Positions 1 through 61,345 are shown, counted from the first letter of the stretch. The stretch is 61,345 nt of DNA from Gemmatimonadaceae bacterium (GCA_019752115.1 JAIEMN010000030.1:1-61345); one strand, 5' to 3'. Notes: generated by a model not told the origin, from the sequence alone. Numbers and translations are program-made.

Positions 1-2785
1 ATCGCGTATTTTCCGAGCTTGATCTGGACCGCTCTGTCAAGAGCGTCATCGCGCACATTGATTGCTTTGTGCTGGACCGCGATCCCGCGGCGGCGCACGA
101 GCTTCTTTCACCTGCGCTGGCTGGGGGCGTTGCTCCGCCCGCCCCTCCTGGGCCCTCTGCCGGGCCGCCCGCACCTCCTGGGCCACCGCCCGGGCCGCCC
201 GCGGGGGCCGCCGCGGGCGCGGATCCCGTTGAATCGGGGTTATTGAAGTTCCACGTCGACAGCCGCAGCGGCTGCGCATTCGGCGTCGTGTTCTGCGCGA
301 GCGCCGCCCCACCACCCTGACCGCCGCCAGCAAAGACGCTCTGCGCGCCCGCCACGTTCAGCACCGGGTTCTGATTGAAGTAGACCGGGAGCTGCTTGTC
401 GAAGCCGTACGCCAGCGGGCTCTTGGCGTCGGTGACCACGCCGCGCAGAATCGTGCCGCGTGCGAAGAGTTGCGTCGGGTTCTCCACCGTGACGCCGTTC
501 GTGAGGTTGTACGCCGGGAAGATCGTGGACGTGCTCCCTTCCACGATGAGCGTGCCACCGGCCTGCACGAACTTGTACAGCTCCGTGAGTCCATCCATGC
601 CCAGCCCGCCGCGAATATCGGCAGTGCTATCGGGCGCACCGAGGTTGGGCGTCAGCGCGCTCTGCTTGTACGGGAGCGGGGCGTCACCGTTCTTGAGAAT
701 GCCGGCGATGTGCGACTGCGCGCTGCCGCCGACCGACGGATAGATGATGACGTCGTACTTGGCGCGCAGATTCCCCTTCCGGAGTTCGGTGTCGCCGAAG
801 TAGCTGTACGGCACGCCGTACACATCGAGCGCGGCGCGCACCCACCCTTCATCCTGCGTGCGCTGCCAGGCGTGCGCGTACCCAATGCGCGGCAGGTCGA
901 GCTCGTGCTGCTTCACCGCCGGCGCGGTGGCCACCGCGGTCGCCGAGAGGCCAAGGTCGGTGAGCGACGCGGCGATCTTGGCACGATCGCCGGCGGGGAT
1001 GATAAACGTACCCGCGCCGAACTTCTTGCCACCCGCTTCGAACTCCGCCTCGGCCGCAAACATCTTGGTCGTGGCGAACGTCGTGCGGAACTTCATCAGG
1101 TTATTGTCGGTCGTGTGCGGAATGAGGAGCACATTCCCCGTGCCCTCGACGCCGCCCGCCGCCTTCACCTTCGCCGTCACCGGATTCATGGCGATGTTGA
1201 GTACCGCCTTGTCGCTCACCGGGAGAACCGCCACGTTGCGCATGAACTGGAAGGTCCAGCCCGTATCGTCGTACGGCTGCGGATTGGCCGGCGAGTAGTT
1301 CTGGATGCTGAAGTACATATCGGCGAGCGTGCGGAACGGCTGATCGCCGCGCACGATCCAATCGCCGGCCTTCACCGTGACGCCGCCGAACGTACCGCCG
1401 GCGGTCGCGACATGCAGCTCGAGCCCCTGCTTGCGCAGTTCGTTCACGGCGTCCGCTGCATCGGCCTTGCGCTTCTGCCCCGCCGGAATGACCCACGCGT
1501 ATGGGCCGGCGCCGGAGCGCCCCTTCTCCATCGCGCGCTTGTTCTTGAACCAGTAGTTCTCGAGGTACGTTGCCTTCTGATCGGCGAAGTGCTTGAGGGA
1601 AATGAGAACGGCCGATTCCTGGATGTTCGTGTTGTTGCGGGGGCCCCACTTAATGCTCGCCAGCGGCGGATTGGGCCGGAACCACTCCTTGCTGGTCGTC
1701 GTGGCCGGCGGCCGCACTTCGTAGTTATCGGGGCCGTAGCTCTGCACTTCGTAGAAGCGCCCGATGGCGTTCTTGGTGTGCGCCACGAAGAACATGTAGT
1801 TGGGCGTCCACCCATCGTAGAAGCCATACGTCCACACGCCGGGGACGCCACGCTTGGCCATCTCGCGCACATCTTCCTGCGCCATGGTCCACCACTCGGT
1901 CACCGTGATGGGATCGATGGCGTCGTTGTACGGGCCGGTGCCGGTGGAGCTGTAGAGATACGTCTGCGCTTCGTGCAGATCGTGCATGACCTGCGGCTTC
2001 CACTGGAGGTAGAAGTCGTTGACGTTCTTGGTGAGCGACAGGAACTGCCCCATGCCGTCGCGGTTGTTGTCGTGCGCGACGTACTTGCCCCAGTACATCA
2101 GCGGCAGGCGCGTGGCGCCGGCCGGAAGCTTCTTGTTGTAGTAGTACGTATCCACCTGCTTCTCACGACCGTCCACTTCGATGACGGGCGTGATGAAGGT
2201 GATGATGTTGTTGCGGATGTTCTGGATGAACGGCGTCTCTTCGACCACGAGGCGGTACGCCAGCTCCTGCAGCATTTCCGGCCCGCCGGTCTCCGGCGAG
2301 TGAATGCCGCTGGTGAGCCAGTAGATGGGCTTGGTGGTCTTGATGAGCTGCTGCGCGCGCTGTTCGGTGGTCTTGCGTGGATCGGTCAGCTCGGAGAGCT
2401 CCCCGCGATACTTCTCGAGATCGGCGATGGTCTTTTCGTCAGCGATCGCGAGCACGACCATGTCGCGCCCTTCCTCGGTCTTGCCGATCGTCCAGTACTT
2501 GGCGCGCGGCGATGCCTTGGCGATCGCCTCGAGATAGCGGTGAATGTCCTTCGCGTACGTCAGCTCACCGGGCGTCCCCACAATGCGCCCGTGAAACTTG
2601 AGCGGCGTGGGGACGGTGCTCGACGCGGGCAGGTGATCGACCAGCTCGGTGCTGATTCGGGCATCCTGCAGATATTCCTTGATCTTGGCGGTGTACTCGG
2701 GGTCGTTCGCCTGCTGCTGCGCCGGCAGTACGACCGGCACCACAGCGAGGGCGCTGGCCAGCAACCAGCGTCGGGTCTGAGACAT
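1..2785 (-). CDS. Secreted M14-family zinc carboxypeptidase, C-terminus cut by window edge
   Basis: The minus-strand frame opens at the ATG at 2785 and has no stop before base 1, so the gene is partial (more than 925 codons). The N-terminus MSQTRRWLLASALAVVP is a signal peptide, so export is predicted. A zinc-carboxypeptidase HxxE motif (GIHSPETGG) lies near residue 160 and a later ligand-type His (MHDLHEA) near residue 267, as in M14 peptidases. The C-terminal part contains a Rossmann-like ThuA/glutamine-amidotransferase-type stretch and then a Gly/Pro/Ala-rich low-complexity tail from about residue 840. The last ~110 bases (1-110) no longer read like this family, which may mean a frameshift or a sequence junction. 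Role inferred: extracytoplasmic peptide hydrolysis. It is divergent from the DUF1028 gene. Confidence 0.85.
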   Translation of the reverse strand, partial: MSQTRRWLLASALAVVPVVLPAQQQANDPEYTAKIKEYLQDARISTELVDHLPASSTVPTPLKFHGRIVGTPGELTYAKDIHRYLEAIAKASPRAKYWTIGKTEEGRDMVVLAIADEKTIADLEKYRGELSELTDPRKTTEQRAQQLIKTTKPIYWLTSGIHSPETGGPEMLQELAYRLVVEETPFIQNIRNNIITFITPVIEVDGREKQVDTYYYNKKLPAGATRLPLMYWGKYVAHDNNRDGMGQFLSLTKNVNDFYLQWKPQVMHDLHEAQTYLYSSTGTGPYNDAIDPITVTEWWTMAQEDVREMAKRGVPGVWTYGFYDGWTPNYMFFVAHTKNAIGRFYEVQSYGPDNYEVRPPATTTSKEWFRPNPPLASIKWGPRNNTNIQESAVLISLKHFADQKATYLENYWFKNKRAMEKGRSGAGPYAWVIPAGQKRKADAADAVNELRKQGLELHVATAGGTFGGVTVKAGDWIVRGDQPFRTLADMYFSIQNYSPANPQPYDDTGWTFQFMRNVAVLPVSDKAVLNIAMNPVTAKVKAAGGVEGTGNVLLIPHTTDNNLMKFRTTFATTKMFAAEAEFEAGGKKFGAGTFIIPAGDRAKIAASLTDLGLSATAVATAPAVKQHELDLPRIGYAHAWQRTQDEGWVRAALDVYGVPYSYFGDTELRKGNLRAKYDVIIYPSVGGSAQSHIAGILKNGDAPLPYKQSALTPNLGAPDSTADIRGGLGMDGLTELYKFVQAGGTLIVEGSTSTIFPAYNLTNGVTVENPTQLFARGTILRGVVTDAKSPLAYGFDKQLPVYFNQNPVLNVAGAQSVFAGGGQGGGAALAQNTTPNAQPLRLSTWNFNNPDSTGSAPAAAPAGGPGGGPGGAGGPAEGPGGAGGATPPASAGERSSCAAAGSRSSTKQSMCAMTLLTERSRSSSENTR

Positions 2786-2908
2786 CTCGGCTCCGGGGAG
2801 AGGGGTACTGCCAGAGTGTACGCGCTCCCGGGGCACTCCGCTCGGCGTTAATCGCGTGGTAAGGTGCGCTTTCCTCCTCGGTCGCTGCTGCGGCTGAGGA
2901 CGCTGTAC

Positions 2909-2988
2909 CTGATCTGCGGAGGGGCGGAGCAACGGAAATCTTCACGCTGTGCTCTGTTGCCCCGATCCTCCGCCCCTCCGCAGATCAG
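2909..2988. repeat. Perfect 20-bp inverted repeat in a divergent intergenic region
   Basis: Arms at 2909-2928 and 2969-2988 are exact reverse complements (left arm begins CTGATCTGCGGAGG) separated by 40 bases that contain a smaller GCAAC/GTTGC pair. It sits between the divergent starts of the M14 peptidase (2785) and DUF1028 (3045). There is no T-run, so it is not an obvious terminator. It could be a regulatory site or a relative of the larger palindromes seen elsewhere in this window. Confidence 0.8.
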
Positions 2989-3044
2989 TCACAACAGACT
3001 CGCCCCCCGCACAGATCTCCCCGCCGCCGCGCATATTCTCGCAC

Positions 3045-3812
3045 ATGCGCCTCCGACTCCTCTCCCTCGCGCTGGCCCTCGCGCCGGCGGTTGCCGCGGC
3101 TCAGTCCGCCCCGCAAACGTTTTCCACCATGCCGGCCGCGCCGTGGCCGCCGGTGGCGACGTTTTCCATTCTGGGCTACGACCCGGCCACCGGCGAAGTC
3201 GGCGGGGCCGTGCAGAGCCGCGTCTTCTCGGTCGGCAATGGCGTGCTGTGGGCCGAGGCGGGGGTGGGCGCCGCGGCGACACAGGCCATCGTGGACGTGA
3301 GCTACGGCCCGCAGGCCATCGCCCTGCTCCGTGGCGGCATGAAGCCCAAGGACATCGTCAAGAAGATCTGGACCGATGACCCCGACCCGCGTCCCACCGA
3401 TTGGACCAAGGAAGGGCGCCAGTTCGCCGTGATCGACGCCCAGGGAAATGTCGCGGCCTACACCGGCCCCAAGGCCACCGAGTGGGCGGGCGACAAGCAA
3501 GGGAAGTTCTGCACCGCCCAGGGCAACATCCTGGCCGGCCCGGACGTGGTGAACGCCATGGTGAAGGCGTTCGAAGCGACCGAAGGCCATCTCTCCTTCC
3601 GCCTACTCGCAGCCCTTGAGGCCGGCCAGCTCGCCGGCGGCGACAAGCGCGGCATGCAGAGCGCGGCGATGCTCATCGTCAAGAAAGACGCAGGCGTGTG
3701 GCTCCACAACGATGTCGTGCTGCGGCTGCAGGTCGACGACAATCCGGAGCCGATCAAGGAGCTGCGACGCTTGGTGGAGAAGGCGGCGACACAGCGTCGG
3801 CCACGTCGATGA
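3045..3812 (+). CDS. Secreted DUF1028 (Ntn-hydrolase-like) protein
   Basis: 255 residues from the ATG at 3045. That start is chosen because it begins a clean signal peptide (MRLRLLSLALALAPAVAAAQ); the frame is open further upstream but runs through the inverted repeat. The body matches DUF1028: TFSILGYDPATGEVGGAVQS after the leader, GVGAAATQAIVDVSYGPQA, the segment containing EGRQFAVIDAQGN, and FCTAQGNILAG. DUF1028 belongs to the Ntn-hydrolase fold and is found in bacteria alone or next to peptidases; its substrate is unknown. Convergent with the VPS10-like gene, from which a 113-bp palindrome separates it. Confidence 0.85.
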   Translation: MRLRLLSLALALAPAVAAAQSAPQTFSTMPAAPWPPVATFSILGYDPATGEVGGAVQSRVFSVGNGVLWAEAGVGAAATQAIVDVSYGPQAIALLRGGMKPKDIVKKIWTDDPDPRPTDWTKEGRQFAVIDAQGNVAAYTGPKATEWAGDKQGKFCTAQGNILAGPDVVNAMVKAFEATEGHLSFRLLAALEAGQLAGGDKRGMQSAAMLIVKKDAGVWLHNDVVLRLQVDDNPEPIKELRRLVEKAATQRRPRR

Positions 3813-3825
3813 CGAGTTGTGAGCT

Positions 3826-3938
3826 GAACTGAACGCACAGAGTACACAGAGCCACAGAGGGCACTGAGGCGCGCTCCGGCATTCTCGAAGCGCGCCCCAG
3901 TGTCCTCTGTGGCTCTGTGCTCTCTGTGCGAGCAGTTC
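3826..3938. terminator. Long imperfect palindrome between convergent genes (bidirectional terminator candidate)
   Basis: Left arm 3826-3873 and right arm 3889-3938 pair over about 45 positions around a loop of about 15 bases. The arms are built from a degenerate heptamer-like unit (CACAGAG / ACACAGAG / CCACAGAGG). The right arm ends one base before the stop codon of the VPS10-like gene. Its place between two convergent stops fits transcription termination in both directions; the length is far beyond that of an ordinary Rho-independent hairpin and no long T-run follows. Confidence 0.75.
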
Positions 3939-6900
3939 CTACTTCACGTCCGCCACCACAATACCTGCCGAAGCCAACGCAGCCAGAAGCCGCGGCAGAT
4001 CGGCAGAGCGAATAGCCGACAGCTTCGTCATCTGCCCGGCAAGCTCCTTCTTCAGGTCAGCAAGCAGCTGCCTCTGCGCCGCACTGACCGGGAAGTTCGC
4101 GTTCACCGCGCTGTTCAACGACCCCGCGCGACTCGAGAACGACATATCCGGCGCCCCGCTCGCGCCACGATCATCATCCTCGTCGACCGGTGCGCGGGCG
4201 GCGGCGCCCAACGTGGTACGTGAGGCCGGCGACGCGCCCACCTCACGCACGAACGCGCCGAGCGCCTTCTCCAGGGCGACGACCGAATCCTTGAGCACCG
4301 GCGTGGCCTTGGTGCCGGCGCTGTCGAGCGCCTTCTTGGCGGCCGCGTAGCGCTTGATCACCGTATCGGCCTGCGCCTGGGCATCCGTGACGCTCCGCTG
4401 GAAACGGACCACGTCGAGGCGGAAGTCGTCGAGTGCCTTGAGCTGCGCGACGCTCATCGGCTGTTCGGGGTCGCGCAGCAGGGTAAAGCGCTGGGTGCGC
4501 ACCACCGATTCGCCCTTGGCCATCGTCACCGTGAGACGAACCGAGTAGTCGCCCGGCACCGCGGTGTACGTCGCCGGGCCGCGACCAAAGCCGCCGCCGA
4601 ATCCACCACCGAATCCGCCGGCGCCACCGCCGCGCCCCGCGGGCGTGGTGTCGATGGGCGCGGTGAGCGGTGCGCCCACGCGCATGTCCCACACGGGGCG
4701 GAAGAGCCCCGTGCGCTTCGGCACCGGCAGCTCACGCACCACGCGCCCGGACCCGTCGACGACCTCAAGCTTCGCCTTGCTCACGCCGGCGGTATCCGGC
4801 ATGAGGTACGCGAAGCGCACGCCATGTTCCGGGTTCTGCCCCGTCCAACCGGTGGAGCCCATGCCGCTGTTGCGGCTGGTGTTGAGCGTGAGCGCGATCT
4901 CGTTGCGCACGGGGAAGAGATAGGCGCCGCTCTCGCGCTTGGCGGCCGCAAGATGTTCCAGCGGCGACAGGTCATCCAGAATGTAGATGCCGCGCCCGTG
5001 CGTCCCGAGCACCAGATCGTTCCAGCGCTCCTGAATCTGCAGATCCCACACCGGCACGGTGGGCATGCCGGCGTTGAGCTTCGTCCACGTGATCCCGCCG
5101 TCGATGGTGAAGTACGCGCCGAACTCGGTGCCCACGAACAGCAGGTTGGGCTCGCGATGATGCTCGCGAATGACCTGCACTGCCGCACCCGCCGGCAGAT
5201 TCCCGGTGATGCTCGTCCACGTCTTCCCGAAATCGGTGCTCATGTAGACGTAGGGCGTGAAGTCGTTGCTGCGATGCCCGTCAAAGGTCGCATATACCGT
5301 GCCCTCGGCGTGCCGGGACAGCTGCACACTGCTCACGTACGTCGTATCGGGCACCCCCGGGAACGCCGTCACGCGGCTCCAGGCGCCGCCGTCGTTGCGC
5401 GTCACGGCGATCACGCCGTCATCCGTGCCCACAGCCAGCAGCCCGGCGCGCCGCGGCGATTCACTCACCGTGCTGATGTTCGAGAACGCCGCCGTGCCCT
5501 CGTGCCGGCCGAGTGCATCCTTGGGCGGCACACTCCCGCGCAGCGGCAGCTTGTCGCGGTCGATGTCGCGCGTCAGATCCGGACTGATCGTCTTCCAGCC
5601 GTCGCCGTATGCGGTGCTCTTGAACAAATGGTTGGCTGCGAAATACACGGTACCCGCCGCATGGCGGCTCGGCACGATGGGCGCGCTCCAGTTGTAGCGG
5701 TGCTTCTCACCCGCGTTCGCGAACGGCTTGATCCCCTTCGTTTGCCCCGTGCGCGTGTCGTAGCGCACGATGCCGCCATTCTGAGACTCGGCGTACACAA
5801 TCTTGGGATCGAACCGGTCGGTCACGTTGTAGAAGCCGTCGCCGCCCGCCATGCGATACCAGTCGGCGTTGCTTGGGCCGAATGGCGTGCGCGTGCGGTT
5901 CGGTCCGCCCCACGTCTGGTTGTCCTGCAGGCCACCGTACACGTGGTAGAACGGAAACTGATCGTCCACCGAGATAGCGTAGAACTGCGCGCCCACGATG
6001 TTCTCGACGTTGTACCACGTCTGCCCACGATCGTAGGAGATATCGAGGCCGCCGTCGTTGCCGAGCACGATGTGGTCGCGGTCGTCCGGATTGATCCAGA
6101 GCGCGTGCGCATCACCATGCACATTGCCGTTCACGCCGAACGCCCGCCACGTCTTGCCTCCGTCGTAGCTCTCCTGGCTGGTGGCATTCAGGCGATACGC
6201 ATGCTCGGCGTCGGTGGGGTCGCAGCGCACCTGGCTGTAGTACCACGCGGTGCCGTTGCTGGCGTCCACCTTGCGCCACGTGCTGCCGGCATCGTCGCTG
6301 CGATAGAAGCCGTTGCCCGCCGCCTTGGCGTGCACGCTGGCGTAGAGCGTGCTGGGGCGCGAACGACAGACCGACAGGCCAATACGCCCCAGTTCACCAG
6401 TGGGCAGGCCGCTCGTGAGCTTAGTCCACGTCTTCGCGCCATCGGTCGTCTTCCAGATCGCGCTTTCGGTGCCGCCGGGGAGGAAACCATACGCGCGGCG
6501 CTCACGCTGCAGGCTGGCGGCATAGAGCACATCGGGGTTCGACGGATCGATCACGACCTCGGTGAATCCCGTCTGCGCCGAGATGCTCTTGGTGTTCGTC
6601 CACGTCGTGCCGCCATCGGTGGTCTTGAAGAGACCGCGCTCGCCGCCGGCAGCCCAGAGCGGGCCCATGGCGGCGACGTACACCACGTTCGGATCGCGCG
6701 GATCGATCGCAATGCGCCCGATGTGCTGGGTCTTGGGGAGCATCGGCTTGGACCACGTCTTGCCGCCGTCGGTGCTCTTGAAGACGCCAATACCCCAGGA
6801 GCTCGAGCGCATGTTGTTCGCCTCGCCCGAGCCGACCCACACGACGTTGCCGTCACTCGGCGCCGCGGCCACAGCGCCGATGGACCCCACACCGATCGAG

Positions 6901-7172
6901 TCACTGACCGGCGCGAACGTGATGCCGCCGTTGGTGGTCTTCCAGATGCCGCCCGTCGCGACGGCGACGTACATCGTGGTGCCGAGGCGCCCGCCCCGCA
7001 GGGGGGCCGGATTCTCGACGATGGAGACGTCAGCAATGCGGCCACTCATCGTGGCGGGGCCGATGGCGCGGAAGGTGAGCGACCGGACAAGCACCGAGTC
7101 CGCGGGGCGCTGCGCGCCGGCGGCTGACGCAAACACGCTGAGCGCGAGGAGGGCGCGCGAAGACTGACGCAT
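3939..7172 (-). CDS. Secreted VPS10/sortilin-like BNR-repeat beta-propeller protein
   Basis: 1077 residues with a signal peptide (MRQSSRALLALSVFASAAGA). The first ~700 residues carry many Asp-box/BNR units of the form TDGGxTW (for example STDGGKTWSKP and TTDGGTTWTN), as in sortilin-type ten-bladed propellers and exo-xyloglucanase-like glycosidases. A Gly/Phe-rich linker follows near residue 855, then a helical C-terminal tail ending in LASAGIVVADVK. Such proteins are exported and often bind or process peptides or glycans; the substrate here cannot be read from sequence. Length is normal for this secreted family. The next minus-strand gene upstream is the His/Met-rich protein (stop 7205), 32 bases away, so co-transcription is possible. 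Confidence 0.88.
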   Translation of the reverse strand: MRQSSRALLALSVFASAAGAQRPADSVLVRSLTFRAIGPATMSGRIADVSIVENPAPLRGGRLGTTMYVAVATGGIWKTTNGGITFAPVSDSIGVGSIGAVAAAPSDGNVVWVGSGEANNMRSSSWGIGVFKSTDGGKTWSKPMLPKTQHIGRIAIDPRDPNVVYVAAMGPLWAAGGERGLFKTTDGGTTWTNTKSISAQTGFTEVVIDPSNPDVLYAASLQRERRAYGFLPGGTESAIWKTTDGAKTWTKLTSGLPTGELGRIGLSVCRSRPSTLYASVHAKAAGNGFYRSDDAGSTWRKVDASNGTAWYYSQVRCDPTDAEHAYRLNATSQESYDGGKTWRAFGVNGNVHGDAHALWINPDDRDHIVLGNDGGLDISYDRGQTWYNVENIVGAQFYAISVDDQFPFYHVYGGLQDNQTWGGPNRTRTPFGPSNADWYRMAGGDGFYNVTDRFDPKIVYAESQNGGIVRYDTRTGQTKGIKPFANAGEKHRYNWSAPIVPSRHAAGTVYFAANHLFKSTAYGDGWKTISPDLTRDIDRDKLPLRGSVPPKDALGRHEGTAAFSNISTVSESPRRAGLLAVGTDDGVIAVTRNDGGAWSRVTAFPGVPDTTYVSSVQLSRHAEGTVYATFDGHRSNDFTPYVYMSTDFGKTWTSITGNLPAGAAVQVIREHHREPNLLFVGTEFGAYFTIDGGITWTKLNAGMPTVPVWDLQIQERWNDLVLGTHGRGIYILDDLSPLEHLAAAKRESGAYLFPVRNEIALTLNTSRNSGMGSTGWTGQNPEHGVRFAYLMPDTAGVSKAKLEVVDGSGRVVRELPVPKRTGLFRPVWDMRVGAPLTAPIDTTPAGRGGGAGGFGGGFGGGFGRGPATYTAVPGDYSVRLTVTMAKGESVVRTQRFTLLRDPEQPMSVAQLKALDDFRLDVVRFQRSVTDAQAQADTVIKRYAAAKKALDSAGTKATPVLKDSVVALEKALGAFVREVGASPASRTTLGAAARAPVDEDDDRGASGAPDMSFSSRAGSLNSAVNANFPVSAAQRQLLADLKKELAGQMTKLSAIRSADLPRLLAALASAGIVVADVK

Positions 7173-7204
7173 GGGTGAGGCGAGGAGGGGTGAGAAGGTG
7201 GCGC

Positions 7205-7783
7205 TCAGCGCCCGTGAGACATCATCGCGTCGCCGCGAGCCATCATGAGGTGATGCATCTGGTGATGGTCGCCGCTGACCATGAGCCCGATGAACCCGAG
7301 CCCCCGAATCTTCGCGGCGGCCGCGGCATCGCCAGGCGTGCGCGCCGTAACCATCAGCTTCACGCCATCGGGGAGCTCGGTGCGGGTGACCTTGGGACCG
7401 CCTTCCATCTCCACCATCTGGAGGTGGGCGGCGGTCATGCGCTTGATGGCCGCCGCGACCGCAGGGGTTCCGCGCACGGTGAACGTGGCACCGTCGGCGA
7501 CGTCGGCGCTGGTGACCTTACTCTGCAGGGTCACGAGATCCATGTCGACGAGGTGGAGCCGGAGCTTCTCGAGGTTCACTTTGGACCAGTCGGTGCTGGG
7601 GTCGGCCTCAAGGAGCCGCGCGATCTCCTGAATGGCAGCGAAGGCCGCCTGCCCGCCCTGCGTGGGCAGAGCGGCCGCCGGCGCGGGGTGCTGCATGCCG
7701 GGCATGTGCTGGCTGTGGTCCTGCGCCTGGGCGATGGCTGGCAGGGCGAACAGGCAGACGGCGGCGAGGGTGCAAAGGCGCAT
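7205..7783 (-). CDS. His/Met-rich exported protein, possible periplasmic metal-binding
   Basis: 192 residues from the ATG at 7783, chosen because it opens a signal peptide (MRLCTLAAVCLFALPAIAQA); the frame is open further upstream without plausible signal sequence. Just after cleavage comes QDHSQHMPGMQHP, and the C-terminus is GDHHQMHHLMMARGDAMMSH: two His/Met clusters typical of copper or silver binding. The middle is a helical domain of unknown family. It lies 246 bp from, and divergent to, the RND efflux operon, so a joint role in metal stress is possible, but this is inference only. Confidence 0.7.
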   Translation of the reverse strand: MRLCTLAAVCLFALPAIAQAQDHSQHMPGMQHPAPAAALPTQGGQAAFAAIQEIARLLEADPSTDWSKVNLEKLRLHLVDMDLVTLQSKVTSADVADGATFTVRGTPAVAAAIKRMTAAHLQMVEMEGGPKVTRTELPDGVKLMVTARTPGDAAAAAKIRGLGFIGLMVSGDHHQMHHLMMARGDAMMSHGR

Positions 7784-7879
7784 GAGGAGCTCCTGAACGA
7801 GACCCCTCAATCTGTTCGCTGCGACGCTCGGGTGACACCCGACCTCCCAGCCCGCGCGGATCGCCCAGTACCCCCGTAA

Positions 7880-7948
7880 CCCCGACGAGCTTTGCTGGGC
7901 GCCGGCTGAATCCTGCCTCGGGCGAGATCGCTGAAAAACTCGTCGGGG
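7880..7948. repeat. Inverted repeat CCCCGACGAG / CTCGTCGGGG upstream of the efflux operon
   Basis: Exact 10-bp arms at 7880-7889 and 7939-7948, 49 bases apart, with A-run and T-run flanks next to the arms. Located in the 245-bp divergent region between the His/Met-rich gene and the TolC-like gene. Function unknown; it could be an operator or a structured leader. Confidence 0.5.
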
Positions 7949-7992
7949 GCCACGGGGAAGCGGGGAGGGCGTCGCCGATGGCAAGACCGTGC

Positions 7993-8022
7993 TTGCTTTT
8001 GTTTATACGTGTATCGTAATAT
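7993..8022 (+). promoter_or_regulatory. Predicted promoter of the RND efflux operon, possibly leaderless
   Basis: TTGCTT (7993-7998) and TAATAT (8017-8022) are separated by 18 bp in a strikingly AT-rich stretch of an otherwise GC-rich region. The ATG of the TolC-like gene starts at 8029, about where transcription would begin, and there is no properly spaced Shine-Dalgarno, so a leaderless transcript is plausible. Overlapping ATA/TAT dyads could be regulator sites. I see no copy of the ATTCACA-type dyad found upstream of the neighbouring ArsR gene. Confidence 0.45.
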
Positions 8023-8028
8023 CAGGAT

Positions 8029-9432
8029 ATGATCACTATTAAGACTCTCCCAGTAAGCCTGGCGCTGGTGCTGATCGTCGCCGCGCCGGCGGCGGGGCAG
8101 CCCATGCGGCTGGCCGATGCCCTCCGGGAGGCCGACGCGAAGGCGTTTGCCAATCGGCAGGCGCGCGCCGGCACGGACGCTGATCGGGCCCGAGCCGCCC
8201 AGCCCCTCCGCGGGATGCTGCCGGCGGCGCGTGTGGAAGGCGGGTTGGTGCGGACCACGGACCCCATCGGCGCCTTTGGGACCACGCTCCGGCAGCGGGC
8301 CGTGTCCCCAGCGGCATTCGACCCGGCTCGCCTCAACGATCCCTCGCCAGTCAACAATGTCGTGGGGAGCGTTGTCCTCGAGGTCCCGGTCTTCAACGGT
8401 GACGCGATCGCCGGCTGGAAGGCGGCCCGCACCGCCGCCGATGCCAGCGCCGCCATGACCGACTGGACCGCGGTGGCCACCCGCGCCAGTGTGGCGCGCG
8501 CCTGGTTCGGCTCGGTGCTCGCGGCCGAAAAGGTCGCGATGCTCGAGGAGGCCCGTACGGCGGCACAGGCCGGCGTGCGGCAGGTCGAGGCGATGGTCCG
8601 ACAGGGCCTCGTCACGAAGGCCGACGCCCTGCAGGCCAGTGTCCGCGCCGGCGAGGTCACCGCCGAGCTGCTGCAGGCGCGGAACGACGCCACCACCGCT
8701 GGCCAGCAGCTGGCCATGCTCCTCGGTCGCACCACCGGCGAAGCACTTGCGGTGCCGTCGTCGCTCCCCGCCGACAGCGCGCTGCGGCACCTCGCGGCCG
8801 TAGACACGACCAGCCTGGCCGGTGCCGACGTAAACACGGCGCTCGACACGCGTGATGACGTGCACGCGGCCCACCTTGGCCTGCGCGCCGCCCGCGCCGA
8901 CGAACAGCGCGCCCTCGGTACACTCATCCCCCGGCTCAACGGGTTCGCGCGCTACGACTACAACTCCCCCACCACGCTCTACGCGGGCAAGCCCAATTGG
9001 ACGGTGGGCGTGATGGGCAGCTGGTCGCTCTTTGGTGGCGCAAGCGAGCTGGCCGACCTGGCGGGCACCCGCGCCCGCCGGCGCGCCGCGGCGGCCGGTG
9101 ACGACGCCGCCCGTACCAATGCCCGCGTCGAGGCCGATGCGGCCACCCGCGCCGTACGCGTCGCGCTCGAACGTCTCGATCTGGCCGCGCTCAACGAAGC
9201 CCAGAGCCGCGAAGCCTTCCGACTCGTCGACAAACGCTATCAGGGTGGCCTCGCCACGATCGCCGAGCGACTCGGCGCCGAAACCGCGGCCACCGGCGCC
9301 GCGCTCGCCCACGCTGCGGCGCGCTACGCCCTGATCGATGCCCTCGTGATGCATCGCCGAGCCCTTGGCGCCGATCCCGGCGCGCTGGCGGTGCTCGATT
9401 CGACTTCCGACTCCCGTGGAGTGGCCCGCTGA
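8029..9432 (+). CDS. TolC-family outer membrane efflux protein
   Basis: 467 residues with a signal peptide ending near PAAGQ. The sequence has the two long alpha-helical hairpins typical of TolC/OprM proteins, rich in Ala, Arg and Glu, with the repeated pattern of a family duplication (QPLRGMLPAARVEGGLVRT in the first half, GTLIPRLNGFARYDYNSP in the second). It would form the outer-membrane channel of the tripartite pump made by the next two genes. Its stop codon overlaps the adaptor start by one base (TGATG at 9430-9434), indicating translational coupling. Confidence 0.9.
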   Translation: MITIKTLPVSLALVLIVAAPAAGQPMRLADALREADAKAFANRQARAGTDADRARAAQPLRGMLPAARVEGGLVRTTDPIGAFGTTLRQRAVSPAAFDPARLNDPSPVNNVVGSVVLEVPVFNGDAIAGWKAARTAADASAAMTDWTAVATRASVARAWFGSVLAAEKVAMLEEARTAAQAGVRQVEAMVRQGLVTKADALQASVRAGEVTAELLQARNDATTAGQQLAMLLGRTTGEALAVPSSLPADSALRHLAAVDTTSLAGADVNTALDTRDDVHAAHLGLRAARADEQRALGTLIPRLNGFARYDYNSPTTLYAGKPNWTVGVMGSWSLFGGASELADLAGTRARRRAAAAGDDAARTNARVEADAATRAVRVALERLDLAALNEAQSREAFRLVDKRYQGGLATIAERLGAETAATGAALAHAAARYALIDALVMHRRALGADPGALAVLDSTSDSRGVAR

Positions 9433-10493
9433 TGCGTACGCCGATGCCTCGTGTTACCTCGACCCCGGTTCGTGTGGCAGTGCTCGCGCTCGCCACCGGT
9501 TCACTCATCGCCTGCGGCGCCACGAAAGACGCGCCACGCACGGTGGCGCCGGTGGTCACCGCCGGCACGCCGCTCACCCTGCGTGACACCACCATCACCG
9601 CCACCTTCGATGCGAGCGGTGTCGCCGAGCCGATGCAGCAGGCCACGGTGAGCACCAAACTCATGGGCACGGTGACCGCCGTGCGCGTGCACGAAGGTGA
9701 CCTGGTGAGCGCCGGTCAGACGCTCGTCGAGATCGACGCCCGCGATCTCGCCGCCAAGGCCAATCAGGTGGCGGCGTCCATCGCCGACGCCGAAGCGATG
9801 CAGAAGGAGGCCGCCACCCACGCATCGCGCTTCCGGGCACTCTACGCCGACAGCGCCGCCACCAAGGCCCAATTCGACGCCGCCGAGACCGGTCTGGCGC
9901 GCGCCGAGGCGGGCGTGCGCGCAGCCAAGGCGGGAGCGGCGGAATTCGAGGCCATGCGCAGCTATGCGACGGTGCGCGCCCCGTTCGCAGGACAGGTGAC
10001 CATGCGCCTGGCCGATCCGGGGACATTCGCGGCGCCCGGCGCCCCGTTGGTGACGATCCAGGACGACGCCTCGCTGCGCCTGAGCGTCTCCGCCCCCGCC
10101 GATGCGGCCAAGGGCCTCACGCGCGGACGCCAGCTCCGCGCAACCATCGATGGCACGGAGGTCACCGCCACCGTGGAAGGCGTGGTGCCGGCGGGCGCCG
10201 GGAACCTGTTCACCGTGAACGCCACCGTCGCCAATCCCAAGCACAGCTATCGCGCCGGCAGCGCCGCCGTGGTGCACCTGCCGCTCGGCAGCAAGACCGG
10301 GCTGATGGTCCCGACGACCGCGCTCGTGCGCGACGGCGATCTCGTGGGCGTCATCGTGCGCAAGAATGGCACGGATGATCGCCGCTGGGTGCGGATCGGC
10401 GTGACGACGGCGACGCACGCCGAGGTCCTCAGCGGCCTCGCGGCGGGTGATGTGATCGTGGTGCCGGCGAGCGCGAAGCAGCCCGGAGCCTGA
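9432..10493 (+). CDS. RND efflux periplasmic adaptor (HlyD/AcrA-type) lipoprotein
   Basis: 353 residues. The N-terminus carries a lipobox (SLIACG, Cys near residue 33), so inner-membrane lipid anchoring is predicted, as in AcrA. Following are the barrel-sandwich half motif (KLMGTVTAVRVHEGDLVSAG), a short alpha-helical hairpin, the returning lipoyl half (YATVRAPFAGQVTMRLADPG) and a beta-barrel domain. It links the RND pump to the TolC-like channel. It overlaps the TolC-like gene by one base and is followed after 2 bases by the pump gene. Confidence 0.92.
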   Translation: MRTPMPRVTSTPVRVAVLALATGSLIACGATKDAPRTVAPVVTAGTPLTLRDTTITATFDASGVAEPMQQATVSTKLMGTVTAVRVHEGDLVSAGQTLVEIDARDLAAKANQVAASIADAEAMQKEAATHASRFRALYADSAATKAQFDAAETGLARAEAGVRAAKAGAAEFEAMRSYATVRAPFAGQVTMRLADPGTFAAPGAPLVTIQDDASLRLSVSAPADAAKGLTRGRQLRATIDGTEVTATVEGVVPAGAGNLFTVNATVANPKHSYRAGSAAVVHLPLGSKTGLMVPTTALVRDGDLVGVIVRKNGTDDRRWVRIGVTTATHAEVLSGLAAGDVIVVPASAKQPGA

Positions 10494-10495
10494 TC

Positions 10496-13400
10496 ATGTC
10501 CGAGCACAAGCCCTCCTGGGGCATCTCCGGGCGCGTGGCGCGCGCCTTCCTCAACTCCAAGCTCACGCCGCTCGTCACCGTCGCGTCGCTCGCCGTGGGT
10601 CTCCTCGGCATCATGGCGACGCCGCGGGAAGAGGAGCCGCAGATCTCGGTACCGATGATCGACGTGATCGTCGCCATGCCGGGCGCATCGCCGGCGGAAG
10701 CCGAGAACCTGCTGGCGCGCCCGGTAGAGCAGCGCATGCTCGAACTGCCCGGCGTGGACCACGTGTACACGATGAGCGGCGACGGCTACGCCATGGTCAC
10801 GGTGCGCTTCAAGGTCGGTGAGGACCAGGAGCGTAGCGTCACCCGCGTGCAGAGCAAGCTCGCCGGCGCGATGGACCAGGCGCCGGCCGGGGTGATCGGC
10901 CCGGTGGTCAAGGCACATTCGATCGACGACGTGCCGGTGCTGGCGCTCACGCTCCACGCCAAGGACACGGACGCGAATATGCTCCGCCAGCTCGCCGTGC
11001 ATCTCGAGGACGAGATCCGCACGGTGCCCGAGGTGGCGGAGACGTTCGTGACCGGCGGTTCACCGCGGCAGATCCGCGTCACGCTCGATGCGGCGCGCCT
11101 CGCGGCGAGCGGCGTCACGCCCGGTGAAGTGGCGATGGCGCTCAAAGGGGCCAATGCACGGCTGCTGGCCGGTGAGCTCACGCAGCAGAACCAGACCGTG
11201 CAGATCGGCGTGGGCGCACCGCTCACGAACGCCCGCGAGGTGGGCAGCGTGGTGGTGGGCGTACGCCGCGGCTCGCCGGTGTATCTGCGCGGCGTGGCCG
11301 ACGTGCGCGACGAGTATGGCGATGTGACCAGCTACGTGTCGCATCGCGCCGGCACCGGCGCGTCCGAACAGGCGGTCACGATTGCGGTCGCCAAGCGGAA
11401 GGGCGCCAACGCCACCGTGGTCACCCACGCCGTGCTCGAGCGCGTGAACGAGGCCAAGGGCGCCCTGCTGCCAGCGAGCGTGCAGCTCGACGTCACACGC
11501 GACTACGGCGAGACGGCCGGCGAAAAGGCGCGGGAGCTCATCCTGCACCTGTTCATCGCCACGATCAGCGTCACCGTGCTCATCGGGATCTTCCTGGGGT
11601 GGCGCGAAGCGCTCGTGGTGCTGGTAGCCGTGCCGGTCACGCTCGCGCTCACGCTGTTCGTGTACTACGCGCTCGGCTACACGCTCAACCGCATCACGCT
11701 CTTTGCGCTGATCTTCTCGATCGGCATTCTGGTGGACGATGCGATCGTGGTGGTGGAGAACATCTACCGCCACCTGAGCATGGGGAACCGGCCGGCCGAG
11801 ATCGCGGCGATCGACGCCGTGGACGAAGTGGGCAACCCGACCATTCTGGCCACGTTCACCGTGATCGCGGCCATCGTGCCGATGGCGTTTGTGAGTGGGC
11901 TCATGGGCCCCTACATGCGACCCATCCCGGTGGGCGCGTCGGTCGCCATGCTGGCGTCGCTCGCCGTCGCGTTCATCGTAACGCCATATCTGGCCTATCG
12001 CCTGCTCAAGGGGCATGTCGGCGCACCGCACGGCTCCATTCAGCATCCGCCCGAGGAGGGAAGCCCGCTCGACACGCGCTATCACCGCCTCATGCGCCCG
12101 CTCATCGAACAGAAGGGCACGCGGTACACGTTCTACGGCGTCGTCGTGGCGCTTCTGGTGGGGAGCGTGAGCCTGATCGGCTTCAAGGCAGTGCAGGTCA
12201 AGATGCTCCCGTTCGACAACAAGAGTGAGTTCCAGGTGGTCCTCGACTTCCCGGAAGGCACGGCCCTCGAAACGTCGAACCGCGCGGCGCAGGAGATCGC
12301 GGCGTATCTCGGCACGGTGCCGGAGGTCGTGAGCACGCAGGTGTATGCCGGTACTGCCGCCCCGTTCAACTTCAACGGGCTCGTGCGCCACTACTTCATG
12401 CGCAGCGGCGCGCACGTGGCCGATGTGCAGGTGAACCTCAAGCCCAAGGGGGAGCGCGACCGGCAGAGCCACGCCATTGCCGTGGCCGTACGACCGGGCG
12501 TGGACTCCATCGCTCGCCTCTTCAAGGCCTCGGCCAAGGTGGCCGAAATTCCACCGGGGCCGCCGGTGCTCTCCACGCTCGTGGCCGAGGTGTACGCCGC
12601 GAACGACTCGGCGCGGCTCGCCGCCGCGGCGGCGGTGAAGCAGGTGTTCGAAAGCACGCCAGGCGTGGTGGACGTGGACTGGACCGTCGAGGCGCCGCAG
12701 CAGAAGCGGAGCTTCCATGTGGACCGCGTGCGCGCCGCCGAAAGTGGCGCGAACGTCGAGCAGATCACGCAGACGCTGTACCTGGCGCTGTCGGGCGCGC
12801 CGGCGGGCTTGGCGAGTTCACCGACGGCGCTCGAAGGCGTGGCGATCGTGCCGCGGCTGCCCATCGAACAGCGCTCGAGTGTGGAGGCGCTGCTCGCGCT
12901 CCCCATCGCCACGATGCAGGGGCCGCAGCCACTCGGCCGCTTCGTGACCGTGACCGATGGCGTGCGCGATGGCAGCCGCATTCGCAAGGATTTGCGCCCG
13001 GCGATCTACGTGACCGGTGACGTGGCGCGGGAGATCGAAAGCCCGGTGTATGCCATTCTCGACATGAACCGCCGCATCGGGGCCATTCAGGTGAACGGCG
13101 CCTCGGTGGGCATCTACAACGCGGTGCAGCCCGCGTCGCTGCGCGAAACGGCTATCAAGTGGGATGGCGAATGGCAGGTCACGATCGAGGTGTTCCGCGA
13201 TCTCGGGCTCGCCTTCGCCATCGTGCTGGTGCTGATCTACGTGCTGGTGGTGGGGTGGTTCCAGAGCTTCACGATTCCGCTGGTGATCATGGCGCCCATT
13301 CCGCTCACGCTCATCGGCATTCTGCCGGGCCACGCCATCGGCGGCGCCTTCTTCACGGCGACGAGCATGATCGGCATGATCGCGCTGGCCGGCATCATCG

Positions 13401-13705
13401 TGCGCAACTCGATCCTGCTGGTGGACTTTATCCAGCTCGAGGAGGCGCGCGGGCGCTCGCTGGTGGACGCCGTGCTGGAAGCCGGCGCGGTGCGCTTCCG
13501 CCCCATCGCTCTCACGGCGGCGGCCGTGGTGGTGGGCGGGTTGGTGATGGTGCTCGACCCGATCTTCCAGGGCCTGGCGGTGGCCCTCATGAGCGGCGCC
13601 GTGGTGGCGACGCTCCTCACGATGGTGGTGGTGCCGCTGCTCTACTGGGAGCTGCGCAAGAACGCACCGGCCACTGCGCTTCCGGAGACCTCCCATGTGT
13701 CCTGA
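10496..13705 (+). CDS. RND-family efflux pump permease (AcrB-like)
   Basis: 1069 residues, normal for an RND permease. TM1 is near residues 22-40, followed by a large periplasmic loop, then a helical bundle containing SIGILVDDAIVVVENI with the paired Asp of the proton relay in TM4, and a second half with the matching layout (EVFRDLGLAFAIVLVLIYVL, GIIVRNSILLVDFIQLEEA). The TM4 signature is the HAE-like DD form, not the heavy-metal type, so organic or amphiphilic substrates or a divergent clade are as likely as metals. A His at the lipid-facing N-terminal region and a link to DUF2892 and thioredoxin genes are unusual. Its end overlaps DUF2892. Confidence 0.93.
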   Translation: MSEHKPSWGISGRVARAFLNSKLTPLVTVASLAVGLLGIMATPREEEPQISVPMIDVIVAMPGASPAEAENLLARPVEQRMLELPGVDHVYTMSGDGYAMVTVRFKVGEDQERSVTRVQSKLAGAMDQAPAGVIGPVVKAHSIDDVPVLALTLHAKDTDANMLRQLAVHLEDEIRTVPEVAETFVTGGSPRQIRVTLDAARLAASGVTPGEVAMALKGANARLLAGELTQQNQTVQIGVGAPLTNAREVGSVVVGVRRGSPVYLRGVADVRDEYGDVTSYVSHRAGTGASEQAVTIAVAKRKGANATVVTHAVLERVNEAKGALLPASVQLDVTRDYGETAGEKARELILHLFIATISVTVLIGIFLGWREALVVLVAVPVTLALTLFVYYALGYTLNRITLFALIFSIGILVDDAIVVVENIYRHLSMGNRPAEIAAIDAVDEVGNPTILATFTVIAAIVPMAFVSGLMGPYMRPIPVGASVAMLASLAVAFIVTPYLAYRLLKGHVGAPHGSIQHPPEEGSPLDTRYHRLMRPLIEQKGTRYTFYGVVVALLVGSVSLIGFKAVQVKMLPFDNKSEFQVVLDFPEGTALETSNRAAQEIAAYLGTVPEVVSTQVYAGTAAPFNFNGLVRHYFMRSGAHVADVQVNLKPKGERDRQSHAIAVAVRPGVDSIARLFKASAKVAEIPPGPPVLSTLVAEVYAANDSARLAAAAAVKQVFESTPGVVDVDWTVEAPQQKRSFHVDRVRAAESGANVEQITQTLYLALSGAPAGLASSPTALEGVAIVPRLPIEQRSSVEALLALPIATMQGPQPLGRFVTVTDGVRDGSRIRKDLRPAIYVTGDVAREIESPVYAILDMNRRIGAIQVNGASVGIYNAVQPASLRETAIKWDGEWQVTIEVFRDLGLAFAIVLVLIYVLVVGWFQSFTIPLVIMAPIPLTLIGILPGHAIGGAFFTATSMIGMIALAGIIVRNSILLVDFIQLEEARGRSLVDAVLEAGAVRFRPIALTAAAVVVGGLVMVLDPIFQGLAVALMSGAVVATLLTMVVVPLLYWELRKNAPATALPETSHVS

Positions 13706-13910
13706 CGGCATCATTCGCCGCTTTGCCGGCGTCTTCATTCTGCTCTCGGTGCTCCTCGGCACCTTCGTCTCGCCGCTTTGGTATTACTTCACAGCGTTCG
13801 TGGGCCTCAATCTCCTGCAGTCGAGCTTCACGAACTTCTGTCCGCTCGAAAAGATCCTCGGCGCGGCGCGCCTGTTCGGCTGCCGCGTCGGCTCCTCCGC
13901 CAGTCGCTGA
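13695..13910 (+). CDS. DUF2892 small inner-membrane protein
   Basis: 71 residues starting inside the end of the pump gene (11-base overlap). Pattern: MCPDGIIRRFAGVFILLS, a second hydrophobic helix with SPLWYYFTAFVGLNLLQSS, then FTNFCPLEKILGAARLFGC. These two helices and the FCP motif are the DUF2892 signature also found fused to rhodanese in YgaP. DUF2892 genes often accompany sulfur-trafficking, thioredoxin and efflux genes. Its place in this operon suggests a redox or reactive-sulfur role; that is inference. Confidence 0.85.
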   Translation: MCPDGIIRRFAGVFILLSVLLGTFVSPLWYYFTAFVGLNLLQSSFTNFCPLEKILGAARLFGCRVGSSASR

Positions 13911-13918
13911 GTGTGTTC

Positions 13919-14374
13919 ATGACCACCACTGCTTCGAAGTCCGCCGTGCTTCCCTGCCCCGCCTGCGGGAAGCTCAATCGCGTCGACCTGAGCAAGGCCA
14001 CCGCCCCCGGTGCCGCGGGCGCCACCTGCGGCACCTGTAAGGCGCCGCTGGTGCTCGACGCGCCGGTGACGCTCACCGACGCGAACTTCGATACCGTGGT
14101 GGGCAAGAGCACCGTGCCGGTGATGATCGACTTCTACGCCGACTGGTGCGGTCCCTGCAAGATGATGGCGCCGGTCTTTGCCGACTTCGCCCGGCGCCAG
14201 CGCGGGCAGGTTCTGGTGGCGAAGGTGGACACGGATGCCAACCCGAACGTGTCCATGCGCTTCGACATTCGGAGCATTCCCACCCTCACCGTCATGCACG
14301 GGGGCCGCGAGGTGCAGCGGCAGGTGGGCGCGGTGCCGATGGCGGCGTTGGAGCGAATGGTGGCTGGCCTCTAG
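13919..14374 (+). CDS. trxC: Thioredoxin 2 (zinc-ribbon thioredoxin)
   Basis: 151 residues from ATG 13919, eight bases after DUF2892. The N-terminal zinc ribbon has CPACGKLNRVD and CGTCKAPL (two Cys pairs), followed by a thioredoxin fold with active site ADWCGPCKMMAP, the cis-Pro loop IRSIPTLTVMHGG and the C-terminal helix. This architecture defines TrxC/Trx2. It reduces disulfides in the cytoplasm; as the last gene of the efflux operon it may serve redox repair during the stress the pump answers. It overlaps the convergent ArsR gene by four bases. Confidence 0.92.
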   Translation: MTTTASKSAVLPCPACGKLNRVDLSKATAPGAAGATCGTCKAPLVLDAPVTLTDANFDTVVGKSTVPVMIDFYADWCGPCKMMAPVFADFARRQRGQVLVAKVDTDANPNVSMRFDIRSIPTLTVMHGGREVQRQVGAVPMAALERMVAGL

Positions 14375-14703
14375 CGACCAGCTACGATCTTCTTGCGCTC
14401 GTTGAGTTCGGAGTCGAGCCGCCCGCACACCAGCTCACACAGCTTGAGCACATCCTTGTCAGCTAGCTCATAGCGCACGTACACGCCGTCCCGTTCCCGC
14501 GCCACCAGCCCGTTCGCAAAGAGCGTGGCGAGGTGGCGCGAGACGTTCGCCTGCCCCATCTGGGTGGCTTCGACGAGTTCGTTCACCGTGCGCGGGCCGT
14601 TGCGGAGCTCCTGCAGGAGGCTGAGGCGGGCGCGATCACCCAGCGCCTTGAAGCGGTCGGCGACCAGCTCCAACAGCTCGGGACTCATCTTCTTGGCGGC
14701 CAT
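14371..14703 (-). CDS. ArsR-family winged-helix repressor
   Basis: 110 residues from the ATG at 14703, preceded by GGAG eight bases upstream (minus strand). Contains the ArsR winged helix: FKALGDRARLSLLQELRNGP, recognition region TQMGQANVSRHLATL, wing RERDGVYVRYELAD. There is no alpha-3 CxCxxC arsenic site; two Cys occur near the C-terminus (KLCELVCGRL), which in some ArsR proteins sense oxidants, sulfide or metals. Convergent with, and touching, the efflux operon, which makes it a candidate local regulator of that operon and of itself. Confidence 0.88.
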   Translation of the reverse strand: MAAKKMSPELLELVADRFKALGDRARLSLLQELRNGPRTVNELVEATQMGQANVSRHLATLFANGLVARERDGVYVRYELADKDVLKLCELVCGRLDSELNERKKIVAGR

Positions 14704-14720
14704 GCGGGCTCCGAGTGGAG

Positions 14721-14744
14721 ATTCACACTTACGTACATGTGAAT
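14721..14744. promoter_or_regulatory. Inverted repeat ATTCACA-N10-TGTGAAT upstream of ArsR gene (operator)
   Basis: Exact 7-bp arms at 14721-14727 and 14738-14744, starting 17 bases before the ATG of the ArsR gene and overlapping a TATATT element. A 24-bp dyad of this form is typical for ArsR/SmtB repressors and suggests autoregulation. I found no second copy upstream of the efflux operon. Confidence 0.6.
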
Positions 14745-14761
14745 ATAAAGGCAGAAGCTTC

Positions 14762-14876
14762 AACGGCGGAAGCCTATACATCGGAAGCCTGCACAACGGG
14801 AGCTGGACATCGGGAACCGCGGTTCTCGTCGTCCAGCTCCCGTTGTGCAGGCTTCCGATGTACAGGCTTCCGCCGT
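14762..14876. repeat. Near-perfect 46-bp-arm palindrome made of a degenerate 15-mer
   Basis: Arms 14762-14808 and 14831-14876 pair with one mismatch over 46 positions; the 22-base loop itself holds the palindrome GAACCGCGGTTC. Each arm is a tandem of degenerate units of about 15 bases (CGGAAGCCTATACAT, CGGAAGCCTGCACAA, CGGGAGCTGGACAT). It lies between the OsmC stop (14887) and the ArsR start, so it could terminate the OsmC transcript, but it also resembles a genome-wide repeat family. Confidence 0.85.
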
Positions 14877-14886
14877 GCCCCGCTGT

Positions 14887-15321
14887 TTACGCGCCGAGGG
14901 TCGCCGTCATCGTGATCTCCGCGTTGAGCACGCGGCTCACCGGGCACCCCGCCTTCGCGTTGCCGGCCAGCTCCTGGAACTTCTCTTCCGTGATCCCGGG
15001 CACCACGGCGTTCACCGTGAGGTGGATCTTCGTGATCGTGAAGCCGGCGTCCGTCTTTTCCATCGTCAGCGCGGCGTTCGTGGTGATCGACGTCGGCGTG
15101 AAGTTGTTGTTCGTCAGCTGACCCGAGAACGCCATAGAGAAGCAGCCGGCGTGCGCGGCGGCGATGAGCTCTTCGGGGTTCGTGCCCGCCAGGCCGTCTT
15201 CGTTCTCGAAGCGGAGCTTGAACGAGTACGGGGTGTTGTTGAGGACCGTGCTCGGCGTCGTGAGCGTGCCGTTGCCTTCGCGAATCGTGCCGTTCCAGAC
15301 GGCCGAACCGTTGCGGATCAT
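14887..15321 (-). CDS. OsmC-family peroxiredoxin
   Basis: 144 residues from the ATG at 15321 (MIRNGSAVWNGTIREGNGTL). The frame stays open far upstream but without family similarity, so this start is chosen. Both catalytic Cys contexts of OsmC are present: AAAHAGCFSMAFS near residue 56 and AKAGCPVSRVLNAEI near residue 125. OsmC enzymes reduce organic hydroperoxides in the cytoplasm using thiol donors. Single-gene unit, divergent from the amidohydrolase gene with a 159-bp gap. Confidence 0.92.
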   Translation of the reverse strand: MIRNGSAVWNGTIREGNGTLTTPSTVLNNTPYSFKLRFENEDGLAGTNPEELIAAAHAGCFSMAFSGQLTNNNFTPTSITTNAALTMEKTDAGFTITKIHLTVNAVVPGITEEKFQELAGNAKAGCPVSRVLNAEITMTATLGA

Positions 15322-15480
15322 GCGGGAAGTCCAGGGAGAGTGATGAGGCGTGCCGGTCACCCGACCGGCCCTCCGAACGATAGCACCCCGGCGGTCCCAT
15401 GGGGACGGCGGTACGCCCGATTTGCCTTGCGCCCCGGCGCGGCGACCGGTCATTTCCCGCTGTCCTCTTTCCCTCTGCCG

Positions 15481-16755
15481 ATGCGCCTGCTCGTCCCTGC
15501 TCTCGCCCTGCTGCCGCTCCTTCCGGCGGCCCCCCTGCCTGCGCAATCGCCCGCCCCGGCGTCGCGCCCCACCGTCATCCGCGCGGCCCGCATTCTCGAC
15601 GGCACCGGGGCGGTCCTCACCAACCGCGACATTGTCGTGTCCGGCGGGCGCATCCAGGCCATCAAGCCGTCCGCCGGCCCACTCCCCGCGGGCGGGATCG
15701 ACGTGGGGCCGCGCACGCTGCTCCCCGGCATGATCGACACCCACGTGCACCTCGGCTGGTACCTCAACACCCAGGAGCGCCTGCACCAGGATGGCGATGG
15801 CGACACACCCGGTGTGAGCGCGCTCGCGCATGCCGGCAACGCGTGGGCGACCCTGCACGCCGGCTTTACGACCGTGCAGAGCATCGGCGAGGCCGACAAC
15901 GCACCGCTGCGCGATGCGATCAATCGCGGCGTGCTGCCGGGCCCGCGCGTGCTCACCTCGCTGGGGTCGCTCAACGAACGCACCAAGGGCGGATCGCCCG
16001 ACTCCCTCCGCGCGGCGGTGCGGCGCTTCAAGCAGGCCGGCGCCGACGTGATCAAGATCTTCGCCTCCAAGTCCATCCGCGACGGCGGTGAGGCCACTAT
16101 GACCCCCGAGCAGCTCACCGCCGCCTGCGGCGAAGCGAAGGCGCTGGGGCTGCGCTCGGTGGTGCACGCGCACTCCGCCGAGGCGGTGCAGCGCGCCGCG
16201 AACGCGGGGTGCACGCAGGTGGAACATGGTGTCTTTGCCGATGACGCCACGCGCGCCGCGCTCGTGAAGAACGGCACCTGGTTTGATCCGCAATGCGGCT
16301 TGGTGTTCCACAACTACCTCGATCACAAGCCGTGGTTCGATGGCATCGGCAACTATAACGCGGTGGGTTTTGCCTCCATGGAGAAGGCCATCCCGCTCGC
16401 CGAAGCCGGCATTGGCGCGGCGTCGCGGACCAAGGGGCTCAAGCTGGTTTTCGGGACCGATGCCGTGGCGGGCGCGCACGGGCGCAACGCCGAAGAGCTG
16501 GTGTGCCGCGTGCGACGGGGTGGACAGAATGCGATGGACGCTATCGTGAGCGCCACGAGCCGCGCCGCTGAGTCCATGAACCTCGGCAAGGACGTCGGTC
16601 GCATTGCGACCGGCTACGCGGCCGACCTCATCGCCACCGACGGCGATCCGAGCCGGGAGATCGAGGCCACCCTGCGCGTGTCCTTCGTGATGAAGGGCGG
16701 CACGGTGTATCGCAACGATGGCGTCGCGATGCCACGCACGGGGCGCAAGCCGTGA
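15481..16755 (+). CDS. Secreted metal-dependent amidohydrolase
   Basis: 424 residues with a signal peptide (MRLLVPALALLPLLPAAP, cleavage after AQS). Amidohydrolase features: the N-terminal composite domain (RAARILDGTGAVLTNRDIVV), first metal motif GMIDTHVHLG, carboxylated-Lys region ADVIKIFASKS, metal His in VVHAHSAEAV and VEHGVF, the catalytic Asp in VFGTDAVAGAHG, and the GRIATGYAADLIATDGDP end. It resembles prolidase or imidazolonepropionase-like Xaa-Pro hydrolases of secreted peptidolytic bacteria. The last four bases overlap the GTG start of the next gene. Confidence 0.9.
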   Translation: MRLLVPALALLPLLPAAPLPAQSPAPASRPTVIRAARILDGTGAVLTNRDIVVSGGRIQAIKPSAGPLPAGGIDVGPRTLLPGMIDTHVHLGWYLNTQERLHQDGDGDTPGVSALAHAGNAWATLHAGFTTVQSIGEADNAPLRDAINRGVLPGPRVLTSLGSLNERTKGGSPDSLRAAVRRFKQAGADVIKIFASKSIRDGGEATMTPEQLTAACGEAKALGLRSVVHAHSAEAVQRAANAGCTQVEHGVFADDATRAALVKNGTWFDPQCGLVFHNYLDHKPWFDGIGNYNAVGFASMEKAIPLAEAGIGAASRTKGLKLVFGTDAVAGAHGRNAEELVCRVRRGGQNAMDAIVSATSRAAESMNLGKDVGRIATGYAADLIATDGDPSREIEATLRVSFVMKGGTVYRNDGVAMPRTGRKP

Positions 16756-17387
16756 GCGCGCCGCAGAAAGGGCGTCGCGAGTTCCTCAAGACCGCCGGCG
16801 TCCTCACCGTCGGGGCGGCGGCCGTTGGCAGCGCGACCGCGTGTCATGTCGCAGACCCGAAGACGGCCGAGGTCGAGGACACCAACGTCCGTGTCCTCGG
16901 TTTCGATCGCGCCTTGCTCGACGCCGTCGCCACGGCGGTGCTGCCGGAGTCCCTTGGCGTCACCGGCATCACGGGGGCGACGGATCGCTTCGTGGCGTGG
17001 GTCGATGGCTACGATCCCGTCGCGGAGGAGATGCACGGCTACGGCTACAGCGACATCCGCTACCTCCCCGCCGATCCGGCGCCGGCGTGGCGCGCGCAGC
17101 TCACCGGGCTCGACGTGCTCGCGCGGCGCACGCATCACCAGCGCTTCGTGCAGCTCTCCGTGGAGGCGCGGCGCGAGGTGATTGCCGCGGCGCTGCGCGA
17201 CGCGAATGGCGAGCGTCTCCCCAATCCGCTCGGCGCCCGCCACGTGGTGCTCGCGCTGCTGGCGCACTGGGCCGCGAGCCCGGATGCGTGGAACCGCGCG
17301 CTCGGCGTGCAGGTGTCGCCCAACAGCTGCCGCAAGCTGGACGAGGCGCCGCGCAAGCCACTCCCCATCGCGGGGGCCACCGCATGA
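16752..17387 (+). CDS. Tat-exported gluconate-2-dehydrogenase-subunit-3-like small subunit
   Basis: 211 residues from GTG 16752 (GTGA overlap with the amidohydrolase). The N-terminus KGRREFLKTAGVLTVGAAA is a twin-arginine signal ending near a possible lipobox (SATACH). The body matches the gluconate 2-dehydrogenase subunit 3 family: FDRALLDAVATAVLPESLGVTG, then a helical domain ending with the segment PNSCRKLDEAP. In this family the small subunit pairs with a GMC flavoprotein and carries it through the Tat pathway. It overlaps the next gene by four bases (ATGA). Confidence 0.88.
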   Translation: MSAPQKGRREFLKTAGVLTVGAAAVGSATACHVADPKTAEVEDTNVRVLGFDRALLDAVATAVLPESLGVTGITGATDRFVAWVDGYDPVAEEMHGYGYSDIRYLPADPAPAWRAQLTGLDVLARRTHHQRFVQLSVEARREVIAAALRDANGERLPNPLGARHVVLALLAHWAASPDAWNRALGVQVSPNSCRKLDEAPRKPLPIAGATA

Positions 17388-19003
17388 TCATCCAGTCGAG
17401 CGACGCCCCCACGGTGCACGAGACGGATATCTGCATTGTCGGCAGTGGCATCACCGCCGCCCTGATGGCGGCGCATCTGGCGGAGAACACCAAGCAGCGC
17501 ATCACGGTCGTGGAGGCCGGCAAGCCCACCACGCCGTTCGCGCAGCGCACGCAGGCGCGCGAGCGCTACCTCGCGTACGGCGAGAGCCCGTGGAAGCAGG
17601 ACCACCTCGACGATCAGAACGCCTACGGCACCACGTGGGGCTTCTCCCCCAGCATGAACGTGGGTGGGCTGGCGATGCATTGGGGCGGCGTGTCGCCGCG
17701 CTATTCACCAGAAGACTTCCGCACGAAGTCGATGTTTGGCGTGGGCACCGACTGGCCTTTCACGTACGACGACCTCGATCCGTTCTATCAGGAAGCCGAG
17801 GAGCGCATGGGCGTGGCCGGTGAACAGGGGCCGGTCGCGCTCGACCCGCGGGGCAAACCGTATCCGCTGCCCGCTCTGCCCGTCAACTACAACCTCGCGC
17901 AGTTGCAGCAGTGGGCCACCAAGCAGGAGATCGCCACGTGGAGCACGCCCAGCGCCAAGCTGAGCGTGGCTCGCGACGGCCGCGCGCAGTGCCAGCGGTG
18001 CGATACTTGCTACCCGGTGTGCCCCACCGGCGCCAAGTACTCCCCCGACTTCACGTGGGACGCGCTCGAAGCGGCCAAGCGCATTACGCTGCTCACCGAG
18101 CATCTAGTACGGCGTCTCGACGCCGACCCCAAGACCGGGCGCATCACCCGTGCGACCGGCAATCGCACCGATGCCAGCGGTGCGGCCTTTGAGGTGCGCG
18201 CCAAGACGTTCGTGCTCGCCGCCGGCTTCGTGTGGAGCCCGCACTTGCTGCTGCTCTCGCGCAGTGACGCGTTCCCCAACGGTCTCGCGAACCGCAGTGG
18301 CCTGGTGGGCAAGTATCTCGCGGGGCATCGCAACATCAACGCGTACCTGCGCCTGCCGCTCGAGCTCTACCCCGGCATGAACGTGCAGCACTCGCTCGTC
18401 TCCAAGCAGTTCATGCGCCCGGGGAAGCAGAGCCGCTATCTGCGCCACGACCTCCGGATCTGGGAGTCGAGCGTGGGGCGCGAACCGCGTCTGCGTGGCG
18501 ATGATGGGGCGATGCTCTTTGGCGACGCGCTGCTCAAGGACTGGCAGGGGCGCGCCAAGGGCGCGACGGCGCGCGTGCGCGCCTACTACGACGTGCTCCC
18601 CGACATCGACAGCAAGCTGGTGCTCAACGATGCGCGCAAAAACCGTTTCGGCGATCCGATGCCGCAGGTGAGTTTCAAGGATGCGCCGGAAAGCGCCGCG
18701 CTCAAGGAGTGGCAGGAGGAGGAGCTGCGCAATCTCTTCCGTCGCATGGCCAAGGCCGGCGGCGGCGAGATCCTGCGCATGGAGAACAGCAACAACGACC
18801 TCGGTCAGGAGCACCCGGCCGGCGGCTGCCGTATGGGCACCGACCCGATGCACAGTGTGGTGAACGGCGAGGGACGCGCGCACGACCACGAGAACCTGTG
18901 GGTGGCGGGGGCGCCTTCGCAGCCGAGCGCGTCGTGCTGCAATGGCACACTGACGTTCGTGGCAGTGGGGTTGCGCACGGCCGCAGCGATTGCTCGGGGC
19001 TGA
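17384..19003 (+). CDS. GMC-family FAD dehydrogenase with a cysteine cluster (Fe-S type)
   Basis: 539 residues. FAD-binding Rossmann motif CIVGSGITAALMAAHLAE near residue 15; GMC catalytic region HPAGGCRMGTDP near residue 477 and the NGTLTFVAVGLRTA C-terminus. Between them CQRCDTCYPVCPTGA (near residue 206-220) gives C-x2-C-x2-C-x3-CP, the place where FAD-dependent glucose dehydrogenases of this type hold a 3Fe-4S cluster. There is no signal peptide, which fits piggy-back Tat export with the preceding subunit. No cytochrome subunit follows; the electron acceptor must be encoded elsewhere. The sugar or alcohol substrate is unknown. Confidence 0.9.
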   Translation: MIIQSSDAPTVHETDICIVGSGITAALMAAHLAENTKQRITVVEAGKPTTPFAQRTQARERYLAYGESPWKQDHLDDQNAYGTTWGFSPSMNVGGLAMHWGGVSPRYSPEDFRTKSMFGVGTDWPFTYDDLDPFYQEAEERMGVAGEQGPVALDPRGKPYPLPALPVNYNLAQLQQWATKQEIATWSTPSAKLSVARDGRAQCQRCDTCYPVCPTGAKYSPDFTWDALEAAKRITLLTEHLVRRLDADPKTGRITRATGNRTDASGAAFEVRAKTFVLAAGFVWSPHLLLLSRSDAFPNGLANRSGLVGKYLAGHRNINAYLRLPLELYPGMNVQHSLVSKQFMRPGKQSRYLRHDLRIWESSVGREPRLRGDDGAMLFGDALLKDWQGRAKGATARVRAYYDVLPDIDSKLVLNDARKNRFGDPMPQVSFKDAPESAALKEWQEEELRNLFRRMAKAGGGEILRMENSNNDLGQEHPAGGCRMGTDPMHSVVNGEGRAHDHENLWVAGAPSQPSASCCNGTLTFVAVGLRTAAAIARG

Positions 19004-19011
19004 GAGTTGCG

Positions 19012-19119
19012 CGGGAACTGATCACGCAGAGAAAAGGGGAAAGGGAGAAATGCATCGGCGCGCGACGATGGCGCCGGGCATTTCTCCTTTTCGCTTTTTC
19101 TCTGCGTGATCAGTTCCCC
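19012..19119. terminator. Long imperfect palindrome between convergent genes
   Basis: Left arm 19012-19053 (GGGAACTGATCACGCAGAG onward) and right arm 19078-19119 pair over about 38 of 42 positions around a 24-base loop. It lies between the GMC dehydrogenase stop (19003) and the stop of a minus-strand HTH gene (19127), almost filling the gap. Bidirectional transcription termination is the likeliest use. Confidence 0.75.
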
Positions 19120-19126
19120 TTGGATC

Positions 19127-19447
19127 TCACAGGTTCACACCTGCAGTGGCGCTACCACGCTTCCATGGCGTATGCACCCGATACGCCGGCACATCGGTGG
19201 GTGAGGCGCGCGTCGCCGTCACGAGCTTGCGGCGCTGGAGCCAGCTGAGCGCGTTCTGCACGGTGCGTTTGCTCAGACCGGTGGACTCGGCCAGTTCGCC
19301 GAGTGGCACGCGCAGCTGGGATCTGCCCATGGCGGTCGTGCGGCGGTAGAGCAGCAGATACACCAGAAAGGCCGACGGCTGGCGGTCATGCCCCACCAGA
19401 TCGGCCATCAGGGTGTCGATGATGTACGCGTCCAGCTCCACGCTCAT
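19127..19447 (-). CDS. Small helix-turn-helix transcriptional regulator
   Basis: 106 residues from ATG 19447 (MSVELDAYIIDTLMADLVGH). A winged-helix DNA-binding domain is visible: AFLVYLLLYRRTTAMG, LGELAESTGLSKRTVQNALS as the HTH, then WLQRRKLVTATRA and a wing. No ligand domain. It resembles MarR/GntR-like or replication-initiator-type wHTH proteins without matching one clearly. Target unknown; it is divergent from the VOC gene (110-bp gap). Confidence 0.75.
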   Translation of the reverse strand: MSVELDAYIIDTLMADLVGHDRQPSAFLVYLLLYRRTTAMGRSQLRVPLGELAESTGLSKRTVQNALSWLQRRKLVTATRASPTDVPAYRVHTPWKRGSATAGVNL

Positions 19448-19557
19448 GCGCGCTCCCGGCAGGTGGCAACCATTGCCATAGTAAGCTCTGCGCGGCTTGC
19501 GCGCGAGTTGGCCGGCGCGCGATGGTGCGGCACGTCGCTCACCTTCACCCCACCGCC

Positions 19558-19923
19558 ATGATCAAGCGCGTCAAGTTCGTCAGCATTCCCGTCCACGATC
19601 AGGACCGGGCGCTCGCCTTCTACACCGAGAAGCTGGGCTTCAAGGTCGCCACTGATGCCCCGTTCGGCCCCGGCATGCGTTGGATCGAACTGCGCATTCC
19701 ACGGGCCGACACCGGCGTGGTGCTCTTTACCGCTCCCGGCCAGGAGGCGTGGATCGGACAGTTCATGAACATCTCGTTCCAGTGCGACGACGTGTTCGCG
19801 ACTGCCGCAGCCCTGAAGGCGGCCGGCGTCGAGATGGTCCAGGACGCCAAGGCCGAATCCTGGGGGACGTCCGCCATTTTCAAGGACAGCGAGGGGAATC
19901 AGTTCGTCCTCAGCACTGGCTGA
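19558..19923 (+). CDS. VOC-family (glyoxalase/bleomycin-resistance fold) protein
   Basis: 121 residues from ATG 19558. The beta-alpha-beta-beta-beta pattern of VOC proteins is present: VKFVSIPVHDQDRALAFYTEKLGF, MRWIELRIP, VVLFTAPGQ, ISFQCDDVFATAAALKAAGV, AIFKDSEGNQFVLSTG. Metal-type residues (His in SIPVHDQ, the terminal Glu in DSEGN) are kept. These proteins bind or transform small molecules; the substrate cannot be assigned. Separate short transcription unit ahead of the S9 peptidase (57-bp gap). Confidence 0.85.
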   Translation: MIKRVKFVSIPVHDQDRALAFYTEKLGFKVATDAPFGPGMRWIELRIPRADTGVVLFTAPGQEAWIGQFMNISFQCDDVFATAAALKAAGVEMVQDAKAESWGTSAIFKDSEGNQFVLSTG

Positions 19924-19980
19924 GGGCGCCTGCCGCCCCCCAGTTTTCAGCGGTCGGTCCACCTCCTCACCCTACCGCTG

Positions 19981-22167
19981 ATGCGTCGTCCTGCTCTGCT
20001 CATCGCGGCGACCCTGCTCGCCGCCTCCACGCTCTCGGCTCAGTCGCGCGTCCTCACGACGGCAGACTATGCCCGCGCCGAGAAGATGCTGCTCCCCGGC
20101 ACCGCCTCGCTCGTGACTGGCGCCCTGGCCCAGGGGAGCTGGCTCCCTGATGGCCGGTTCACCTACCGCGCCCGTGAAGCGAACGGCTCGGACCCGCTGT
20201 GGGTCGTCGACGCCAAGGGCGTGAAGACGAACTGCGCGGGTACGCCGACGCCGGCCGCCTGCCCCGCGGCACCAGCCGCCCCGCCGGCGTTCGGCGGCCG
20301 TCGAGGTGGTACGCCCGAGTCGCTCTCGCCCGACGGCACCAAGGCGGTATTCATCCGCAACTGGAACCTCTGGGTGCGCGATGTCGCGAGCGGCAAGGAA
20401 TCGCCGCTCACGCAGGACGGCGTGAAGGACTACGGCTACGCCACCGACAACGCCGGCTGGACGCACAGCGACCGCCCCATCGTGCTCTGGAGCCCCGACT
20501 CCAAGAAGATCGCGACCTTCCAGCAGGATCAGCGCAAGGTCGGCGACATGTACCTCGTGCGCACGAAGGTCGGTCACCCGGAGCTCGCCGCCTGGAAGTA
20601 TCCGCTCCCGGGCGACAGCATCGTGACGATGATCGAGCGCGTCGTGATCGATATGTCCGGCCCGACGCCCAAGCTCGTGCGCTTCAAGATGGCCCCCGAT
20701 CAGCACCGCAGCTCGGTGTGCGACCACATCGCGTGCGGGGGCAAGCTGGCCGACGCCGAGTGGTATCCGGATGGCAGCAAGGTGGCGTTCCTGTCCAACT
20801 CGCGCGATCACAAGGTGGCCACGCTGCGCGTCGCGGATGCGACGACGGGTGAGGTGCGCGACGTACTCAAGGAAGAAGTCGCCACGCAGTTCGAAAGCGG
20901 CGATGGCGACCAGAACTGGCGCATCCTGCCAGCGAGCAACGAGGTGATCTGGTTCTCCGAGCGGAGCGACTGGGGGCACCTCTATCTGTACGACCTCACG
21001 ACCGGCCAGCTCAAGAATCAGATCACGAGCGGGGTCGGCACCGTGACCGGCATCGAACGGATCGACGCGAAGACGCGCACGATCTGGTTCACGGCCACGG
21101 GCAAGGAAGCGAACCGCGATCCGTACTTCCAGCACCTGTACAGGGCCACCTTCAACGGCAAGACGCAGACGCTGCTCACGCCCGATGACGGCACGCACAG
21201 CATCAACTGGTCGCCGGACGGCGCCCGCTTCGTGGACACCTGGTCGCGCCCCGACCTGCCGCCCACGTCGGCCCTCCGCGACGGCAACACCGGCAAGCTG
21301 ATCGCGACGCTGACCACCGCGGACATCTCCAAGCTCACCGCCACCGGCTGGCGCCCGCCCACGCGCATCATGGTCAAGAGCGCGAACGGCAAGTGGGACC
21401 TCTACGGCCTGCTGTTCACGCCGACCACGCTCGACTCGACCAAGAAGTACCCGATCATCAACTACATCTATCCGGGCCCGCAGGGCGGCTCGGTGGGGAG
21501 CCGTGCGTTCTCGCCGGCGCGTGGTGATCATCAGGCGCTCGCCGAACTCGGCTTCATCGTGGTCATGATCGACGGCAGCGGCAACCCGCTCCGCTCGAAG
21601 AGCTTCCACGACGCGTACTACGGCCGGATGGGTGACAACACGCTCCCCGACCAGATCGCCGGCATGAAGGAGCTGGCGGCCAAGTACAAGTTCATCGACC
21701 TCGACAAGGTCGGCATCTGGGGCCACTCCGGCGGCGGCTTTGCCACCGCCGACGCGATGTTCCGCTACCCGGATTTCTTCAAGGTTGGCATTTCGGAGAG
21801 CGGCAATCACGACAACCGCAACTACGAAGACGACTGGGGCGAGCGCTACCACGGCCTGCTCGTGAAGAACGGCGCGACCGACAACTACACCGCCGAAGCG
21901 AACCAGACGTACGCGAAGAACCTCAAGGGCAAGCTGCTCCTCGCGCACGGCACGATGGACGACAACGTGCCCCCCGACAACACGCTGCTGGTCGTGGACG
22001 CGCTGATCAAGGCGGGGAAGGACTTTGACCTGCTGATGATCCCGAACGCCGCGCACGGCTACGGCGCGGCCGGCAACTACATGATGCGGCGGCGCTGGGA
22101 TTACTTCGTGACCAACCTGATGGGGGCGACGCCGCCGAAGGAGTATGTGATCGGCGGGGCGCGGTAG
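19981..22167 (+). CDS. Secreted S9 prolyl oligopeptidase-family peptidase (DPP-IV-like)
   Basis: 728 residues with a signal peptide (MRRPALLIAATLLAASTLSA). The N-terminal DPP-IV beta-propeller has SPDGTKAVFIRNWNLWV, WSPDSKKIATFQQDQRKV and a double-Glu-like loop. The C-terminal alpha/beta hydrolase holds the catalytic Ser in WGHSGGGFATADAMF (residue ~582), Asp in HGTMDDNVPPDNT (~660) and His in NAAHGYG (~691). It would remove N-terminal dipeptides from peptides outside the cytoplasm. It is the first of a run of peptide-processing genes. A long palindrome follows its stop. Confidence 0.93.
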   Translation: MRRPALLIAATLLAASTLSAQSRVLTTADYARAEKMLLPGTASLVTGALAQGSWLPDGRFTYRAREANGSDPLWVVDAKGVKTNCAGTPTPAACPAAPAAPPAFGGRRGGTPESLSPDGTKAVFIRNWNLWVRDVASGKESPLTQDGVKDYGYATDNAGWTHSDRPIVLWSPDSKKIATFQQDQRKVGDMYLVRTKVGHPELAAWKYPLPGDSIVTMIERVVIDMSGPTPKLVRFKMAPDQHRSSVCDHIACGGKLADAEWYPDGSKVAFLSNSRDHKVATLRVADATTGEVRDVLKEEVATQFESGDGDQNWRILPASNEVIWFSERSDWGHLYLYDLTTGQLKNQITSGVGTVTGIERIDAKTRTIWFTATGKEANRDPYFQHLYRATFNGKTQTLLTPDDGTHSINWSPDGARFVDTWSRPDLPPTSALRDGNTGKLIATLTTADISKLTATGWRPPTRIMVKSANGKWDLYGLLFTPTTLDSTKKYPIINYIYPGPQGGSVGSRAFSPARGDHQALAELGFIVVMIDGSGNPLRSKSFHDAYYGRMGDNTLPDQIAGMKELAAKYKFIDLDKVGIWGHSGGGFATADAMFRYPDFFKVGISESGNHDNRNYEDDWGERYHGLLVKNGATDNYTAEANQTYAKNLKGKLLLAHGTMDDNVPPDNTLLVVDALIKAGKDFDLLMIPNAAHGYGAAGNYMMRRRWDYFVTNLMGATPPKEYVIGGAR

Positions 22168-22216
22168 GATGAGCGCGGTCGACTCGCGGCGGTAATCACT
22201 CGACAGATCGAGCTGC

Positions 22217-22362
22217 TCACTCCCACCGTATTTCAGGAGCCAGGCGGGAGGGCTTAGGGGGAGGTGAAACGCGGAGGGGCGGCGTGCCATCGGCACGCCG
22301 CCCCATCGCTTTTTCCTCCCCCTGACCACTCCCCCCTGGCTCCTAGAATACGGAGGGAGTGA
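22217..22362. terminator. Long (146-bp) imperfect palindrome between convergent genes
   Basis: The inner core GGCGTGCC-ATC-GGCACGCC (22281-22299) is extended outward by interrupted pairing to TCACTCCC at 22217 and GGGAGTGA at 22355-22362. Inner stem plus T-run (CGCTTTTTCC) resembles a terminator reading rightward. It lies between the S9 peptidase and the convergent TolB-amidohydrolase gene. Confidence 0.75.
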
Positions 22363-22409
22363 CCAGCACAACCCGGAGAGTGCTTACCCAAGCCAGTAAA
22401 CGGCTCTCC

Positions 22410-25400
22410 TTACGGGCGGATTCCCGCCGCCGCCGTCGGCACCGTATACGCCCACGGCTGCCGAGCGAGCGGCTTCGCCAATGGGTATACCTGATCCAGT
22501 GTATTCGCATCGAACAACCGCCCATTCACCATGACCAGGCTCAGCGTGTTCGTGTTGCGGATGTTCTGGAGCGGGTCCTTCTCGAGCACGAGCAGGTCGG
22601 CGAACTTGCCCACTTCGAGCGAGCCCACTTCGCTGCCGAGGCCGATGGCTTCGGCGCCCACGATCGTGGCGGAGCGGAGGACGTCGTGGTTGCTCATGCC
22701 GCCCGAGCCCACGAGCCACATCTCCCAGTGCATGCCGAGGCCCTGGAGCTGGCCGTGGCTGCCGATGCCGATGCGAGCGCCCTTCTCCACGGCGTTCTTG
22801 AGGTCCGCGGCGTGCTGCCACATCGCGTACTCCTCCTTCACCGCAAAGCCGGCCGGTCCAGGCGCGTTGCCCGCGCCGCGGCGGCGCACCTTGGTGTCGA
22901 AGTCCACCGGATGCGTGAAGCGGCGCAGCTTGGCGTCGTTCAGGAGATCTTCGCTCTGGTAGAACCAGCCTTCACCGAACGGCCCGCCGTACTCCACGAT
23001 GAGCGTGGGGGAGTTGGTCACCCCCGTGCCCTTGTACCACTCGAACACGTCGTCGTACTTGGGCGTGATCGGCAGCGTGTGCTCGATGCCGGGATAGCCA
23101 TCGAGGCCGTGCGTGATGTTGAGCTTCTGATCGAGCCCGCCTTCGGTGGTGGGCATGATCCCCAGCTCCTTGGCGGCCATGATGATCCACTGCCGCTGCT
23201 GGCGATTGCCGCTCATGTACATCTTGAGCGTCTTGGTGTCGTAGTACTTGGCGTAGCGCGTCAGAATCTCCTTCGCGTGCGCCAGGTCACGCACCGGCTC
23301 CGCCGAGAAGACGCCGGGGCCCGTCGTGTAGATGCGCGGGCCGACCATCTCGCCGTTTTCCACGCGATCGCTGTACGACAGGAAGTCCGTCGTGCTCGTC
23401 TGCGGGTCGCGCGTGGTGGTCGTGCCGTACGCCAGCGTGGCGAGGTACTGCCACGTCTGTGAGTTGTGCACGTTGGGCGTCAGCCACTGCGGGTGATAGT
23501 GCGTATCCACCCACCCCGGCGTGATCACCTTGCCGCTCACATCGATGATCTTGGCGCCCGCCGGGATCGTCACGCTGCCGCGCGCGCCGATCGCCGTGAT
23601 CTTCTGGTTCGTGACCACGATGTCGGCGTTCTCGATGATCTCCTTCCCCTTCATCGTGATCGCCTTGCCGCCGCGGAGCACCACGACGCCCTTCGGCAGG
23701 TCGCGATTTCCGGTCACCGCCACGCGGATCTCCGCCGGCTTGTAGCCCGGCGGGTCCTTCTTGGTCGTGTCGGCCTTTGCAAGGGAATCCGCGCGGGCGA
23801 TCGAGTCCTTCACCGCCTTCGTGGTATCCGCGCGCAACGCCGCCTTGCGCTTGTCGTCGGCCTTGAGCGAGTCCTCCACCACCTTGGCGCGATCGAGATC
23901 GTAGGTAAAGAGCGCATTGGCCAGCGACCAGTGCACCTTCTTGCCATCGGCCGCCCAGCTCCCGAACTCGCCCCCGATGGTGTTGAGCTTCCGGACCGGC
24001 ACCGACGCGCTGCGCGGGTCGGCCACGCTCACCATGGGCGCCGTGGCACCGATCTGCGGCACGGTGATGGTGTAGAAGTCCATCCCCACCATCGCCAGCG
24101 CCTGATCACCCACCGGCGACATCAGCACCAGCCCAGCCGGCGGCGCCGTCGGGTTGTTCTCGAGCTCGTCGAGATGCATCGCATTCGACAGCGGACGCGC
24201 GGCGCGGCCACCGAAGCTGATCTGCGACTCCTTCTCGACCAGCGCGGCATCCAGATTGCCAGCGCCCGGCGGCATCGGCCCCGACACGCGCAGGTGCGTC
24301 TTGATGTCGGTGCCATCCCAGCGGAAGCTCTGCAGCCCCGCGCTCGGCGAATAGGCAAAGATGCGCGCCGTGTCCTTCGTGAAATGCGGATTGCCCAGCC
24401 CACCCGACGGCATGATCATCGTGACCGCACCGCCCGTGGCCGGGAGCCACACAAGATCACTGGCCACCGGACCGAAGAATGCCGCACCAGCCTCCTGCAT
24501 CTCACGCGCCGCCGCGCGGCTCGCGACGATGCGCGCCCCCGTCGGCGACCACGCCAGATCCGTGTACAGCCCGGCGACGGAGGTGAGCGCGCGCGTCTTC
24601 CACGCCTTGGTCTTCACATCGTAGTCGGCGCGCATGATCTGCCCGCCCTTCGCGTCTTCCCACGTGACGAACGCGAGCGACTTGCCATCGGGCGACCACA
24701 CCGGGTTGAACTCGCCCCGCGCATCGGTCGTGACGCGCACCGGCTTCTGGTCGGCAAAGCTCATCACGTAGATGCGATCGAGCGCCACGAACGCGAACTG
24801 CTTGCCATCGGGGCTCGGCTGGCCATCACGGATCTGCCGCGCGATGAACGTGGCCGACGTGTCCACCTTGTAGGCGAACTTCACTTCCGGCCCCATCTCG
24901 AGCTTCACTTCGGCTTCGAACGGGATCTTCGTGGGCGCCGAGCGATCGACCGGCACCCGCCAGATCTCGCCGCCGTAGGTCACCACCACCGCCTTCGAGT
25001 CGGGGGTGAACGAGTAGCCCGGATAGGCATCCATCGGCGCGCGCGATTCCATGTCGTCGCGCTGCACCGGATACGCCAGCCACTCTTCCTGCTGCGTGTC
25101 GAGATTGCGCAGCATGAGCCCCGTCTTGGTCTCGAAGCGCGTGGCGTACACGAGCCACTTGCCGTCGGGCGATAGTGCGGGACGGGCGCCCGAGCCGAAG
25201 CGCGTGCTCATCTGCGTGGCGCGCCCCGTTTCGCGATCCCACACGGCCAGCTGGTACTGCGGTCCGATGGCGTTGTACTGCCAGTCGCCGGTGCGGGTCG
25301 CGTACCAGATGTAGCGCGGGTTCGCGCCAAAGGCCGCGCCGAGCTGCTTCTGCGTGGGCGCGGGAGTGGGCGTGATGGCGAGCGGGAGACCGCTGCCGCC

Positions 25401-25907
25401 GTCCACGTTGTACATCCACAGCTTGGCCGCGCCGCCGAGCCCGCCGGAGCGCGAGGCCACGATGTACTTGCCGTCGGGCGTGTACTCCGGCGACACGTAC
25501 AGGTTGTTGTTGCCACGCGTGATCTGCGTGGTGTCCTTCAGGTCGAGCGACAGCGTCCAGAGATTGTCGCCGCCCGAGCGGTCGGACACAAAGACGATCT
25601 TCTTGCCGTCGGGCGAGAAGCGCGGCATCGCGTCGTAGGCCATCCCACTCGTGATGCGCGTCGCCTTGCCGCCGGCGATCGGCATGGTGTAGAGGTCGCC
25701 GAGCAGATCAAAGACCAGCGTCTGCCCATCGGGCGAGACGTCGAGGCTCATCCACGTCCCCTTGGACGTGGTGAACGTGTGGGTACGCGCCGTCTTGAGG
25801 GGGAGGCCGGCGTTCGGCCCACCGGGCGCCGCCGGCTGGGCGCCGGCGCGACTGGCGGCGGCCAGCAGGGCCGCGGCCGCGAACAGGCGGGATCGCAAAA
25901 GGGTCAT
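22410..25907 (-). CDS. Secreted TolB-type beta-propeller fused to amidohydrolase
   Basis: 1165 residues with a signal peptide (MTLLRSRLFAAAALLAAASR). The first ~640 residues hold many PD40/TolB blades of the form SPDGKxIVF (DVSPDGQTLVFDLLGDLY, FSPDGKKIVFVSDRSGGD, WSPDGKSLAFVTWEDAKGG). A Lys/Asp/Ala-rich linker follows, then an amidohydrolase domain from about residue 750 with metal motif WVDTHYHPQW (~800), later His motifs, IGSHGQLQGLG, and the closing SEVGSLEVGKFADLLVLEKD. Such fusions are thought to act as periplasmic or extracellular peptidases or amidases. Length is normal for the family. Divergent from the esterase gene. Confidence 0.92.
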   Translation of the reverse strand: MTLLRSRLFAAAALLAAASRAGAQPAAPGGPNAGLPLKTARTHTFTTSKGTWMSLDVSPDGQTLVFDLLGDLYTMPIAGGKATRITSGMAYDAMPRFSPDGKKIVFVSDRSGGDNLWTLSLDLKDTTQITRGNNNLYVSPEYTPDGKYIVASRSGGLGGAAKLWMYNVDGGSGLPLAITPTPAPTQKQLGAAFGANPRYIWYATRTGDWQYNAIGPQYQLAVWDRETGRATQMSTRFGSGARPALSPDGKWLVYATRFETKTGLMLRNLDTQQEEWLAYPVQRDDMESRAPMDAYPGYSFTPDSKAVVVTYGGEIWRVPVDRSAPTKIPFEAEVKLEMGPEVKFAYKVDTSATFIARQIRDGQPSPDGKQFAFVALDRIYVMSFADQKPVRVTTDARGEFNPVWSPDGKSLAFVTWEDAKGGQIMRADYDVKTKAWKTRALTSVAGLYTDLAWSPTGARIVASRAAAREMQEAGAAFFGPVASDLVWLPATGGAVTMIMPSGGLGNPHFTKDTARIFAYSPSAGLQSFRWDGTDIKTHLRVSGPMPPGAGNLDAALVEKESQISFGGRAARPLSNAMHLDELENNPTAPPAGLVLMSPVGDQALAMVGMDFYTITVPQIGATAPMVSVADPRSASVPVRKLNTIGGEFGSWAADGKKVHWSLANALFTYDLDRAKVVEDSLKADDKRKAALRADTTKAVKDSIARADSLAKADTTKKDPPGYKPAEIRVAVTGNRDLPKGVVVLRGGKAITMKGKEIIENADIVVTNQKITAIGARGSVTIPAGAKIIDVSGKVITPGWVDTHYHPQWLTPNVHNSQTWQYLATLAYGTTTTRDPQTSTTDFLSYSDRVENGEMVGPRIYTTGPGVFSAEPVRDLAHAKEILTRYAKYYDTKTLKMYMSGNRQQRQWIIMAAKELGIMPTTEGGLDQKLNITHGLDGYPGIEHTLPITPKYDDVFEWYKGTGVTNSPTLIVEYGGPFGEGWFYQSEDLLNDAKLRRFTHPVDFDTKVRRRGAGNAPGPAGFAVKEEYAMWQHAADLKNAVEKGARIGIGSHGQLQGLGMHWEMWLVGSGGMSNHDVLRSATIVGAEAIGLGSEVGSLEVGKFADLLVLEKDPLQNIRNTNTLSLVMVNGRLFDANTLDQVYPLAKPLARQPWAYTVPTAAAGIRP

Positions 25908-26018
25908 GCAGGCTCCGAGGGAGGAAGCAGGGAAACAACCTCAGCAGGCTATGGCTGCCCCGCGGGGGGCGCAATATCCCGCCATCCCTGCGCACAACCC
26001 GACCGTTAGGTTTCACAC

Positions 26019-26918
26019 ATGCGCCTGAGCCTCCGCCTTGCCGGTTTGCTGCTCCTCGCGGTCGCATCGCCGACCGTCACCCGCGGCCAACCGCTCACCC
26101 CACCGGTCGTTTCGACCGGACGGGCCGTCACCCTGGGGATGGTGGGCGCCAAGGACCTGGCGCCCCGCCGCGTGGACGTCTGGCTCCCCGCCGGCTACGA
26201 CGCCCCCGGCGCCCCGCGCTACGGCGTGCTCTATATGCACGACGGCCAGAACCTCTTCGACCCGGCGCTCGCCTTCGGTGGCGCCGAGTGGCAAGTGGAC
26301 GAAGTGCTCGGCGGGCTCCTCGCCAGGCGAGTCGTGCGACCGACCATCGTCGTGGGGATCTGGAATACGCCGGCGCGGTTCATGGAGTACATGCCGCAGG
26401 CGGCGATCGTGGCCGACAGCTTCGACACCGGCGTCGGCGGCATGCGGCTGGCCCGGCGCGATGTGCAGAGCGATGCGTACCTGCGCTTCCTGGTGGAGGT
26501 GCTCAAGCCGATGATCGACCGGCAGTTCCGTACCAATCCCACCCGCGCAGCGACCACCGTCATGGGCTCGAGCATGGGCGGGCTGATCTCCGGGTACGCG
26601 ATCGCCCGGTATCCGCAGGTGTTCGGCGGCGCCGGGTGCGTCTCGACGCATTGGCCCGCGGGCGGTGGGGCGATGGTGGATTGGCTGGGTGATCACCTGC
26701 CCCCCCGGGCCACGCACCGTCTCTGGTTTGATCACGGCACGGCAACGCTCGACTCGCTCTACGCCCCGTATCAATCGCGTATGGATGCCCGCCTGCGGGC
26801 CGCCGGCTATGCGGAAGGCCGCCAGTTTGTCTCGCGGGTCTATCCCGGCGCCGAGCATTCCGAACGCTCGTGGGCTGCGCGCCTGCGTGAACCGTTGCAG
26901 TTTCTGCTACAGCCGTAG
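26019..26918 (+). CDS. Secreted alpha/beta-hydrolase of the putative esterase (esterase D/Fes) family
   Basis: 299 residues with a signal peptide (MRLSLRLAGLLLLAVASP). Family pattern: RRVDVWLPAGYDAPGAPRYG, LYMHDGQNLFDPALAFGG, the nucleophile elbow TVMGSSMGGLISGYA (Ser near residue 186), Asp in LWFDHGTATLD and His in PGAEHSERSWA. This type includes carbohydrate esterases and siderophore esterases. Exported. Divergent from the TolB-amidohydrolase with a 111-bp shared promoter region. Confidence 0.88.
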   Translation: MRLSLRLAGLLLLAVASPTVTRGQPLTPPVVSTGRAVTLGMVGAKDLAPRRVDVWLPAGYDAPGAPRYGVLYMHDGQNLFDPALAFGGAEWQVDEVLGGLLARRVVRPTIVVGIWNTPARFMEYMPQAAIVADSFDTGVGGMRLARRDVQSDAYLRFLVEVLKPMIDRQFRTNPTRAATTVMGSSMGGLISGYAIARYPQVFGGAGCVSTHWPAGGGAMVDWLGDHLPPRATHRLWFDHGTATLDSLYAPYQSRMDARLRAAGYAEGRQFVSRVYPGAEHSERSWAARLREPLQFLLQP

Positions 26919-26950
26919 TGTCCCACCACTCCCCTTCCCTGGAATTCCGC

Positions 26951-27265
26951 ATGTCTTCTGAAGAGAATCCGCAGAGCTTCACCGCCGAACATCGCTCGTT
27001 CGAGTGGGAGCTCGTGCTGCAGTACGAGGACGGGTCGCTCCCGCTGGCCCAGTTCAACGAACCCACGTTGGGCGTCGTCGCCGGCTGGTACGCCAAGAAC
27101 CTGCCCCCCGAGCAGGCACGGACGCGCTACGAGCAGGGCTATCAGCGGAACCGTCGCCGCCTCGCCAACCGCCTCGGCACGTCGCACGACAACAGCGCGC
27201 AGGCCGAAGCCCTCGACGCGATCTGGAGCGGCATTCTCGAGCAGCGGCTCGCCGCGCGCGCGTAA
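26951..27265 (+). CDS. Conserved small protein of unknown function
   Basis: 104 residues from ATG 26951 (MSSEENPQSFTAEHRSFEWE). Soluble, acidic start, helical C-terminal half with Arg-rich QGYQRNRRRLANRLG; no signal peptide or membrane segment. The 3' end lies two bases before the DUF423 gene, so the two are probably co-transcribed. Family not recognised. Confidence 0.7.
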   Translation: MSSEENPQSFTAEHRSFEWELVLQYEDGSLPLAQFNEPTLGVVAGWYAKNLPPEQARTRYEQGYQRNRRRLANRLGTSHDNSAQAEALDAIWSGILEQRLAARA

Positions 27266-27267
27266 TC

Positions 27268-27633
27268 ATGGATCGTCTGTTCCTCACGATCGGCGCCTGG
27301 TCGGCCGGTATCTCGGTGGCCGCCGGCGCGTTCGGTGCGCACGCCTTGCGCGAGAAGCTCGAGCCGCGTCTGCTCGAGGTGTTCGAGACGGGGGCGCGCT
27401 ACCAGATGTACCACGCGCTGGCGCTGCTGGCGGTGAGCTACGTGATCAGCCGCTTTCCCGGCTCGCTGGCGAACACCGCCGGCTGGCTCTTTGTGGCGGG
27501 CACGGTGCTCTTCTCGGGCTCGCTCTACGCGATGGCGTTCACCGGCGTGCGCGCCCTCGGCGCTATCACGCCGCTCGGCGGCGTGTGCTTCATTGCCGGA
27601 TGGGTGTGCCTGGGGTTGGCCGCTCGTAGCTAG
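27268..27633 (+). CDS. DUF423 membrane protein
   Basis: 121 residues from ATG 27268. Opens with FLTIGAWSAGISVAAGAFGAHALREKL, the hallmark GAFGAHxL of DUF423 (YgdD-like), followed by YQMYHALALLAVSY and three more hydrophobic helices ending GGVCFIAGWVCLGLAA. Four transmembrane helices, inner membrane. Function unknown in the family. Directly behind the small 104-residue gene. Confidence 0.9.
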   Translation: MDRLFLTIGAWSAGISVAAGAFGAHALREKLEPRLLEVFETGARYQMYHALALLAVSYVISRFPGSLANTAGWLFVAGTVLFSGSLYAMAFTGVRALGAITPLGGVCFIAGWVCLGLAARS

Positions 27634-27665
27634 TCGGCTTCCTCAGGGGTGAAATTTCGCCCGCA

Positions 27666-28466
27666 GTGGGCGACCTTTCACAGATGCTCCTCGCCAATCC
27701 CTCCATTGGTCAGCTCAGTGTGATCGCGCTGGTGTCCGCCGTGGGCGGCGCCGTGAACTCGATTGCGGGGGGCGGCACCCTGCTCACGTTCCCCGCCCTG
27801 TTGGGGCTGGGGGTGCCGCCTGTGGCCGCGAATGCCACCAGCACCGTGGCGCTCTGGCCCGGCTCCTTCGCGAGCATGATGGGGTATCGGCGCGAACTCC
27901 CGGGGATCCGGAAGTGGGCGCTGGGGCTCGCCATTCCGAGCATTCTGGGCGGCATGAGCGGCGCCGCGCTGCTGCTGCGCACGAGCGATGAACGCTTTCG
28001 CAGCATCGTGCCGTGGCTGGTGTTCGGGGCCACGGTGCTGTTCGCCGTGCAGGGGCCATTCATGAAGTGGCTGCGGCGGCGCATGGACATGCCGCACGAA
28101 ACGCCGATCTCCCCCACCGCCGCGATGATCACGGTGCAGTTTCTGGTGGCGATCTACGGCGGCTACTTCGGCGCCGGCGCCGGCATCGTCATGCTCGGCA
28201 TGTTCGGCCTCATGGGGCTCACGAACATCCACCAGATGAACGGCCTCAAGAACTTCAACGGCATCTGCTTCAATGGCGTCGCGGCGATCACGTTCGCCAC
28301 GATGGGGCTCGTCAACTGGCCCATCGCGGCGGTGATGACGCTGGGCTCCACCGTGGGTGGATTCGCGATGTCCCATACGGCGCAGCGCGTACCCCAAAGC
28401 TGGGTACGCGCTGCGGTGTCCGTCATTGGCTTTGCGTCAGCGGTGTGGCTGTTCGTGAAGCGCTGA
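27666..28466 (+). CDS. TauE/SafE-family (TSUP) permease
   Basis: 266 residues from GTG 27666 (an in-frame ATG at 27684 is the alternative). Eight or so hydrophobic helices with the TSUP repeats: VSAVGGAVNSIAGGGTLLTF and the matching second-half VAIYGGYFGAGAGIVMLG. The family exports sulfite, sulfoacetate or other organosulfur anions from the cytoplasm. No sulfur metabolic gene is adjacent, so the substrate is open. Convergent with the cupredoxin-like gene, with only seven bases between the stops. Confidence 0.9.
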   Translation: MGDLSQMLLANPSIGQLSVIALVSAVGGAVNSIAGGGTLLTFPALLGLGVPPVAANATSTVALWPGSFASMMGYRRELPGIRKWALGLAIPSILGGMSGAALLLRTSDERFRSIVPWLVFGATVLFAVQGPFMKWLRRRMDMPHETPISPTAAMITVQFLVAIYGGYFGAGAGIVMLGMFGLMGLTNIHQMNGLKNFNGICFNGVAAITFATMGLVNWPIAAVMTLGSTVGGFAMSHTAQRVPQSWVRAAVSVIGFASAVWLFVKR

Positions 28467-28473
28467 GGCGCGC

Positions 28474-29358
28474 TTACTTCACCACGACCTTCTGAATCAT
28501 GCCGTGCATGAAGTGCGGCTTGCCATCGCTCGGATCGGGATCGAAGCAGATGAACGCGTAGTCGCCCGCCGGCACGTCGATCTGCAGGTAGACCACATCA
28601 CCCGGCACGATGTCGGTGATCCCGCCCATCGGCATCCCCGGCGGCGGCCCGTTCGGATTCTCGGCGAACGCGGCCATCATCTCCGGCGTCTTGCCGGCGT
28701 TCAGCTTGGCGAAGAAGAACTCGTGCGGCTGCTTGCCGGTGTTCTTCACGGCCAGAATGTGCTTGCCCGGCGTGAGCGGCTTCGAGAACTCGAACTTGTA
28801 GTCGGAGAGCGTGAGCGTGACATCCGCGGTGGGCGCGGCCGCCTTGTTGTTCGACGGCGTGACCGTGAGCGGCTTGATCATGCCCTTCATGATGTGCGGC
28901 GGACCACCCGGGCTCGGGATCACGCAGAAGGCGATGTAATCCCCGGGGGCCAGCACGCTGGTGAAGTCGGTCTCCGCGCCCGGCGCCGGTGCCGGCGCAT
29001 TCGGCCCGCCAACGGGGCGCATCCACTTCGGCGGTGGACCACCAGCCTTCATCCACGCCATCACGTCGTCGGGCTTCTTCCCCTTCTCCACCTTCACGAG
29101 GTAGAGATGATGGAACTCCTTGCCCTTGTTGCTGAAGCGCATCGTGGTGAGGCCGGCCGGAATGCTCGCCGGCATGTCGAACGAATAGTCGTTCGCCACA
29201 ACGGTCACGACATTCGCGCCGGGGATGGCCACGAAATTCGAGGCCGCCATGGCCTTGGGTGCGGCGCCGGTCGGCGCCGTCTTGGCCGGTGCCTGCGCGG
29301 TGAGCGCGGTCGCGAGCGTCAGCGTCGCCACGCTCAGTGCGGTGAGTGGTGTCTTCAT
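28474..29358 (-). CDS. Exported protein with two tandem cupredoxin-like domains
   Basis: 294 residues with a signal peptide (MKTPLTALSVATLTLATALT). The mature protein contains two copies of one domain. First: SFDMPASIPAGLTTMRFSN, KEFHHLYLVKVEKGKKPDDV, PGDYIAFCVIPSPGGPPHIM. Second: KFEFSKPLTPGKHILAVKNT, QPHEFFFAKLNAGKTPEMM, AGDYAFICFDPDPSDGKPHF. Each retains His, Cys, His and Met in the order expected for a type-1 copper site. Periplasmic electron transfer or copper binding is inferred. An inverted repeat CGTCTC-GAG-GAGACG lies at 29391-29405, upstream of its start. Confidence 0.82.
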   Translation of the reverse strand: MKTPLTALSVATLTLATALTAQAPAKTAPTGAAPKAMAASNFVAIPGANVVTVVANDYSFDMPASIPAGLTTMRFSNKGKEFHHLYLVKVEKGKKPDDVMAWMKAGGPPPKWMRPVGGPNAPAPAPGAETDFTSVLAPGDYIAFCVIPSPGGPPHIMKGMIKPLTVTPSNNKAAAPTADVTLTLSDYKFEFSKPLTPGKHILAVKNTGKQPHEFFFAKLNAGKTPEMMAAFAENPNGPPPGMPMGGITDIVPGDVVYLQIDVPAGDYAFICFDPDPSDGKPHFMHGMIQKVVVK

Positions 29359-29482
29359 AAATCGTCGATCCTGATGGTGTCTGGGAGAGTCGTCTCGAGG
29401 AGACGTGTGGAATCGATACGGCGCTGAATAACGCCGGTTTCAGCGTGCATGCGAGCGACCTCGGCCATTCGCGCGCCGCACG

Positions 29483-30874
29483 TTACGCGTACGTCATCAT
29501 CTGCACGCGCTTGGGCGGCTCCACCGTCTCGATTGCCAGCTCGATCCCGCTCACCTCGGAGACATCCACGCGGCGGAGCGCGCGATACCCGATCGTGCTC
29601 CCCTGCGCGATCACGCGCGAGGCCGCACCAAGTGTGCGCAGCGTCCACCGCGACACCCGCTGCCCATCCTCAATGCTTTCGCGCAGGTCGATGGTGCGGA
29701 GCCGCTGCGGCGAGGCGAACAGCTGCGTCAGCGTCGCCGACATGTTGTCACGGCGATGCCACTGCTCCTGCCGCGGCGTCAGCGCATTCGCGAACCGGGC
29801 GTCGAGCGTGGCCCGCATGCCGGCCAGGCGCTCCACATCCACGCGGTGAAAGAGCCCCTCACGCGTCGGCGGGACGTTGAGCAGCAGCTTGCTGTTGCGC
29901 CCCACGCTCGTGAAGAAGAGGTCGGCAAGATTCTCCGGCGAGCGGACCTTGGCATCTTCGGCGGCATGATAGAACCAGCCGGGACGAATCGACACGTCGG
30001 TTTCGCCCGGCCGCCACACCGACCCGTCGGCATGCCCATGCTGCAAGGCGTCGATGACATCGTCGCCGCCGGCGCCGATGTACGGCACCGACTCCGGGCG
30101 AATGGTGCTCCAGCACGTCTCACCCGCCACGCCCCGTTCATTGCCGATCCAGCGCACGTCAGGCCCCGCATCGGAGAACATCACCGCATTCGGCTGCAGC
30201 TTGCGCACCGTGCTCCACACCCGCGGCCAGTCGTAGACCTGCTTCTTGCCGTTCGGCCCTTCGCCGTTTGCGCCGTCGAACCAGACTTCGGCGAGCGGAC
30301 CGTACTGCGTGAGCAGCTCGGTGATCTGCGCGATGTAGACGTCGTTGTAGCGGGGCGAATCCCCATATGTCGGGTGATTGCGATCCCACGGGGAGCAGTA
30401 GAGCCCAGGCCGCAGCGCTTCGGCGCGACAGGCGTCCACGAACTCGCGCACCACATCGTCGGAGCCTCCGCGAAACGGGCTCGAGGCGACGGAATGCGTG
30501 GTGGTCCTGGTCGGCCAGAGGCAGAAGCCATCGTGGTGCTTGGCCGTCAGGATCATCGCCTTGGCCCCCGCGGCCTTGGCCGCGCGCGCCCACTGCCGCG
30601 CGTCGAGTGCGGTGGGATTGAAGCTGGCCGGCGATTCCTTGCCGTCGCCCCACTCACGATCGGAGAAGGTGTTGACCCCGAAATGCACGAACAGCGCGAG
30701 CTCGTCGCGTTGCCACGCGAGCTGGGCTTTGGTGGGGCGCGGGCGGCCGCGGAACAGGTCGGTGGTGCCGGCGATCAGCCGGTCGGCCCGCGCCATCGCG
30801 GGCCAGCAGAGGCTCGTGGCCGAGGCGGCCGCGAGCTGGCGCAGGACATCGCGCCGGGTGGGAAAAACAGGCAT
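29483..30874 (-). CDS. Tat-exported alpha-L-fucosidase (GH29)
   Basis: 463 residues from ATG 30874; the upstream open frame lacks sense. The N-terminus TRRDVLRQLAAASATSL is a twin-arginine-type signal. GH29 features: LALFVHFGVNTFSDREWGDG, MILTAKHHDGFCLWPT, YCSPWDRNHPTYGDSPRYND, and the nucleophile region LAEVWFDGANGEG with Asp near residue 198. A C-terminal beta domain follows. It would release fucose from glycans outside the cytoplasm. Stand-alone gene between the cupredoxin and subtilisin genes, all on the minus strand but with gaps above 100 bp. Confidence 0.92.
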   Translation of the reverse strand: MPVFPTRRDVLRQLAAASATSLCWPAMARADRLIAGTTDLFRGRPRPTKAQLAWQRDELALFVHFGVNTFSDREWGDGKESPASFNPTALDARQWARAAKAAGAKAMILTAKHHDGFCLWPTRTTTHSVASSPFRGGSDDVVREFVDACRAEALRPGLYCSPWDRNHPTYGDSPRYNDVYIAQITELLTQYGPLAEVWFDGANGEGPNGKKQVYDWPRVWSTVRKLQPNAVMFSDAGPDVRWIGNERGVAGETCWSTIRPESVPYIGAGGDDVIDALQHGHADGSVWRPGETDVSIRPGWFYHAAEDAKVRSPENLADLFFTSVGRNSKLLLNVPPTREGLFHRVDVERLAGMRATLDARFANALTPRQEQWHRRDNMSATLTQLFASPQRLRTIDLRESIEDGQRVSRWTLRTLGAASRVIAQGSTIGYRALRRVDVSEVSGIELAIETVEPPKRVQMMTYA

Positions 30875-30998
30875 CCCTGATTCAAACGCCCGGACGCGAT
30901 TAAGCAACTCGTCCCAGCCTGCCCGCGGGGGGGAACGGACGAACGCCCGCAGCCATCCCTGGCCAGCGGGCGTCCGAACCGCCATCCGACCGGATGGC

Positions 30999-32816
30999 TC
31001 AGCGGGTCACGGTGAACTGGGTCCCGTTGCTGTTGCCGTTGGCGTCGTGGTTCTGGCTGGCCACGTACTGCGTGCCCGCCTTGCTGATGCCGGTCACGCG
31101 GAACGTGACGGAGCCGGACGTGCCACGGATGTTGCTGCGGTTGATCGTGCACCGGCCGGTCGATCCCGTCGTACAGGACGTATTGCCGCTCGTCGAGCCG
31201 CTGAAGCTGACACTCACGATGGCCCCCGAGACGGCCGCGTGCGCCTCCGAGTGAACGGTCACGCTGAAGGAGGCCGACCAGCTGCTCTTTGAGGTTCCGG
31301 TCACCGCGCCCTCCAGATCGCCGACGTGCGTCGGCACCACGGTGGCGAAGTTGGCGGTGACCGACTGTGCCGCCGACATCGAGACCGTGCACGTCGCGCT
31401 CGTTCCCGTGCAGCTGCCGCTCCAGCCCGCGAACGTACTACCGGCCGCCGGCGCCGCGGTCAGCGTGATGGTGCCACCCTGCGTGATCGTCTCGCTGCAA
31501 TCGGTACCGGCCGTCCCGCACGCGATGCCCGCCCCGGTCACACTGCCCGCGCCCGTCCCCGTGGTCGTCACCGAGAGCGTAAAGGAGGCCAGCGGCGGCG
31601 GTGCCACGGCAGCGCCTGAGATGAGACTGTACAGCAGGCGGTTCGGGCTCCCCATCGGATCCGTGATCACATTGGCCGTCGCGCCGCCGATCACCGCCGC
31701 ATTCACCTGGGCCGCCGAGGCGGTCGGATTCGCCGCGAGGTACAGTGCCGCCACGCCAGCCACATGCGGGGTGGCCATCGACGTGCCCGCCCAGCTCTCG
31801 TAGCTGTTGTCGGCCGTCTTCGTGGATGACCAGATCCCCTCACCCGGGGCGAACAGATCCACACAGCTCCCCCAGTTCGAGAAGCTCGAACGCGTGTCCG
31901 CGCCATTCGCCGCGCCCACCGTGAGCGCACTCGGCGCCGCCGCCGGCGACGTCGTGCACGCATCGACATTGCTGTTGCCGGCCGCGATCGCCCACACCAC
32001 ACCGGCTGCCGTCGAGCGGGCAATGGCGTCGAGCACGGGCTGATACACCCCCGCGCCACCCAGCGACATGTTGCCGACCATCGGGATGTTCGGGCGTGCC
32101 TGCTTCCGCTTGGTCACGCTGTCGATCGCCGCGATAATCCCGGAGAACGAACCGCTGCCCATGCAGTCGAGGACGCGTACGCCATACAACGTCACCTTGT
32201 TGGCGACACCCACCGTCGCTCCACCCACCGTGCCGGCGACGTGCGTGCCGTGCCCGTGACATTCCTGCGCATCGGCGTCGAGGTCGACGTAGTCGTACAG
32301 ACTGAGCGCACGGCCGCCGAACTCCTGATGCGTGTAGCGAATCCCGGTGTCGAGGATATAGACCTCCACGCCATCGCCTTGGTTCTGATAGCCGTAGAGA
32401 TTGTCACGCGTCGCCGTGGACTGCTGATCGAGGCGATCCAAGCCCCATTGCGATCCGGTCAACGTGCGCGTGCCAGCCTCCGCGATCGTGGCCTTCAGAT
32501 CAGGCACCACGTACTTCACGCGCGGATTGCGCGCCAGCGCGTCGGCCGCGCTCGGCGTGAGATCGGCAGCGAAGCCCTTCAGTGCGCTGTTGTACCGATG
32601 GCGGGTCTTGAAGCCGAGCGCCTGCTCCTGGCGATCATCCTCGTCCTCGTCATCCTCCACCTCATCGCGGTATGCGACGATGTAGCGACCCGAGGGGGAG
32701 GGATTGGCGGCGAACGACGGCGCCTGATGTCCGGGCGCCACGGCCGTCGGCAGGTCGCTGCGGCACGCGGCCAGCGTCAGGCTGCCACCGATCAGAACAA
32801 GAGCACTACGCTTCAT
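30999..32816 (-). CDS. S8 subtilisin-like serine protease lipoprotein (proteinase K type)
   Basis: 605 residues. Lipobox SLTLAACRS near residue 18. An I9 inhibitor prodomain follows (GRYIVAYRDEVEDDEDEDD, then ARNPRVKYVVPDLKA). The peptidase domain has the triad Asp in VYILDTGIRYTHQEF (~152), His in CHGHGTHVAGTVGG (~190) and Ser in WAGTSMATPHVAGVAAL (~345). The C-terminus carries a bacterial Ig/InlB-B-type repeat (TCTVSMSAAQSVTANFA) and a beta-sandwich rich in Thr/Ser. Secreted or surface-anchored protease; the prodomain would be removed autocatalytically. Confidence 0.93.
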   Translation of the reverse strand: MKRSALVLIGGSLTLAACRSDLPTAVAPGHQAPSFAANPSPSGRYIVAYRDEVEDDEDEDDRQEQALGFKTRHRYNSALKGFAADLTPSAADALARNPRVKYVVPDLKATIAEAGTRTLTGSQWGLDRLDQQSTATRDNLYGYQNQGDGVEVYILDTGIRYTHQEFGGRALSLYDYVDLDADAQECHGHGTHVAGTVGGATVGVANKVTLYGVRVLDCMGSGSFSGIIAAIDSVTKRKQARPNIPMVGNMSLGGAGVYQPVLDAIARSTAAGVVWAIAAGNSNVDACTTSPAAAPSALTVGAANGADTRSSFSNWGSCVDLFAPGEGIWSSTKTADNSYESWAGTSMATPHVAGVAALYLAANPTASAAQVNAAVIGGATANVITDPMGSPNRLLYSLISGAAVAPPPLASFTLSVTTTGTGAGSVTGAGIACGTAGTDCSETITQGGTITLTAAPAAGSTFAGWSGSCTGTSATCTVSMSAAQSVTANFATVVPTHVGDLEGAVTGTSKSSWSASFSVTVHSEAHAAVSGAIVSVSFSGSTSGNTSCTTGSTGRCTINRSNIRGTSGSVTFRVTGISKAGTQYVASQNHDANGNSNGTQFTVTR

Positions 32817-32976
32817 GATGTCTCCGAGAGAGATGGGACGAACGGCATCATGACGGCATCTTGTTCAAAACGGGCACACGCTCCGTGTAGCGCGCATCAC
32901 ACCCGGTGCACGCGTGCCCGCTGCGTGACACGACGAGTGTGATCCAGGTCGCCGAACCGGCGGCTAAGTTCCGCCG

Positions 32977-34236
32977 ATGCCCTCGTCCGCGCCGGCGCCC
33001 CGGCATCCTCCCCGCCGCCTCGCGGCCACGTCCCCGCTCTTCACGCTGCTCCTCGCCGGGCTGGCGACGCTCTCCGCGTTTGCCACTGACATGAGCTTGC
33101 CGGTCCTGGGGGACACCGCCGCCACCTTCGGCGTCCCGGTGGGGCGCGCGGCACTGACGCTCAGCACGTTCATGATCGGGTTCGCGGTGGCCCCGCTTGT
33201 CTCCGGACCCGTCTCTGATCATCTGGGCCGTCGCCCGGTGCTGCTCGCCGGCACCACGCTTTACGCGGTGGCCGGCATCTTCGCGACGTGGTCCGGCTCA
33301 CTCGGCGCCCTGCTCGTCTGGCGCCTGCTGATGGGCGCCGGGGCGGGGACCGGCTTTGTGATCGTGGTCGCCATGGTGCGCGATCTGTTCACCGGCGCGG
33401 AAGCGCGCGTGCGCCAGTCGTACGTGAATCTGGCTGCCGGCGTCGCACCGGTCATCGCGCCCACCGTGGGCGTCGTGGTGGCCGCCATGGGCGGCTGGCG
33501 CGCGATCTACGCGGTGCTGGCCGCCGGCGCGACCACGCTGGCCATCGCCGCGTGGTTCGCGCTCGATGAATCGCTCGCGACCGAGCGACAGGATCATTCG
33601 CGCGCCCGGGAGCACCTCGCACGCGTGACGGCGGGGTATGCACGCGTCCTGCGACAGCCGGTCAGCGTGGGATTCATTGCCATGGTCGCGCTCAACTTCG
33701 GCGCCTTGTTCGCCTACGTGTCCGGCTCGTCGCTGGTGCTGATCGGCGTGCTGGGCGTCTCCAAGCGTGCCTACGGTGCCCTGTTCGCCTGCACCTCGCT
33801 GGGCTTGATGGTCGGCGCGCTGACCAATGCGCGCCTGAGTCGCCGCGGGGTACCACATCACGTGCTCATCGGCTGGGGGATGGCCGCCATTCTGGGCACC
33901 GCGCTGGTCATGCTCGGCCTGTCCTTCGCCGGTGCGGCGCGCGTCGTGTCGATCGTGCCGCTGGCCGTGCTGGGCTTCATCGGCCATGGCATGGTGCGCC
34001 CCAATGTCGTGCAGGGAGCGCTCGAGCCCGTCCCCGAAGTCGCCGGCGTCGCCAGCGCGCTCATGAGCGCCGGGCAGATGGTGACCGGCGCCAGCGTCAG
34101 CGCGCTCGTCTCGACGTTCTTTGATGGCCGCACGGCGCATTCACTCGCCACGCTGCAGGCGCTCTGCGCCGCCGCGTCCGTCGTCGTGTACCGGACCCTG
34201 GTCCGCCCCGCCGAGCGCCGGGTCACACGGCCGTAA
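32977..34236 (+). CDS. MFS multidrug transporter of the Bcr/CflA type
   Basis: 419 residues with 12 predicted helices. Bcr/CflA markers: TLSAFATDMSLPVLGDTAAT in helix 1 region, the MFS signature VSGPVSDHLGRRPVLLAG after helix 2, RLLMGAGAGTGFVIVVAMV and RDLFTGAEARVRQSY. Drug:H+ antiport across the inner membrane is the family role. The gene is divergent from the subtilisin gene; the 160-bp gap contains a loose ATCACAC...GTGTGAT inverted pair that might be an operator. Confidence 0.9.
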   Translation: MPSSAPAPRHPPRRLAATSPLFTLLLAGLATLSAFATDMSLPVLGDTAATFGVPVGRAALTLSTFMIGFAVAPLVSGPVSDHLGRRPVLLAGTTLYAVAGIFATWSGSLGALLVWRLLMGAGAGTGFVIVVAMVRDLFTGAEARVRQSYVNLAAGVAPVIAPTVGVVVAAMGGWRAIYAVLAAGATTLAIAAWFALDESLATERQDHSRAREHLARVTAGYARVLRQPVSVGFIAMVALNFGALFAYVSGSSLVLIGVLGVSKRAYGALFACTSLGLMVGALTNARLSRRGVPHHVLIGWGMAAILGTALVMLGLSFAGAARVVSIVPLAVLGFIGHGMVRPNVVQGALEPVPEVAGVASALMSAGQMVTGASVSALVSTFFDGRTAHSLATLQALCAAASVVVYRTLVRPAERRVTRP

Positions 34237-34468
34237 CGAGTGGGGACCGGGCGCCTTGCCGCGCTCGACGCCGCCTGGTCCGCGTGCTACCTTCCAGATA
34301 GTGAAACATTCCTGCCCATTTGAGTAGTGGTCGGGCAGGGACGAACCGTGTGTTAACGCCAGGCCTCGCCGATCGTCTATTAGGCGTGCTGGTGATTGGA
34401 ATATGGAAGCTGATCGTGCGCGATGCCGGGCACGACAGCCGACTGACCCATGTGGAGCACCTCCCCCA

Positions 34469-34945
34469 ATGCACGCGCGCGCCATTCTGCTGGTGCTGTC
34501 CATGGCCAGCCTGACGGCCTACATGGCCACGCAGGCCACACCGGTGGTCGCCGTGAACATCGCGGGCGCCAACGATGTGGCCCAGCAGCATCTGCTCTCG
34601 CCAGCGCGCGAGCGGTTGCGCGTCACCGCCGCGGCCTCCATCGCGCCGACGCTCACGCCGCCGCCCGCGCCCACGCCAACGCTCGGCTATGAAGAGCAGC
34701 GCACCGTGGACCTCCTCCGCCTCAAGCTGCAGACGGGACCGTCACTCGCCGTGCGCGGCGTCACGCTCTCGCTCCACCCCGACACCATTCTTATCTGCGG
34801 GGAGTACCGCCGACCGGCCGACTCGACGTTCGTGCCATTTGCGCGCGTGAATACGGCGCTCTTCGTGAGTCATGAACCGGGCGGAGACTCCGACACGGCG
34901 CACGAGGTGTTCGCGCGCTGCGCTGCCCCACGGCCGACGCGCTGA
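34469..34945 (+). CDS. Small exported protein of unknown function
   Basis: 158 residues from ATG 34469; N-terminus MHARAILLVLSMASLTAYMA gives a signal or anchor helix. A Pro/Thr-rich linker (IAPTLTPPPAPTPTLGYEE) precedes a small domain with DTILICGEYRRPADSTFVPF, containing one Cys, and a second Cys near the end (VFARCAAP). The pair may form a disulfide. Family not recognised. The 232-bp gap before it holds CCTGCCC/GGGCAGG (34311-34338), a possible hairpin. Confidence 0.6.
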   Translation: MHARAILLVLSMASLTAYMATQATPVVAVNIAGANDVAQQHLLSPARERLRVTAAASIAPTLTPPPAPTPTLGYEEQRTVDLLRLKLQTGPSLAVRGVTLSLHPDTILICGEYRRPADSTFVPFARVNTALFVSHEPGGDSDTAHEVFARCAAPRPTR

Positions 34946-34957
34946 CCGGGACTGGCG

Positions 34958-35230
34958 CTACGCCAGAAAGCGCCGCGCGAGCTGCTCCAGGCGGTCGTCA
35001 CCACTGCGCTCGGCGGCCGCGCGAATCTCTTCGACATGCGGCCGAAGCACCGGCTCGCCCCAGTAGTAGCCGGTGGCTCGCTCGGCGAGTTGCGTTTCGC
35101 TCACGCGCGCAGCCTCGAGCAACGCCCGCGCCGCCGCGCGATCGTATCCCGGATCATCACGCGGCGGCAGATCGTAGTGGCGCCGCGGCATTTCGCCCTC
35201 GGCATCATCGCGAAGAAAGGCTCGAGACAT
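34958..35230 (-). CDS. Small acidic conserved protein, last gene of the monooxygenase operon
   Basis: 90 residues from ATG 35230 (MSRAFLRDDAEGEMPRRHYD). The start resembles the MSRAF.K(E/D)D opening of GreA-type regulators, followed by LPPRDDPGYDRAAARALLEA and a helical end HVEEIRAAAERSGDDRLEQL. It looks like a conserved helper of unknown role rather than an enzyme. It follows the alpha/beta hydrolase by nine bases, so it is probably co-transcribed. Confidence 0.7.
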   Translation of the reverse strand: MSRAFLRDDAEGEMPRRHYDLPPRDDPGYDRAAARALLEAARVSETQLAERATGYYWGEPVLRPHVEEIRAAAERSGDDRLEQLARRFLA

Positions 35231-35239
35231 CGTGGCAAC

Positions 35240-36214
35240 CTAACCGGCCGTGGCCGCCGCGGGAGCCACGCGGGCCGCCACCTCCTGCACGAACGACACG
35301 ACACGGTCGGGCACGGTGAGCGGCAGCATGTGCCCACCCATCTCCACCCACTCAAGCGTCGCGTGCGGGATCTGCTGCATCAGGCGCTCGCCCTGCAGCC
35401 GAGGCTCGAGAATGCGGTCGTGCGTGCCATACAACACGCCCACGGGGACCGTGATGCCGGCATAGCGCGACGTCAGCGCCGCCATGACCTCCGGCGGCGT
35501 CACCGCCATGAGATCGGTGGACGATGAGGCAAACGCCGAGGGGCGCATCCCGAGCAGTCCGCCGCCGCGCAGCGGAAAGTCGGCCGGCACCCGCTCGGGG
35601 CTGAACACGGCGGTGAGGACCTGATCGCGGCGCGCAATCGACAACGGAATGGCCAGCGTCCATCCCACCACCTGCCGCATCAGGGCGCTGGGGAGCACGA
35701 GGCCCGCGAACACGGCCGGCACAGTCGACGGCGCTTGCGTGAGTGGTGCCACCAGCGCGAGCGCAGCGACGCGTTCCGGGTGCTCCGTCGCCAGCGCGAG
35801 GGCCACGGCGCCGCCCAGCGAATGCCCCACGACCAGGGGCCGCTCGAGTCCAAGCGCCTCGATGACGGCGGCGAGAAACGCGGCCTGCGCCTGCGGCGTG
35901 GGCGTGACCGACAAGGCACCGGAATATCCGGCGCCCGGGCGATCCACCACGATCACGCGATACTGCTGACTCAACGCCTCGAGCACGTGGGCGGTGAAGT
36001 GCCGCGCGTTGCCGGCGAGTCCATGAATGCAGAGCACCGTGATGGGTCCGTCGCCGCGCGACACGTAGTGCACCGGAACCCCCTGCACCGTCACGAACGT
36101 GCCATGCGGCGGCACCAAACGCTCTACCTTGCGCTTGGTGGTCCACGCGAACCACACGAGCCCGACGTAGACCGCGGCGATGGCCAGAAAGACACTCAGC
36201 AGCAGCGAGTTCAT
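35240..36214 (-). CDS. Membrane-anchored alpha/beta hydrolase
   Basis: 324 residues. The N-terminal helix MNSLLLSVFLAIAAVYVGLVWF anchors it to the membrane. Catalytic features: LCIHGLAGNARHF (oxyanion loop), VVGHSLGGAVALALA (Ser near residue 130), Asp in VLYGTHDRILEP and His in EMGGHMLPLT. ATGA overlap (36211-36214) with the upstream Baeyer-Villiger monooxygenase makes co-translation likely; a hydrolase cleaving the ester or lactone made by that enzyme is a natural fit, though this is inference. Confidence 0.9.
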   Translation of the reverse strand: MNSLLLSVFLAIAAVYVGLVWFAWTTKRKVERLVPPHGTFVTVQGVPVHYVSRGDGPITVLCIHGLAGNARHFTAHVLEALSQQYRVIVVDRPGAGYSGALSVTPTPQAQAAFLAAVIEALGLERPLVVGHSLGGAVALALATEHPERVAALALVAPLTQAPSTVPAVFAGLVLPSALMRQVVGWTLAIPLSIARRDQVLTAVFSPERVPADFPLRGGGLLGMRPSAFASSSTDLMAVTPPEVMAALTSRYAGITVPVGVLYGTHDRILEPRLQGERLMQQIPHATLEWVEMGGHMLPLTVPDRVVSFVQEVAARVAPAAATAG

Positions 36215-37719
36215 GCGCGCGCTCCCGGCGCCGGCGCCGCGAAGGTTCCCGCCCGGAACTCAAGGGCCCGATCCGCCACCGTGCCGTGTCGCAACATCAT
36301 GAGATCCTTGAGATAGTTCTGATACAGGCGCCACGGGCGGGCATCGCCCTGCCGCGGCAGCACCGACTGGGCGCGCTGCACATAGCCGGAGGTGAAATCA
36401 AACACCGAGCGCCCGGGCATATTGGCATCGCACCGTGGCGTGACCTGCCGATACCCATGCCGGCGCATATGACGCAGCAGGCGACAGACGTGCTGCGCAA
36501 TGAGATCGCCCTTGAGCGTCCACGAGGCGTTGGTATAGCCGACCGTCATGGCGAAGTTGGGCAGGTTGCTCAGCATGAGCCCCTTGTACACGAACTGCTG
36601 GCGCAGATCGAATGGCGCGCCATCAACCGTGATCGCCACGCCGGTCATGAGCGACATGCGGAGCCCGGTCGCGGTGACGATCACGTCGGCCTCGAGCTCC
36701 GCGCCCGACGCGAGCGCAACGCCGCGTTCGGTGAAGTGCGTGATCTGGTCGGTCACGATGTCGGCGCGCCCACTGCGCAGCGCATGAAACAGGTCGCCGT
36801 CGGGGATGATGCAGAGGCGCTCATCCCACGGGTTGTAGCGTGGCGCAAAGTGCACATCCACCGGATACGACGCGCCCAACTGCTTCACCGCTTCCTGGCG
36901 CAACCCCTGCTTGAACGTCTCCGGGCGATTTCGCGCGACCCAGAAGTAGAACATGCTGCGCAGGATGTTCTTCCAGCGGATCGCCATGTGCGCCGCGCCC
37001 GCCGGAAGCGTCCGGCGCAGTGTCGCCGCGATGGTGTCCTCGGTCGGGAGCGTGGCCACATAGCTGGGGCTGCGCTGCAGCATGGTCACATGCGCCGCTG
37101 CGCCGGCGCCGCTCGTCATGGCCGGCACCAGCGTCACCGCCGTCGCGCCACTCCCAATGACCAGCACGCGCTTGCCCGCATAGTCGAGATCCGCCGGCCA
37201 TTGCTGCGGATGCACGATGCGCCCGCGGAACCGCGCCATCCCCTCCCACGTCGGCGTGTAGCCGGCACGGTAGTCGTAGTAGCCGCTGCAGTTGAACAGA
37301 AACCCGCACGTCATCTGCTGCGGCCGTGCCTCGTCGCCCACCGCGAGCGTGACCGTCCAGCGCGCGGTCTCCGACGACCACGAGGCGGCGACGAGCGTGT
37401 GCTGGAAGCGCACCTGCCGGTCAATGCCCGCATCGCGCGCCGTCTCCTCGATATAGCGTTTGATGCTGGGGCCGTCGGCGATGGCCTTGGCTTCGCGCCA
37501 CGGCCGGAAGCGATAGCCGAGCGTGTACATGTCGGAATCCGAACGAATGCCGGGGTACCGGAACAGATCCCAGGTCCCGCCCATTGCCGTGCGCGCTTCC
37601 ACGATCGTGTACGACAGCCACGGGCACGCGTGCTGGAGGTGCCACGCCGCGCTCACGCCCGAAAGCCCGGCTCCCACGATCAACACATCGACATGCTCCA
37701 GCGGCGGGAGCGTGGTCAT
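36211..37719 (-). CDS. Type I Baeyer-Villiger flavin monooxygenase
   Basis: 502 residues from ATG 37719. FAD-binding motif VLIVGAGLSGVSAAWHLQ (residue ~10), NADPH Rossmann motif VLVIGSGATAVTLVPAM (~175) and between them the Baeyer-Villiger fingerprint FRGRIVHPQQWP (FxGxxxHxxxWP, ~167). GTWDLFRYPGIRSDSDMYTL is also typical of this group. It would insert oxygen next to a ketone to give an ester or lactone, using NADPH and O2. Overlaps by four bases both the SDR in front and the hydrolase behind, as in monooxygenase operons of ketone or lipid catabolism. Confidence 0.93.
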   Translation of the reverse strand: MTTLPPLEHVDVLIVGAGLSGVSAAWHLQHACPWLSYTIVEARTAMGGTWDLFRYPGIRSDSDMYTLGYRFRPWREAKAIADGPSIKRYIEETARDAGIDRQVRFQHTLVAASWSSETARWTVTLAVGDEARPQQMTCGFLFNCSGYYDYRAGYTPTWEGMARFRGRIVHPQQWPADLDYAGKRVLVIGSGATAVTLVPAMTSGAGAAAHVTMLQRSPSYVATLPTEDTIAATLRRTLPAGAAHMAIRWKNILRSMFYFWVARNRPETFKQGLRQEAVKQLGASYPVDVHFAPRYNPWDERLCIIPDGDLFHALRSGRADIVTDQITHFTERGVALASGAELEADVIVTATGLRMSLMTGVAITVDGAPFDLRQQFVYKGLMLSNLPNFAMTVGYTNASWTLKGDLIAQHVCRLLRHMRRHGYRQVTPRCDANMPGRSVFDFTSGYVQRAQSVLPRQGDARPWRLYQNYLKDLMMLRHGTVADRALEFRAGTFAAPAPGARA

Positions 37720-38426
37720 GCCGTCTCCTCGCCGCGAGGCCGCTTGGGTGACAGAATACGCACCTCGACGCGATGCAGCAGCACCTCGGGCGGCGTGTCC
37801 AGCACACTGCGGACGGCGGCGGCCACATCCTGGGCGAGCAGCTGCGCACTTCCCTTGGGACCACGGCGGCCGGCGAACTCGGTCTCCACCGATCCGGGAC
37901 TCACCACGCTGACCTTCACGCCGGCGTCGCGCACTTCCAGCATCAGATTCTCGGCGAAGCCCATGACGGCGTGCTTGGTGGTGGCATAGCCGGCGCCACC
38001 CACGAAGGCGCTGCGACCGGCGATCGACCCGATGATCACCACATGGCCGCGTCCGCGCGCGATCATCCCCGGCAGCAGCGCCCGCGACACATGAAAGAGG
38101 GCGTTGACGTTCACATCCATCATGCGGTGCCACTCCGCCGGCGTGAGCTCGAGCATGGGCTTCATGACACCAACGCCCGCGTTGTGCACCAGCACGTCCA
38201 CCGCCCGATCGGTGAGTGCCGCCTCAACTGCGGAGGCGTCGGCCACATCCAGCACGAGCACGTCGGCGTCACCACCGCCTGAGCGAACCTCGGCGGCGAC
38301 CGTGTCGAGCGCCAAGGCATCGCGTGCGACCAGTACCAGGCGATGGGTGGGAGCCAACTGATGGGCAATCGCGCGCCCGATGCCGCGTGAAGCGCCGGTG
38401 ATCAGCGCGGTGGGACGAGTCGTCAT
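37716..38426 (-). CDS. Short-chain dehydrogenase/reductase, first gene of the monooxygenase operon
   Basis: 236 residues. NAD(P)-binding TGASRGIGRAIAHQL, NAG motif in VLVHNAGVGV, catalytic Ser in VIIGSIAGRSAF (~138) and YATTKHAVMGFA with Tyr ~151 and Lys ~155. It could oxidise an alcohol to the ketone used by the monooxygenase behind it (ATGA overlap). The ATG at 38426 has no Shine-Dalgarno; the sequence CTGACATATTTCTGTC lies directly in front, suggesting a short or absent leader. Confidence 0.92.
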   Translation of the reverse strand: MTTRPTALITGASRGIGRAIAHQLAPTHRLVLVARDALALDTVAAEVRSGGGDADVLVLDVADASAVEAALTDRAVDVLVHNAGVGVMKPMLELTPAEWHRMMDVNVNALFHVSRALLPGMIARGRGHVVIIGSIAGRSAFVGGAGYATTKHAVMGFAENLMLEVRDAGVKVSVVSPGSVETEFAGRRGPKGSAQLLAQDVAAAVRSVLDTPPEVLLHRVEVRILSPKRPRGEETA

Positions 38427-38441
38427 GACAGAAATATGTCA
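38426..38441. promoter_or_regulatory. Dyad TGACA-N6-TGTCA at the start of the monooxygenase operon
   Basis: Exact 5-bp arms (38426-38430, 38437-38441) overlapping the SDR start codon and an AT-rich -10-like block. TetR-type repressors often bind such dyads. It lies in the 67-bp divergent gap to the S15/CocE hydrolase, so it could control both directions. No TetR gene is adjacent. Confidence 0.45.
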
Positions 38442-38493
38442 GAATGCGCGCGAACCGGCGTCGGCCGCCCCGGCAACGGGCTAGCATTGGCGC

Positions 38494-40371
38494 ATGCCCT
38501 GCTCGTTTCGTGTGGCGCGCGTCGGCGCCGCCCTGCTGCTGAGCGCCCTGACCGGGGTGCGGGCCACGGCCCAGTCGTTCGGTACGGCACTCGCCGAAGC
38601 CGCCTTCGCCCGCGACCGCTATGTGAAGCGGGTGGCGCGCATTCCCATGCGCGATGGTGTAGCGCTCTTCACGCAGATCTACACGCCACGCGACGTTGGC
38701 CCCGCGCACCGCTATCCGGTGGTGCTCACCCGCACCCCGTTTTCCACTGGCGCCGAGGCCGACACGGTCTTTCCGCCGACGATCGCCCCCGATCCGGTGA
38801 TGCTGCGCGATGGCTACATCTTCGTGCAGCAGGAAGTGCGCGGCCGCTATCGCTCGGAAGGCACCTTCGAGCATATGCGCCCGCCACGCACGCCCGCTGC
38901 GCGGGCGGCGGGGCAGACCGACGAGATCAGTGACGCCGAGGACACGATCCGCTGGCTGCTGGCCAACGTGGCGGGCCACAACGGCCGGGTGGCACTGCAC
39001 GGCGTGAGCTACGGCGGCTTCTACGCGGCCATCGGCGCCCTGTCGAAGCATCCGGCGATCGCGGCGCTCTCGCTGCAGGCACCCACGGCCGATTTCTGGA
39101 TGGAGGATTTCCATCACCAGGGCGCGTTCGTCCTGACATCGCTGTGGGCGGTACCGATCTTCGGGACCCCGCGACCGACCCCCACGGCGGCGCACTGGTG
39201 GGCGGAGGCTTTCGGGGCGATCCCCGACAGTGCGATGGCCAACGATTATGCGTGGCTGCTCCGCCTCGGCTCACTCGCCAACGTGCAGTGGCTCGAGAAC
39301 GACAGCTGGTGGCGCGCACTCATCACGCACCCCACGCGCGACCGCTACTGGCAAGCGCGTGCACTGCCGCCGCAGCTGCGCGCGCACGGCACGCGGTTGC
39401 CCCCGGTGCTGCTGCTCGGCGGATGGTTCGATGCCGAAAACCTCAATGGCACGCTCGCGGTGCAGCGGGCGCTGGCGGCGACCGGCACGGCGGTCACGTT
39501 CGCCATGGGGCCATTTGGCCATCGGCAGTGGAGTGAACGCAACGTGGGGCCCACCGTGCACGGCACGCGGATGTTCGGTGATTCCCTCGCGTGGCAGCTG
39601 CAGCGTGATGTGGAAGCCGCGTTCTTCCGGGCGCGCCTGAAGAGCGAGGGAACCGCGCCGCCCGTCGGGGCGCACGTGTTCGATACCGGCACCAACCGCT
39701 GGCGCGATGTTCCCCGCTGGCCGGTCCCGCGTGCGCGCCCCGTTACCTGGTCGCTCGCCGCCAACGGCACGGTGGACTCGATGCCCGCAACACCGGCGAG
39801 CCGCCGCTGGACGAGCGATCCCGCCCACCCGGTTCCCGCACGCTGCACCGGCACCACAATCGAAGATGGCGCCCCCAATCTCGTCATGAGCGACGATCAA
39901 CGGTGCCTGCTGACCCGGGCAGACGTGCTAACCTTTACGTCGCCGGTCCTGACCCGCGACGTCACCATGGCGGGACCGATCACGGCGACGCTGCGGTTCG
40001 CGACGTCGGAGACCGACGCCGATCTGGTCGTGAAGGTGATCGACGTCGATCCCGCCGGGGCGTATCAGCTGGTCCGTGGCGAGATCCTTCGCGGGCGCTT
40101 CCGCCGTGGCGGTGCCCACGCCGAGCCCTTTGTGCCCGGGCAAGCCACCCGGGTCGTCCTCTCGCTCCCGGATGTACTGCACACGCTCCGGGCCGGGCAC
40201 CGATTGGCGGTCCAGGTGCAATCGAGCTGGTTTCCGTGGTTCGACCGCAATCCCCAGCGCTTCGTGCCGAACATCTTTACGGCGAACGCCACCGACTTCG
40301 TCGCGGCGCAGCATACGCTGTGGCTCGGTGGTGCGCAGGGGAGCCACCTGACCATCCCGATTCTCCGGTAA
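38494..40371 (+). CDS. Secreted S15/CocE-NonD family hydrolase
   Basis: 625 residues with a signal peptide (MPCSFRVARVGAALLLSALT). CocE/NonD pattern: RIPMRDGVALFTQIYTPRD, QEVRGRYRSEGTFEHMRP, nucleophile HGVSYGGFYAAIGALS (Ser near residue 173), later Asp in LLLGGWFDAENLNGT and His in GPFGHRQWSE; C-terminal galactose-binding-like jelly roll (FVPGQATRVVLSLPDVLHTL). These enzymes are secreted X-Pro dipeptidases, glutaryl-acylases or cocaine-esterase-type hydrolases. Divergent from the SDR operon. Confidence 0.92.
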   Translation: MPCSFRVARVGAALLLSALTGVRATAQSFGTALAEAAFARDRYVKRVARIPMRDGVALFTQIYTPRDVGPAHRYPVVLTRTPFSTGAEADTVFPPTIAPDPVMLRDGYIFVQQEVRGRYRSEGTFEHMRPPRTPAARAAGQTDEISDAEDTIRWLLANVAGHNGRVALHGVSYGGFYAAIGALSKHPAIAALSLQAPTADFWMEDFHHQGAFVLTSLWAVPIFGTPRPTPTAAHWWAEAFGAIPDSAMANDYAWLLRLGSLANVQWLENDSWWRALITHPTRDRYWQARALPPQLRAHGTRLPPVLLLGGWFDAENLNGTLAVQRALAATGTAVTFAMGPFGHRQWSERNVGPTVHGTRMFGDSLAWQLQRDVEAAFFRARLKSEGTAPPVGAHVFDTGTNRWRDVPRWPVPRARPVTWSLAANGTVDSMPATPASRRWTSDPAHPVPARCTGTTIEDGAPNLVMSDDQRCLLTRADVLTFTSPVLTRDVTMAGPITATLRFATSETDADLVVKVIDVDPAGAYQLVRGEILRGRFRRGGAHAEPFVPGQATRVVLSLPDVLHTLRAGHRLAVQVQSSWFPWFDRNPQRFVPNIFTANATDFVAAQHTLWLGGAQGSHLTIPILR

Positions 40372-40456
40372 GGACGCACGGGCGCTTGCCCAATTGGGGC
40401 GCGGCGATGACGTTGCAGGGACGGCATCCTTTCCGCCGCCCGCCCCGGAGCCCCCC

Positions 40457-40978
40457 ATGCGCCACGAAGTCGTCTATACCCTGAGCCGCGCCCTCACCGA
40501 CGCCGAGTGGCAGGCCGCCACCGCGCTGGTAGAGCGCTGGTGGGGCACGCCGGCCGATGGCGACACGGTGCAGATCACCAGTAACGAGCTGGTGGTGCAG
40601 TGCGCCGACTCCGAAGACCTCCGCGTGGAGCGCGGAGGCGCGATCGCCATCTGGAGTGCCCGCGCCCGCTCCGTGCGGAGTGCGCAGCGCCTCGCGGGCG
40701 TTGTGCTCTGTCTCCAGTTCGCGTGGGGCGCCGAGGTGCTGCAGATGAGTGGCAACAACCTCAGTGCGTTCAGCCGTGCGGCCGCCGCCCTCACCCCCGT
40801 CTGGGGAGGGGCGTACGACGTGGTGGAGATCCGTCCGGCGGCAATCAAGGCCGATCCCCTGCTGTTCGTGGACGCCGGTGCGCACCGGGCGCAGATGCAC
40901 GCCTTCTATCGCGCGGCGCTCGAACTCGACGCCGCCGCACTCCCCGACTCGGCGTTCGCCGAACAACGCCTCAGATAA
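40457..40978 (+). CDS. Conserved protein of unknown function
   Basis: 173 residues from ATG 40457, RBS-like GGAG 8 bases ahead. Soluble alpha/beta protein: VVYTLSRALTDAEWQAATAL, VERWWGTPADGD, IWSARARSVRSAQRLAGVVL, then FRAALELDAAAL-like end. No known motif. The last 73 bases overlap the 3' end of the minus-strand arsenate reductase gene, so one of the two ends may be shorter than drawn. Confidence 0.6.
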   Translation: MRHEVVYTLSRALTDAEWQAATALVERWWGTPADGDTVQITSNELVVQCADSEDLRVERGGAIAIWSARARSVRSAQRLAGVVLCLQFAWGAEVLQMSGNNLSAFSRAAAALTPVWGGAYDVVEIRPAAIKADPLLFVDAGAHRAQMHAFYRAALELDAAALPDSAFAEQRLR

Positions 40979-41484
40979 GCGTTTCTGTCGGCCTCGGCAG
41001 CGGCATGAATGGCCGTTGCCGCCGCGGCGAGGGCAGCCGGCGCCAGCTGTTCGAGCGGCAGTGCCAGCAGCGCCTGCACGCGGGCGTCGAGAGCGGCGTA
41101 CGTCGCGGCGAACGCGGCCCGCGCCGCCGCGGGCTCCTCGTGATCGGCCGGATCGGGGAGCCCCCAGTGCACCTGCACGGTACCACCAGCGTAGAACGGG
41201 CACGCATCGCGCGCGTTGTCGCACACGGTGATCACCAGATCAAACGGGGCATTCCCCAGCGCCTCGATCGACTGCGGCACGCGCCCTTCCCACGCGATCC
41301 CGTGCGCCGCCAGCGTTTCCACGGCGAACGGATTCACCCGCGGCGCCGGCCGCGAGCCGGCACTGGCCGCCTCGACGCGTCGGCCGGGGCGCTGCGCGCC
41401 GCGCGTTTGTAGCAGCGCTTCCGCAATCTGACTGCGCGCGGAGTTACCGGTGCACAGCACCAGCACCCGAACGGGATTGCTCAC
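40906..41484 (-). CDS. arsC: Thioredoxin-coupled arsenate reductase (LMW-PTPase type)
   Basis: 192 residues from GTG 41484, which overlaps the ArsN2 stop (GTGA). The P-loop VLCTGNSARSQIAEALL carries the nucleophile Cys (CX5R); the second redox pair CDNARDAC matches the two later Cys of the S. aureus-type enzyme, followed by CPFYAGGTVQVHWGLPDPAD. The enzyme reduces arsenate to arsenite in the cytoplasm with thioredoxin. The C-terminal 30 residues are Ala/Ser-rich and overlap the convergent gene. An upstream ATG is possible but would read through the GGRLV repeat. Confidence 0.92.
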   Translation of the reverse strand: MSNPVRVLVLCTGNSARSQIAEALLQTRGAQRPGRRVEAASAGSRPAPRVNPFAVETLAAHGIAWEGRVPQSIEALGNAPFDLVITVCDNARDACPFYAGGTVQVHWGLPDPADHEEPAAARAAFAATYAALDARVQALLALPLEQLAPAALAAAATAIHAAAEADRNAYLRRCSANAESGSAAASSSSAAR

Positions 41485-41969
41485 GAGGCGCCCGCCCACG
41501 AGGCGCCCGCCGACGAGGCGCCCGCCAGCGACTTGGTCATCGTGATGGCACTGGCCGGGCACGCGCTGGTGAACTCCACCGTACTCGCCACCGCAGGTGG
41601 CACACTCGCCCGGTCAACCCGCTCAAAGCCGAAGCGCGGGAAGTAGTCTTCGGCCGTGAGCGTCAACAGATAGAGGGCGTGAATGCCACGCGCTTCGGCC
41701 TGCGCCACCGCGCGTTCCACGAGCGTGTTGCCCAACCCGCGGCGCTGCCAATCGCCGCGCACGGCGACCGAGCGCAGCAGCGCGTGCTCACAGCATTCCT
41801 CGACACCCGCGACCGCGACGAGTTCACCGTCCGCCTCGCCGACGATGAACTGGGTCGCGTCCTGCGCGAACATCTCGGCGACACCGGCGGTGGGGAGCGA
41901 TTGACTGCGCAGCAACTGGGTCACCGCGGGCTCGTCGGCGGCGGTGGCAGCACGAAACGTCGGCGTCAT
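41481..41969 (-). CDS. arsN2: ArsN2-type GNAT acetyltransferase
   Basis: 162 residues from ATG 41969 (ATGA overlap with arsM). GNAT fold: FRAATAADEPAVTQLLRSQS, GEADGELVAVAGVEECCEHA, LLRSVAVRGDWQRRGLGNTL (CoA-binding Q/RxxGxG/A), ALYLLTLTAEDYFPRFGFER. ArsN2 proteins sit in arsenic operons and are thought to acetylate an arsenical or related compound. The last residues (LAGASSAGASWAGAS) are coded by a short tandem repeat and are probably dispensable. Confidence 0.88.
   Translation of the reverse strand: MTPTFRAATAADEPAVTQLLRSQSLPTAGVAEMFAQDATQFIVGEADGELVAVAGVEECCEHALLRSVAVRGDWQRRGLGNTLVERAVAQAEARGIHALYLLTLTAEDYFPRFGFERVDRASVPPAVASTVEFTSACPASAITMTKSLAGASSAGASWAGAS
41482..41528. repeat. Three tandem 15-bp units at the arsN2/arsC junction
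   Basis: The unit (plus strand) CACGAGGCGCCCGCC is repeated three times with small changes (41482-41496, 41497-41511, 41512-41526). It codes for the tail of ArsN2 in one frame and lies in front of the arsC start in the other. Units keep both reading frames because the length is a multiple of three; copy number could vary by slippage. Confidence 0.8.
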
Positions 41970-42826
41970 GCGTCGGCCGGTTTGGTGGCGCGCACGAAGG
42001 CGGCCATGAACTTGCCATCGATCTCGTCGAGATTGGCGTGCACGTCGATGCCACTCTCCTGCAAGAACACGCGGGCATCCTCGCTCTGGTACAGGCGGGT
42101 CGGTTCGATGTCCACGCCGGTGAAGCCATTCTCGGTGAGCAGCGTGCGGAACTCCTGCTCTTCGAGCGCACCAGCCACGCAGCCGACCCACAGCTCCATC
42201 GACTTGCGTACGGCGGCCGGAACATCACCGCGCACCACCACATCACTCACTGCAAACCGTCCGCCGGGCTTGAGCACGCGAAAGGCTTCGGCCAGCACGC
42301 GGCGCTTGTCGCCCGACAGGTTGATCACGCAGTTGGAGATGATCACATCCACCGAGTTGGCGGGCAGCGGAATCTCCTCAATACGACCGCGCAGAAACTC
42401 CACGTTCGTGACGCCGGCTTCGGCGGCGTTCTGCGCGGCCAGCGCAAGCATGTCGTCGGTCATGTCGAGGCCATACGCCTTGCCGGTGGGCCCCACCCGC
42501 CGCGCCGACAGCAGCACATCGATGCCACCACCGGAGCCCAGATCGAGCACCACCTCGCCTTCGCGCAGTTCGGCCAGCGCCGTCGGGTTGCCGCAGCCGA
42601 GTGACGCGAGGACGGCGGCACTCGGCAGTTCATCCGTTTCGCCGTTCACGTAGAGGTTCGAGGTGATCGGATCCACGCTGCCATTGAACGCCGCGCCGCC
42701 GCAGCACGAGTTCACCGGTCCGCAGCAGCTACCGGCCGCCGGTTCCGCAACCTCCAGCACCCGTCGTGCCGCGGCGCCGTACTTCTCGCGCACCAGGGTG
42801 GTGACATCGATCTGATTCGCCGACAT
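41966..42826 (-). CDS. arsM: Arsenite S-adenosylmethionine methyltransferase
   Basis: 286 residues from ATG 42826. SAM motif I VVLDLGSGGGIDVLLSARR (~92), GYGLDMTDDMLALA-like motif II, SNCVINLS with the conserved Cys (~163) and ELWVGCVAGALEE with the last conserved Cys (~213); an N-terminal CC pair region GSCCGPVNSCCGG. These are the ArsM arsenic-binding Cys. The enzyme methylates As(III) to volatile or less toxic organoarsenicals. First gene of the arsM-arsN2-arsC run, each overlapping the next by four bases. Confidence 0.94.
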   Translation of the reverse strand: MSANQIDVTTLVREKYGAAARRVLEVAEPAAGSCCGPVNSCCGGAAFNGSVDPITSNLYVNGETDELPSAAVLASLGCGNPTALAELREGEVVLDLGSGGGIDVLLSARRVGPTGKAYGLDMTDDMLALAAQNAAEAGVTNVEFLRGRIEEIPLPANSVDVIISNCVINLSGDKRRVLAEAFRVLKPGGRFAVSDVVVRGDVPAAVRKSMELWVGCVAGALEEQEFRTLLTENGFTGVDIEPTRLYQSEDARVFLQESGIDVHANLDEIDGKFMAAFVRATKPADA

Positions 42827-42840
42827 GATCGCTCCCGTTC

Positions 42841-42856
42841 AGCAAGATTTCTTGAT
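42841..42856. promoter_or_regulatory. ArsR box upstream of arsM (AGCAA-N6-TTGAT)
   Basis: AGCAA at 42841-42845, six bases, TTGAT at 42852-42856, 15 bases before the arsM start. It differs at one position from the ATCAA-N6-TTGAT site upstream of arsR, which supports ArsR control of the arsM operon from a promoter separate from that of arsR. Confidence 0.65.
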
Positions 42857-42911
42857 GCGTTGAACCAACGAAGTGGCGCCCGCAGGCGCCGTCGCTCCAC
42901 AAGTCACGAGC

Positions 42912-43247
42912 CTAGCCGCAGCAGCGGCCGAACACCTTGAGCTGCCGCTTCCCGGCCGTGGCATCCGTGCCGAGCACGCGCACCAGATCATGGACCTGCT
43001 CCAGTGCCTCGGCATTGATGCGGTAGTACGACCAGCGCCCTTCCTTGCGGTCGCTCACGAGGCCAGCCTCGCGGAGCACCTTGAGATGAAAGGACAGCCG
43101 TGACTGCGCGGTGTCGAGATCGGCCTGCAGATCGCACACACAGCGTTCTCCCTCACGCAGCATGTCCAGCACTGCCAGGCGCGTCTCATCGGAGAGCGCA
43201 TGAAAGAGCGTGGCGGAGTGCGTGAGATCGATGGATGTCGCGGACAT
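42912..43247 (-). CDS. arsR: Arsenic-responsive repressor ArsR
   Basis: 111 residues from ATG 43247. Winged helix LFHALSDETRLAVLDMLREG, As(III) motif ERCVCDLQADLD (C-x-C near residue 36-38), recognition helix AQSRLSFHLKVLREAGLVS, wing DRKEGRWSYYRINAEAL. The C-terminal CC pair (GRCCG) may add a ligand. It represses arsenic genes until arsenite binds. Upstream of arsM on the same strand, 85 bp apart; a GGCGCC-CGCA-GGCGCC hairpin in that gap (near 42874-42889) may terminate the arsR message. Confidence 0.93.
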   Translation of the reverse strand: MSATSIDLTHSATLFHALSDETRLAVLDMLREGERCVCDLQADLDTAQSRLSFHLKVLREAGLVSDRKEGRWSYYRINAEALEQVHDLVRVLGTDATAGKRQLKVFGRCCG

Positions 43248-43258
43248 GGGATGATTAT

Positions 43259-43274
43259 ATCAAGTTTTGTTGAT
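43259..43274. promoter_or_regulatory. ArsR box upstream of arsR (ATCAA-N6-TTGAT)
   Basis: Perfect dyad ATCAA (43259-43263), N6, TTGAT (43270-43274) 11 bases before the arsR start, in an AT-rich block that also contains a plausible -10. This is the spacing and sequence known for ArsR operators in proteobacteria and others, so autoregulation is likely. Confidence 0.75.
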
Positions 43275-43309
43275 CAGTCAAGGAGCGCCCGACGGTGTGA
43301 TTTCGGCAC

Positions 43310-44203
43310 TTACCGAGCTCCTCGAACGTTCGTAACCTGCAGCGCGGTGCGCAGCCCTTTGGCCAGCGTGACCGCGTCGGCATTGCCCCAGAAGTGCAGG
43401 AAGAAGAGGCGCGGCTCATCCATCAGGAGATGGTTGTGCAGGCTCGTGACCTCGATACCGGCGGTGCGCAGCGCGCGAATCACGGCGTTGACCTCCGGCG
43501 CGATCATCACGAAGTCGCCGGTTATCACCGCCCGGCCGTTGCCCGTCGGCTGGAAGTTGATCGCCGTGGCCACGCCCATGGACGCCGGCAACACCACGTC
43601 CGCATCGTGCAGCGTTTCCATGCGCGGCACCGAGACCTGCCAGACACCGCCGTTGCTCTTCCCGGGGGCACCCAATGCACTCGTGATGGCGGCCGTATCC
43701 AGAGCGACCGGCGCGGCGGGTGCGGCGGTCGCGGGCGGGGCCGGTGTACCGGTGTGTGTCAGCGCCGCGCGTACCGCCTTCGCGATCGCCACCGGATCGC
43801 CGTGCCCGTGAATGTGCACGTACAGGATGCGCGGCGATTCACGAATCACGTGATGGTGAATCGCACTCTGCTCGATGCCCCCCTCCTGCAGCGCCGAGAG
43901 CACCGGATTGAGCTCGTCGTCGCGGAGCACCAGATCGCCCATCGCCAGCACACCGTTCGCGCCGGGCAGCATCGCCATCCACGACCCGAGCGCGAACGCC
44001 GGGCGGAGCGTCACGCCATCCGCAACGACCGTGAGGTCTGATCGCGGCATGCTCCAGCGATGCACGCCGCCATCCTGCGCGGCACTCGGGCGGCCGAAGG
44101 CCGCCTCCACCGCAGCCCAATCTACCGTTGGCGATTGCGCGCGCCCGCGTGCAGGGACGAGCACGAGCCACAGGGCCGCAAACCGCAGCAGCATCCGAAC
44201 CAT
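43310..44203 (-). CDS. Exported DUF1259 (LppY/LpqO-like) protein with two repeats
   Basis: 297 residues from ATG 44203 with a signal peptide (MVRMLLRFAALWLVLVPARG). Two DUF1259 units are visible: first VHRWSMPRSDLTVVADGVTL ... GIEQSAIHHHVIRESPRILY ... HIHGHGDPVAIAKAVRAAL; second VWQVSVPRMETLHDADVVLP ... GIEVTSLHNHLLMDEPRLFF ... HFWGNADAVTLAKGLRTAL. The repeated His-rich HHH/HNH and H-x-H/W-G stretches suggest metal binding. Family function unknown. Its stop is 35 bp from the arsR box. Confidence 0.87.
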   Translation of the reverse strand: MVRMLLRFAALWLVLVPARGRAQSPTVDWAAVEAAFGRPSAAQDGGVHRWSMPRSDLTVVADGVTLRPAFALGSWMAMLPGANGVLAMGDLVLRDDELNPVLSALQEGGIEQSAIHHHVIRESPRILYVHIHGHGDPVAIAKAVRAALTHTGTPAPPATAAPAAPVALDTAAITSALGAPGKSNGGVWQVSVPRMETLHDADVVLPASMGVATAINFQPTGNGRAVITGDFVMIAPEVNAVIRALRTAGIEVTSLHNHLLMDEPRLFFLHFWGNADAVTLAKGLRTALQVTNVRGAR

Positions 44204-44227
44204 GACAGTTCCACCGGAAAGGCGGGG

Positions 44228-44260
44228 CGGGACGCACACGCGACGGTCGCGTGACGTCCC
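44228..44260 (-). terminator. Hairpin GGGACG..CACGCGAC / GTCGCGTG.CGTCCC
   Basis: Arms 44229-44244 and 44246-44260 pair with one bulge each. It lies just after the stop of the 143-residue exported protein (44299) reading leftward and before the DUF1259 start, so terminator of the former is the natural reading. No clear T-run follows. Confidence 0.5.
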
Positions 44261-44298
44261 GCAATCTACTACACGAACCGCAGCTGTACTGCCCGCGG

Positions 44299-44730
44299 CT
44301 ATTCGTGCATGAGCAGGTCGCCACAGGCGACGATCTTGCTCATGTTCGCGGCGGACTCATGAATGTTCACGTAGTAGCTGCCGTCTTCGGGCATGACCAT
44401 CGCGAGCGTAGCCGTGGCCTTCCCCGCACCGTTGGCGCCGACCGTGATGGGCGTGTACGCCTTCGCATCGCCGAGCACCGGGCCCGGCTTGGCGCAGCTG
44501 CCCACGTGCACGTGCCACGGGCGCACCGCGCCGGCCACGTCATTCTTGTAGTCCACGCTGGCCACGGTGGTCTTGGGCGCCTTGCCCTTTTCCATTTCGA
44601 TCTCGCCGCGGATCTTCGATCCATCCTTGCCCATCACCATGCCTTCCCAGGCATCGTGGAGCACCGCGGCCGACGCGGTGGAGGTCACCAGCACAGCGGC
44701 GGCAAGCAGCAGGCGGGGAGAGTGGCGCAT
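44299..44730 (-). CDS. Small exported protein with a Cu/Zn superoxide dismutase-like pattern
   Basis: 143 residues with a signal peptide (MRHSPRLLLAAAVLVTSTAS). The stretch VRPWHVHVGSCAKPGPVLGD, TVGANGAGKATATLAMVMPE and YYVNIHESAANMSKIVACGD resembles the beta-barrel of Cu/Zn-SOD-like or CHRD proteins, with two Cys placed for a disulfide. Not all SOD ligands can be identified, so enzyme activity is doubtful. Periplasmic; single gene. Confidence 0.75.
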   Translation of the reverse strand: MRHSPRLLLAAAVLVTSTASAAVLHDAWEGMVMGKDGSKIRGEIEMEKGKAPKTTVASVDYKNDVAGAVRPWHVHVGSCAKPGPVLGDAKAYTPITVGANGAGKATATLAMVMPEDGSYYVNIHESAANMSKIVACGDLLMHE

Positions 44731-44801
44731 AAGCGGTAGCTCGGGTCGGTGGGGAGCGCGCAGGAATGGGCGGGAGCGCGAGCAACTCGCGCCGCTGAAT
44801 T

Positions 44802-47630
<2,829 letters not shown>

Positions 47631-47654
47631 CGGGTCGTTCCCTATATTGACCGC

Positions 47655-47912
47655 ATGACCGCTGTCCTCCTCGCCTCTACCCTGCACTGCCCCGTCTGCG
47701 GGCATGACGAGGCGTTGCTGATGCCGACCGACGCCTGCGTCTTTTTTCACGAGTGCGCCGGATGCGGGACGCGGCTTCGCCCAAAGGCCGGCGACTGTTG
47801 TGTGTTTTGCTCCTACGGCACCGTCGTGTGCCCGCCGGTGCAGGCGGCAGGCCCCGGCGGACGCTGTTGCAGCGCCGACACGTCTGAGACCGGAGCCGCC
47901 ACCTCACCGTAG
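47655..47912 (+). CDS. GDCCVxC-domain small cysteine-rich protein
   Basis: 85 residues, ATG 47655. Cys pairs CPVCGHDEALLMPTDACVFF, HECAGCGTRLRPKAGDCCVF and CSYGTVVCPP; GDCCVFCSYG is the signature of the GDCCVxC domain family, small zinc-ribbon-like proteins often found beside mercury or other metal-resistance genes. The three-pair arrangement suggests metal binding. The C-terminal tail (GGRCCSADT) adds another CC. Role unknown. Confidence 0.85.
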   Translation: MTAVLLASTLHCPVCGHDEALLMPTDACVFFHECAGCGTRLRPKAGDCCVFCSYGTVVCPPVQAAGPGGRCCSADTSETGAATSP

Positions 47913-47927
47913 GTCGAGCGCGCGCGA

Positions 47928-48719
47928 TTACTCCACGCGAATGGTGTACGCCAGCGGAATCGACGTGCTGGAGGCACTGGCGCTGGTGAGGAGCGCCCCG
48001 CGGCTCCGCTGGAACATCCCGTCGGGAGCGGACGGCAAACGTGCGGTCCACGTGCCAGGACCGAACTCGTTGGATTCGGTGAGCCACGCCGCCTGTCCAG
48101 GCTTATCAAGGGTCGTGGTCACCGCGAACGTGGTCGGGTCGCCGGTGGCGAAGGTGAACAGTTGATACCGGCGGCCGCCATTCGGTGTCCGGCACGACGA
48201 GAGCCCCACCGTGCTGGTGTACGACGCACCCTTGGTCATGGTGATGCGGTAGGGTTCGTAACAGCGGTCGGCGTCGAGCGGCGGGGCCGACACGGTGTAC
48301 GGCCCCTCGGCCGGGGTCAAGCTGCTGATCATCAGCAGGTACCCCCCCGGCCCCAACACGACGGGCATCGTGAGCGACGAATCATTGGAGGTCCTGGCGT
48401 CGAGCGGTTTGCCTTCGGCGGTGTAGATCCCGAAGTACGCCGGGAAGCTGTTGCCACTCACCGTGAGGATCATCGCCGTGGACTGCGTGACGGTGAGCGT
48501 AAAGACGTTCCCGGAGCCCCCCACGAGTTGGCACAGTGTTCCGCCGGTGTTGCCGGATGCGCTGCCACCCACGCGCAGCTCTTTTTTGACGCAACGATCG
48601 CTGGTGACGTCGGGCGCGGTCCCAGGGCTCTGCGGGCCCTGTACGGCGCCCCCGCACCCAACGAGGAACCAAAGCAGGAGGGCGGCGTATCGCGACGCCG
48701 GCTGGCGGGACGAGTGCAT
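47928..48719 (-). CDS. Exported lipoprotein of unknown function
   Basis: 263 residues from ATG 48719, chosen because MHSSRQPASRYAALLLWFLV-GCGG gives a compact lipoprotein signal (Cys at LVGCGG); an ATG ten codons upstream (48749) is possible. The mature part is beta-rich with paired Cys (SDRCVKKELRVG, GGTLCQLVGG, DADRCYEPYRIT, GLSSCRTPN), two similar halves each ending in a PPC-like fold (PAYFGIYTAEGKPLDARTSN). Probably a periplasmic or surface binding domain. Confidence 0.72.
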   Translation of the reverse strand: MHSSRQPASRYAALLLWFLVGCGGAVQGPQSPGTAPDVTSDRCVKKELRVGGSASGNTGGTLCQLVGGSGNVFTLTVTQSTAMILTVSGNSFPAYFGIYTAEGKPLDARTSNDSSLTMPVVLGPGGYLLMISSLTPAEGPYTVSAPPLDADRCYEPYRITMTKGASYTSTVGLSSCRTPNGGRRYQLFTFATGDPTTFAVTTTLDKPGQAAWLTESNEFGPGTWTARLPSAPDGMFQRSRGALLTSASASSTSIPLAYTIRVE

Positions 48720-48868
48720 GGCGTTCCGACGGCTCGAGGTGATGGTCATCCAACAACGGAGGCGCCATCAAACTCGGCGGGGGGCGTTAGTCGAGCGTTA
48801 GGCCGACGCGCCGACTGGCCGCGATGGCGAACCAATCCCGAAACGCGACACGCGACTCGCGGTGCTGA

Positions 48869-50098
48869 CTACAACACCGACGCTGCCTGAGCCAGAAGAA
48901 AATCTCGCACCGCGACGTCGTCACTGAGGTCGATGGCACGCGTATACGCGACGCGCGCCTCAGCCCCCCGACCGGCACCGGCCAGCAGGTGACCGCGCAC
49001 GGCCCAGTACGGCTGGTAGTCTGCGATATCGGTCTCGTGCAGGCCGTCGAGTACCGTCAATCCAACATCCGGCCCGCGCGCCTCGCCGAGCGCGGCGGCC
49101 ATCCCCACATAGGCGCCAATCGTCGGCGCGATGGCGACCAGCGAGCCGTAAAACATCGCGACCGCATCCCATTGCACGGGCGCACCGAACAGGCGCTGCG
49201 CATGCACGCTCTGAATGGCCGCCTCGATCTGAAAACGTCCCGGTGCCGCCAGCGCACTCGCCGTCCGCAGCGCGCGCTCGGCCTCGGTGATCATCGGCGC
49301 GGACCACAGCGAGACATCCTGCTGGTCGAGCGGGACGAACGCCCCCGAGGGCGAACGACGCGCGGCACGACGCGCTTCGCAAAAGAGCATCAAGGCGAGC
49401 AGACCATGTGCCTCGGCGTTCTCCGGCATGGTGTCGGTGAGAACGCGCGCCAGCCAAATCGCTTCGTCGGCCAGGCCGCGCCGCTTCGCATCGGTGCCGA
49501 AGGCGTCATCCCACGCCGTTCCGTACGCCGCGTAGATCGCGCCCATCACCGCGTCCACCCGTTCCGGCAGTTCGCGGGCCGACGGAATCTCGAACGGGAC
49601 GCCGGCCACCCGGATCTTCGTCTTTGCGCGTACCAGACGCTGTGACATCGCGGCTGGCGCGACGAGGAACGCCCCGGCGATGCGCGCCGCGTCGAGCCCG
49701 AGCACCGTTTGCAACATCAGGGGCGTGCGGGCCGCCTCGTCGATCGCGGGATGCGCGCAGTAGAACAGCAACCCGAGTCGCTCGTCCGGAAAGTCGCGGA
49801 CGGTGTCGGCCGTGCGCTGAGCGTCGAGCGCAGCCGATTCAAGTGACGGGAGCGCCGCGTCGGCGGTGGCGCTCCGTCGCGTCGCGTCGATCATGCGACG
49901 GCGCGCCGCCGTGAGGAGCCACGCTTCGGGTTTCTGCGGCACACCATCGCGCGGCCACTGATCGAGCGCGGCCAGAAAGGCATCGCCGAGGGCATCTTCG
50001 GCGGCGGCGAGATCGCGGGAGCGGGCCGCGAGATACGCGACCAGACGTCCGTACGAATTGCGTGCGACCTGCTCCACGGTCTGCACGGCGTCCGTCAT
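48869..50098 (-). CDS. ECF sigma factor with TPR-like C-terminus (ECF42 type)
   Basis: 409 residues from ATG 50098. Sigma region 2: LVAYLAARSRDLAAAEDALGDAFLAALDQWPRDGVPQ and WLLTAARRRMIDATRR; region 4: LMLQTVLGLDAARIAGAFLV-APAAMSQRLVRAKTKIR. A long helical extension follows (residues ~180-409; AEAHGLLALMLFCEARRAAR, YQPYWAVRGHLLAGAGRGAE, ARVAYTRAIDLSDDVAVRDF) with TPR character. This architecture beside DGPF genes is that of ECF42 sigma factors, which lack an anti-sigma factor. Downstream of the first DGPF gene (37 bp), so co-transcribed with it. Confidence 0.92.
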   Translation of the reverse strand: MTDAVQTVEQVARNSYGRLVAYLAARSRDLAAAEDALGDAFLAALDQWPRDGVPQKPEAWLLTAARRRMIDATRRSATADAALPSLESAALDAQRTADTVRDFPDERLGLLFYCAHPAIDEAARTPLMLQTVLGLDAARIAGAFLVAPAAMSQRLVRAKTKIRVAGVPFEIPSARELPERVDAVMGAIYAAYGTAWDDAFGTDAKRRGLADEAIWLARVLTDTMPENAEAHGLLALMLFCEARRAARRSPSGAFVPLDQQDVSLWSAPMITEAERALRTASALAAPGRFQIEAAIQSVHAQRLFGAPVQWDAVAMFYGSLVAIAPTIGAYVGMAAALGEARGPDVGLTVLDGLHETDIADYQPYWAVRGHLLAGAGRGAEARVAYTRAIDLSDDVAVRDFLLAQAASVL

Positions 50099-50135
50099 GG
50101 GGTGACCCGCTCCGGCACGATGCTCCGCCGACGAC

Positions 50136-50489
50136 TTACCGCACCGACAGGATCGGGCGAATCTCGACGACCGTACCGGTCTCGACGCCCGGCACCTTGG
50201 CGGCCCACTCCAGCACCGGATCGATGCTCGGCACCTCGAGGATGAAGTAGCCGGCGAGCTGCTCCTTGGCGTCGGCGAACGGCCCATCCTGCACGACCCG
50301 CTTGCCGTTGGTGAATCGGACCGTGGTCGCCGTCGTTTTGTCCTGGAGCGCGTTGCCTTCAACCACCAGACCGCTCTCGTTGATCGCCTTCGCAAAGGCG
50401 CTCCACGCCGCCCAGTACGCCGGGGCGTCGGCGGTCTGGCGCTGCTGAATGTGCTGCTCGGGCTCGGCGAAGAGCATCATGTACTTCAT
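50136..50489 (-). CDS. YCII/DGPF-domain protein (ECF42 partner 1)
   Basis: 117 residues from ATG 50489 (MKYMMLFAEPEQHIQQRQT), GGGG just upstream. Contains the DGPF signature VVQDGPFADAKEQLAGYFIL and the ferredoxin-like fold of YCII proteins, ending VETGTVVEIRPIL. DGPF proteins are the constant neighbours and targets of ECF42 sigma factors. First gene of the minus-strand operon, with a predicted ECF42 promoter at 50549-50575. Confidence 0.93.
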   Translation of the reverse strand: MKYMMLFAEPEQHIQQRQTADAPAYWAAWSAFAKAINESGLVVEGNALQDKTTATTVRFTNGKRVVQDGPFADAKEQLAGYFILEVPSIDPVLEWAAKVPGVETGTVVEIRPILSVR

Positions 50490-50548
50490 AGGAAAACCCC
50501 GTGGCAAGAATGTCGGCGGGTGCGGCCCGATGCCTCACCCGTGACTAT

Positions 50549-50575
50549 GTCGGGCGGGGCGGCGCGATTTCGACA
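50549..50575 (-). promoter_or_regulatory. Predicted ECF42 promoter for the DGPF-sigma operon
   Basis: On the minus strand, -35 TGTCGA (50575-50570), 17 bases, -10 CGAC (50552-50549), placing transcription start about 50 bases before the DGPF gene. The same two elements with the same 17-base spacing occur on the plus strand for the divergent DGPF gene. TGTCGA and CGA(C/T) are the reported ECF42 promoter elements. Confidence 0.75.
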
Positions 50576-50626
50576 GGCGACCGTATTTCGCCGGAATATC
50601 GAGGAAATCAGGACCCGCGGCGAGGC

Positions 50627-50653
50627 TGTCGAATTTGGCCCCCGTTCGGCGAC
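50627..50653 (+). promoter_or_regulatory. Predicted ECF42 promoter for the divergent DGPF gene
   Basis: -35 TGTCGA (50627-50632), 17 bases, -10 CGAC (50650-50653), start of the DGPF gene at 50721. Mirror partner of the minus-strand promoter at 50549-50575; the two -35 elements are 51 bp apart. Confidence 0.75.
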
Positions 50654-50720
50654 AACAGGGTGGCCAACGTCCGCACTCGGCGGACCGGACGCCGTTCCAT
50701 CCCGTTCGAGGAACCCATCG

Positions 50721-51095
50721 ATGAAATACGTCTGCCTCATCTATCACGAGGAGACCGCGCTGGCGGCGATGCCAAGGGAGGAGTTCGACGCCCTGCGGGG
50801 CCGGTACATGGCGTTCACGCAGTCCGTTCTCGATGGCGGGCAGCTCGTCGCGGGCGAGGCGCTGCAGCCCACGCATACCGCCACCACCGTGCGCATACGC
50901 CACGGCCAGCTCACGACGACCGATGGCCCGTGCGTCGAGACCGGCGAGCAGGTGGGCGGCTTCTATCTGATCGAGGCGCGCGACCGGAACGAGGCCATCC
51001 AGATCGCGGCACGCATCCCGGGCGCACACACGGGAGGCGTCGAGGTCCGCCCGGTGGTGGACTTCAGCGAGGCCGACGCGAACGCGGACGCGTGA
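50721..51095 (+). CDS. YCII/DGPF-domain protein (ECF42 partner 2)
   Basis: 124 residues from ATG 50721 (MKYVCLIYHEETALAAMPRE). Signature TTTDGPCVETGEQVGGFYLI: the DGPF motif has Cys in place of Phe. The C-terminus is TGGVEVRPVVDFSEADANAD. Divergent from the sigma operon and probably controlled by the same sigma. A terminator-like hairpin and a tRNA-Gln 3' scar follow its stop. Confidence 0.92.
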   Translation: MKYVCLIYHEETALAAMPREEFDALRGRYMAFTQSVLDGGQLVAGEALQPTHTATTVRIRHGQLTTTDGPCVETGEQVGGFYLIEARDRNEAIQIAARIPGAHTGGVEVRPVVDFSEADANADA

Positions 51096-51118
51096 ATACC
51101 CGCACGGGAGAAACGCAA

Positions 51119-51150
51119 ACGCCGCCATCACTCGTAAGTGACGGCGGCGT
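51119..51150 (-). terminator. Hairpin next to the first tRNA-Gln fragment
   Basis: Arms ACGCCGCCATCACT (51119-51132) and AGTGACGGCGGCGT (51137-51150), loop CGTA, one G-T pair. On the minus strand it follows the tRNA fragment and runs into TTTGCGTTT, so it is the terminator of the original tRNA-Gln; it also serves the end of the DGPF gene on the plus strand. Confidence 0.7.
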
Positions 51151-51154
51151 ATGC

Positions 51155-51188
51155 GATTGCCTCTCGGCAATTGCCCCTCCTGGGGTCG
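51155..51188 (-). tRNA. tRNA-Gln 3'-end fragment (attachment-site scar 1)
   Basis: 34 bases matching 53263-53296 at 32 of 34 positions. They include the 3' acceptor strand and part of the T-arm of tRNA-Gln and the base just beyond it. The match ends inside the T-arm, and no anticodon arm follows. Not a functional tRNA. A 3' fragment of a tRNA on the side away from the rest of the gene is what integration into a tRNA leaves. Confidence 0.75.
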
Positions 51189-51354
51189 CCGTGAGGGCCT
51201 TCCGGGACGGCCGAGGCCCCGGATATGCCGCACGCTGCACGGACGGATCCGAACTGCTCTCCCGCTCGACTCGCGGTTGCGGCGCGCCCAAATCCCGGTA
51301 TGCTGAGGTCATTGGTTCAACCCGGCGCGGCGATTGGAACCGACGGAGATCAGC

Positions 51355-52665
51355 ATGATCAAACGGATCGTTTGGCTCGCATTGCTCGGGATGGTCAGCA
51401 CCCGCGTGGCGTTTGCCCAGTCCGTGGTCACGGCGGAGCGCTCACGGCTCGGCGTGATCGAGAGTAGTCAAGCTCCACGCCAGCGCCCGTGGACAGCCGG
51501 TGGATGGAGCAAGCAGTGGGCGCAGCGGCAGTTGCTCGACGCGGTGGCCGAGGCGCGTACGATGATCGCGGAACGCGACACCGCACTTCGGGATCGCCTG
51601 ATCGGCCTCAGCCCGCGCCTGAGCGCGCTCGATTCGGCCCAGATAGGCGTGAGCCCGAACGGCGACGATCTGCTGGTCAGCAGCTATCTGGATGACCCTG
51701 ATCGACCCGGACGCTTTACGGAACTACGCCTGCGCTATCGCCCCACGCGCCTGAGCGACGCGCCCATCACCCTCGCGGTGGCCGTTCAGGGCTGCGACGC
51801 GGCGTGTGAACGCGAGCAGGAAGATGTGCTGCTCTGGACACGGGTCGACAGCCTGCGCTGGCGCCTCTCAGCTCTCGTTTCGACCGACGGTCAGGCGCTT
51901 CGCTCGATGTCATTGGTCGACGCCGACCCCGCAGAAACAGCCATGACGGCAAGCGGCCCACGCCTTACGGTGAGCGTGACCGGTGTGGTTCGCGACGAGC
52001 GAGGGCGAGCACTCGCCGACGTGGAAGTCTTCTCCACCGGGCACGTCGCGCCGGTGCGCACCGATTCCACCGGTCGATACCGCCTCACGACCGTTCGACG
52101 CGGTGGAGACATCGTGGGTGTTCGCCGGCTTGGCGTGCTGCCCGCCTATCGCGTGCTGACCGCCGCCGATACGGGTGTTGTACAGTGGAGCCCACAGCTT
52201 CGCAGTGCGCAGGTCTTGGCAACACGCATCACGAGGGCGAGCCGCGCGCCCAAGGAGTTGCAGGCCCGGCGCTATGAGGACTTTCTCGCTCGACAGGAGC
52301 GAGGCCGCGGGCAGTTTCTCGTCGGCGAGGAGATCTCGCGGAGCATCTCGCTCGGTGACGCCCTCAACCGCCTCAACGGGATCAACGCGCTGATGGGCGC
52401 GGGCTACGCGGTGCGAAAGGTCAGAGTCACCCGGTGCGCCGGGAAGGACAGCCTCGTCGGCGTCTTCGTGGACGGCGTCGATCGCACATGGGCGGCGCGC
52501 AGCGGCTTCGATGCCCGCTCGCTTCAGGGACTGCGTGCAGAGGACGTGCTCACCGAGCTCCATCCGGCGAGCATCGTCGCGCTCGAGTTCTACCGGCGCA
52601 GTGAGATGCCGCCGGAGTATGCTGGAGTCGGGTACTGCGCGGTGGTTGGGCTCTGGACGCGGTAG
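51355..52665 (+). CDS. Secreted protein with carboxypeptidase-regulatory-like domain
   Basis: 436 residues from ATG 51355, signal peptide MIKRIVWLALLGMVSTRVAF. After a charged helical region (AVAEARTMIAERDTALRDRL) comes VSVTGVVRDERGRALADVEV-FSTG and TDSTGRYRLTTV, a carboxypeptidase-regulatory-like beta-sandwich, then a plug-like ending (VGVFVDGVDRTWAARSGFDA, DVLTELHPASIVALEFYRRS). Such proteins are outer-surface or periplasmic; this one lacks the barrel of TonB receptors. It is the largest gene between the two tRNA-Gln scars and may be element cargo. Confidence 0.75.
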   Translation: MIKRIVWLALLGMVSTRVAFAQSVVTAERSRLGVIESSQAPRQRPWTAGGWSKQWAQRQLLDAVAEARTMIAERDTALRDRLIGLSPRLSALDSAQIGVSPNGDDLLVSSYLDDPDRPGRFTELRLRYRPTRLSDAPITLAVAVQGCDAACEREQEDVLLWTRVDSLRWRLSALVSTDGQALRSMSLVDADPAETAMTASGPRLTVSVTGVVRDERGRALADVEVFSTGHVAPVRTDSTGRYRLTTVRRGGDIVGVRRLGVLPAYRVLTAADTGVVQWSPQLRSAQVLATRITRASRAPKELQARRYEDFLARQERGRGQFLVGEEISRSISLGDALNRLNGINALMGAGYAVRKVRVTRCAGKDSLVGVFVDGVDRTWAARSGFDARSLQGLRAEDVLTELHPASIVALEFYRRSEMPPEYAGVGYCAVVGLWTR

Positions 52666-52706
52666 GACAAGCCGAACGGAGCAGACGGTCGGTTATATTC
52701 CCATTT

Positions 52707-52946
52707 ATGTCGCCGACCGTGCTCCGCGAGGGTCCCTTTCGCCTGTTCTTCTTTTCACGCGAGGAACCGCGAATGCATGTGCACGTCTCGCATCCGGACG
52801 GCGAGGCCAAGTTCTGGCTCGAGCCCGCGACCGCGTTGGCGGATTCGGTCGGACTCTCGGCTCGTCAGCTCGCTGAGGCGCAGGACATTGTAGAACGCCA
52901 CACCGGGGAGATTCGCGATGCCTGGATTCGCCACTTCGGCGCCTGA
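52707..52946 (+). CDS. DUF4160 protein
   Basis: 79 residues, ATG 52707, preceded by an AT-rich block (GGTTATATTCCCATTT). Signature FRLFFFSREEPRMHVHVSHP and DGEAKFWLEP followed by the helix LSARQLAEAQDIVERHTGEI. DUF4160 is nearly always followed by DUF2442, as here (29-base overlap); such pairs occur on mobile DNA and resemble toxin-antitoxin modules in layout, though no activity is established. Confidence 0.9.
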   Translation: MSPTVLREGPFRLFFFSREEPRMHVHVSHPDGEAKFWLEPATALADSVGLSARQLAEAQDIVERHTGEIRDAWIRHFGA

Positions 52947-53196
52947 AGTCACACACGTCTCGCGGCACGGTTTCTGGCTGCTGCTCGGCGACGAGGAGTT
53001 ACTGGTGCGCTTCGACGACTTTCCGTGGTTCCGGCACGCGACGATTGACGCACTCACGCAGGTGGAGTGGCCGAGCCCCGATCACCTGTATTGGCCACAG
53101 TTGGACGTGGATCTTGCTGTCCGCTCGATACGTTCGCCAGCAGAGTTCCCCTTGATATCCCGCGCGCCTTCGACCAAAGCCGCCGGCAGGAACTAG
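52918..53196 (+). CDS. DUF2442 protein
   Basis: 92 residues, ATG 52918, start inside the DUF4160 gene. Contains the DUF2442 pattern VTHVSRHGFWLLLGDEELLVRFDDFP (two segments), FRHATIDALTQVEWPSPDHLYWPQLDVDL. Partner of DUF4160. It ends 28 bases before the tRNA-Gln terminator hairpin. Confidence 0.9.
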   Translation: MPGFATSAPEVTHVSRHGFWLLLGDEELLVRFDDFPWFRHATIDALTQVEWPSPDHLYWPQLDVDLAVRSIRSPAEFPLISRAPSTKAAGRN

Positions 53197-53224
53197 GAAT
53201 GTGATGCACCGAGGTCGCAAGACA

Positions 53225-53262
53225 AAAAGTGCCGTAACGACCTAAGTCGTTACGGCACTTTT
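53225..53262 (-). terminator. Perfect 17-bp-stem terminator of the tRNA-Gln
   Basis: Arms AAAAGTGCCGTAACGAC (53225-53241) and its exact complement (53246-53262), loop CTAA. On the minus strand it ends in TTTTTG, a strong Rho-independent terminator directly after the tRNA 3' end; it can also stop plus-strand readthrough from DUF2442. Confidence 0.9.
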
Positions 53263-53278
53263 GATTGCCTTTCGGCGA

Positions 53279-53351
53279 TTGCCCCTCCTGGGGTCGAACC
53301 AGGAACCTTCTGATCCAGAGTCAGGGCACACGCCAGTCTATACCACCTGAC
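53279..53351 (-). tRNA. tRNA-Gln(CUG), 5' half degenerate: left attachment site of the integrated element
   Basis: On the minus strand, anticodon stem-loop CCTGA-CTCTGGA-TCAGA with anticodon CUG (53316-53318), variable loop AGGTT, T-arm CCTGG-TTCGACC-CCAGG and 3' acceptor AGGGGCA (53280-53286), discriminator A; CCA not encoded. The 5' side, however, has no TGCCCCT acceptor strand and no normal D-arm, and runs straight into the integrase upstream region. I read this as attL: host 3' half joined to element sequence. The restored tRNA should lie at the element's right end, beyond the window. A detector might still call it a tRNA. Confidence 0.75.
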
Positions 53352-53492
53352 GATGTTTCCACAAATGCGCTAAATTATTCAAATATAGACACTAACACCG
53401 CACGGCTTTTCCGATGCTTGCCGCAAATTTCCGGAAATCCCCCTTCGTGTGTAGCCGTGCGTGTAGCCGTGGACTCCAACAAAGGCGCCACA

Positions 53493-54809
53493 ATGCCTGT
53501 TACTGAGCAGACACCCACGAGAGCCCGAGCTGCGACCTTTGCCGAAGAGATCGACGCGGTGCTCGCCGAGCCCCACACATGGCCCCGTGACATTCCCGAT
53601 TTCGGCCTTGGGTCTGTAAAGGGCTTCAAGGCTCGCGTGAACCGGGATGGCTCGGTGACGTGGTCGGTGAGCTACCGGACCCCCGGTGGCCGGGAGGCGA
53701 GCACCGTGCGCCGCGTGAAGCTCGGCGAGATGGATCCTCGCAGCCGCCAATTCCTCAGCCTGCGAGATGCCCGTCGTGAGGCCCTCGTCTATCTGGCGGA
53801 GCGACCCGAGAAGGCAGCACCGGCCCCCGAACCCGCGCCCCCACAGACGATTGGGATGCTCTTCGCTGAATACCTGAAGAGCCGAGCGGGCATCCTGAAG
53901 CCGGGAGTCCTGGCGGAATACAAGCGTCTCTTCGACCGCGAGATTGCCGACACGTTCGGCAATTGCACCGTCGAGGCAGTTACTCGCGCGGATGTTGTCC
54001 GATGGCACGAGGGCTTCAAGAAGAAAGCGTACGTCGGCAACAGAGCGCTCGCCGTCATTCGCGCCTTCTACACATGGGCGGCGAAGCGTGACCTGATCCC
54101 AGCAGGCGCGAACCCCGCGCTGCTGGTGGACAAATTCAAGGAGTCGCCGCGCGAACGGGTGTTAACCGTCGAGGAGTTCGATCGACTGAGCGAAGCACTG
54201 ACCGAGGCCGAGCTCCACGGCCTCCCGCCTGCCCCTCGCTATCGGAAGAAGCCGAAGTCAGAAACGACGGCCAAGCATCGGCCAAAGTCGGCCGATAAGC
54301 CGATTCCGGCCTCGCCCATCGCCGTGGCAGCGCTTCGTTTTCTGCTGCTCAGCGGATGGCGCCTCTCTGAAGCACTTACGCTGGGATGGGACGACCTCAA
54401 CTTCGATCTCGGTGTTGCCGTCCTCACGGACACGAAAACGGGTCGTTCTGTCCGGGCATTGGGCGCCGATGCACTGCAGCTCATTAGGCAGCAAAAGCGT
54501 AGGAAGAGCGATCCGCGCGTCTTCCCCATCAGGAGCCTGAATCGCCTCTGGGACGCCGTACGCCACGCGGCGGACCTAAAGGACCTGCGTATTCACGATC
54601 TCCGGCACAACTTCGCGACGCTCACCGCCAACGATGGCGCGCCCCAGCACTTCACCCAGAAGCTGCTCGGCCATCGGGACGCGAAATCAACCCAGCGCTA
54701 CTCCCACCTCGCCGACCAATCGGTGCGGGCGCTCGCCGACAAGACGAGCCGCACGTTGGGGGCGCGCCTCGGGCTTCCGGCGCCACCGTCAGAGTCCTCT
54801 GCGCCCTAA
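53493..54809 (+). CDS. int: Tyrosine recombinase/integrase
   Basis: 438 residues from ATG 53493; the frame is open upstream through the tRNA and is not coding there. Arm-binding and SAM-like domains come first (VNRDGSVTWSVSYRTPGGRE, IGMLFAEYLKSRAGILKPGV), then the catalytic domain: Arg in LLLSGWRLSEALTLGWDDL (~288), HxxR in IHDLRHNFATLTANDG (~369-372), His in LLGHRDAKSTQRYSHL (~394) and Tyr ~403. P4/phage-type integrase acting on the adjacent tRNA-Gln. Upstream is AT-rich with a GTGTAGCCGTG direct repeat (53450-53471). A terminator follows. Confidence 0.95.
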   Translation: MPVTEQTPTRARAATFAEEIDAVLAEPHTWPRDIPDFGLGSVKGFKARVNRDGSVTWSVSYRTPGGREASTVRRVKLGEMDPRSRQFLSLRDARREALVYLAERPEKAAPAPEPAPPQTIGMLFAEYLKSRAGILKPGVLAEYKRLFDREIADTFGNCTVEAVTRADVVRWHEGFKKKAYVGNRALAVIRAFYTWAAKRDLIPAGANPALLVDKFKESPRERVLTVEEFDRLSEALTEAELHGLPPAPRYRKKPKSETTAKHRPKSADKPIPASPIAVAALRFLLLSGWRLSEALTLGWDDLNFDLGVAVLTDTKTGRSVRALGADALQLIRQQKRRKSDPRVFPIRSLNRLWDAVRHAADLKDLRIHDLRHNFATLTANDGAPQHFTQKLLGHRDAKSTQRYSHLADQSVRALADKTSRTLGARLGLPAPPSESSAP

Positions 54810-54858
54810 GACGCGGCGACCCGAACCAAGAAGGAATATCCCAAGAGCCCTACACAAC

Positions 54859-54900
54859 AGATCCGTCAGCCCTCGCTTGCTGGCGGATCTTTCGTTTTGT
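54859..54900 (+). terminator. Rho-independent terminator after the integrase
   Basis: Stem AGATCCGTCAGC (54859-54870) with GCTGGCGGATCT (54879-54890), one G-U, loop of eight, then TTTCGTTTTG. Between the integrase stop and the next gene. Confidence 0.88.
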
Positions 54901-55075
54901 AGGATGCGGTGTCGGACTCTTGGCTTGAATTCGCGGTCGCACTCACGGGTGCACTGGGGCTGCGCGATGGCGCCCCCTTCCGACGACCACGAGCAACACC
55001 GTGCTACTTGGGGCACGGTGTCACCGCGCTCGGCGCCTTAGCGCCGCGCCTGACTCGTGAGTTGGAGCGTACCCG

Positions 55076-55366
55076 ATGACAGCATTGCCAGTCCCCGTCC
55101 CTTCCGTGGACGACGAAGACCTCCTCCTGACGGTGAAGGAGGCGGCTGCCGCCGTGCGGCTCGCGCCGTCTACTCTCGACAAGATGCGAACGCTGGGTAC
55201 CGGCCCCGAGTACTCAAAACTTGGCGGCAGAATTTTCTACTCGACGAAGGCGCTTGCTCGTTGGATTCAGAGCCGCACCCGAACGGCGGTCCATACAACA
55301 TCCGATGGTATCACCCGCGAACTGCCGAAGCGCCACGCCCCCCGCAGTCGGAAGCCGCGTCGATGA
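55076..55366 (+). CDS. AlpA/excisionase-like HTH protein
   Basis: 96 residues. EDLLLTVKEAAAAVRLAPSTLDKMR as a MerR-type HTH, GTGPEYSKLGGRIFYSTKALARWI as the wing and helix: the AlpA/HTH_17 layout of phage excisionases and regulators. The Arg/Lys-rich tail (KRHAPRSRKPRR) is unusual. Its TGA overlaps the ATG of the head-protein gene (ATGA at 55363). Confidence 0.85.
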   Translation: MTALPVPVPSVDDEDLLLTVKEAAAAVRLAPSTLDKMRTLGTGPEYSKLGGRIFYSTKALARWIQSRTRTAVHTTSDGITRELPKRHAPRSRKPRR

Positions 55367-56403
55367 ACGACACCACCGAAATGTTCGGCCCGGAGTGGCA
55401 GCTCCGGTCCATCATCGCGCGCGCCCGGGCTGGCGAGACCCTCGCCAATGACGTCCTTCGCGTCTTACGCGACGCCCACCGCGAGATCGCGGAGGACGTT
55501 GCCAAGCTCGGCATCGACAACCCGACTCGCGCACGGTACACCGCCCTACTGAAGAGCATCGAGAAGATCATCGATGAGGCATACGCCGATGCGCGTAGAG
55601 TGGCGACCGAAGGACTCCTGCAGATCGATGCTGCGGAGCGCGCGGCACTCGCCGGAGTGGCCGTCTCGCACCCGCCGTCAATCGGCTTGGAGTTGGGTAC
55701 GCAGGTTCCTCGCGCGCTCGCGGTGCAGGCGGCAGCCCTGCCGCACATTGTCGACGAGATCCCCCTTCGCGGAATCAACTTCGGTCAGTGGTGGACGCAG
55801 GGGGCCAAGGCCGCGCTCAGTCGAGTACAAGATCAGGTGCAGATTGGTCTCGTGCGCGGCGAGCATCCGCACCAGATCGCACGGCGGGTCCATCACGCGA
55901 AGAGCAAGGTAACTGGAACAGCGGGCGGCGAGGCCTGGAAGGGAACAGTGAAGGCCGCGCGCACGGTGATGCGAACGGCGGTAACCGCTGTGCAGACGCG
56001 GGCCTCCCTTGACGGAATGCGGGCAGCTGGGATCACGCGCGTCCGATTCGAGGCGATCCTCGATGCACGGACCAGCGTCATTTGCGCAGCGTTGGATGAC
56101 AGCGAGTACGACATCGATGACGCTGATCTTCCACTACCTCCTCGCCATCCGCAGTGCCGTAGCGCGCTGGTGCCGATCGTCACGTGGGCGAGCGGACCGA
56201 ACGCCGGAAAGCCCGTGATTCCGCGTGGTCGCTCGTACGAATCGTGGCTTCGAGAGCAGACCGACACGACGCAGAACAAGATCCTCGGTCGTACCCGTGC
56301 AGAAGCATGGCGAAAGGGATACGTAAGTCTCGGCGATCTTATCGCGCGCGACTCTAGGCCGCTTCGCCTTACTGAGTTGGCGGATCAGCTGCGTCCGCAC
56401 TGA
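55363..56403 (+). CDS. Phage Mu gpF-like minor head/morphogenesis protein
   Basis: 346 residues from ATG 55363. Helical N-terminal half (RSIIARARAGETLANDVLRV), then GLVRGEHPHQIARRVHHAKS and the conserved C-terminal Mu-F/SPP1-gp7 domain: RFEAILDARTSVICAALDDS, LPLPPRHPQCRSALVPIVTW. In phages this gene follows the portal and is packaged in the procapsid. Here it comes directly after an AlpA-type regulator, with no portal gene visible. Confidence 0.88.
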   Translation: MNDTTEMFGPEWQLRSIIARARAGETLANDVLRVLRDAHREIAEDVAKLGIDNPTRARYTALLKSIEKIIDEAYADARRVATEGLLQIDAAERAALAGVAVSHPPSIGLELGTQVPRALAVQAAALPHIVDEIPLRGINFGQWWTQGAKAALSRVQDQVQIGLVRGEHPHQIARRVHHAKSKVTGTAGGEAWKGTVKAARTVMRTAVTAVQTRASLDGMRAAGITRVRFEAILDARTSVICAALDDSEYDIDDADLPLPPRHPQCRSALVPIVTWASGPNAGKPVIPRGRSYESWLREQTDTTQNKILGRTRAEAWRKGYVSLGDLIARDSRPLRLTELADQLRPH

Positions 56404-56670
56404 CGCGAAAAGCGCGAGTGTGTTGTGGTTTGCACAACAGTGCGAACGTGATGAGCGACTCCTGCATTGCAGAGCGGCGACCTGTGTTGACAAGCGCGCT
56501 GATCGTCGTCACCATAGAGGTGCCGCTTACCACGGCGCTGCTAATCGCAGCACCACACCACACGGGGACACGCGCAGCGGGCCACGCGCAGGGTGTTACC
56601 CAAACTCTCTATTGAGGGTCGCAGTGCTGCGGGCGAGATCGCAGCGGTTCTTTGGTGTGGTGGGGGGGTT
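56404..56670. other. Intergenic region of the element with hairpin GTTGTG-N5-CACAAC
   Basis: 267 bases without a convincing gene. Near the start is the pair GTTGTG/CACAAC (56422-56438), then CACCACACCACACGGGG-type repeats. Contains a plausible promoter for the next gene and possibly operators for one of the two HTH proteins. No RNA gene recognised. Confidence 0.4.
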
Positions 56671-56871
56671 ATGCGGAAGATGGCTGCGAACGCAGCACTC
56701 TCGACGCGACTGCTAGATGTCGTCGCGGTCGCCGAGCAGCTCAGCTGCTCAACTGACGCCGTGCGTCGAATGATCCGACGCGGGGAGCTTTCAGCGATTC
56801 AGGTTGGCCGACTCGTTCGGGTTCACCCGGACTCGCTCGCGCGCCTCATAAGCGGAGGCGCACGCCGATGA
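56671..56871 (+). CDS. Small HTH_17 excisionase-like DNA-binding protein
   Basis: 66 residues from ATG 56671, preceded by a run of G. Single HTH_17 domain: LDVVAVAEQLSCSTDAVRRMIRRGE, then LSAIQVGRLVRVHPDSLARL. Second MerR/Xis-type protein of this element. ATGA overlap with the next gene (56868). Confidence 0.85.
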   Translation: MRKMAANAALSTRLLDVVAVAEQLSCSTDAVRRMIRRGELSAIQVGRLVRVHPDSLARLISGGARR

Positions 56872-57668
56872 CCACCATCTCTTTCGATCGCGCCCCAAGC
56901 ACCGCGACGGTCAGGCGCCTGCCCACTTCTGCACACGCAGAGCGCGCCTTTCCAGACGGCCTTGTTGCTGATGGCGCTCGACCGGTCTTCACAGTGCCCA
57001 ACGAGGCAGCGGTTCGAGAATCGCTCGGCTGGGCTGGCGACACCTTCGTCCAGCTGATCGCCGCGACGGCTGGCGTTGCGACGGAGGCGCGCGGCTCCAT
57101 CGACTGGATCGCCGACGCAGTCGTCGCGGTCGCTGGGAACTCCGATCTCTCACCTGCGGGACGCGCGAAGGCACTTGAAGCCAAGCTCGACGCAGCCAAC
57201 GCCGTGCCCGATCGGCTAGTGGAGCAGCTCGAACTCGCGGAGCGCGAGGCGGCGAGACTTCGAGCGGTCAACACCGCAGCTCGTGACACACGCGAGGCGC
57301 AGCGTGCGGCCATCGTTCGACATGTGTTCGAGTCGATGGGGCGGGATGAGGCTGGCGTTGAGATTCTTCGATGCGGAGCTGCCGCCCTCGACGGTGACCA
57401 GGACGCCATCGAGACACTTCGAGCAGTACTCGACGCACCGAAGGCATGGCGCAGTCAATACTTGCCCGGCTATGTCGAAGCGCAACGCGATACGCTTACG
57501 CTCGCGACAGATCCTGATGTCGGCGCGCGCCTCCACTGGCTCGATTGGGCGGCGACTATCGGGCACGTTGCCGTCGAAGCGCTGCGAACTTTCGTCGCAG
57601 AGGCCCGCGCGCAGGTCGGTTTTTCCAACGACCTCAACGCGTCACGCCTGACGAACGCCAATCGATGA
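56868..57668 (+). CDS. Element protein of unknown function
   Basis: 266 residues. Mostly alpha-helical with a coiled-coil-like stretch LVEQLELAEREAARLRAVNT; start MTTISFDRAPSTATVRRLPT. No signal peptide, membrane segment or known motif. Co-translated with the HTH protein in front. A hairpin AACGGGCGCC-GTTGTA-GGCGCCCGTT (57675-57700) follows its stop. Confidence 0.75.
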   Translation: MTTISFDRAPSTATVRRLPTSAHAERAFPDGLVADGARPVFTVPNEAAVRESLGWAGDTFVQLIAATAGVATEARGSIDWIADAVVAVAGNSDLSPAGRAKALEAKLDAANAVPDRLVEQLELAEREAARLRAVNTAARDTREAQRAAIVRHVFESMGRDEAGVEILRCGAAALDGDQDAIETLRAVLDAPKAWRSQYLPGYVEAQRDTLTLATDPDVGARLHWLDWAATIGHVAVEALRTFVAEARAQVGFSNDLNASRLTNANR

Positions 57669-57674
57669 AACGGC

Positions 57675-57700
57675 AACGGGCGCCGTTGTAGGCGCCCGTT
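57675..57700 (+). terminator. Perfect 10-bp-stem hairpin after the 266-residue gene
   Basis: AACGGGCGCC (57675-57684), loop GTTGTA, GGCGCCCGTT (57691-57700), seven bases after the stop. GC-rich and T-poor behind, so a weak terminator or processing site. Confidence 0.6.
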
Positions 57701-57797
57701 GATCCATCCCCATCACACCCGCGAGCGGCCCCCGTGCGAGGATCTGCCTGCTTGCGCCATACGGGCGCAATCTATTGCGCCAGACAAGGAGCAACAA

Positions 57798-58202
57798 GTG
57801 TCTTCGAAGGAACTCACGTATCTGCGCCATGACATGCACGTCCACCCGCGCATCGAGACGCTCCCGCCGGTCGAACACTTCACTTACGTGATGTTGTGGC
57901 ATATCTGCGACCACGAGGGGCGCCTCCTCGATAACCTACGCGAGATCGACGCGTTCGTTCACCATGGGCGTTCTCTCAGTTGTGCGTCGGAGCTTGAACG
58001 CCTTGCCGAACTCGGACTGATCCAGCGCTACACCGCCGCGACTGGCCATCGGCTGATTCAGATCATCGACCATGCGCGATGGTTCAAAATTTCTCCCTCG
58101 AAGTTCGTTCGCTCGAAGTATCCACCGCCGCAGGGCTATTCCCCTCCCGACCACGAAGAGACGGTTCACGGCAAACGGCCTTCGACGGAGACGGAACAAT
58201 GA
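57798..58202 (+). CDS. Winged-helix replication-type protein of the element
   Basis: 134 residues from GTG 57798; AAGGAG at 57786-57791 is well spaced and decides this start over further upstream. Sequence VHPRIETLPPVEHFTYVMLWHICDHEGRLLDNLREIDAFVHHG with LERLAELGLIQRYTAATG-HRLIQIIDHARWF is the pattern of phage helix-turn-helix replication initiators or replisome organisers. ATGA overlap with the next gene. Confidence 0.75.
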   Translation: MSSKELTYLRHDMHVHPRIETLPPVEHFTYVMLWHICDHEGRLLDNLREIDAFVHHGRSLSCASELERLAELGLIQRYTAATGHRLIQIIDHARWFKISPSKFVRSKYPPPQGYSPPDHEETVHGKRPSTETEQ

Positions 58203-58537
58203 CCACAGCCAAGCGCGCTTCGAGATCCGCGCGGCCCTGTCGGCTCTATCACGCAACCCAAACTCCGGACTTCGTCCGGGGTGACTCCAGAGTTACACTT
58301 GGGTTGCTGCGGACTGAGTCCGAAGTAGCTCCGAGCCGACTCCGACTAGAAGGTGAAGGTGTAGTTCGCGGTTTAGCTGGAGGTGTAGGCGAAGGCTTCC
58401 GCGATTTGCCCGCGCCTACGCCTTCCCATTGTGCTGCGCACGTGCCTACTCTCGCCTGCGAACCGCTCGCCGGATCAGGGTCACGGTCGACGCGCATCGT
58501 AGCCACTCGGCGGGTCAGCGCTGGGGGCGATCGATGA
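58199..58537 (+). CDS. Basic protein of unknown function, uncertain
   Basis: 112 residues, ATG overlapping the previous stop and its stop overlapping the next ATG (ATGA both sides), which argues for a real gene. Composition is Arg/Ser/Pro-rich (TTAKRASRSARPCRLYHATQ) without motif. The DNA contains CCGGAC-TTC-GTCCGG and repeated ACTCCG/GACTCC blocks, so it could instead be a replication-origin-like region translated by chance. Confidence 0.45.
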   Translation: MTTAKRASRSARPCRLYHATQTPDFVRGDSRVTLGLLRTESEVAPSRLRLEGEGVVRGLAGGVGEGFRDLPAPTPSHCAAHVPTLACEPLAGSGSRSTRIVATRRVSAGGDR

Positions 58538-59109
58538 GCAATCTCGACGTGATACTCAGTTTGGCACGTTCGCCCGACGATCGACGTTTGCTTTCCGGTT
58601 GGTACGCGTCAGCGACTACCGAAAAAATGCAAACGGCGCTCGAATGGGGCGTCCGAACACAGAACCACGTCAAGGGTCCGCTGCTGGCTGCGCTCTCGCG
58701 AGCATGGCAGTTCTTCCGCACACAGGGGCGCTCCGATTGGGATGCCAAGCAGCTCACGCTTGAAGCGCTCGAAGAGCTATTCCGGAAGAAGGGCCTCGAC
58801 CTCGGCAGAAACTTTTCAGACGGCTCCTTCGAGGCGTTCTACACGCGGATGGCAACTCGGCTGCCCGCTCGCCGAGAGCGACTCGCACCACCGACCCCAG
58901 CTGCAACTGAAGGCTTTCAGCCGCAGCACCTGCCGGAGGTCGACGATCGGTCGGAAGCCGAACGTGAAGCACAGCGCCGTGAGAACGAAGCCGCCATCGC
59001 GTCGTTCTGGGCCGCTCAGGGTCGCATCGGAGTCGGTGGTACGGCTCCGGACCTCGCGGAGCGTAAGCGTCAACTCCAGCGGCAGATCGCCTCGTGGCGT
59101 TCGGCCTAG
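58534..59109 (+). CDS. Element protein of unknown function
   Basis: 191 residues from ATG 58534, GGGGG eight bases in front. Helical: LDVILSLARSPDDRRLLSGW, KMQTALEWGVRTQNHVKGPL, WDAKQLTLEALEELFRKKGL; charged C-terminal third (SEAEREAQRRENEAAIASFW). Could be a replication helper (helicase-loader position) but no motif supports it. Confidence 0.7.
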   Translation: MSNLDVILSLARSPDDRRLLSGWYASATTEKMQTALEWGVRTQNHVKGPLLAALSRAWQFFRTQGRSDWDAKQLTLEALEELFRKKGLDLGRNFSDGSFEAFYTRMATRLPARRERLAPPTPAATEGFQPQHLPEVDDRSEAEREAQRRENEAAIASFWAAQGRIGVGGTAPDLAERKRQLQRQIASWRSA

Positions 59110-59187
59110 AGACCAACCCCTCAAAGGGCCGCCTGTCGCTAGAAGAGCACATCAGCGGCCCGATCGACCCCGTACTCGACCCAGACC

Positions 59188-59550
59188 ATGGCTCCACGAA
59201 AGAAGCCGCTGAAGTCCTCTGTAAGCGCCTCGATGTCTCGCTACGATCGTGCCCAAGCAGGCGGCGACGGAAAGGAAGCACTCCGGCGTGAACGCATGGC
59301 CGAAGCGGCAGCAGAGATGCAACCGCTCCGGACTGCCGATGATGCCTTAGAACGCCTCGACCAAATTGGCCGGTTTGCCGTGGCTGGGATCATTGCCGGT
59401 ACCAGCGCGACGGCTGCCGCCAATGCGACCCGTGCATGGGCCGCTGTTCACCGGGATGTGAAGCTCGCGGCAGAGGTGGAGCGCCTGAAGGCTGAGCTGA
59501 AGGCGGCGAAGGCCGAACGCCCCGATGCGCCGCGCGTGGTTCGTCGATGA
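59188..59550 (+). CDS. Putative small terminase subunit
   Basis: 120 residues, ATG 59188. Basic start (APRKKPLKSSVSASMSRYDR), helical core ALERLDQIGRFAVAGIIAG, coiled-coil LAAEVERLKAELKAAKAERP. Identified mainly by position: it overlaps the terL start by four bases (ATGA), the usual terS-terL arrangement. It would recognise packaging sites on DNA. Confidence 0.65.
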   Translation: MAPRKKPLKSSVSASMSRYDRAQAGGDGKEALRRERMAEAAAEMQPLRTADDALERLDQIGRFAVAGIIAGTSATAAANATRAWAAVHRDVKLAAEVERLKAELKAAKAERPDAPRVVRR

Positions 59551-61103
59551 GAGGGGGCCGACGACTCGAACGGGATCTCTCGCAACTCGCCAGCGACGTA
59601 GGCGCCTTCGCCGATCCGCCAGCGCGCTTCAGAGTACCTGCGGGGCACTCCTACCACGGTGATCCGGTCGGCTTCGTGAAGGATCGACTGCGGGCGCAGA
59701 GCGCCACGCATCGGACGAGCGGCGAACCGTACCAATTCGCGTGGCTTGGGTCGCTGACGGCCAACGATCAGGTGGTAATTCGCACGTCACACGGGGTTGG
59801 CAAAACCACGGCGCTTTCATGGGCGGCGTTATGGTGGCTGACATCGAGACCCGAGTCGTTGGTAATCGCCCTGGCACCCACTGCCGATCGCCAAGCCCGT
59901 GGCATCCTTGCCCGCGAGGTCGAGAAGTGGGCGCGGATCGGCGGTATCGATCTCCGGCGCGACGGCTACACGCTCAACCACGACGCAAATAGCGCGCGCC
60001 TTGTGATGCTCAGCGGCATGGCCGATGTCGGCAACATCGAGGGACTTCACGCCCCTGCTGTGCTGCTCATCGCCGATGAGGCCAAGTCTCTCACGGTCGA
60101 GACCCTCGATGCTCTCGCGGGCGCCTTGACCGGCGACGAGGCGCGAACACTGATGGCCAGCACGCCGGGGGCTGCCGTTGGCGCCTTCTACGATGCCTGT
60201 TCCGACGACACCGGAACATGGGTTGCACACCATATCGGCGCACCGGACAGCAGCAACGTGAACCCCAAGTGGGTACAACGGCAGGCCGCGAAGTGGGGGA
60301 CGTCCTCCCCGAGCTATATCACGCGAGTCCTTGGCGAGTTCGTCCTCGACGGGTCCGGACAGCTCTTCCCGTGGGGCCTGCTGCATGCCTCGCAGGCGTG
60401 GGAGCCCGTGGTCCCCCCGTCCCGTCATCGCTACCGCCAGACCACCATGGGCGTGGACGTCGCGCGATCGATTGCCGGGGACGCGTCGGCAGTCGTGGTC
60501 GTGAAGGACGGGCGGGTGATCCACCGGGAGACGTGGCGGGAGGCGGACTCGATGATCACCACCCAGCGGGTCGTTGCCCTTGTCGCGCAGTTCTCGCCCC
60601 AGAGCATTCGCGTCGACGCGAGCGGTCCCGGTGGGGGGGTGGTCGATCGCCTCCGGCAGCTCCGGTATCCCGTGGAAGCCGTCTACTTCGGCGGTCGCGC
60701 GTCCGAGCCGGAACGCCTCGCCAACTGGCGCGCCGAAGCCTATCACACGCTCCGGAGTCGGCTGGATGATCGCTCCCTTGCCCTGCCTGCCGATGATCGC
60801 CTGTGCGAGGAGCTAGCCGCCCTGACGGTGCTGTTCGATCGCACCGGACGGCTGCAGCTGGTCTCGAAAGACGAGGTCCGCGCGAAGCTGGGCCGAAGCC
60901 CCGACCTCGCCGATGCGCTCGCCCTCGCCGTGGCCGTCGGCGACCCGAACCTCGCCTCGCTGGCGCCGGTACGCCTGTCTGTCGGTCCGGCCACGTACTT
61001 CTCGCTCTCGCACCCGTCGCTCAACCGCCCCGATGGACTCGTGCCGTCTGGTGATCCCGTTCTCCGGATGCAGGAGCGCTGGCGTGGACGGCAGGCGAGC
61101 TAG
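59547..61103 (+). CDS. terL: Large terminase subunit (DNA-packaging ATPase/nuclease)
   Basis: 518 residues. ATPase: Walker A VIRTSHGVGKTTALSW (~81-92), Walker B AVLLIADEAKSLTVETLDAL (~173-178), coupling ARTLMASTPGAAVGAFYDAC. RuvC-like nuclease: Asp in TTMGVDVARSIAGDASAVV (~301), Asp in SIRVDASGPGGGVVDRL (~355), Asp in SPDLADALALAVAVG (~452). Complete. It packages DNA into procapsids. Its stop overlaps the stop of a truncated gene on the other strand. Confidence 0.93.
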   Translation: MRGGRRLERDLSQLASDVGAFADPPARFRVPAGHSYHGDPVGFVKDRLRAQSATHRTSGEPYQFAWLGSLTANDQVVIRTSHGVGKTTALSWAALWWLTSRPESLVIALAPTADRQARGILAREVEKWARIGGIDLRRDGYTLNHDANSARLVMLSGMADVGNIEGLHAPAVLLIADEAKSLTVETLDALAGALTGDEARTLMASTPGAAVGAFYDACSDDTGTWVAHHIGAPDSSNVNPKWVQRQAAKWGTSSPSYITRVLGEFVLDGSGQLFPWGLLHASQAWEPVVPPSRHRYRQTTMGVDVARSIAGDASAVVVVKDGRVIHRETWREADSMITTQRVVALVAQFSPQSIRVDASGPGGGVVDRLRQLRYPVEAVYFGGRASEPERLANWRAEAYHTLRSRLDDRSLALPADDRLCEELAALTVLFDRTGRLQLVSKDEVRAKLGRSPDLADALALAVAVGDPNLASLAPVRLSVGPATYFSLSHPSLNRPDGLVPSGDPVLRMQERWRGRQAS

Positions 61104-61262
61104 CGAGGATTCGCCTTGTACCACGCGTTGAGGAACTCATCCAGCATTCCATCAAGATTGCTATTGAATCCCTCAGCGAACTTTGATCGCCCAACCGAGA
61201 GAATCCGTTGCGTGGAAGACCACGTGGTCGCGTAGAAGCGAAGTGGGCTCGGTGCTGATCTC
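61100..61262 (-). pseudogene. 3' remnant of a minus-strand gene, cut by insertion-sequence-like DNA
   Basis: Reading leftward to the TAG at 61102-61100, the frame gives about 54 codons ending in KFAEGFNSNLDGMLDEF-LNAWYKANPR, a natural-looking protein end. Going upstream it loses sense at the repeats starting near 61265 and meets a stop just beyond. A gene broken by an insertion at about 61265 explains this. Family unknown. Confidence 0.55.
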
Positions 61263-61275
61263 GACACACCCCGGT

Positions 61276-61321
61276 GGACACCTCAAATCCGGCCACTGAT
61301 GTACACCGCAAAACCGGCCAC
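61276..61321. mobile_element. Terminal repeat of an insertion sequence (IS21-like), at window edge
   Basis: Two direct repeats, GGACACCTCAAATCCGGCCAC (61276-61296) and GTACACCGCAAAACCGGCCAC (61301-61321), match at 18 of 21 positions with a 25-base period. Repeated ends with ACCxCAAAxCCGGCCA are typical of IS21-family elements. The transposase, if present, would be to the right of 61345. Confidence 0.5.
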
Positions 61322-61345
61322 CACGCTGACGGGCTGAGGCTGGTT

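What the first reader, a model, noticed from the sequence alone, without database searches (positions are those of the whole stretch)
53493..61103. Compact integrated element with packaging genes but no visible portal, capsid or tail
Order: integrase, AlpA-like, Mu gpF-like head protein, HTH protein, unknown, winged-helix replication-type protein, two unknowns, TerS, TerL. In ordinary prophages gpF-like genes follow the portal, and TerS-TerL precede it; here gpF sits next to the regulator, 3 kb ahead of terL, and terL is directly followed by a broken gene and IS-like ends. This might be a satellite (PICI-like) that brings its own terminase and a head-modifying protein to redirect packaging of a helper phage, or a prophage eroded by deletion. 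Nearly all genes overlap by four bases in the same direction, arguing for a working unit up to terL.
Basis: partly seen in the sequence, partly recalled or inferred. Interest (0 to 1): 0.65.

Follow-up and report, generated by a model that had tools for sequence, protein, structure and literature searches.

The report
Capsid-less satellite with packaging-portal genes
A 13 kb genetic element sitting in a tRNA gene carries most of a virus's DNA-loading machinery (packaging motor, the portal ring it docks on, and a protein of the kind that binds the portal) but no virus shell or tail, so it most likely travels inside the shells of another virus, and related shell-less elements exist elsewhere in its phylum.

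Summary
The gene run at 53493-61103 is real, but the window is a whole contig (C30) that ends inside an insertion sequence (IS). I found the missing half on contig C2 of the same genome. The element is bounded by a 47-bp direct repeat of tRNA-Gln (C30:53278-53324, C2:5338-5384). Relatives show the empty site, with both flanks adjacent. Without the IS it is about 13.3 kb. A portal gene IS present, contrary to the title: a full-length DUF4055/phrog_145 portal, on the opposite strand near attR. No capsid, scaffold, connector or tail gene is recognisable. So the element holds int, AlpA, an SPP1-gp7-like (MuF) protein, a replication initiator-like gene, a TerS candidate, TerL and portal: the 'packaging/portal module' without the 'capsid module'. 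Its TerL falls with TerLs of other compact Gemmatimonadota elements, two of them att-bounded and capsid-less; a second TerL clade is also made of capsid-less elements. Its portal and MuF resemble those of ordinary siphoprophages, whose TerL is different. A prophage with a capsid and a DUF4055 portal sits in the same genome (possible helper). Best reading: a phage satellite bringing its own terminase and probably its own portal vertex. Function is inferred; a rearranged prophage remnant remains the main rival.

The parts
53225..53262 (-). terminator-like inverted repeat of the host tRNA-Gln, host side of attL
   Evidence: self-complementary match; similar one at C2:5298-5335
53278..53324 (-). 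attL: 47-bp 3' part of tRNA-Gln(CTG), identical to C2:5338-5384 (attR, in the intact tRNA-Gln C2:5339-5411)
   Evidence: empty site in relatives
53493..54809 (+). tyrosine integrase
   Evidence: PF00589 1.4e-21; phrog_1 1.4e-56
55076..55366 (+). AlpA/excisionase-like HTH_17 protein
   Evidence: PF12728 1.5e-8, phrog_66
55363..56403 (+). MuF / SPP1 gp7-like minor head protein, 346 aa; homology reaches residue 340, no added toxin domain seen
   Evidence: phrog_241 5.9e-54, PF04233 3e-11, TIGR01641 3e-15; full-length match to phage head morphogenesis proteins
56671..56871 (+). second HTH_17 DNA-binding protein (start codon inferred)
   Evidence: PF12728 2.7e-8
56868..57668 (+). unknown 266-aa protein, predicted all-helical at low confidence
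   Evidence: no family; pLDDT 61.5
57798..58202 (+). winged-helix replication-initiation-like protein (start inferred)
   Evidence: phrog_16167 3.6e-8; related to a protein of prophage G329
58199..58537 (+). weak ORF (112 aa) overlying a hairpin array at 58240-58346; possible cis site rather than a gene
   Evidence: not called (RNA z -3.25)
58534..59109 (+). unknown 191-aa protein
   Evidence: no family
59188..59550 (+). TerS candidate (120 aa), overlaps terL by 4 bases
   Evidence: position; similar small helical proteins directly before TerL in related elements; no profile or fold hit
59547..61103 (+). terminase large subunit; ATPase and nuclease motif residues intact
   Evidence: phrog_2 5.9e-29; invariant K86, D177/E178, D304, D357, D453, D456 in alignment A1
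61103..61268 (-). 3' part of a gene split by the IS; its 5' part is C2:78-404(-)
61269..61345 (.). end of an insertion sequence (same end on C25; the other end on C2 and C60)

Best explanation
It is a phage satellite integrated in tRNA-Gln. Shown: two att ends; an integrase; a replication-type gene; an intact TerL with a TerS candidate; a full-length portal; a gp7-like portal-partner protein; no recognisable capsid or tail gene. Inferred: after excision it replicates. Its own terminase selects its own DNA. Its own portal, with the gp7-like protein, is built into procapsids made from a helper's scaffold and capsid protein, because a portal nucleates the procapsid and is the docking site for TerL. 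Shells carrying the satellite's portal are then filled by the satellite's terminase, and the helper supplies capsid, connectors and tail. A candidate helper prophage is in the same genome (C23).
For: Boundaries: 47-bp direct repeat; in relatives DUF4160-DUF2442-tRNA-Gln-(Uma2)-GlnRS are adjacent, and C30's left flank aligns to the empty site exactly up to the end of the repeat. Join: opposite IS ends, one gene split in frame across the IS with a 4-bp duplication. Content. TerL kin: the nearest in the phylum (about 36-45% identical) all sit in compact elements, at contig ends or alone, never beside a capsid; G264 (8.9 kb) and G088 (8.0 kb) are att-bounded and capsid-less. TerL tree: clade A (window and five others, fork support 90) and clade B (98) hold only capsid-less or undetermined elements. 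Mosaic origin: portal and MuF match the G329 pair, but G329 and C23 TerL are of another kind (61% to each other, 20% C23 to the element). Candidate helper: C23 prophage with TerS, TerL, portal, MuF, scaffold, capsid and long tail gene. Established mechanism: SPP1 portal gp6 most likely nucleates the procapsid, sets its size, binds gp7 and receives the terminase-DNA complex (PMC6316719).
Against: The portal-MuF-terminase combination in a capsid-less element was seen once in 395 genomes of the phylum. The portal lies on the opposite strand, far from terL and MuF, beside unrelated genes of unknown function, which is also what a scrambled remnant would look like. The IS has broken one gene. No expression, excision or packaging data. 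TerS is unproven. The grouping of the window's TerL with clade A has support 90, not starred.
Confidence: 0.5

Rival explanations
1. A rearranged remnant of a full prophage: deletions removed the capsid and tail genes, inversions separated MuF, terL and portal, and the element no longer moves.
For: Scattered gene order and strand, an IS inside a gene, a singleton arrangement, and membrane/lipoprotein genes beside the portal.
Against: Both att sites are intact, and int, terL, MuF and portal are full length. No full phage with a clade-A TerL was found in the phylum, while small bounded capsid-less elements with such TerL were. Portal and MuF normally go with a different TerL.
Confidence: 0.3
2. 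A terminase-carrying satellite in which portal and MuF are interference factors: they poison or occupy the helper's portal vertex and do not serve the satellite's own particles.
For: Most related elements manage without portal or MuF, so these are not needed by the general strategy. MuF is coupled to the AlpA-like regulator rather than to terL.
Against: Both proteins are full length without truncation of the core; a dominant-negative role needs no TerL-matched portal.
Confidence: 0.13
3. An ordinary prophage whose capsid and tail genes lie in unassembled sequence between C30 and C2.
For: The IS body was not found in the assembly; IS copies can hide a gap.
Against: IS ends form two matched pairs: C25/C60 with an 8-bp duplication, C30/C2 with a 4-bp duplication and one gene continued in frame. 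The first 6 kb of C25 and C60 held no recognisable phage genes.
Confidence: 0.05

Closest known systems
PICI (phage-inducible chromosomal islands, including SaPIs)
   Same: Compact, site-specific integration, integrase, AlpA-type regulator, own replication-type gene, terminase small subunit candidate, no capsid or tail genes
   Different: Carries TerL, a portal and a gp7-like protein; PICIs use the helper's TerL and portal; no capsid-size gene recognised
cf-PICI (capsid-forming PICI) and Mulch/Flayer satellites
   Same: Bring their own TerS, TerL and portal
   Different: Those carry the whole head set (capsid, protease or scaffold, connectors; PMC10690885); here capsid and connectors are missing
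SPP1-type 'DNA packaging/portal module' (gp1, gp2, gp6, gp7)
   Same: Same four functions: TerS candidate, TerL, portal, gp7-like protein
   Different: In SPP1 they are clustered and followed by the capsid module (PMC6316719); here they are scattered over two strands with no capsid module
Compact terminase elements of Gemmatimonadota found here (G264, G088, G325, G198, G151, G343)
   Same: int, replication gene (most), TerL with or without TerS, no capsid; mostly beside a tRNA or tmRNA gene
   Different: None has portal or MuF; G088 and G325 have a tape-measure-like gene instead
AH14b satellite of Pseudomonas (16.8 kb)
   Same: Similar size; uses the capsids of a helper whose gene order is terminase-portal-head morphogenesis
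   Different: AH14b has no terminase gene (PMC4936722)

Membership tests
Phage satellite (general) | Discrete integrated element with att sites and integrase | tested here: met
Phage satellite (general) | Lacks the genes for a complete particle | tested here: met
   no capsid, scaffold, connector or tail hit in any element ORF
Phage satellite (general) | Mobilised in helper particles | not testable with these tools
   needs induction and particle sequencing
PICI | int, AlpA or Stl regulator, replication module | tested here: met
   (replication initiator-like only, no primase)
PICI | Relies on helper TerL and portal | tested here: not met
   own TerL and portal genes
cf-PICI | Encodes major capsid protein and connectors | tested here: not met
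cf-PICI | Encodes TerS, TerL and portal | tested here: inconclusive
   TerL and portal met; TerS only by position
Ordinary siphoprophage | TerL-portal-MuF-capsid-tail cluster | tested here: not met
   compare L049, L099, L100
MuF polymorphic toxin | Toxin domain C-terminal to MuF | tested here: not met
   no extra domain; match to phage MuF proteins runs to residue 340 of 346

The most novel reading that the evidence does not exclude
A new satellite strategy, 'portal replacement': a capsid-less satellite seeds helper procapsids with its own portal (and gp7-like protein), so that only its own terminase can fill them, on top of an older Gemmatimonadota lineage of satellites that carry their own complete terminase.
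Probability: 0.3. Interest if true: 0.85.

Novelty: new variant of a known kind. Interest (0 to 1): 0.6.

Why it matters
Known satellites redirect packaging with TerS, TerS adaptors or capsid-size proteins, or bring a whole head. One that brings terminase plus portal but no shell would be an intermediate step and a new way to monopolise a helper's capsids at the unique vertex. The wider set of capsid-less TerL elements suggests an undescribed satellite group in a phylum whose phages are little studied (no such description was found in the open papers searched), and it makes the question 'does TerL need its own portal?' testable.

Tried and rejected
Eroded or ordinary prophage as first choice: weakened by the two att ends, the empty site, and TerL kin in bounded capsid-less elements. 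Single-protein viral-contig scans with TerL, MuF and portal gave no close relative; the aligned TerL query gave viral contigs at about 30-33%. Genome contigs gave no full-length TerL match closer than about 34%. Other phyla: the TerL loci read in detail in L115, L119, L138 and L144 are followed by phage head-type genes, so they are not satellites. Structure of the 266-aa protein: low confidence, no useful match. TerS candidate: helical model, no TerS match in PDB. Rfam: nothing credible. PADLOC: nothing. Homologs of the IS-split gene: none among fetched loci. MuF toxin: rejected.

Full report
What the window is. The window is the whole of contig C30 of a draft genome of 5.17 Mb in 83 contigs. 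The phylum is Gemmatimonadota by inference: contigs of phylum-mates G394 and G442 have the same lengths (14430 and 7281) as two GTDB records titled Gemmatimonadales.

Completing the element. Window 61269-61345 is an IS end. The same end starts C25, and the opposite end starts C2 and C60. C25 and C60 flank one copy with an 8-bp duplication (TCCGATTT). C30 and C2 share only a 4-bp duplication (CACA), which I note as an oddity, but one gene runs across: its 5' part is C2:404-78 on the minus strand, its 3' part C30:61268-61103, and the frame is kept. Independently, the att sites agree. C30:53278-53324 is a 47-bp copy of the 3' part of tRNA-Gln(CTG), and the intact tRNA-Gln is C2:5339-5411 with the same 47 bp at 5338-5384. 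In relatives such as G028, G013 and G005 the C30 flank (DUF4160, DUF2442) and the C2 flank (Uma2-like, GlnRS) are neighbours around an uninterrupted tRNA-Gln. C30's left flank aligns to G013 as one 634-bp block at 81% that ends exactly at the att core. The element is therefore C30:53278 to C2:5384, 7,991 + 5,307 = about 13.3 kb without the IS.

Gene content. Left arm, all plus strand: integrase, AlpA-like HTH, MuF/SPP1-gp7-like protein, HTH, 266-aa unknown, replication-initiator-like protein, a doubtful 112-aa ORF, 191-aa unknown, TerS candidate, TerL. Right arm on C2: IS-split gene (-), 334-aa protein with a C-terminal hydrophobic end (-), lipoprotein-like phrog_6823 (+), portal (-, 2716-4188, 490 aa), DUF2335 membrane protein (-), attR. 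The portal is solid: DUF4055 6e-35, phrog_145 9.8e-88, and a match over residues 38-469 to a solved portal, 8xb5, at 3.4e-19. It aligns along its whole core with the portals of six prophages. No capsid, scaffold, protease, connector or tail protein was found.

What an ordinary relative looks like. In G329 the order is TerL, portal, MuF, then a further gene array ending in long tail-type genes. G138 and G071 also have TerL followed by portal and a MuF-type protein. The same genome as the window holds such a prophage on C23 with TerS, TerL, portal, MuF, scaffold (phrog_206), a capsid-type gene and a 1249-aa tail gene (TerS and capsid assigned by position and sequence character). It is a possible helper, not a proven one.

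Why the terminase points to a satellite. The closest TerLs in the phylum are about 36-45% identical, against about 34% or less for full-length matches in the other collections. They sit in compact elements, at contig ends or alone: G264 (42-bp att in tRNA-Pro, 8.9 kb: TerL, HTH genes, primase, AlpA-like, int), G088 (57-bp att in tRNA-Leu, 8.0 kb: tape-measure-like, TerL, small upstream ORF, int), G114 (tRNA-Pro, int, small ORF, TerL, contig end), G051 (contig end), and G225 (TerL among host-like genes). A TerL tree puts the window with these (clade A, fork 90) and shows a second clade (98) of capsid-less elements: G325 (47-bp att in tRNA-Cys, 14.0 kb, with DnaB-like and tape-measure-like genes), G198 (beside tmRNA), G151 (int beside tRNA-Ile) and G041. 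G343 is a third, separate case: tRNA-Ser, int, primase/helicase, TerS (phrog_51), TerL, then host genes. Elements that recur with deep divergence and intact att sites are hard to explain as independent decay. The survey used one genome per species, and some members are not bounded on both sides.

Mosaic origin. Portal and MuF of the element are both close to G329-type proteins (MuF also to G172), but the TerL that goes with them in G329 and C23 is of another kind (61% to each other, 20% C23 to the element). So portal and MuF were probably added to a clade-A terminase element, or this is a mosaic phage since reduced. MuF overlaps the AlpA-like gene by 4 bases, which suggests translational coupling.

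How it would work. For SPP1, the procapsid most likely starts at the portal; the portal sets shell size, binds gp7 strongly, and receives the terminase-DNA complex (PMC6316719). The element encodes the four corresponding functions (TerS candidate, TerL, portal, gp7-like) and nothing of the shell. The simplest mechanism is that its portal is incorporated into shells made of helper scaffold and capsid protein, and its own terminase fills them. Each step after gene content is inference. Alternatives are interference with the helper vertex, or a dead remnant.

Known systems. PICIs and SaPIs carry TerS or adaptors; cf-PICIs and Mulch/Flayer carry complete head modules; PICMIs carry no packaging genes; AH14b has no terminase. 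I found no description of satellites with TerL, or TerL plus portal and gp7, and no capsid, in the searches of open papers; the original papers on VEIMEs, tycheposons and cf-PICIs were not read here, so novelty is provisional.

Limits. One instance of the full combination in 395 genomes. TerS is positional. No selection test was possible at about 35% identity. The IS body was not located in this assembly.

Noticed in passing
window 58240-58346: Three-way hairpin array inside the doubtful 112-aa ORF, right after the replication-type gene (RNA fold z -3.25, no shuffle as stable); could be a replication origin, a pac-like site or a structured RNA.
   Followed up: partly
G000:C23 about 97000-135000 (L096, L097): Prophage with a DUF4055 portal and MuF-scaffold-capsid-tail order in the same genome; possible helper.
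   Followed up: partly
L091 6632-9679; L095 15229-17109: Two att-bounded capsid-less elements carry a tape-measure-like protein next to or near TerL, as if different satellites keep different single structural genes.
   Followed up: partly
L040 13734-15887 (G051:C82): TerL reads in frame into a protein-kinase-like domain at the contig end; chimera of assembly or a true fusion.
   Followed up: no
G051:C27:9595-9855 (L037): TerL fragment with two in-frame TAG codons, a degraded relative.
   Followed up: no
C25:1-77 and C60:1-77 (L032, L033): Second copy of the same insertion sequence, with an 8-bp target duplication while the copy in the element shows only 4 bp.
   Followed up: partly
L031 2055-2591 and 678-1682: Lipoprotein-like (phrog_6823) and tail-anchored-like genes between the IS and the portal with atypical codon use; possible cargo.
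   Followed up: no
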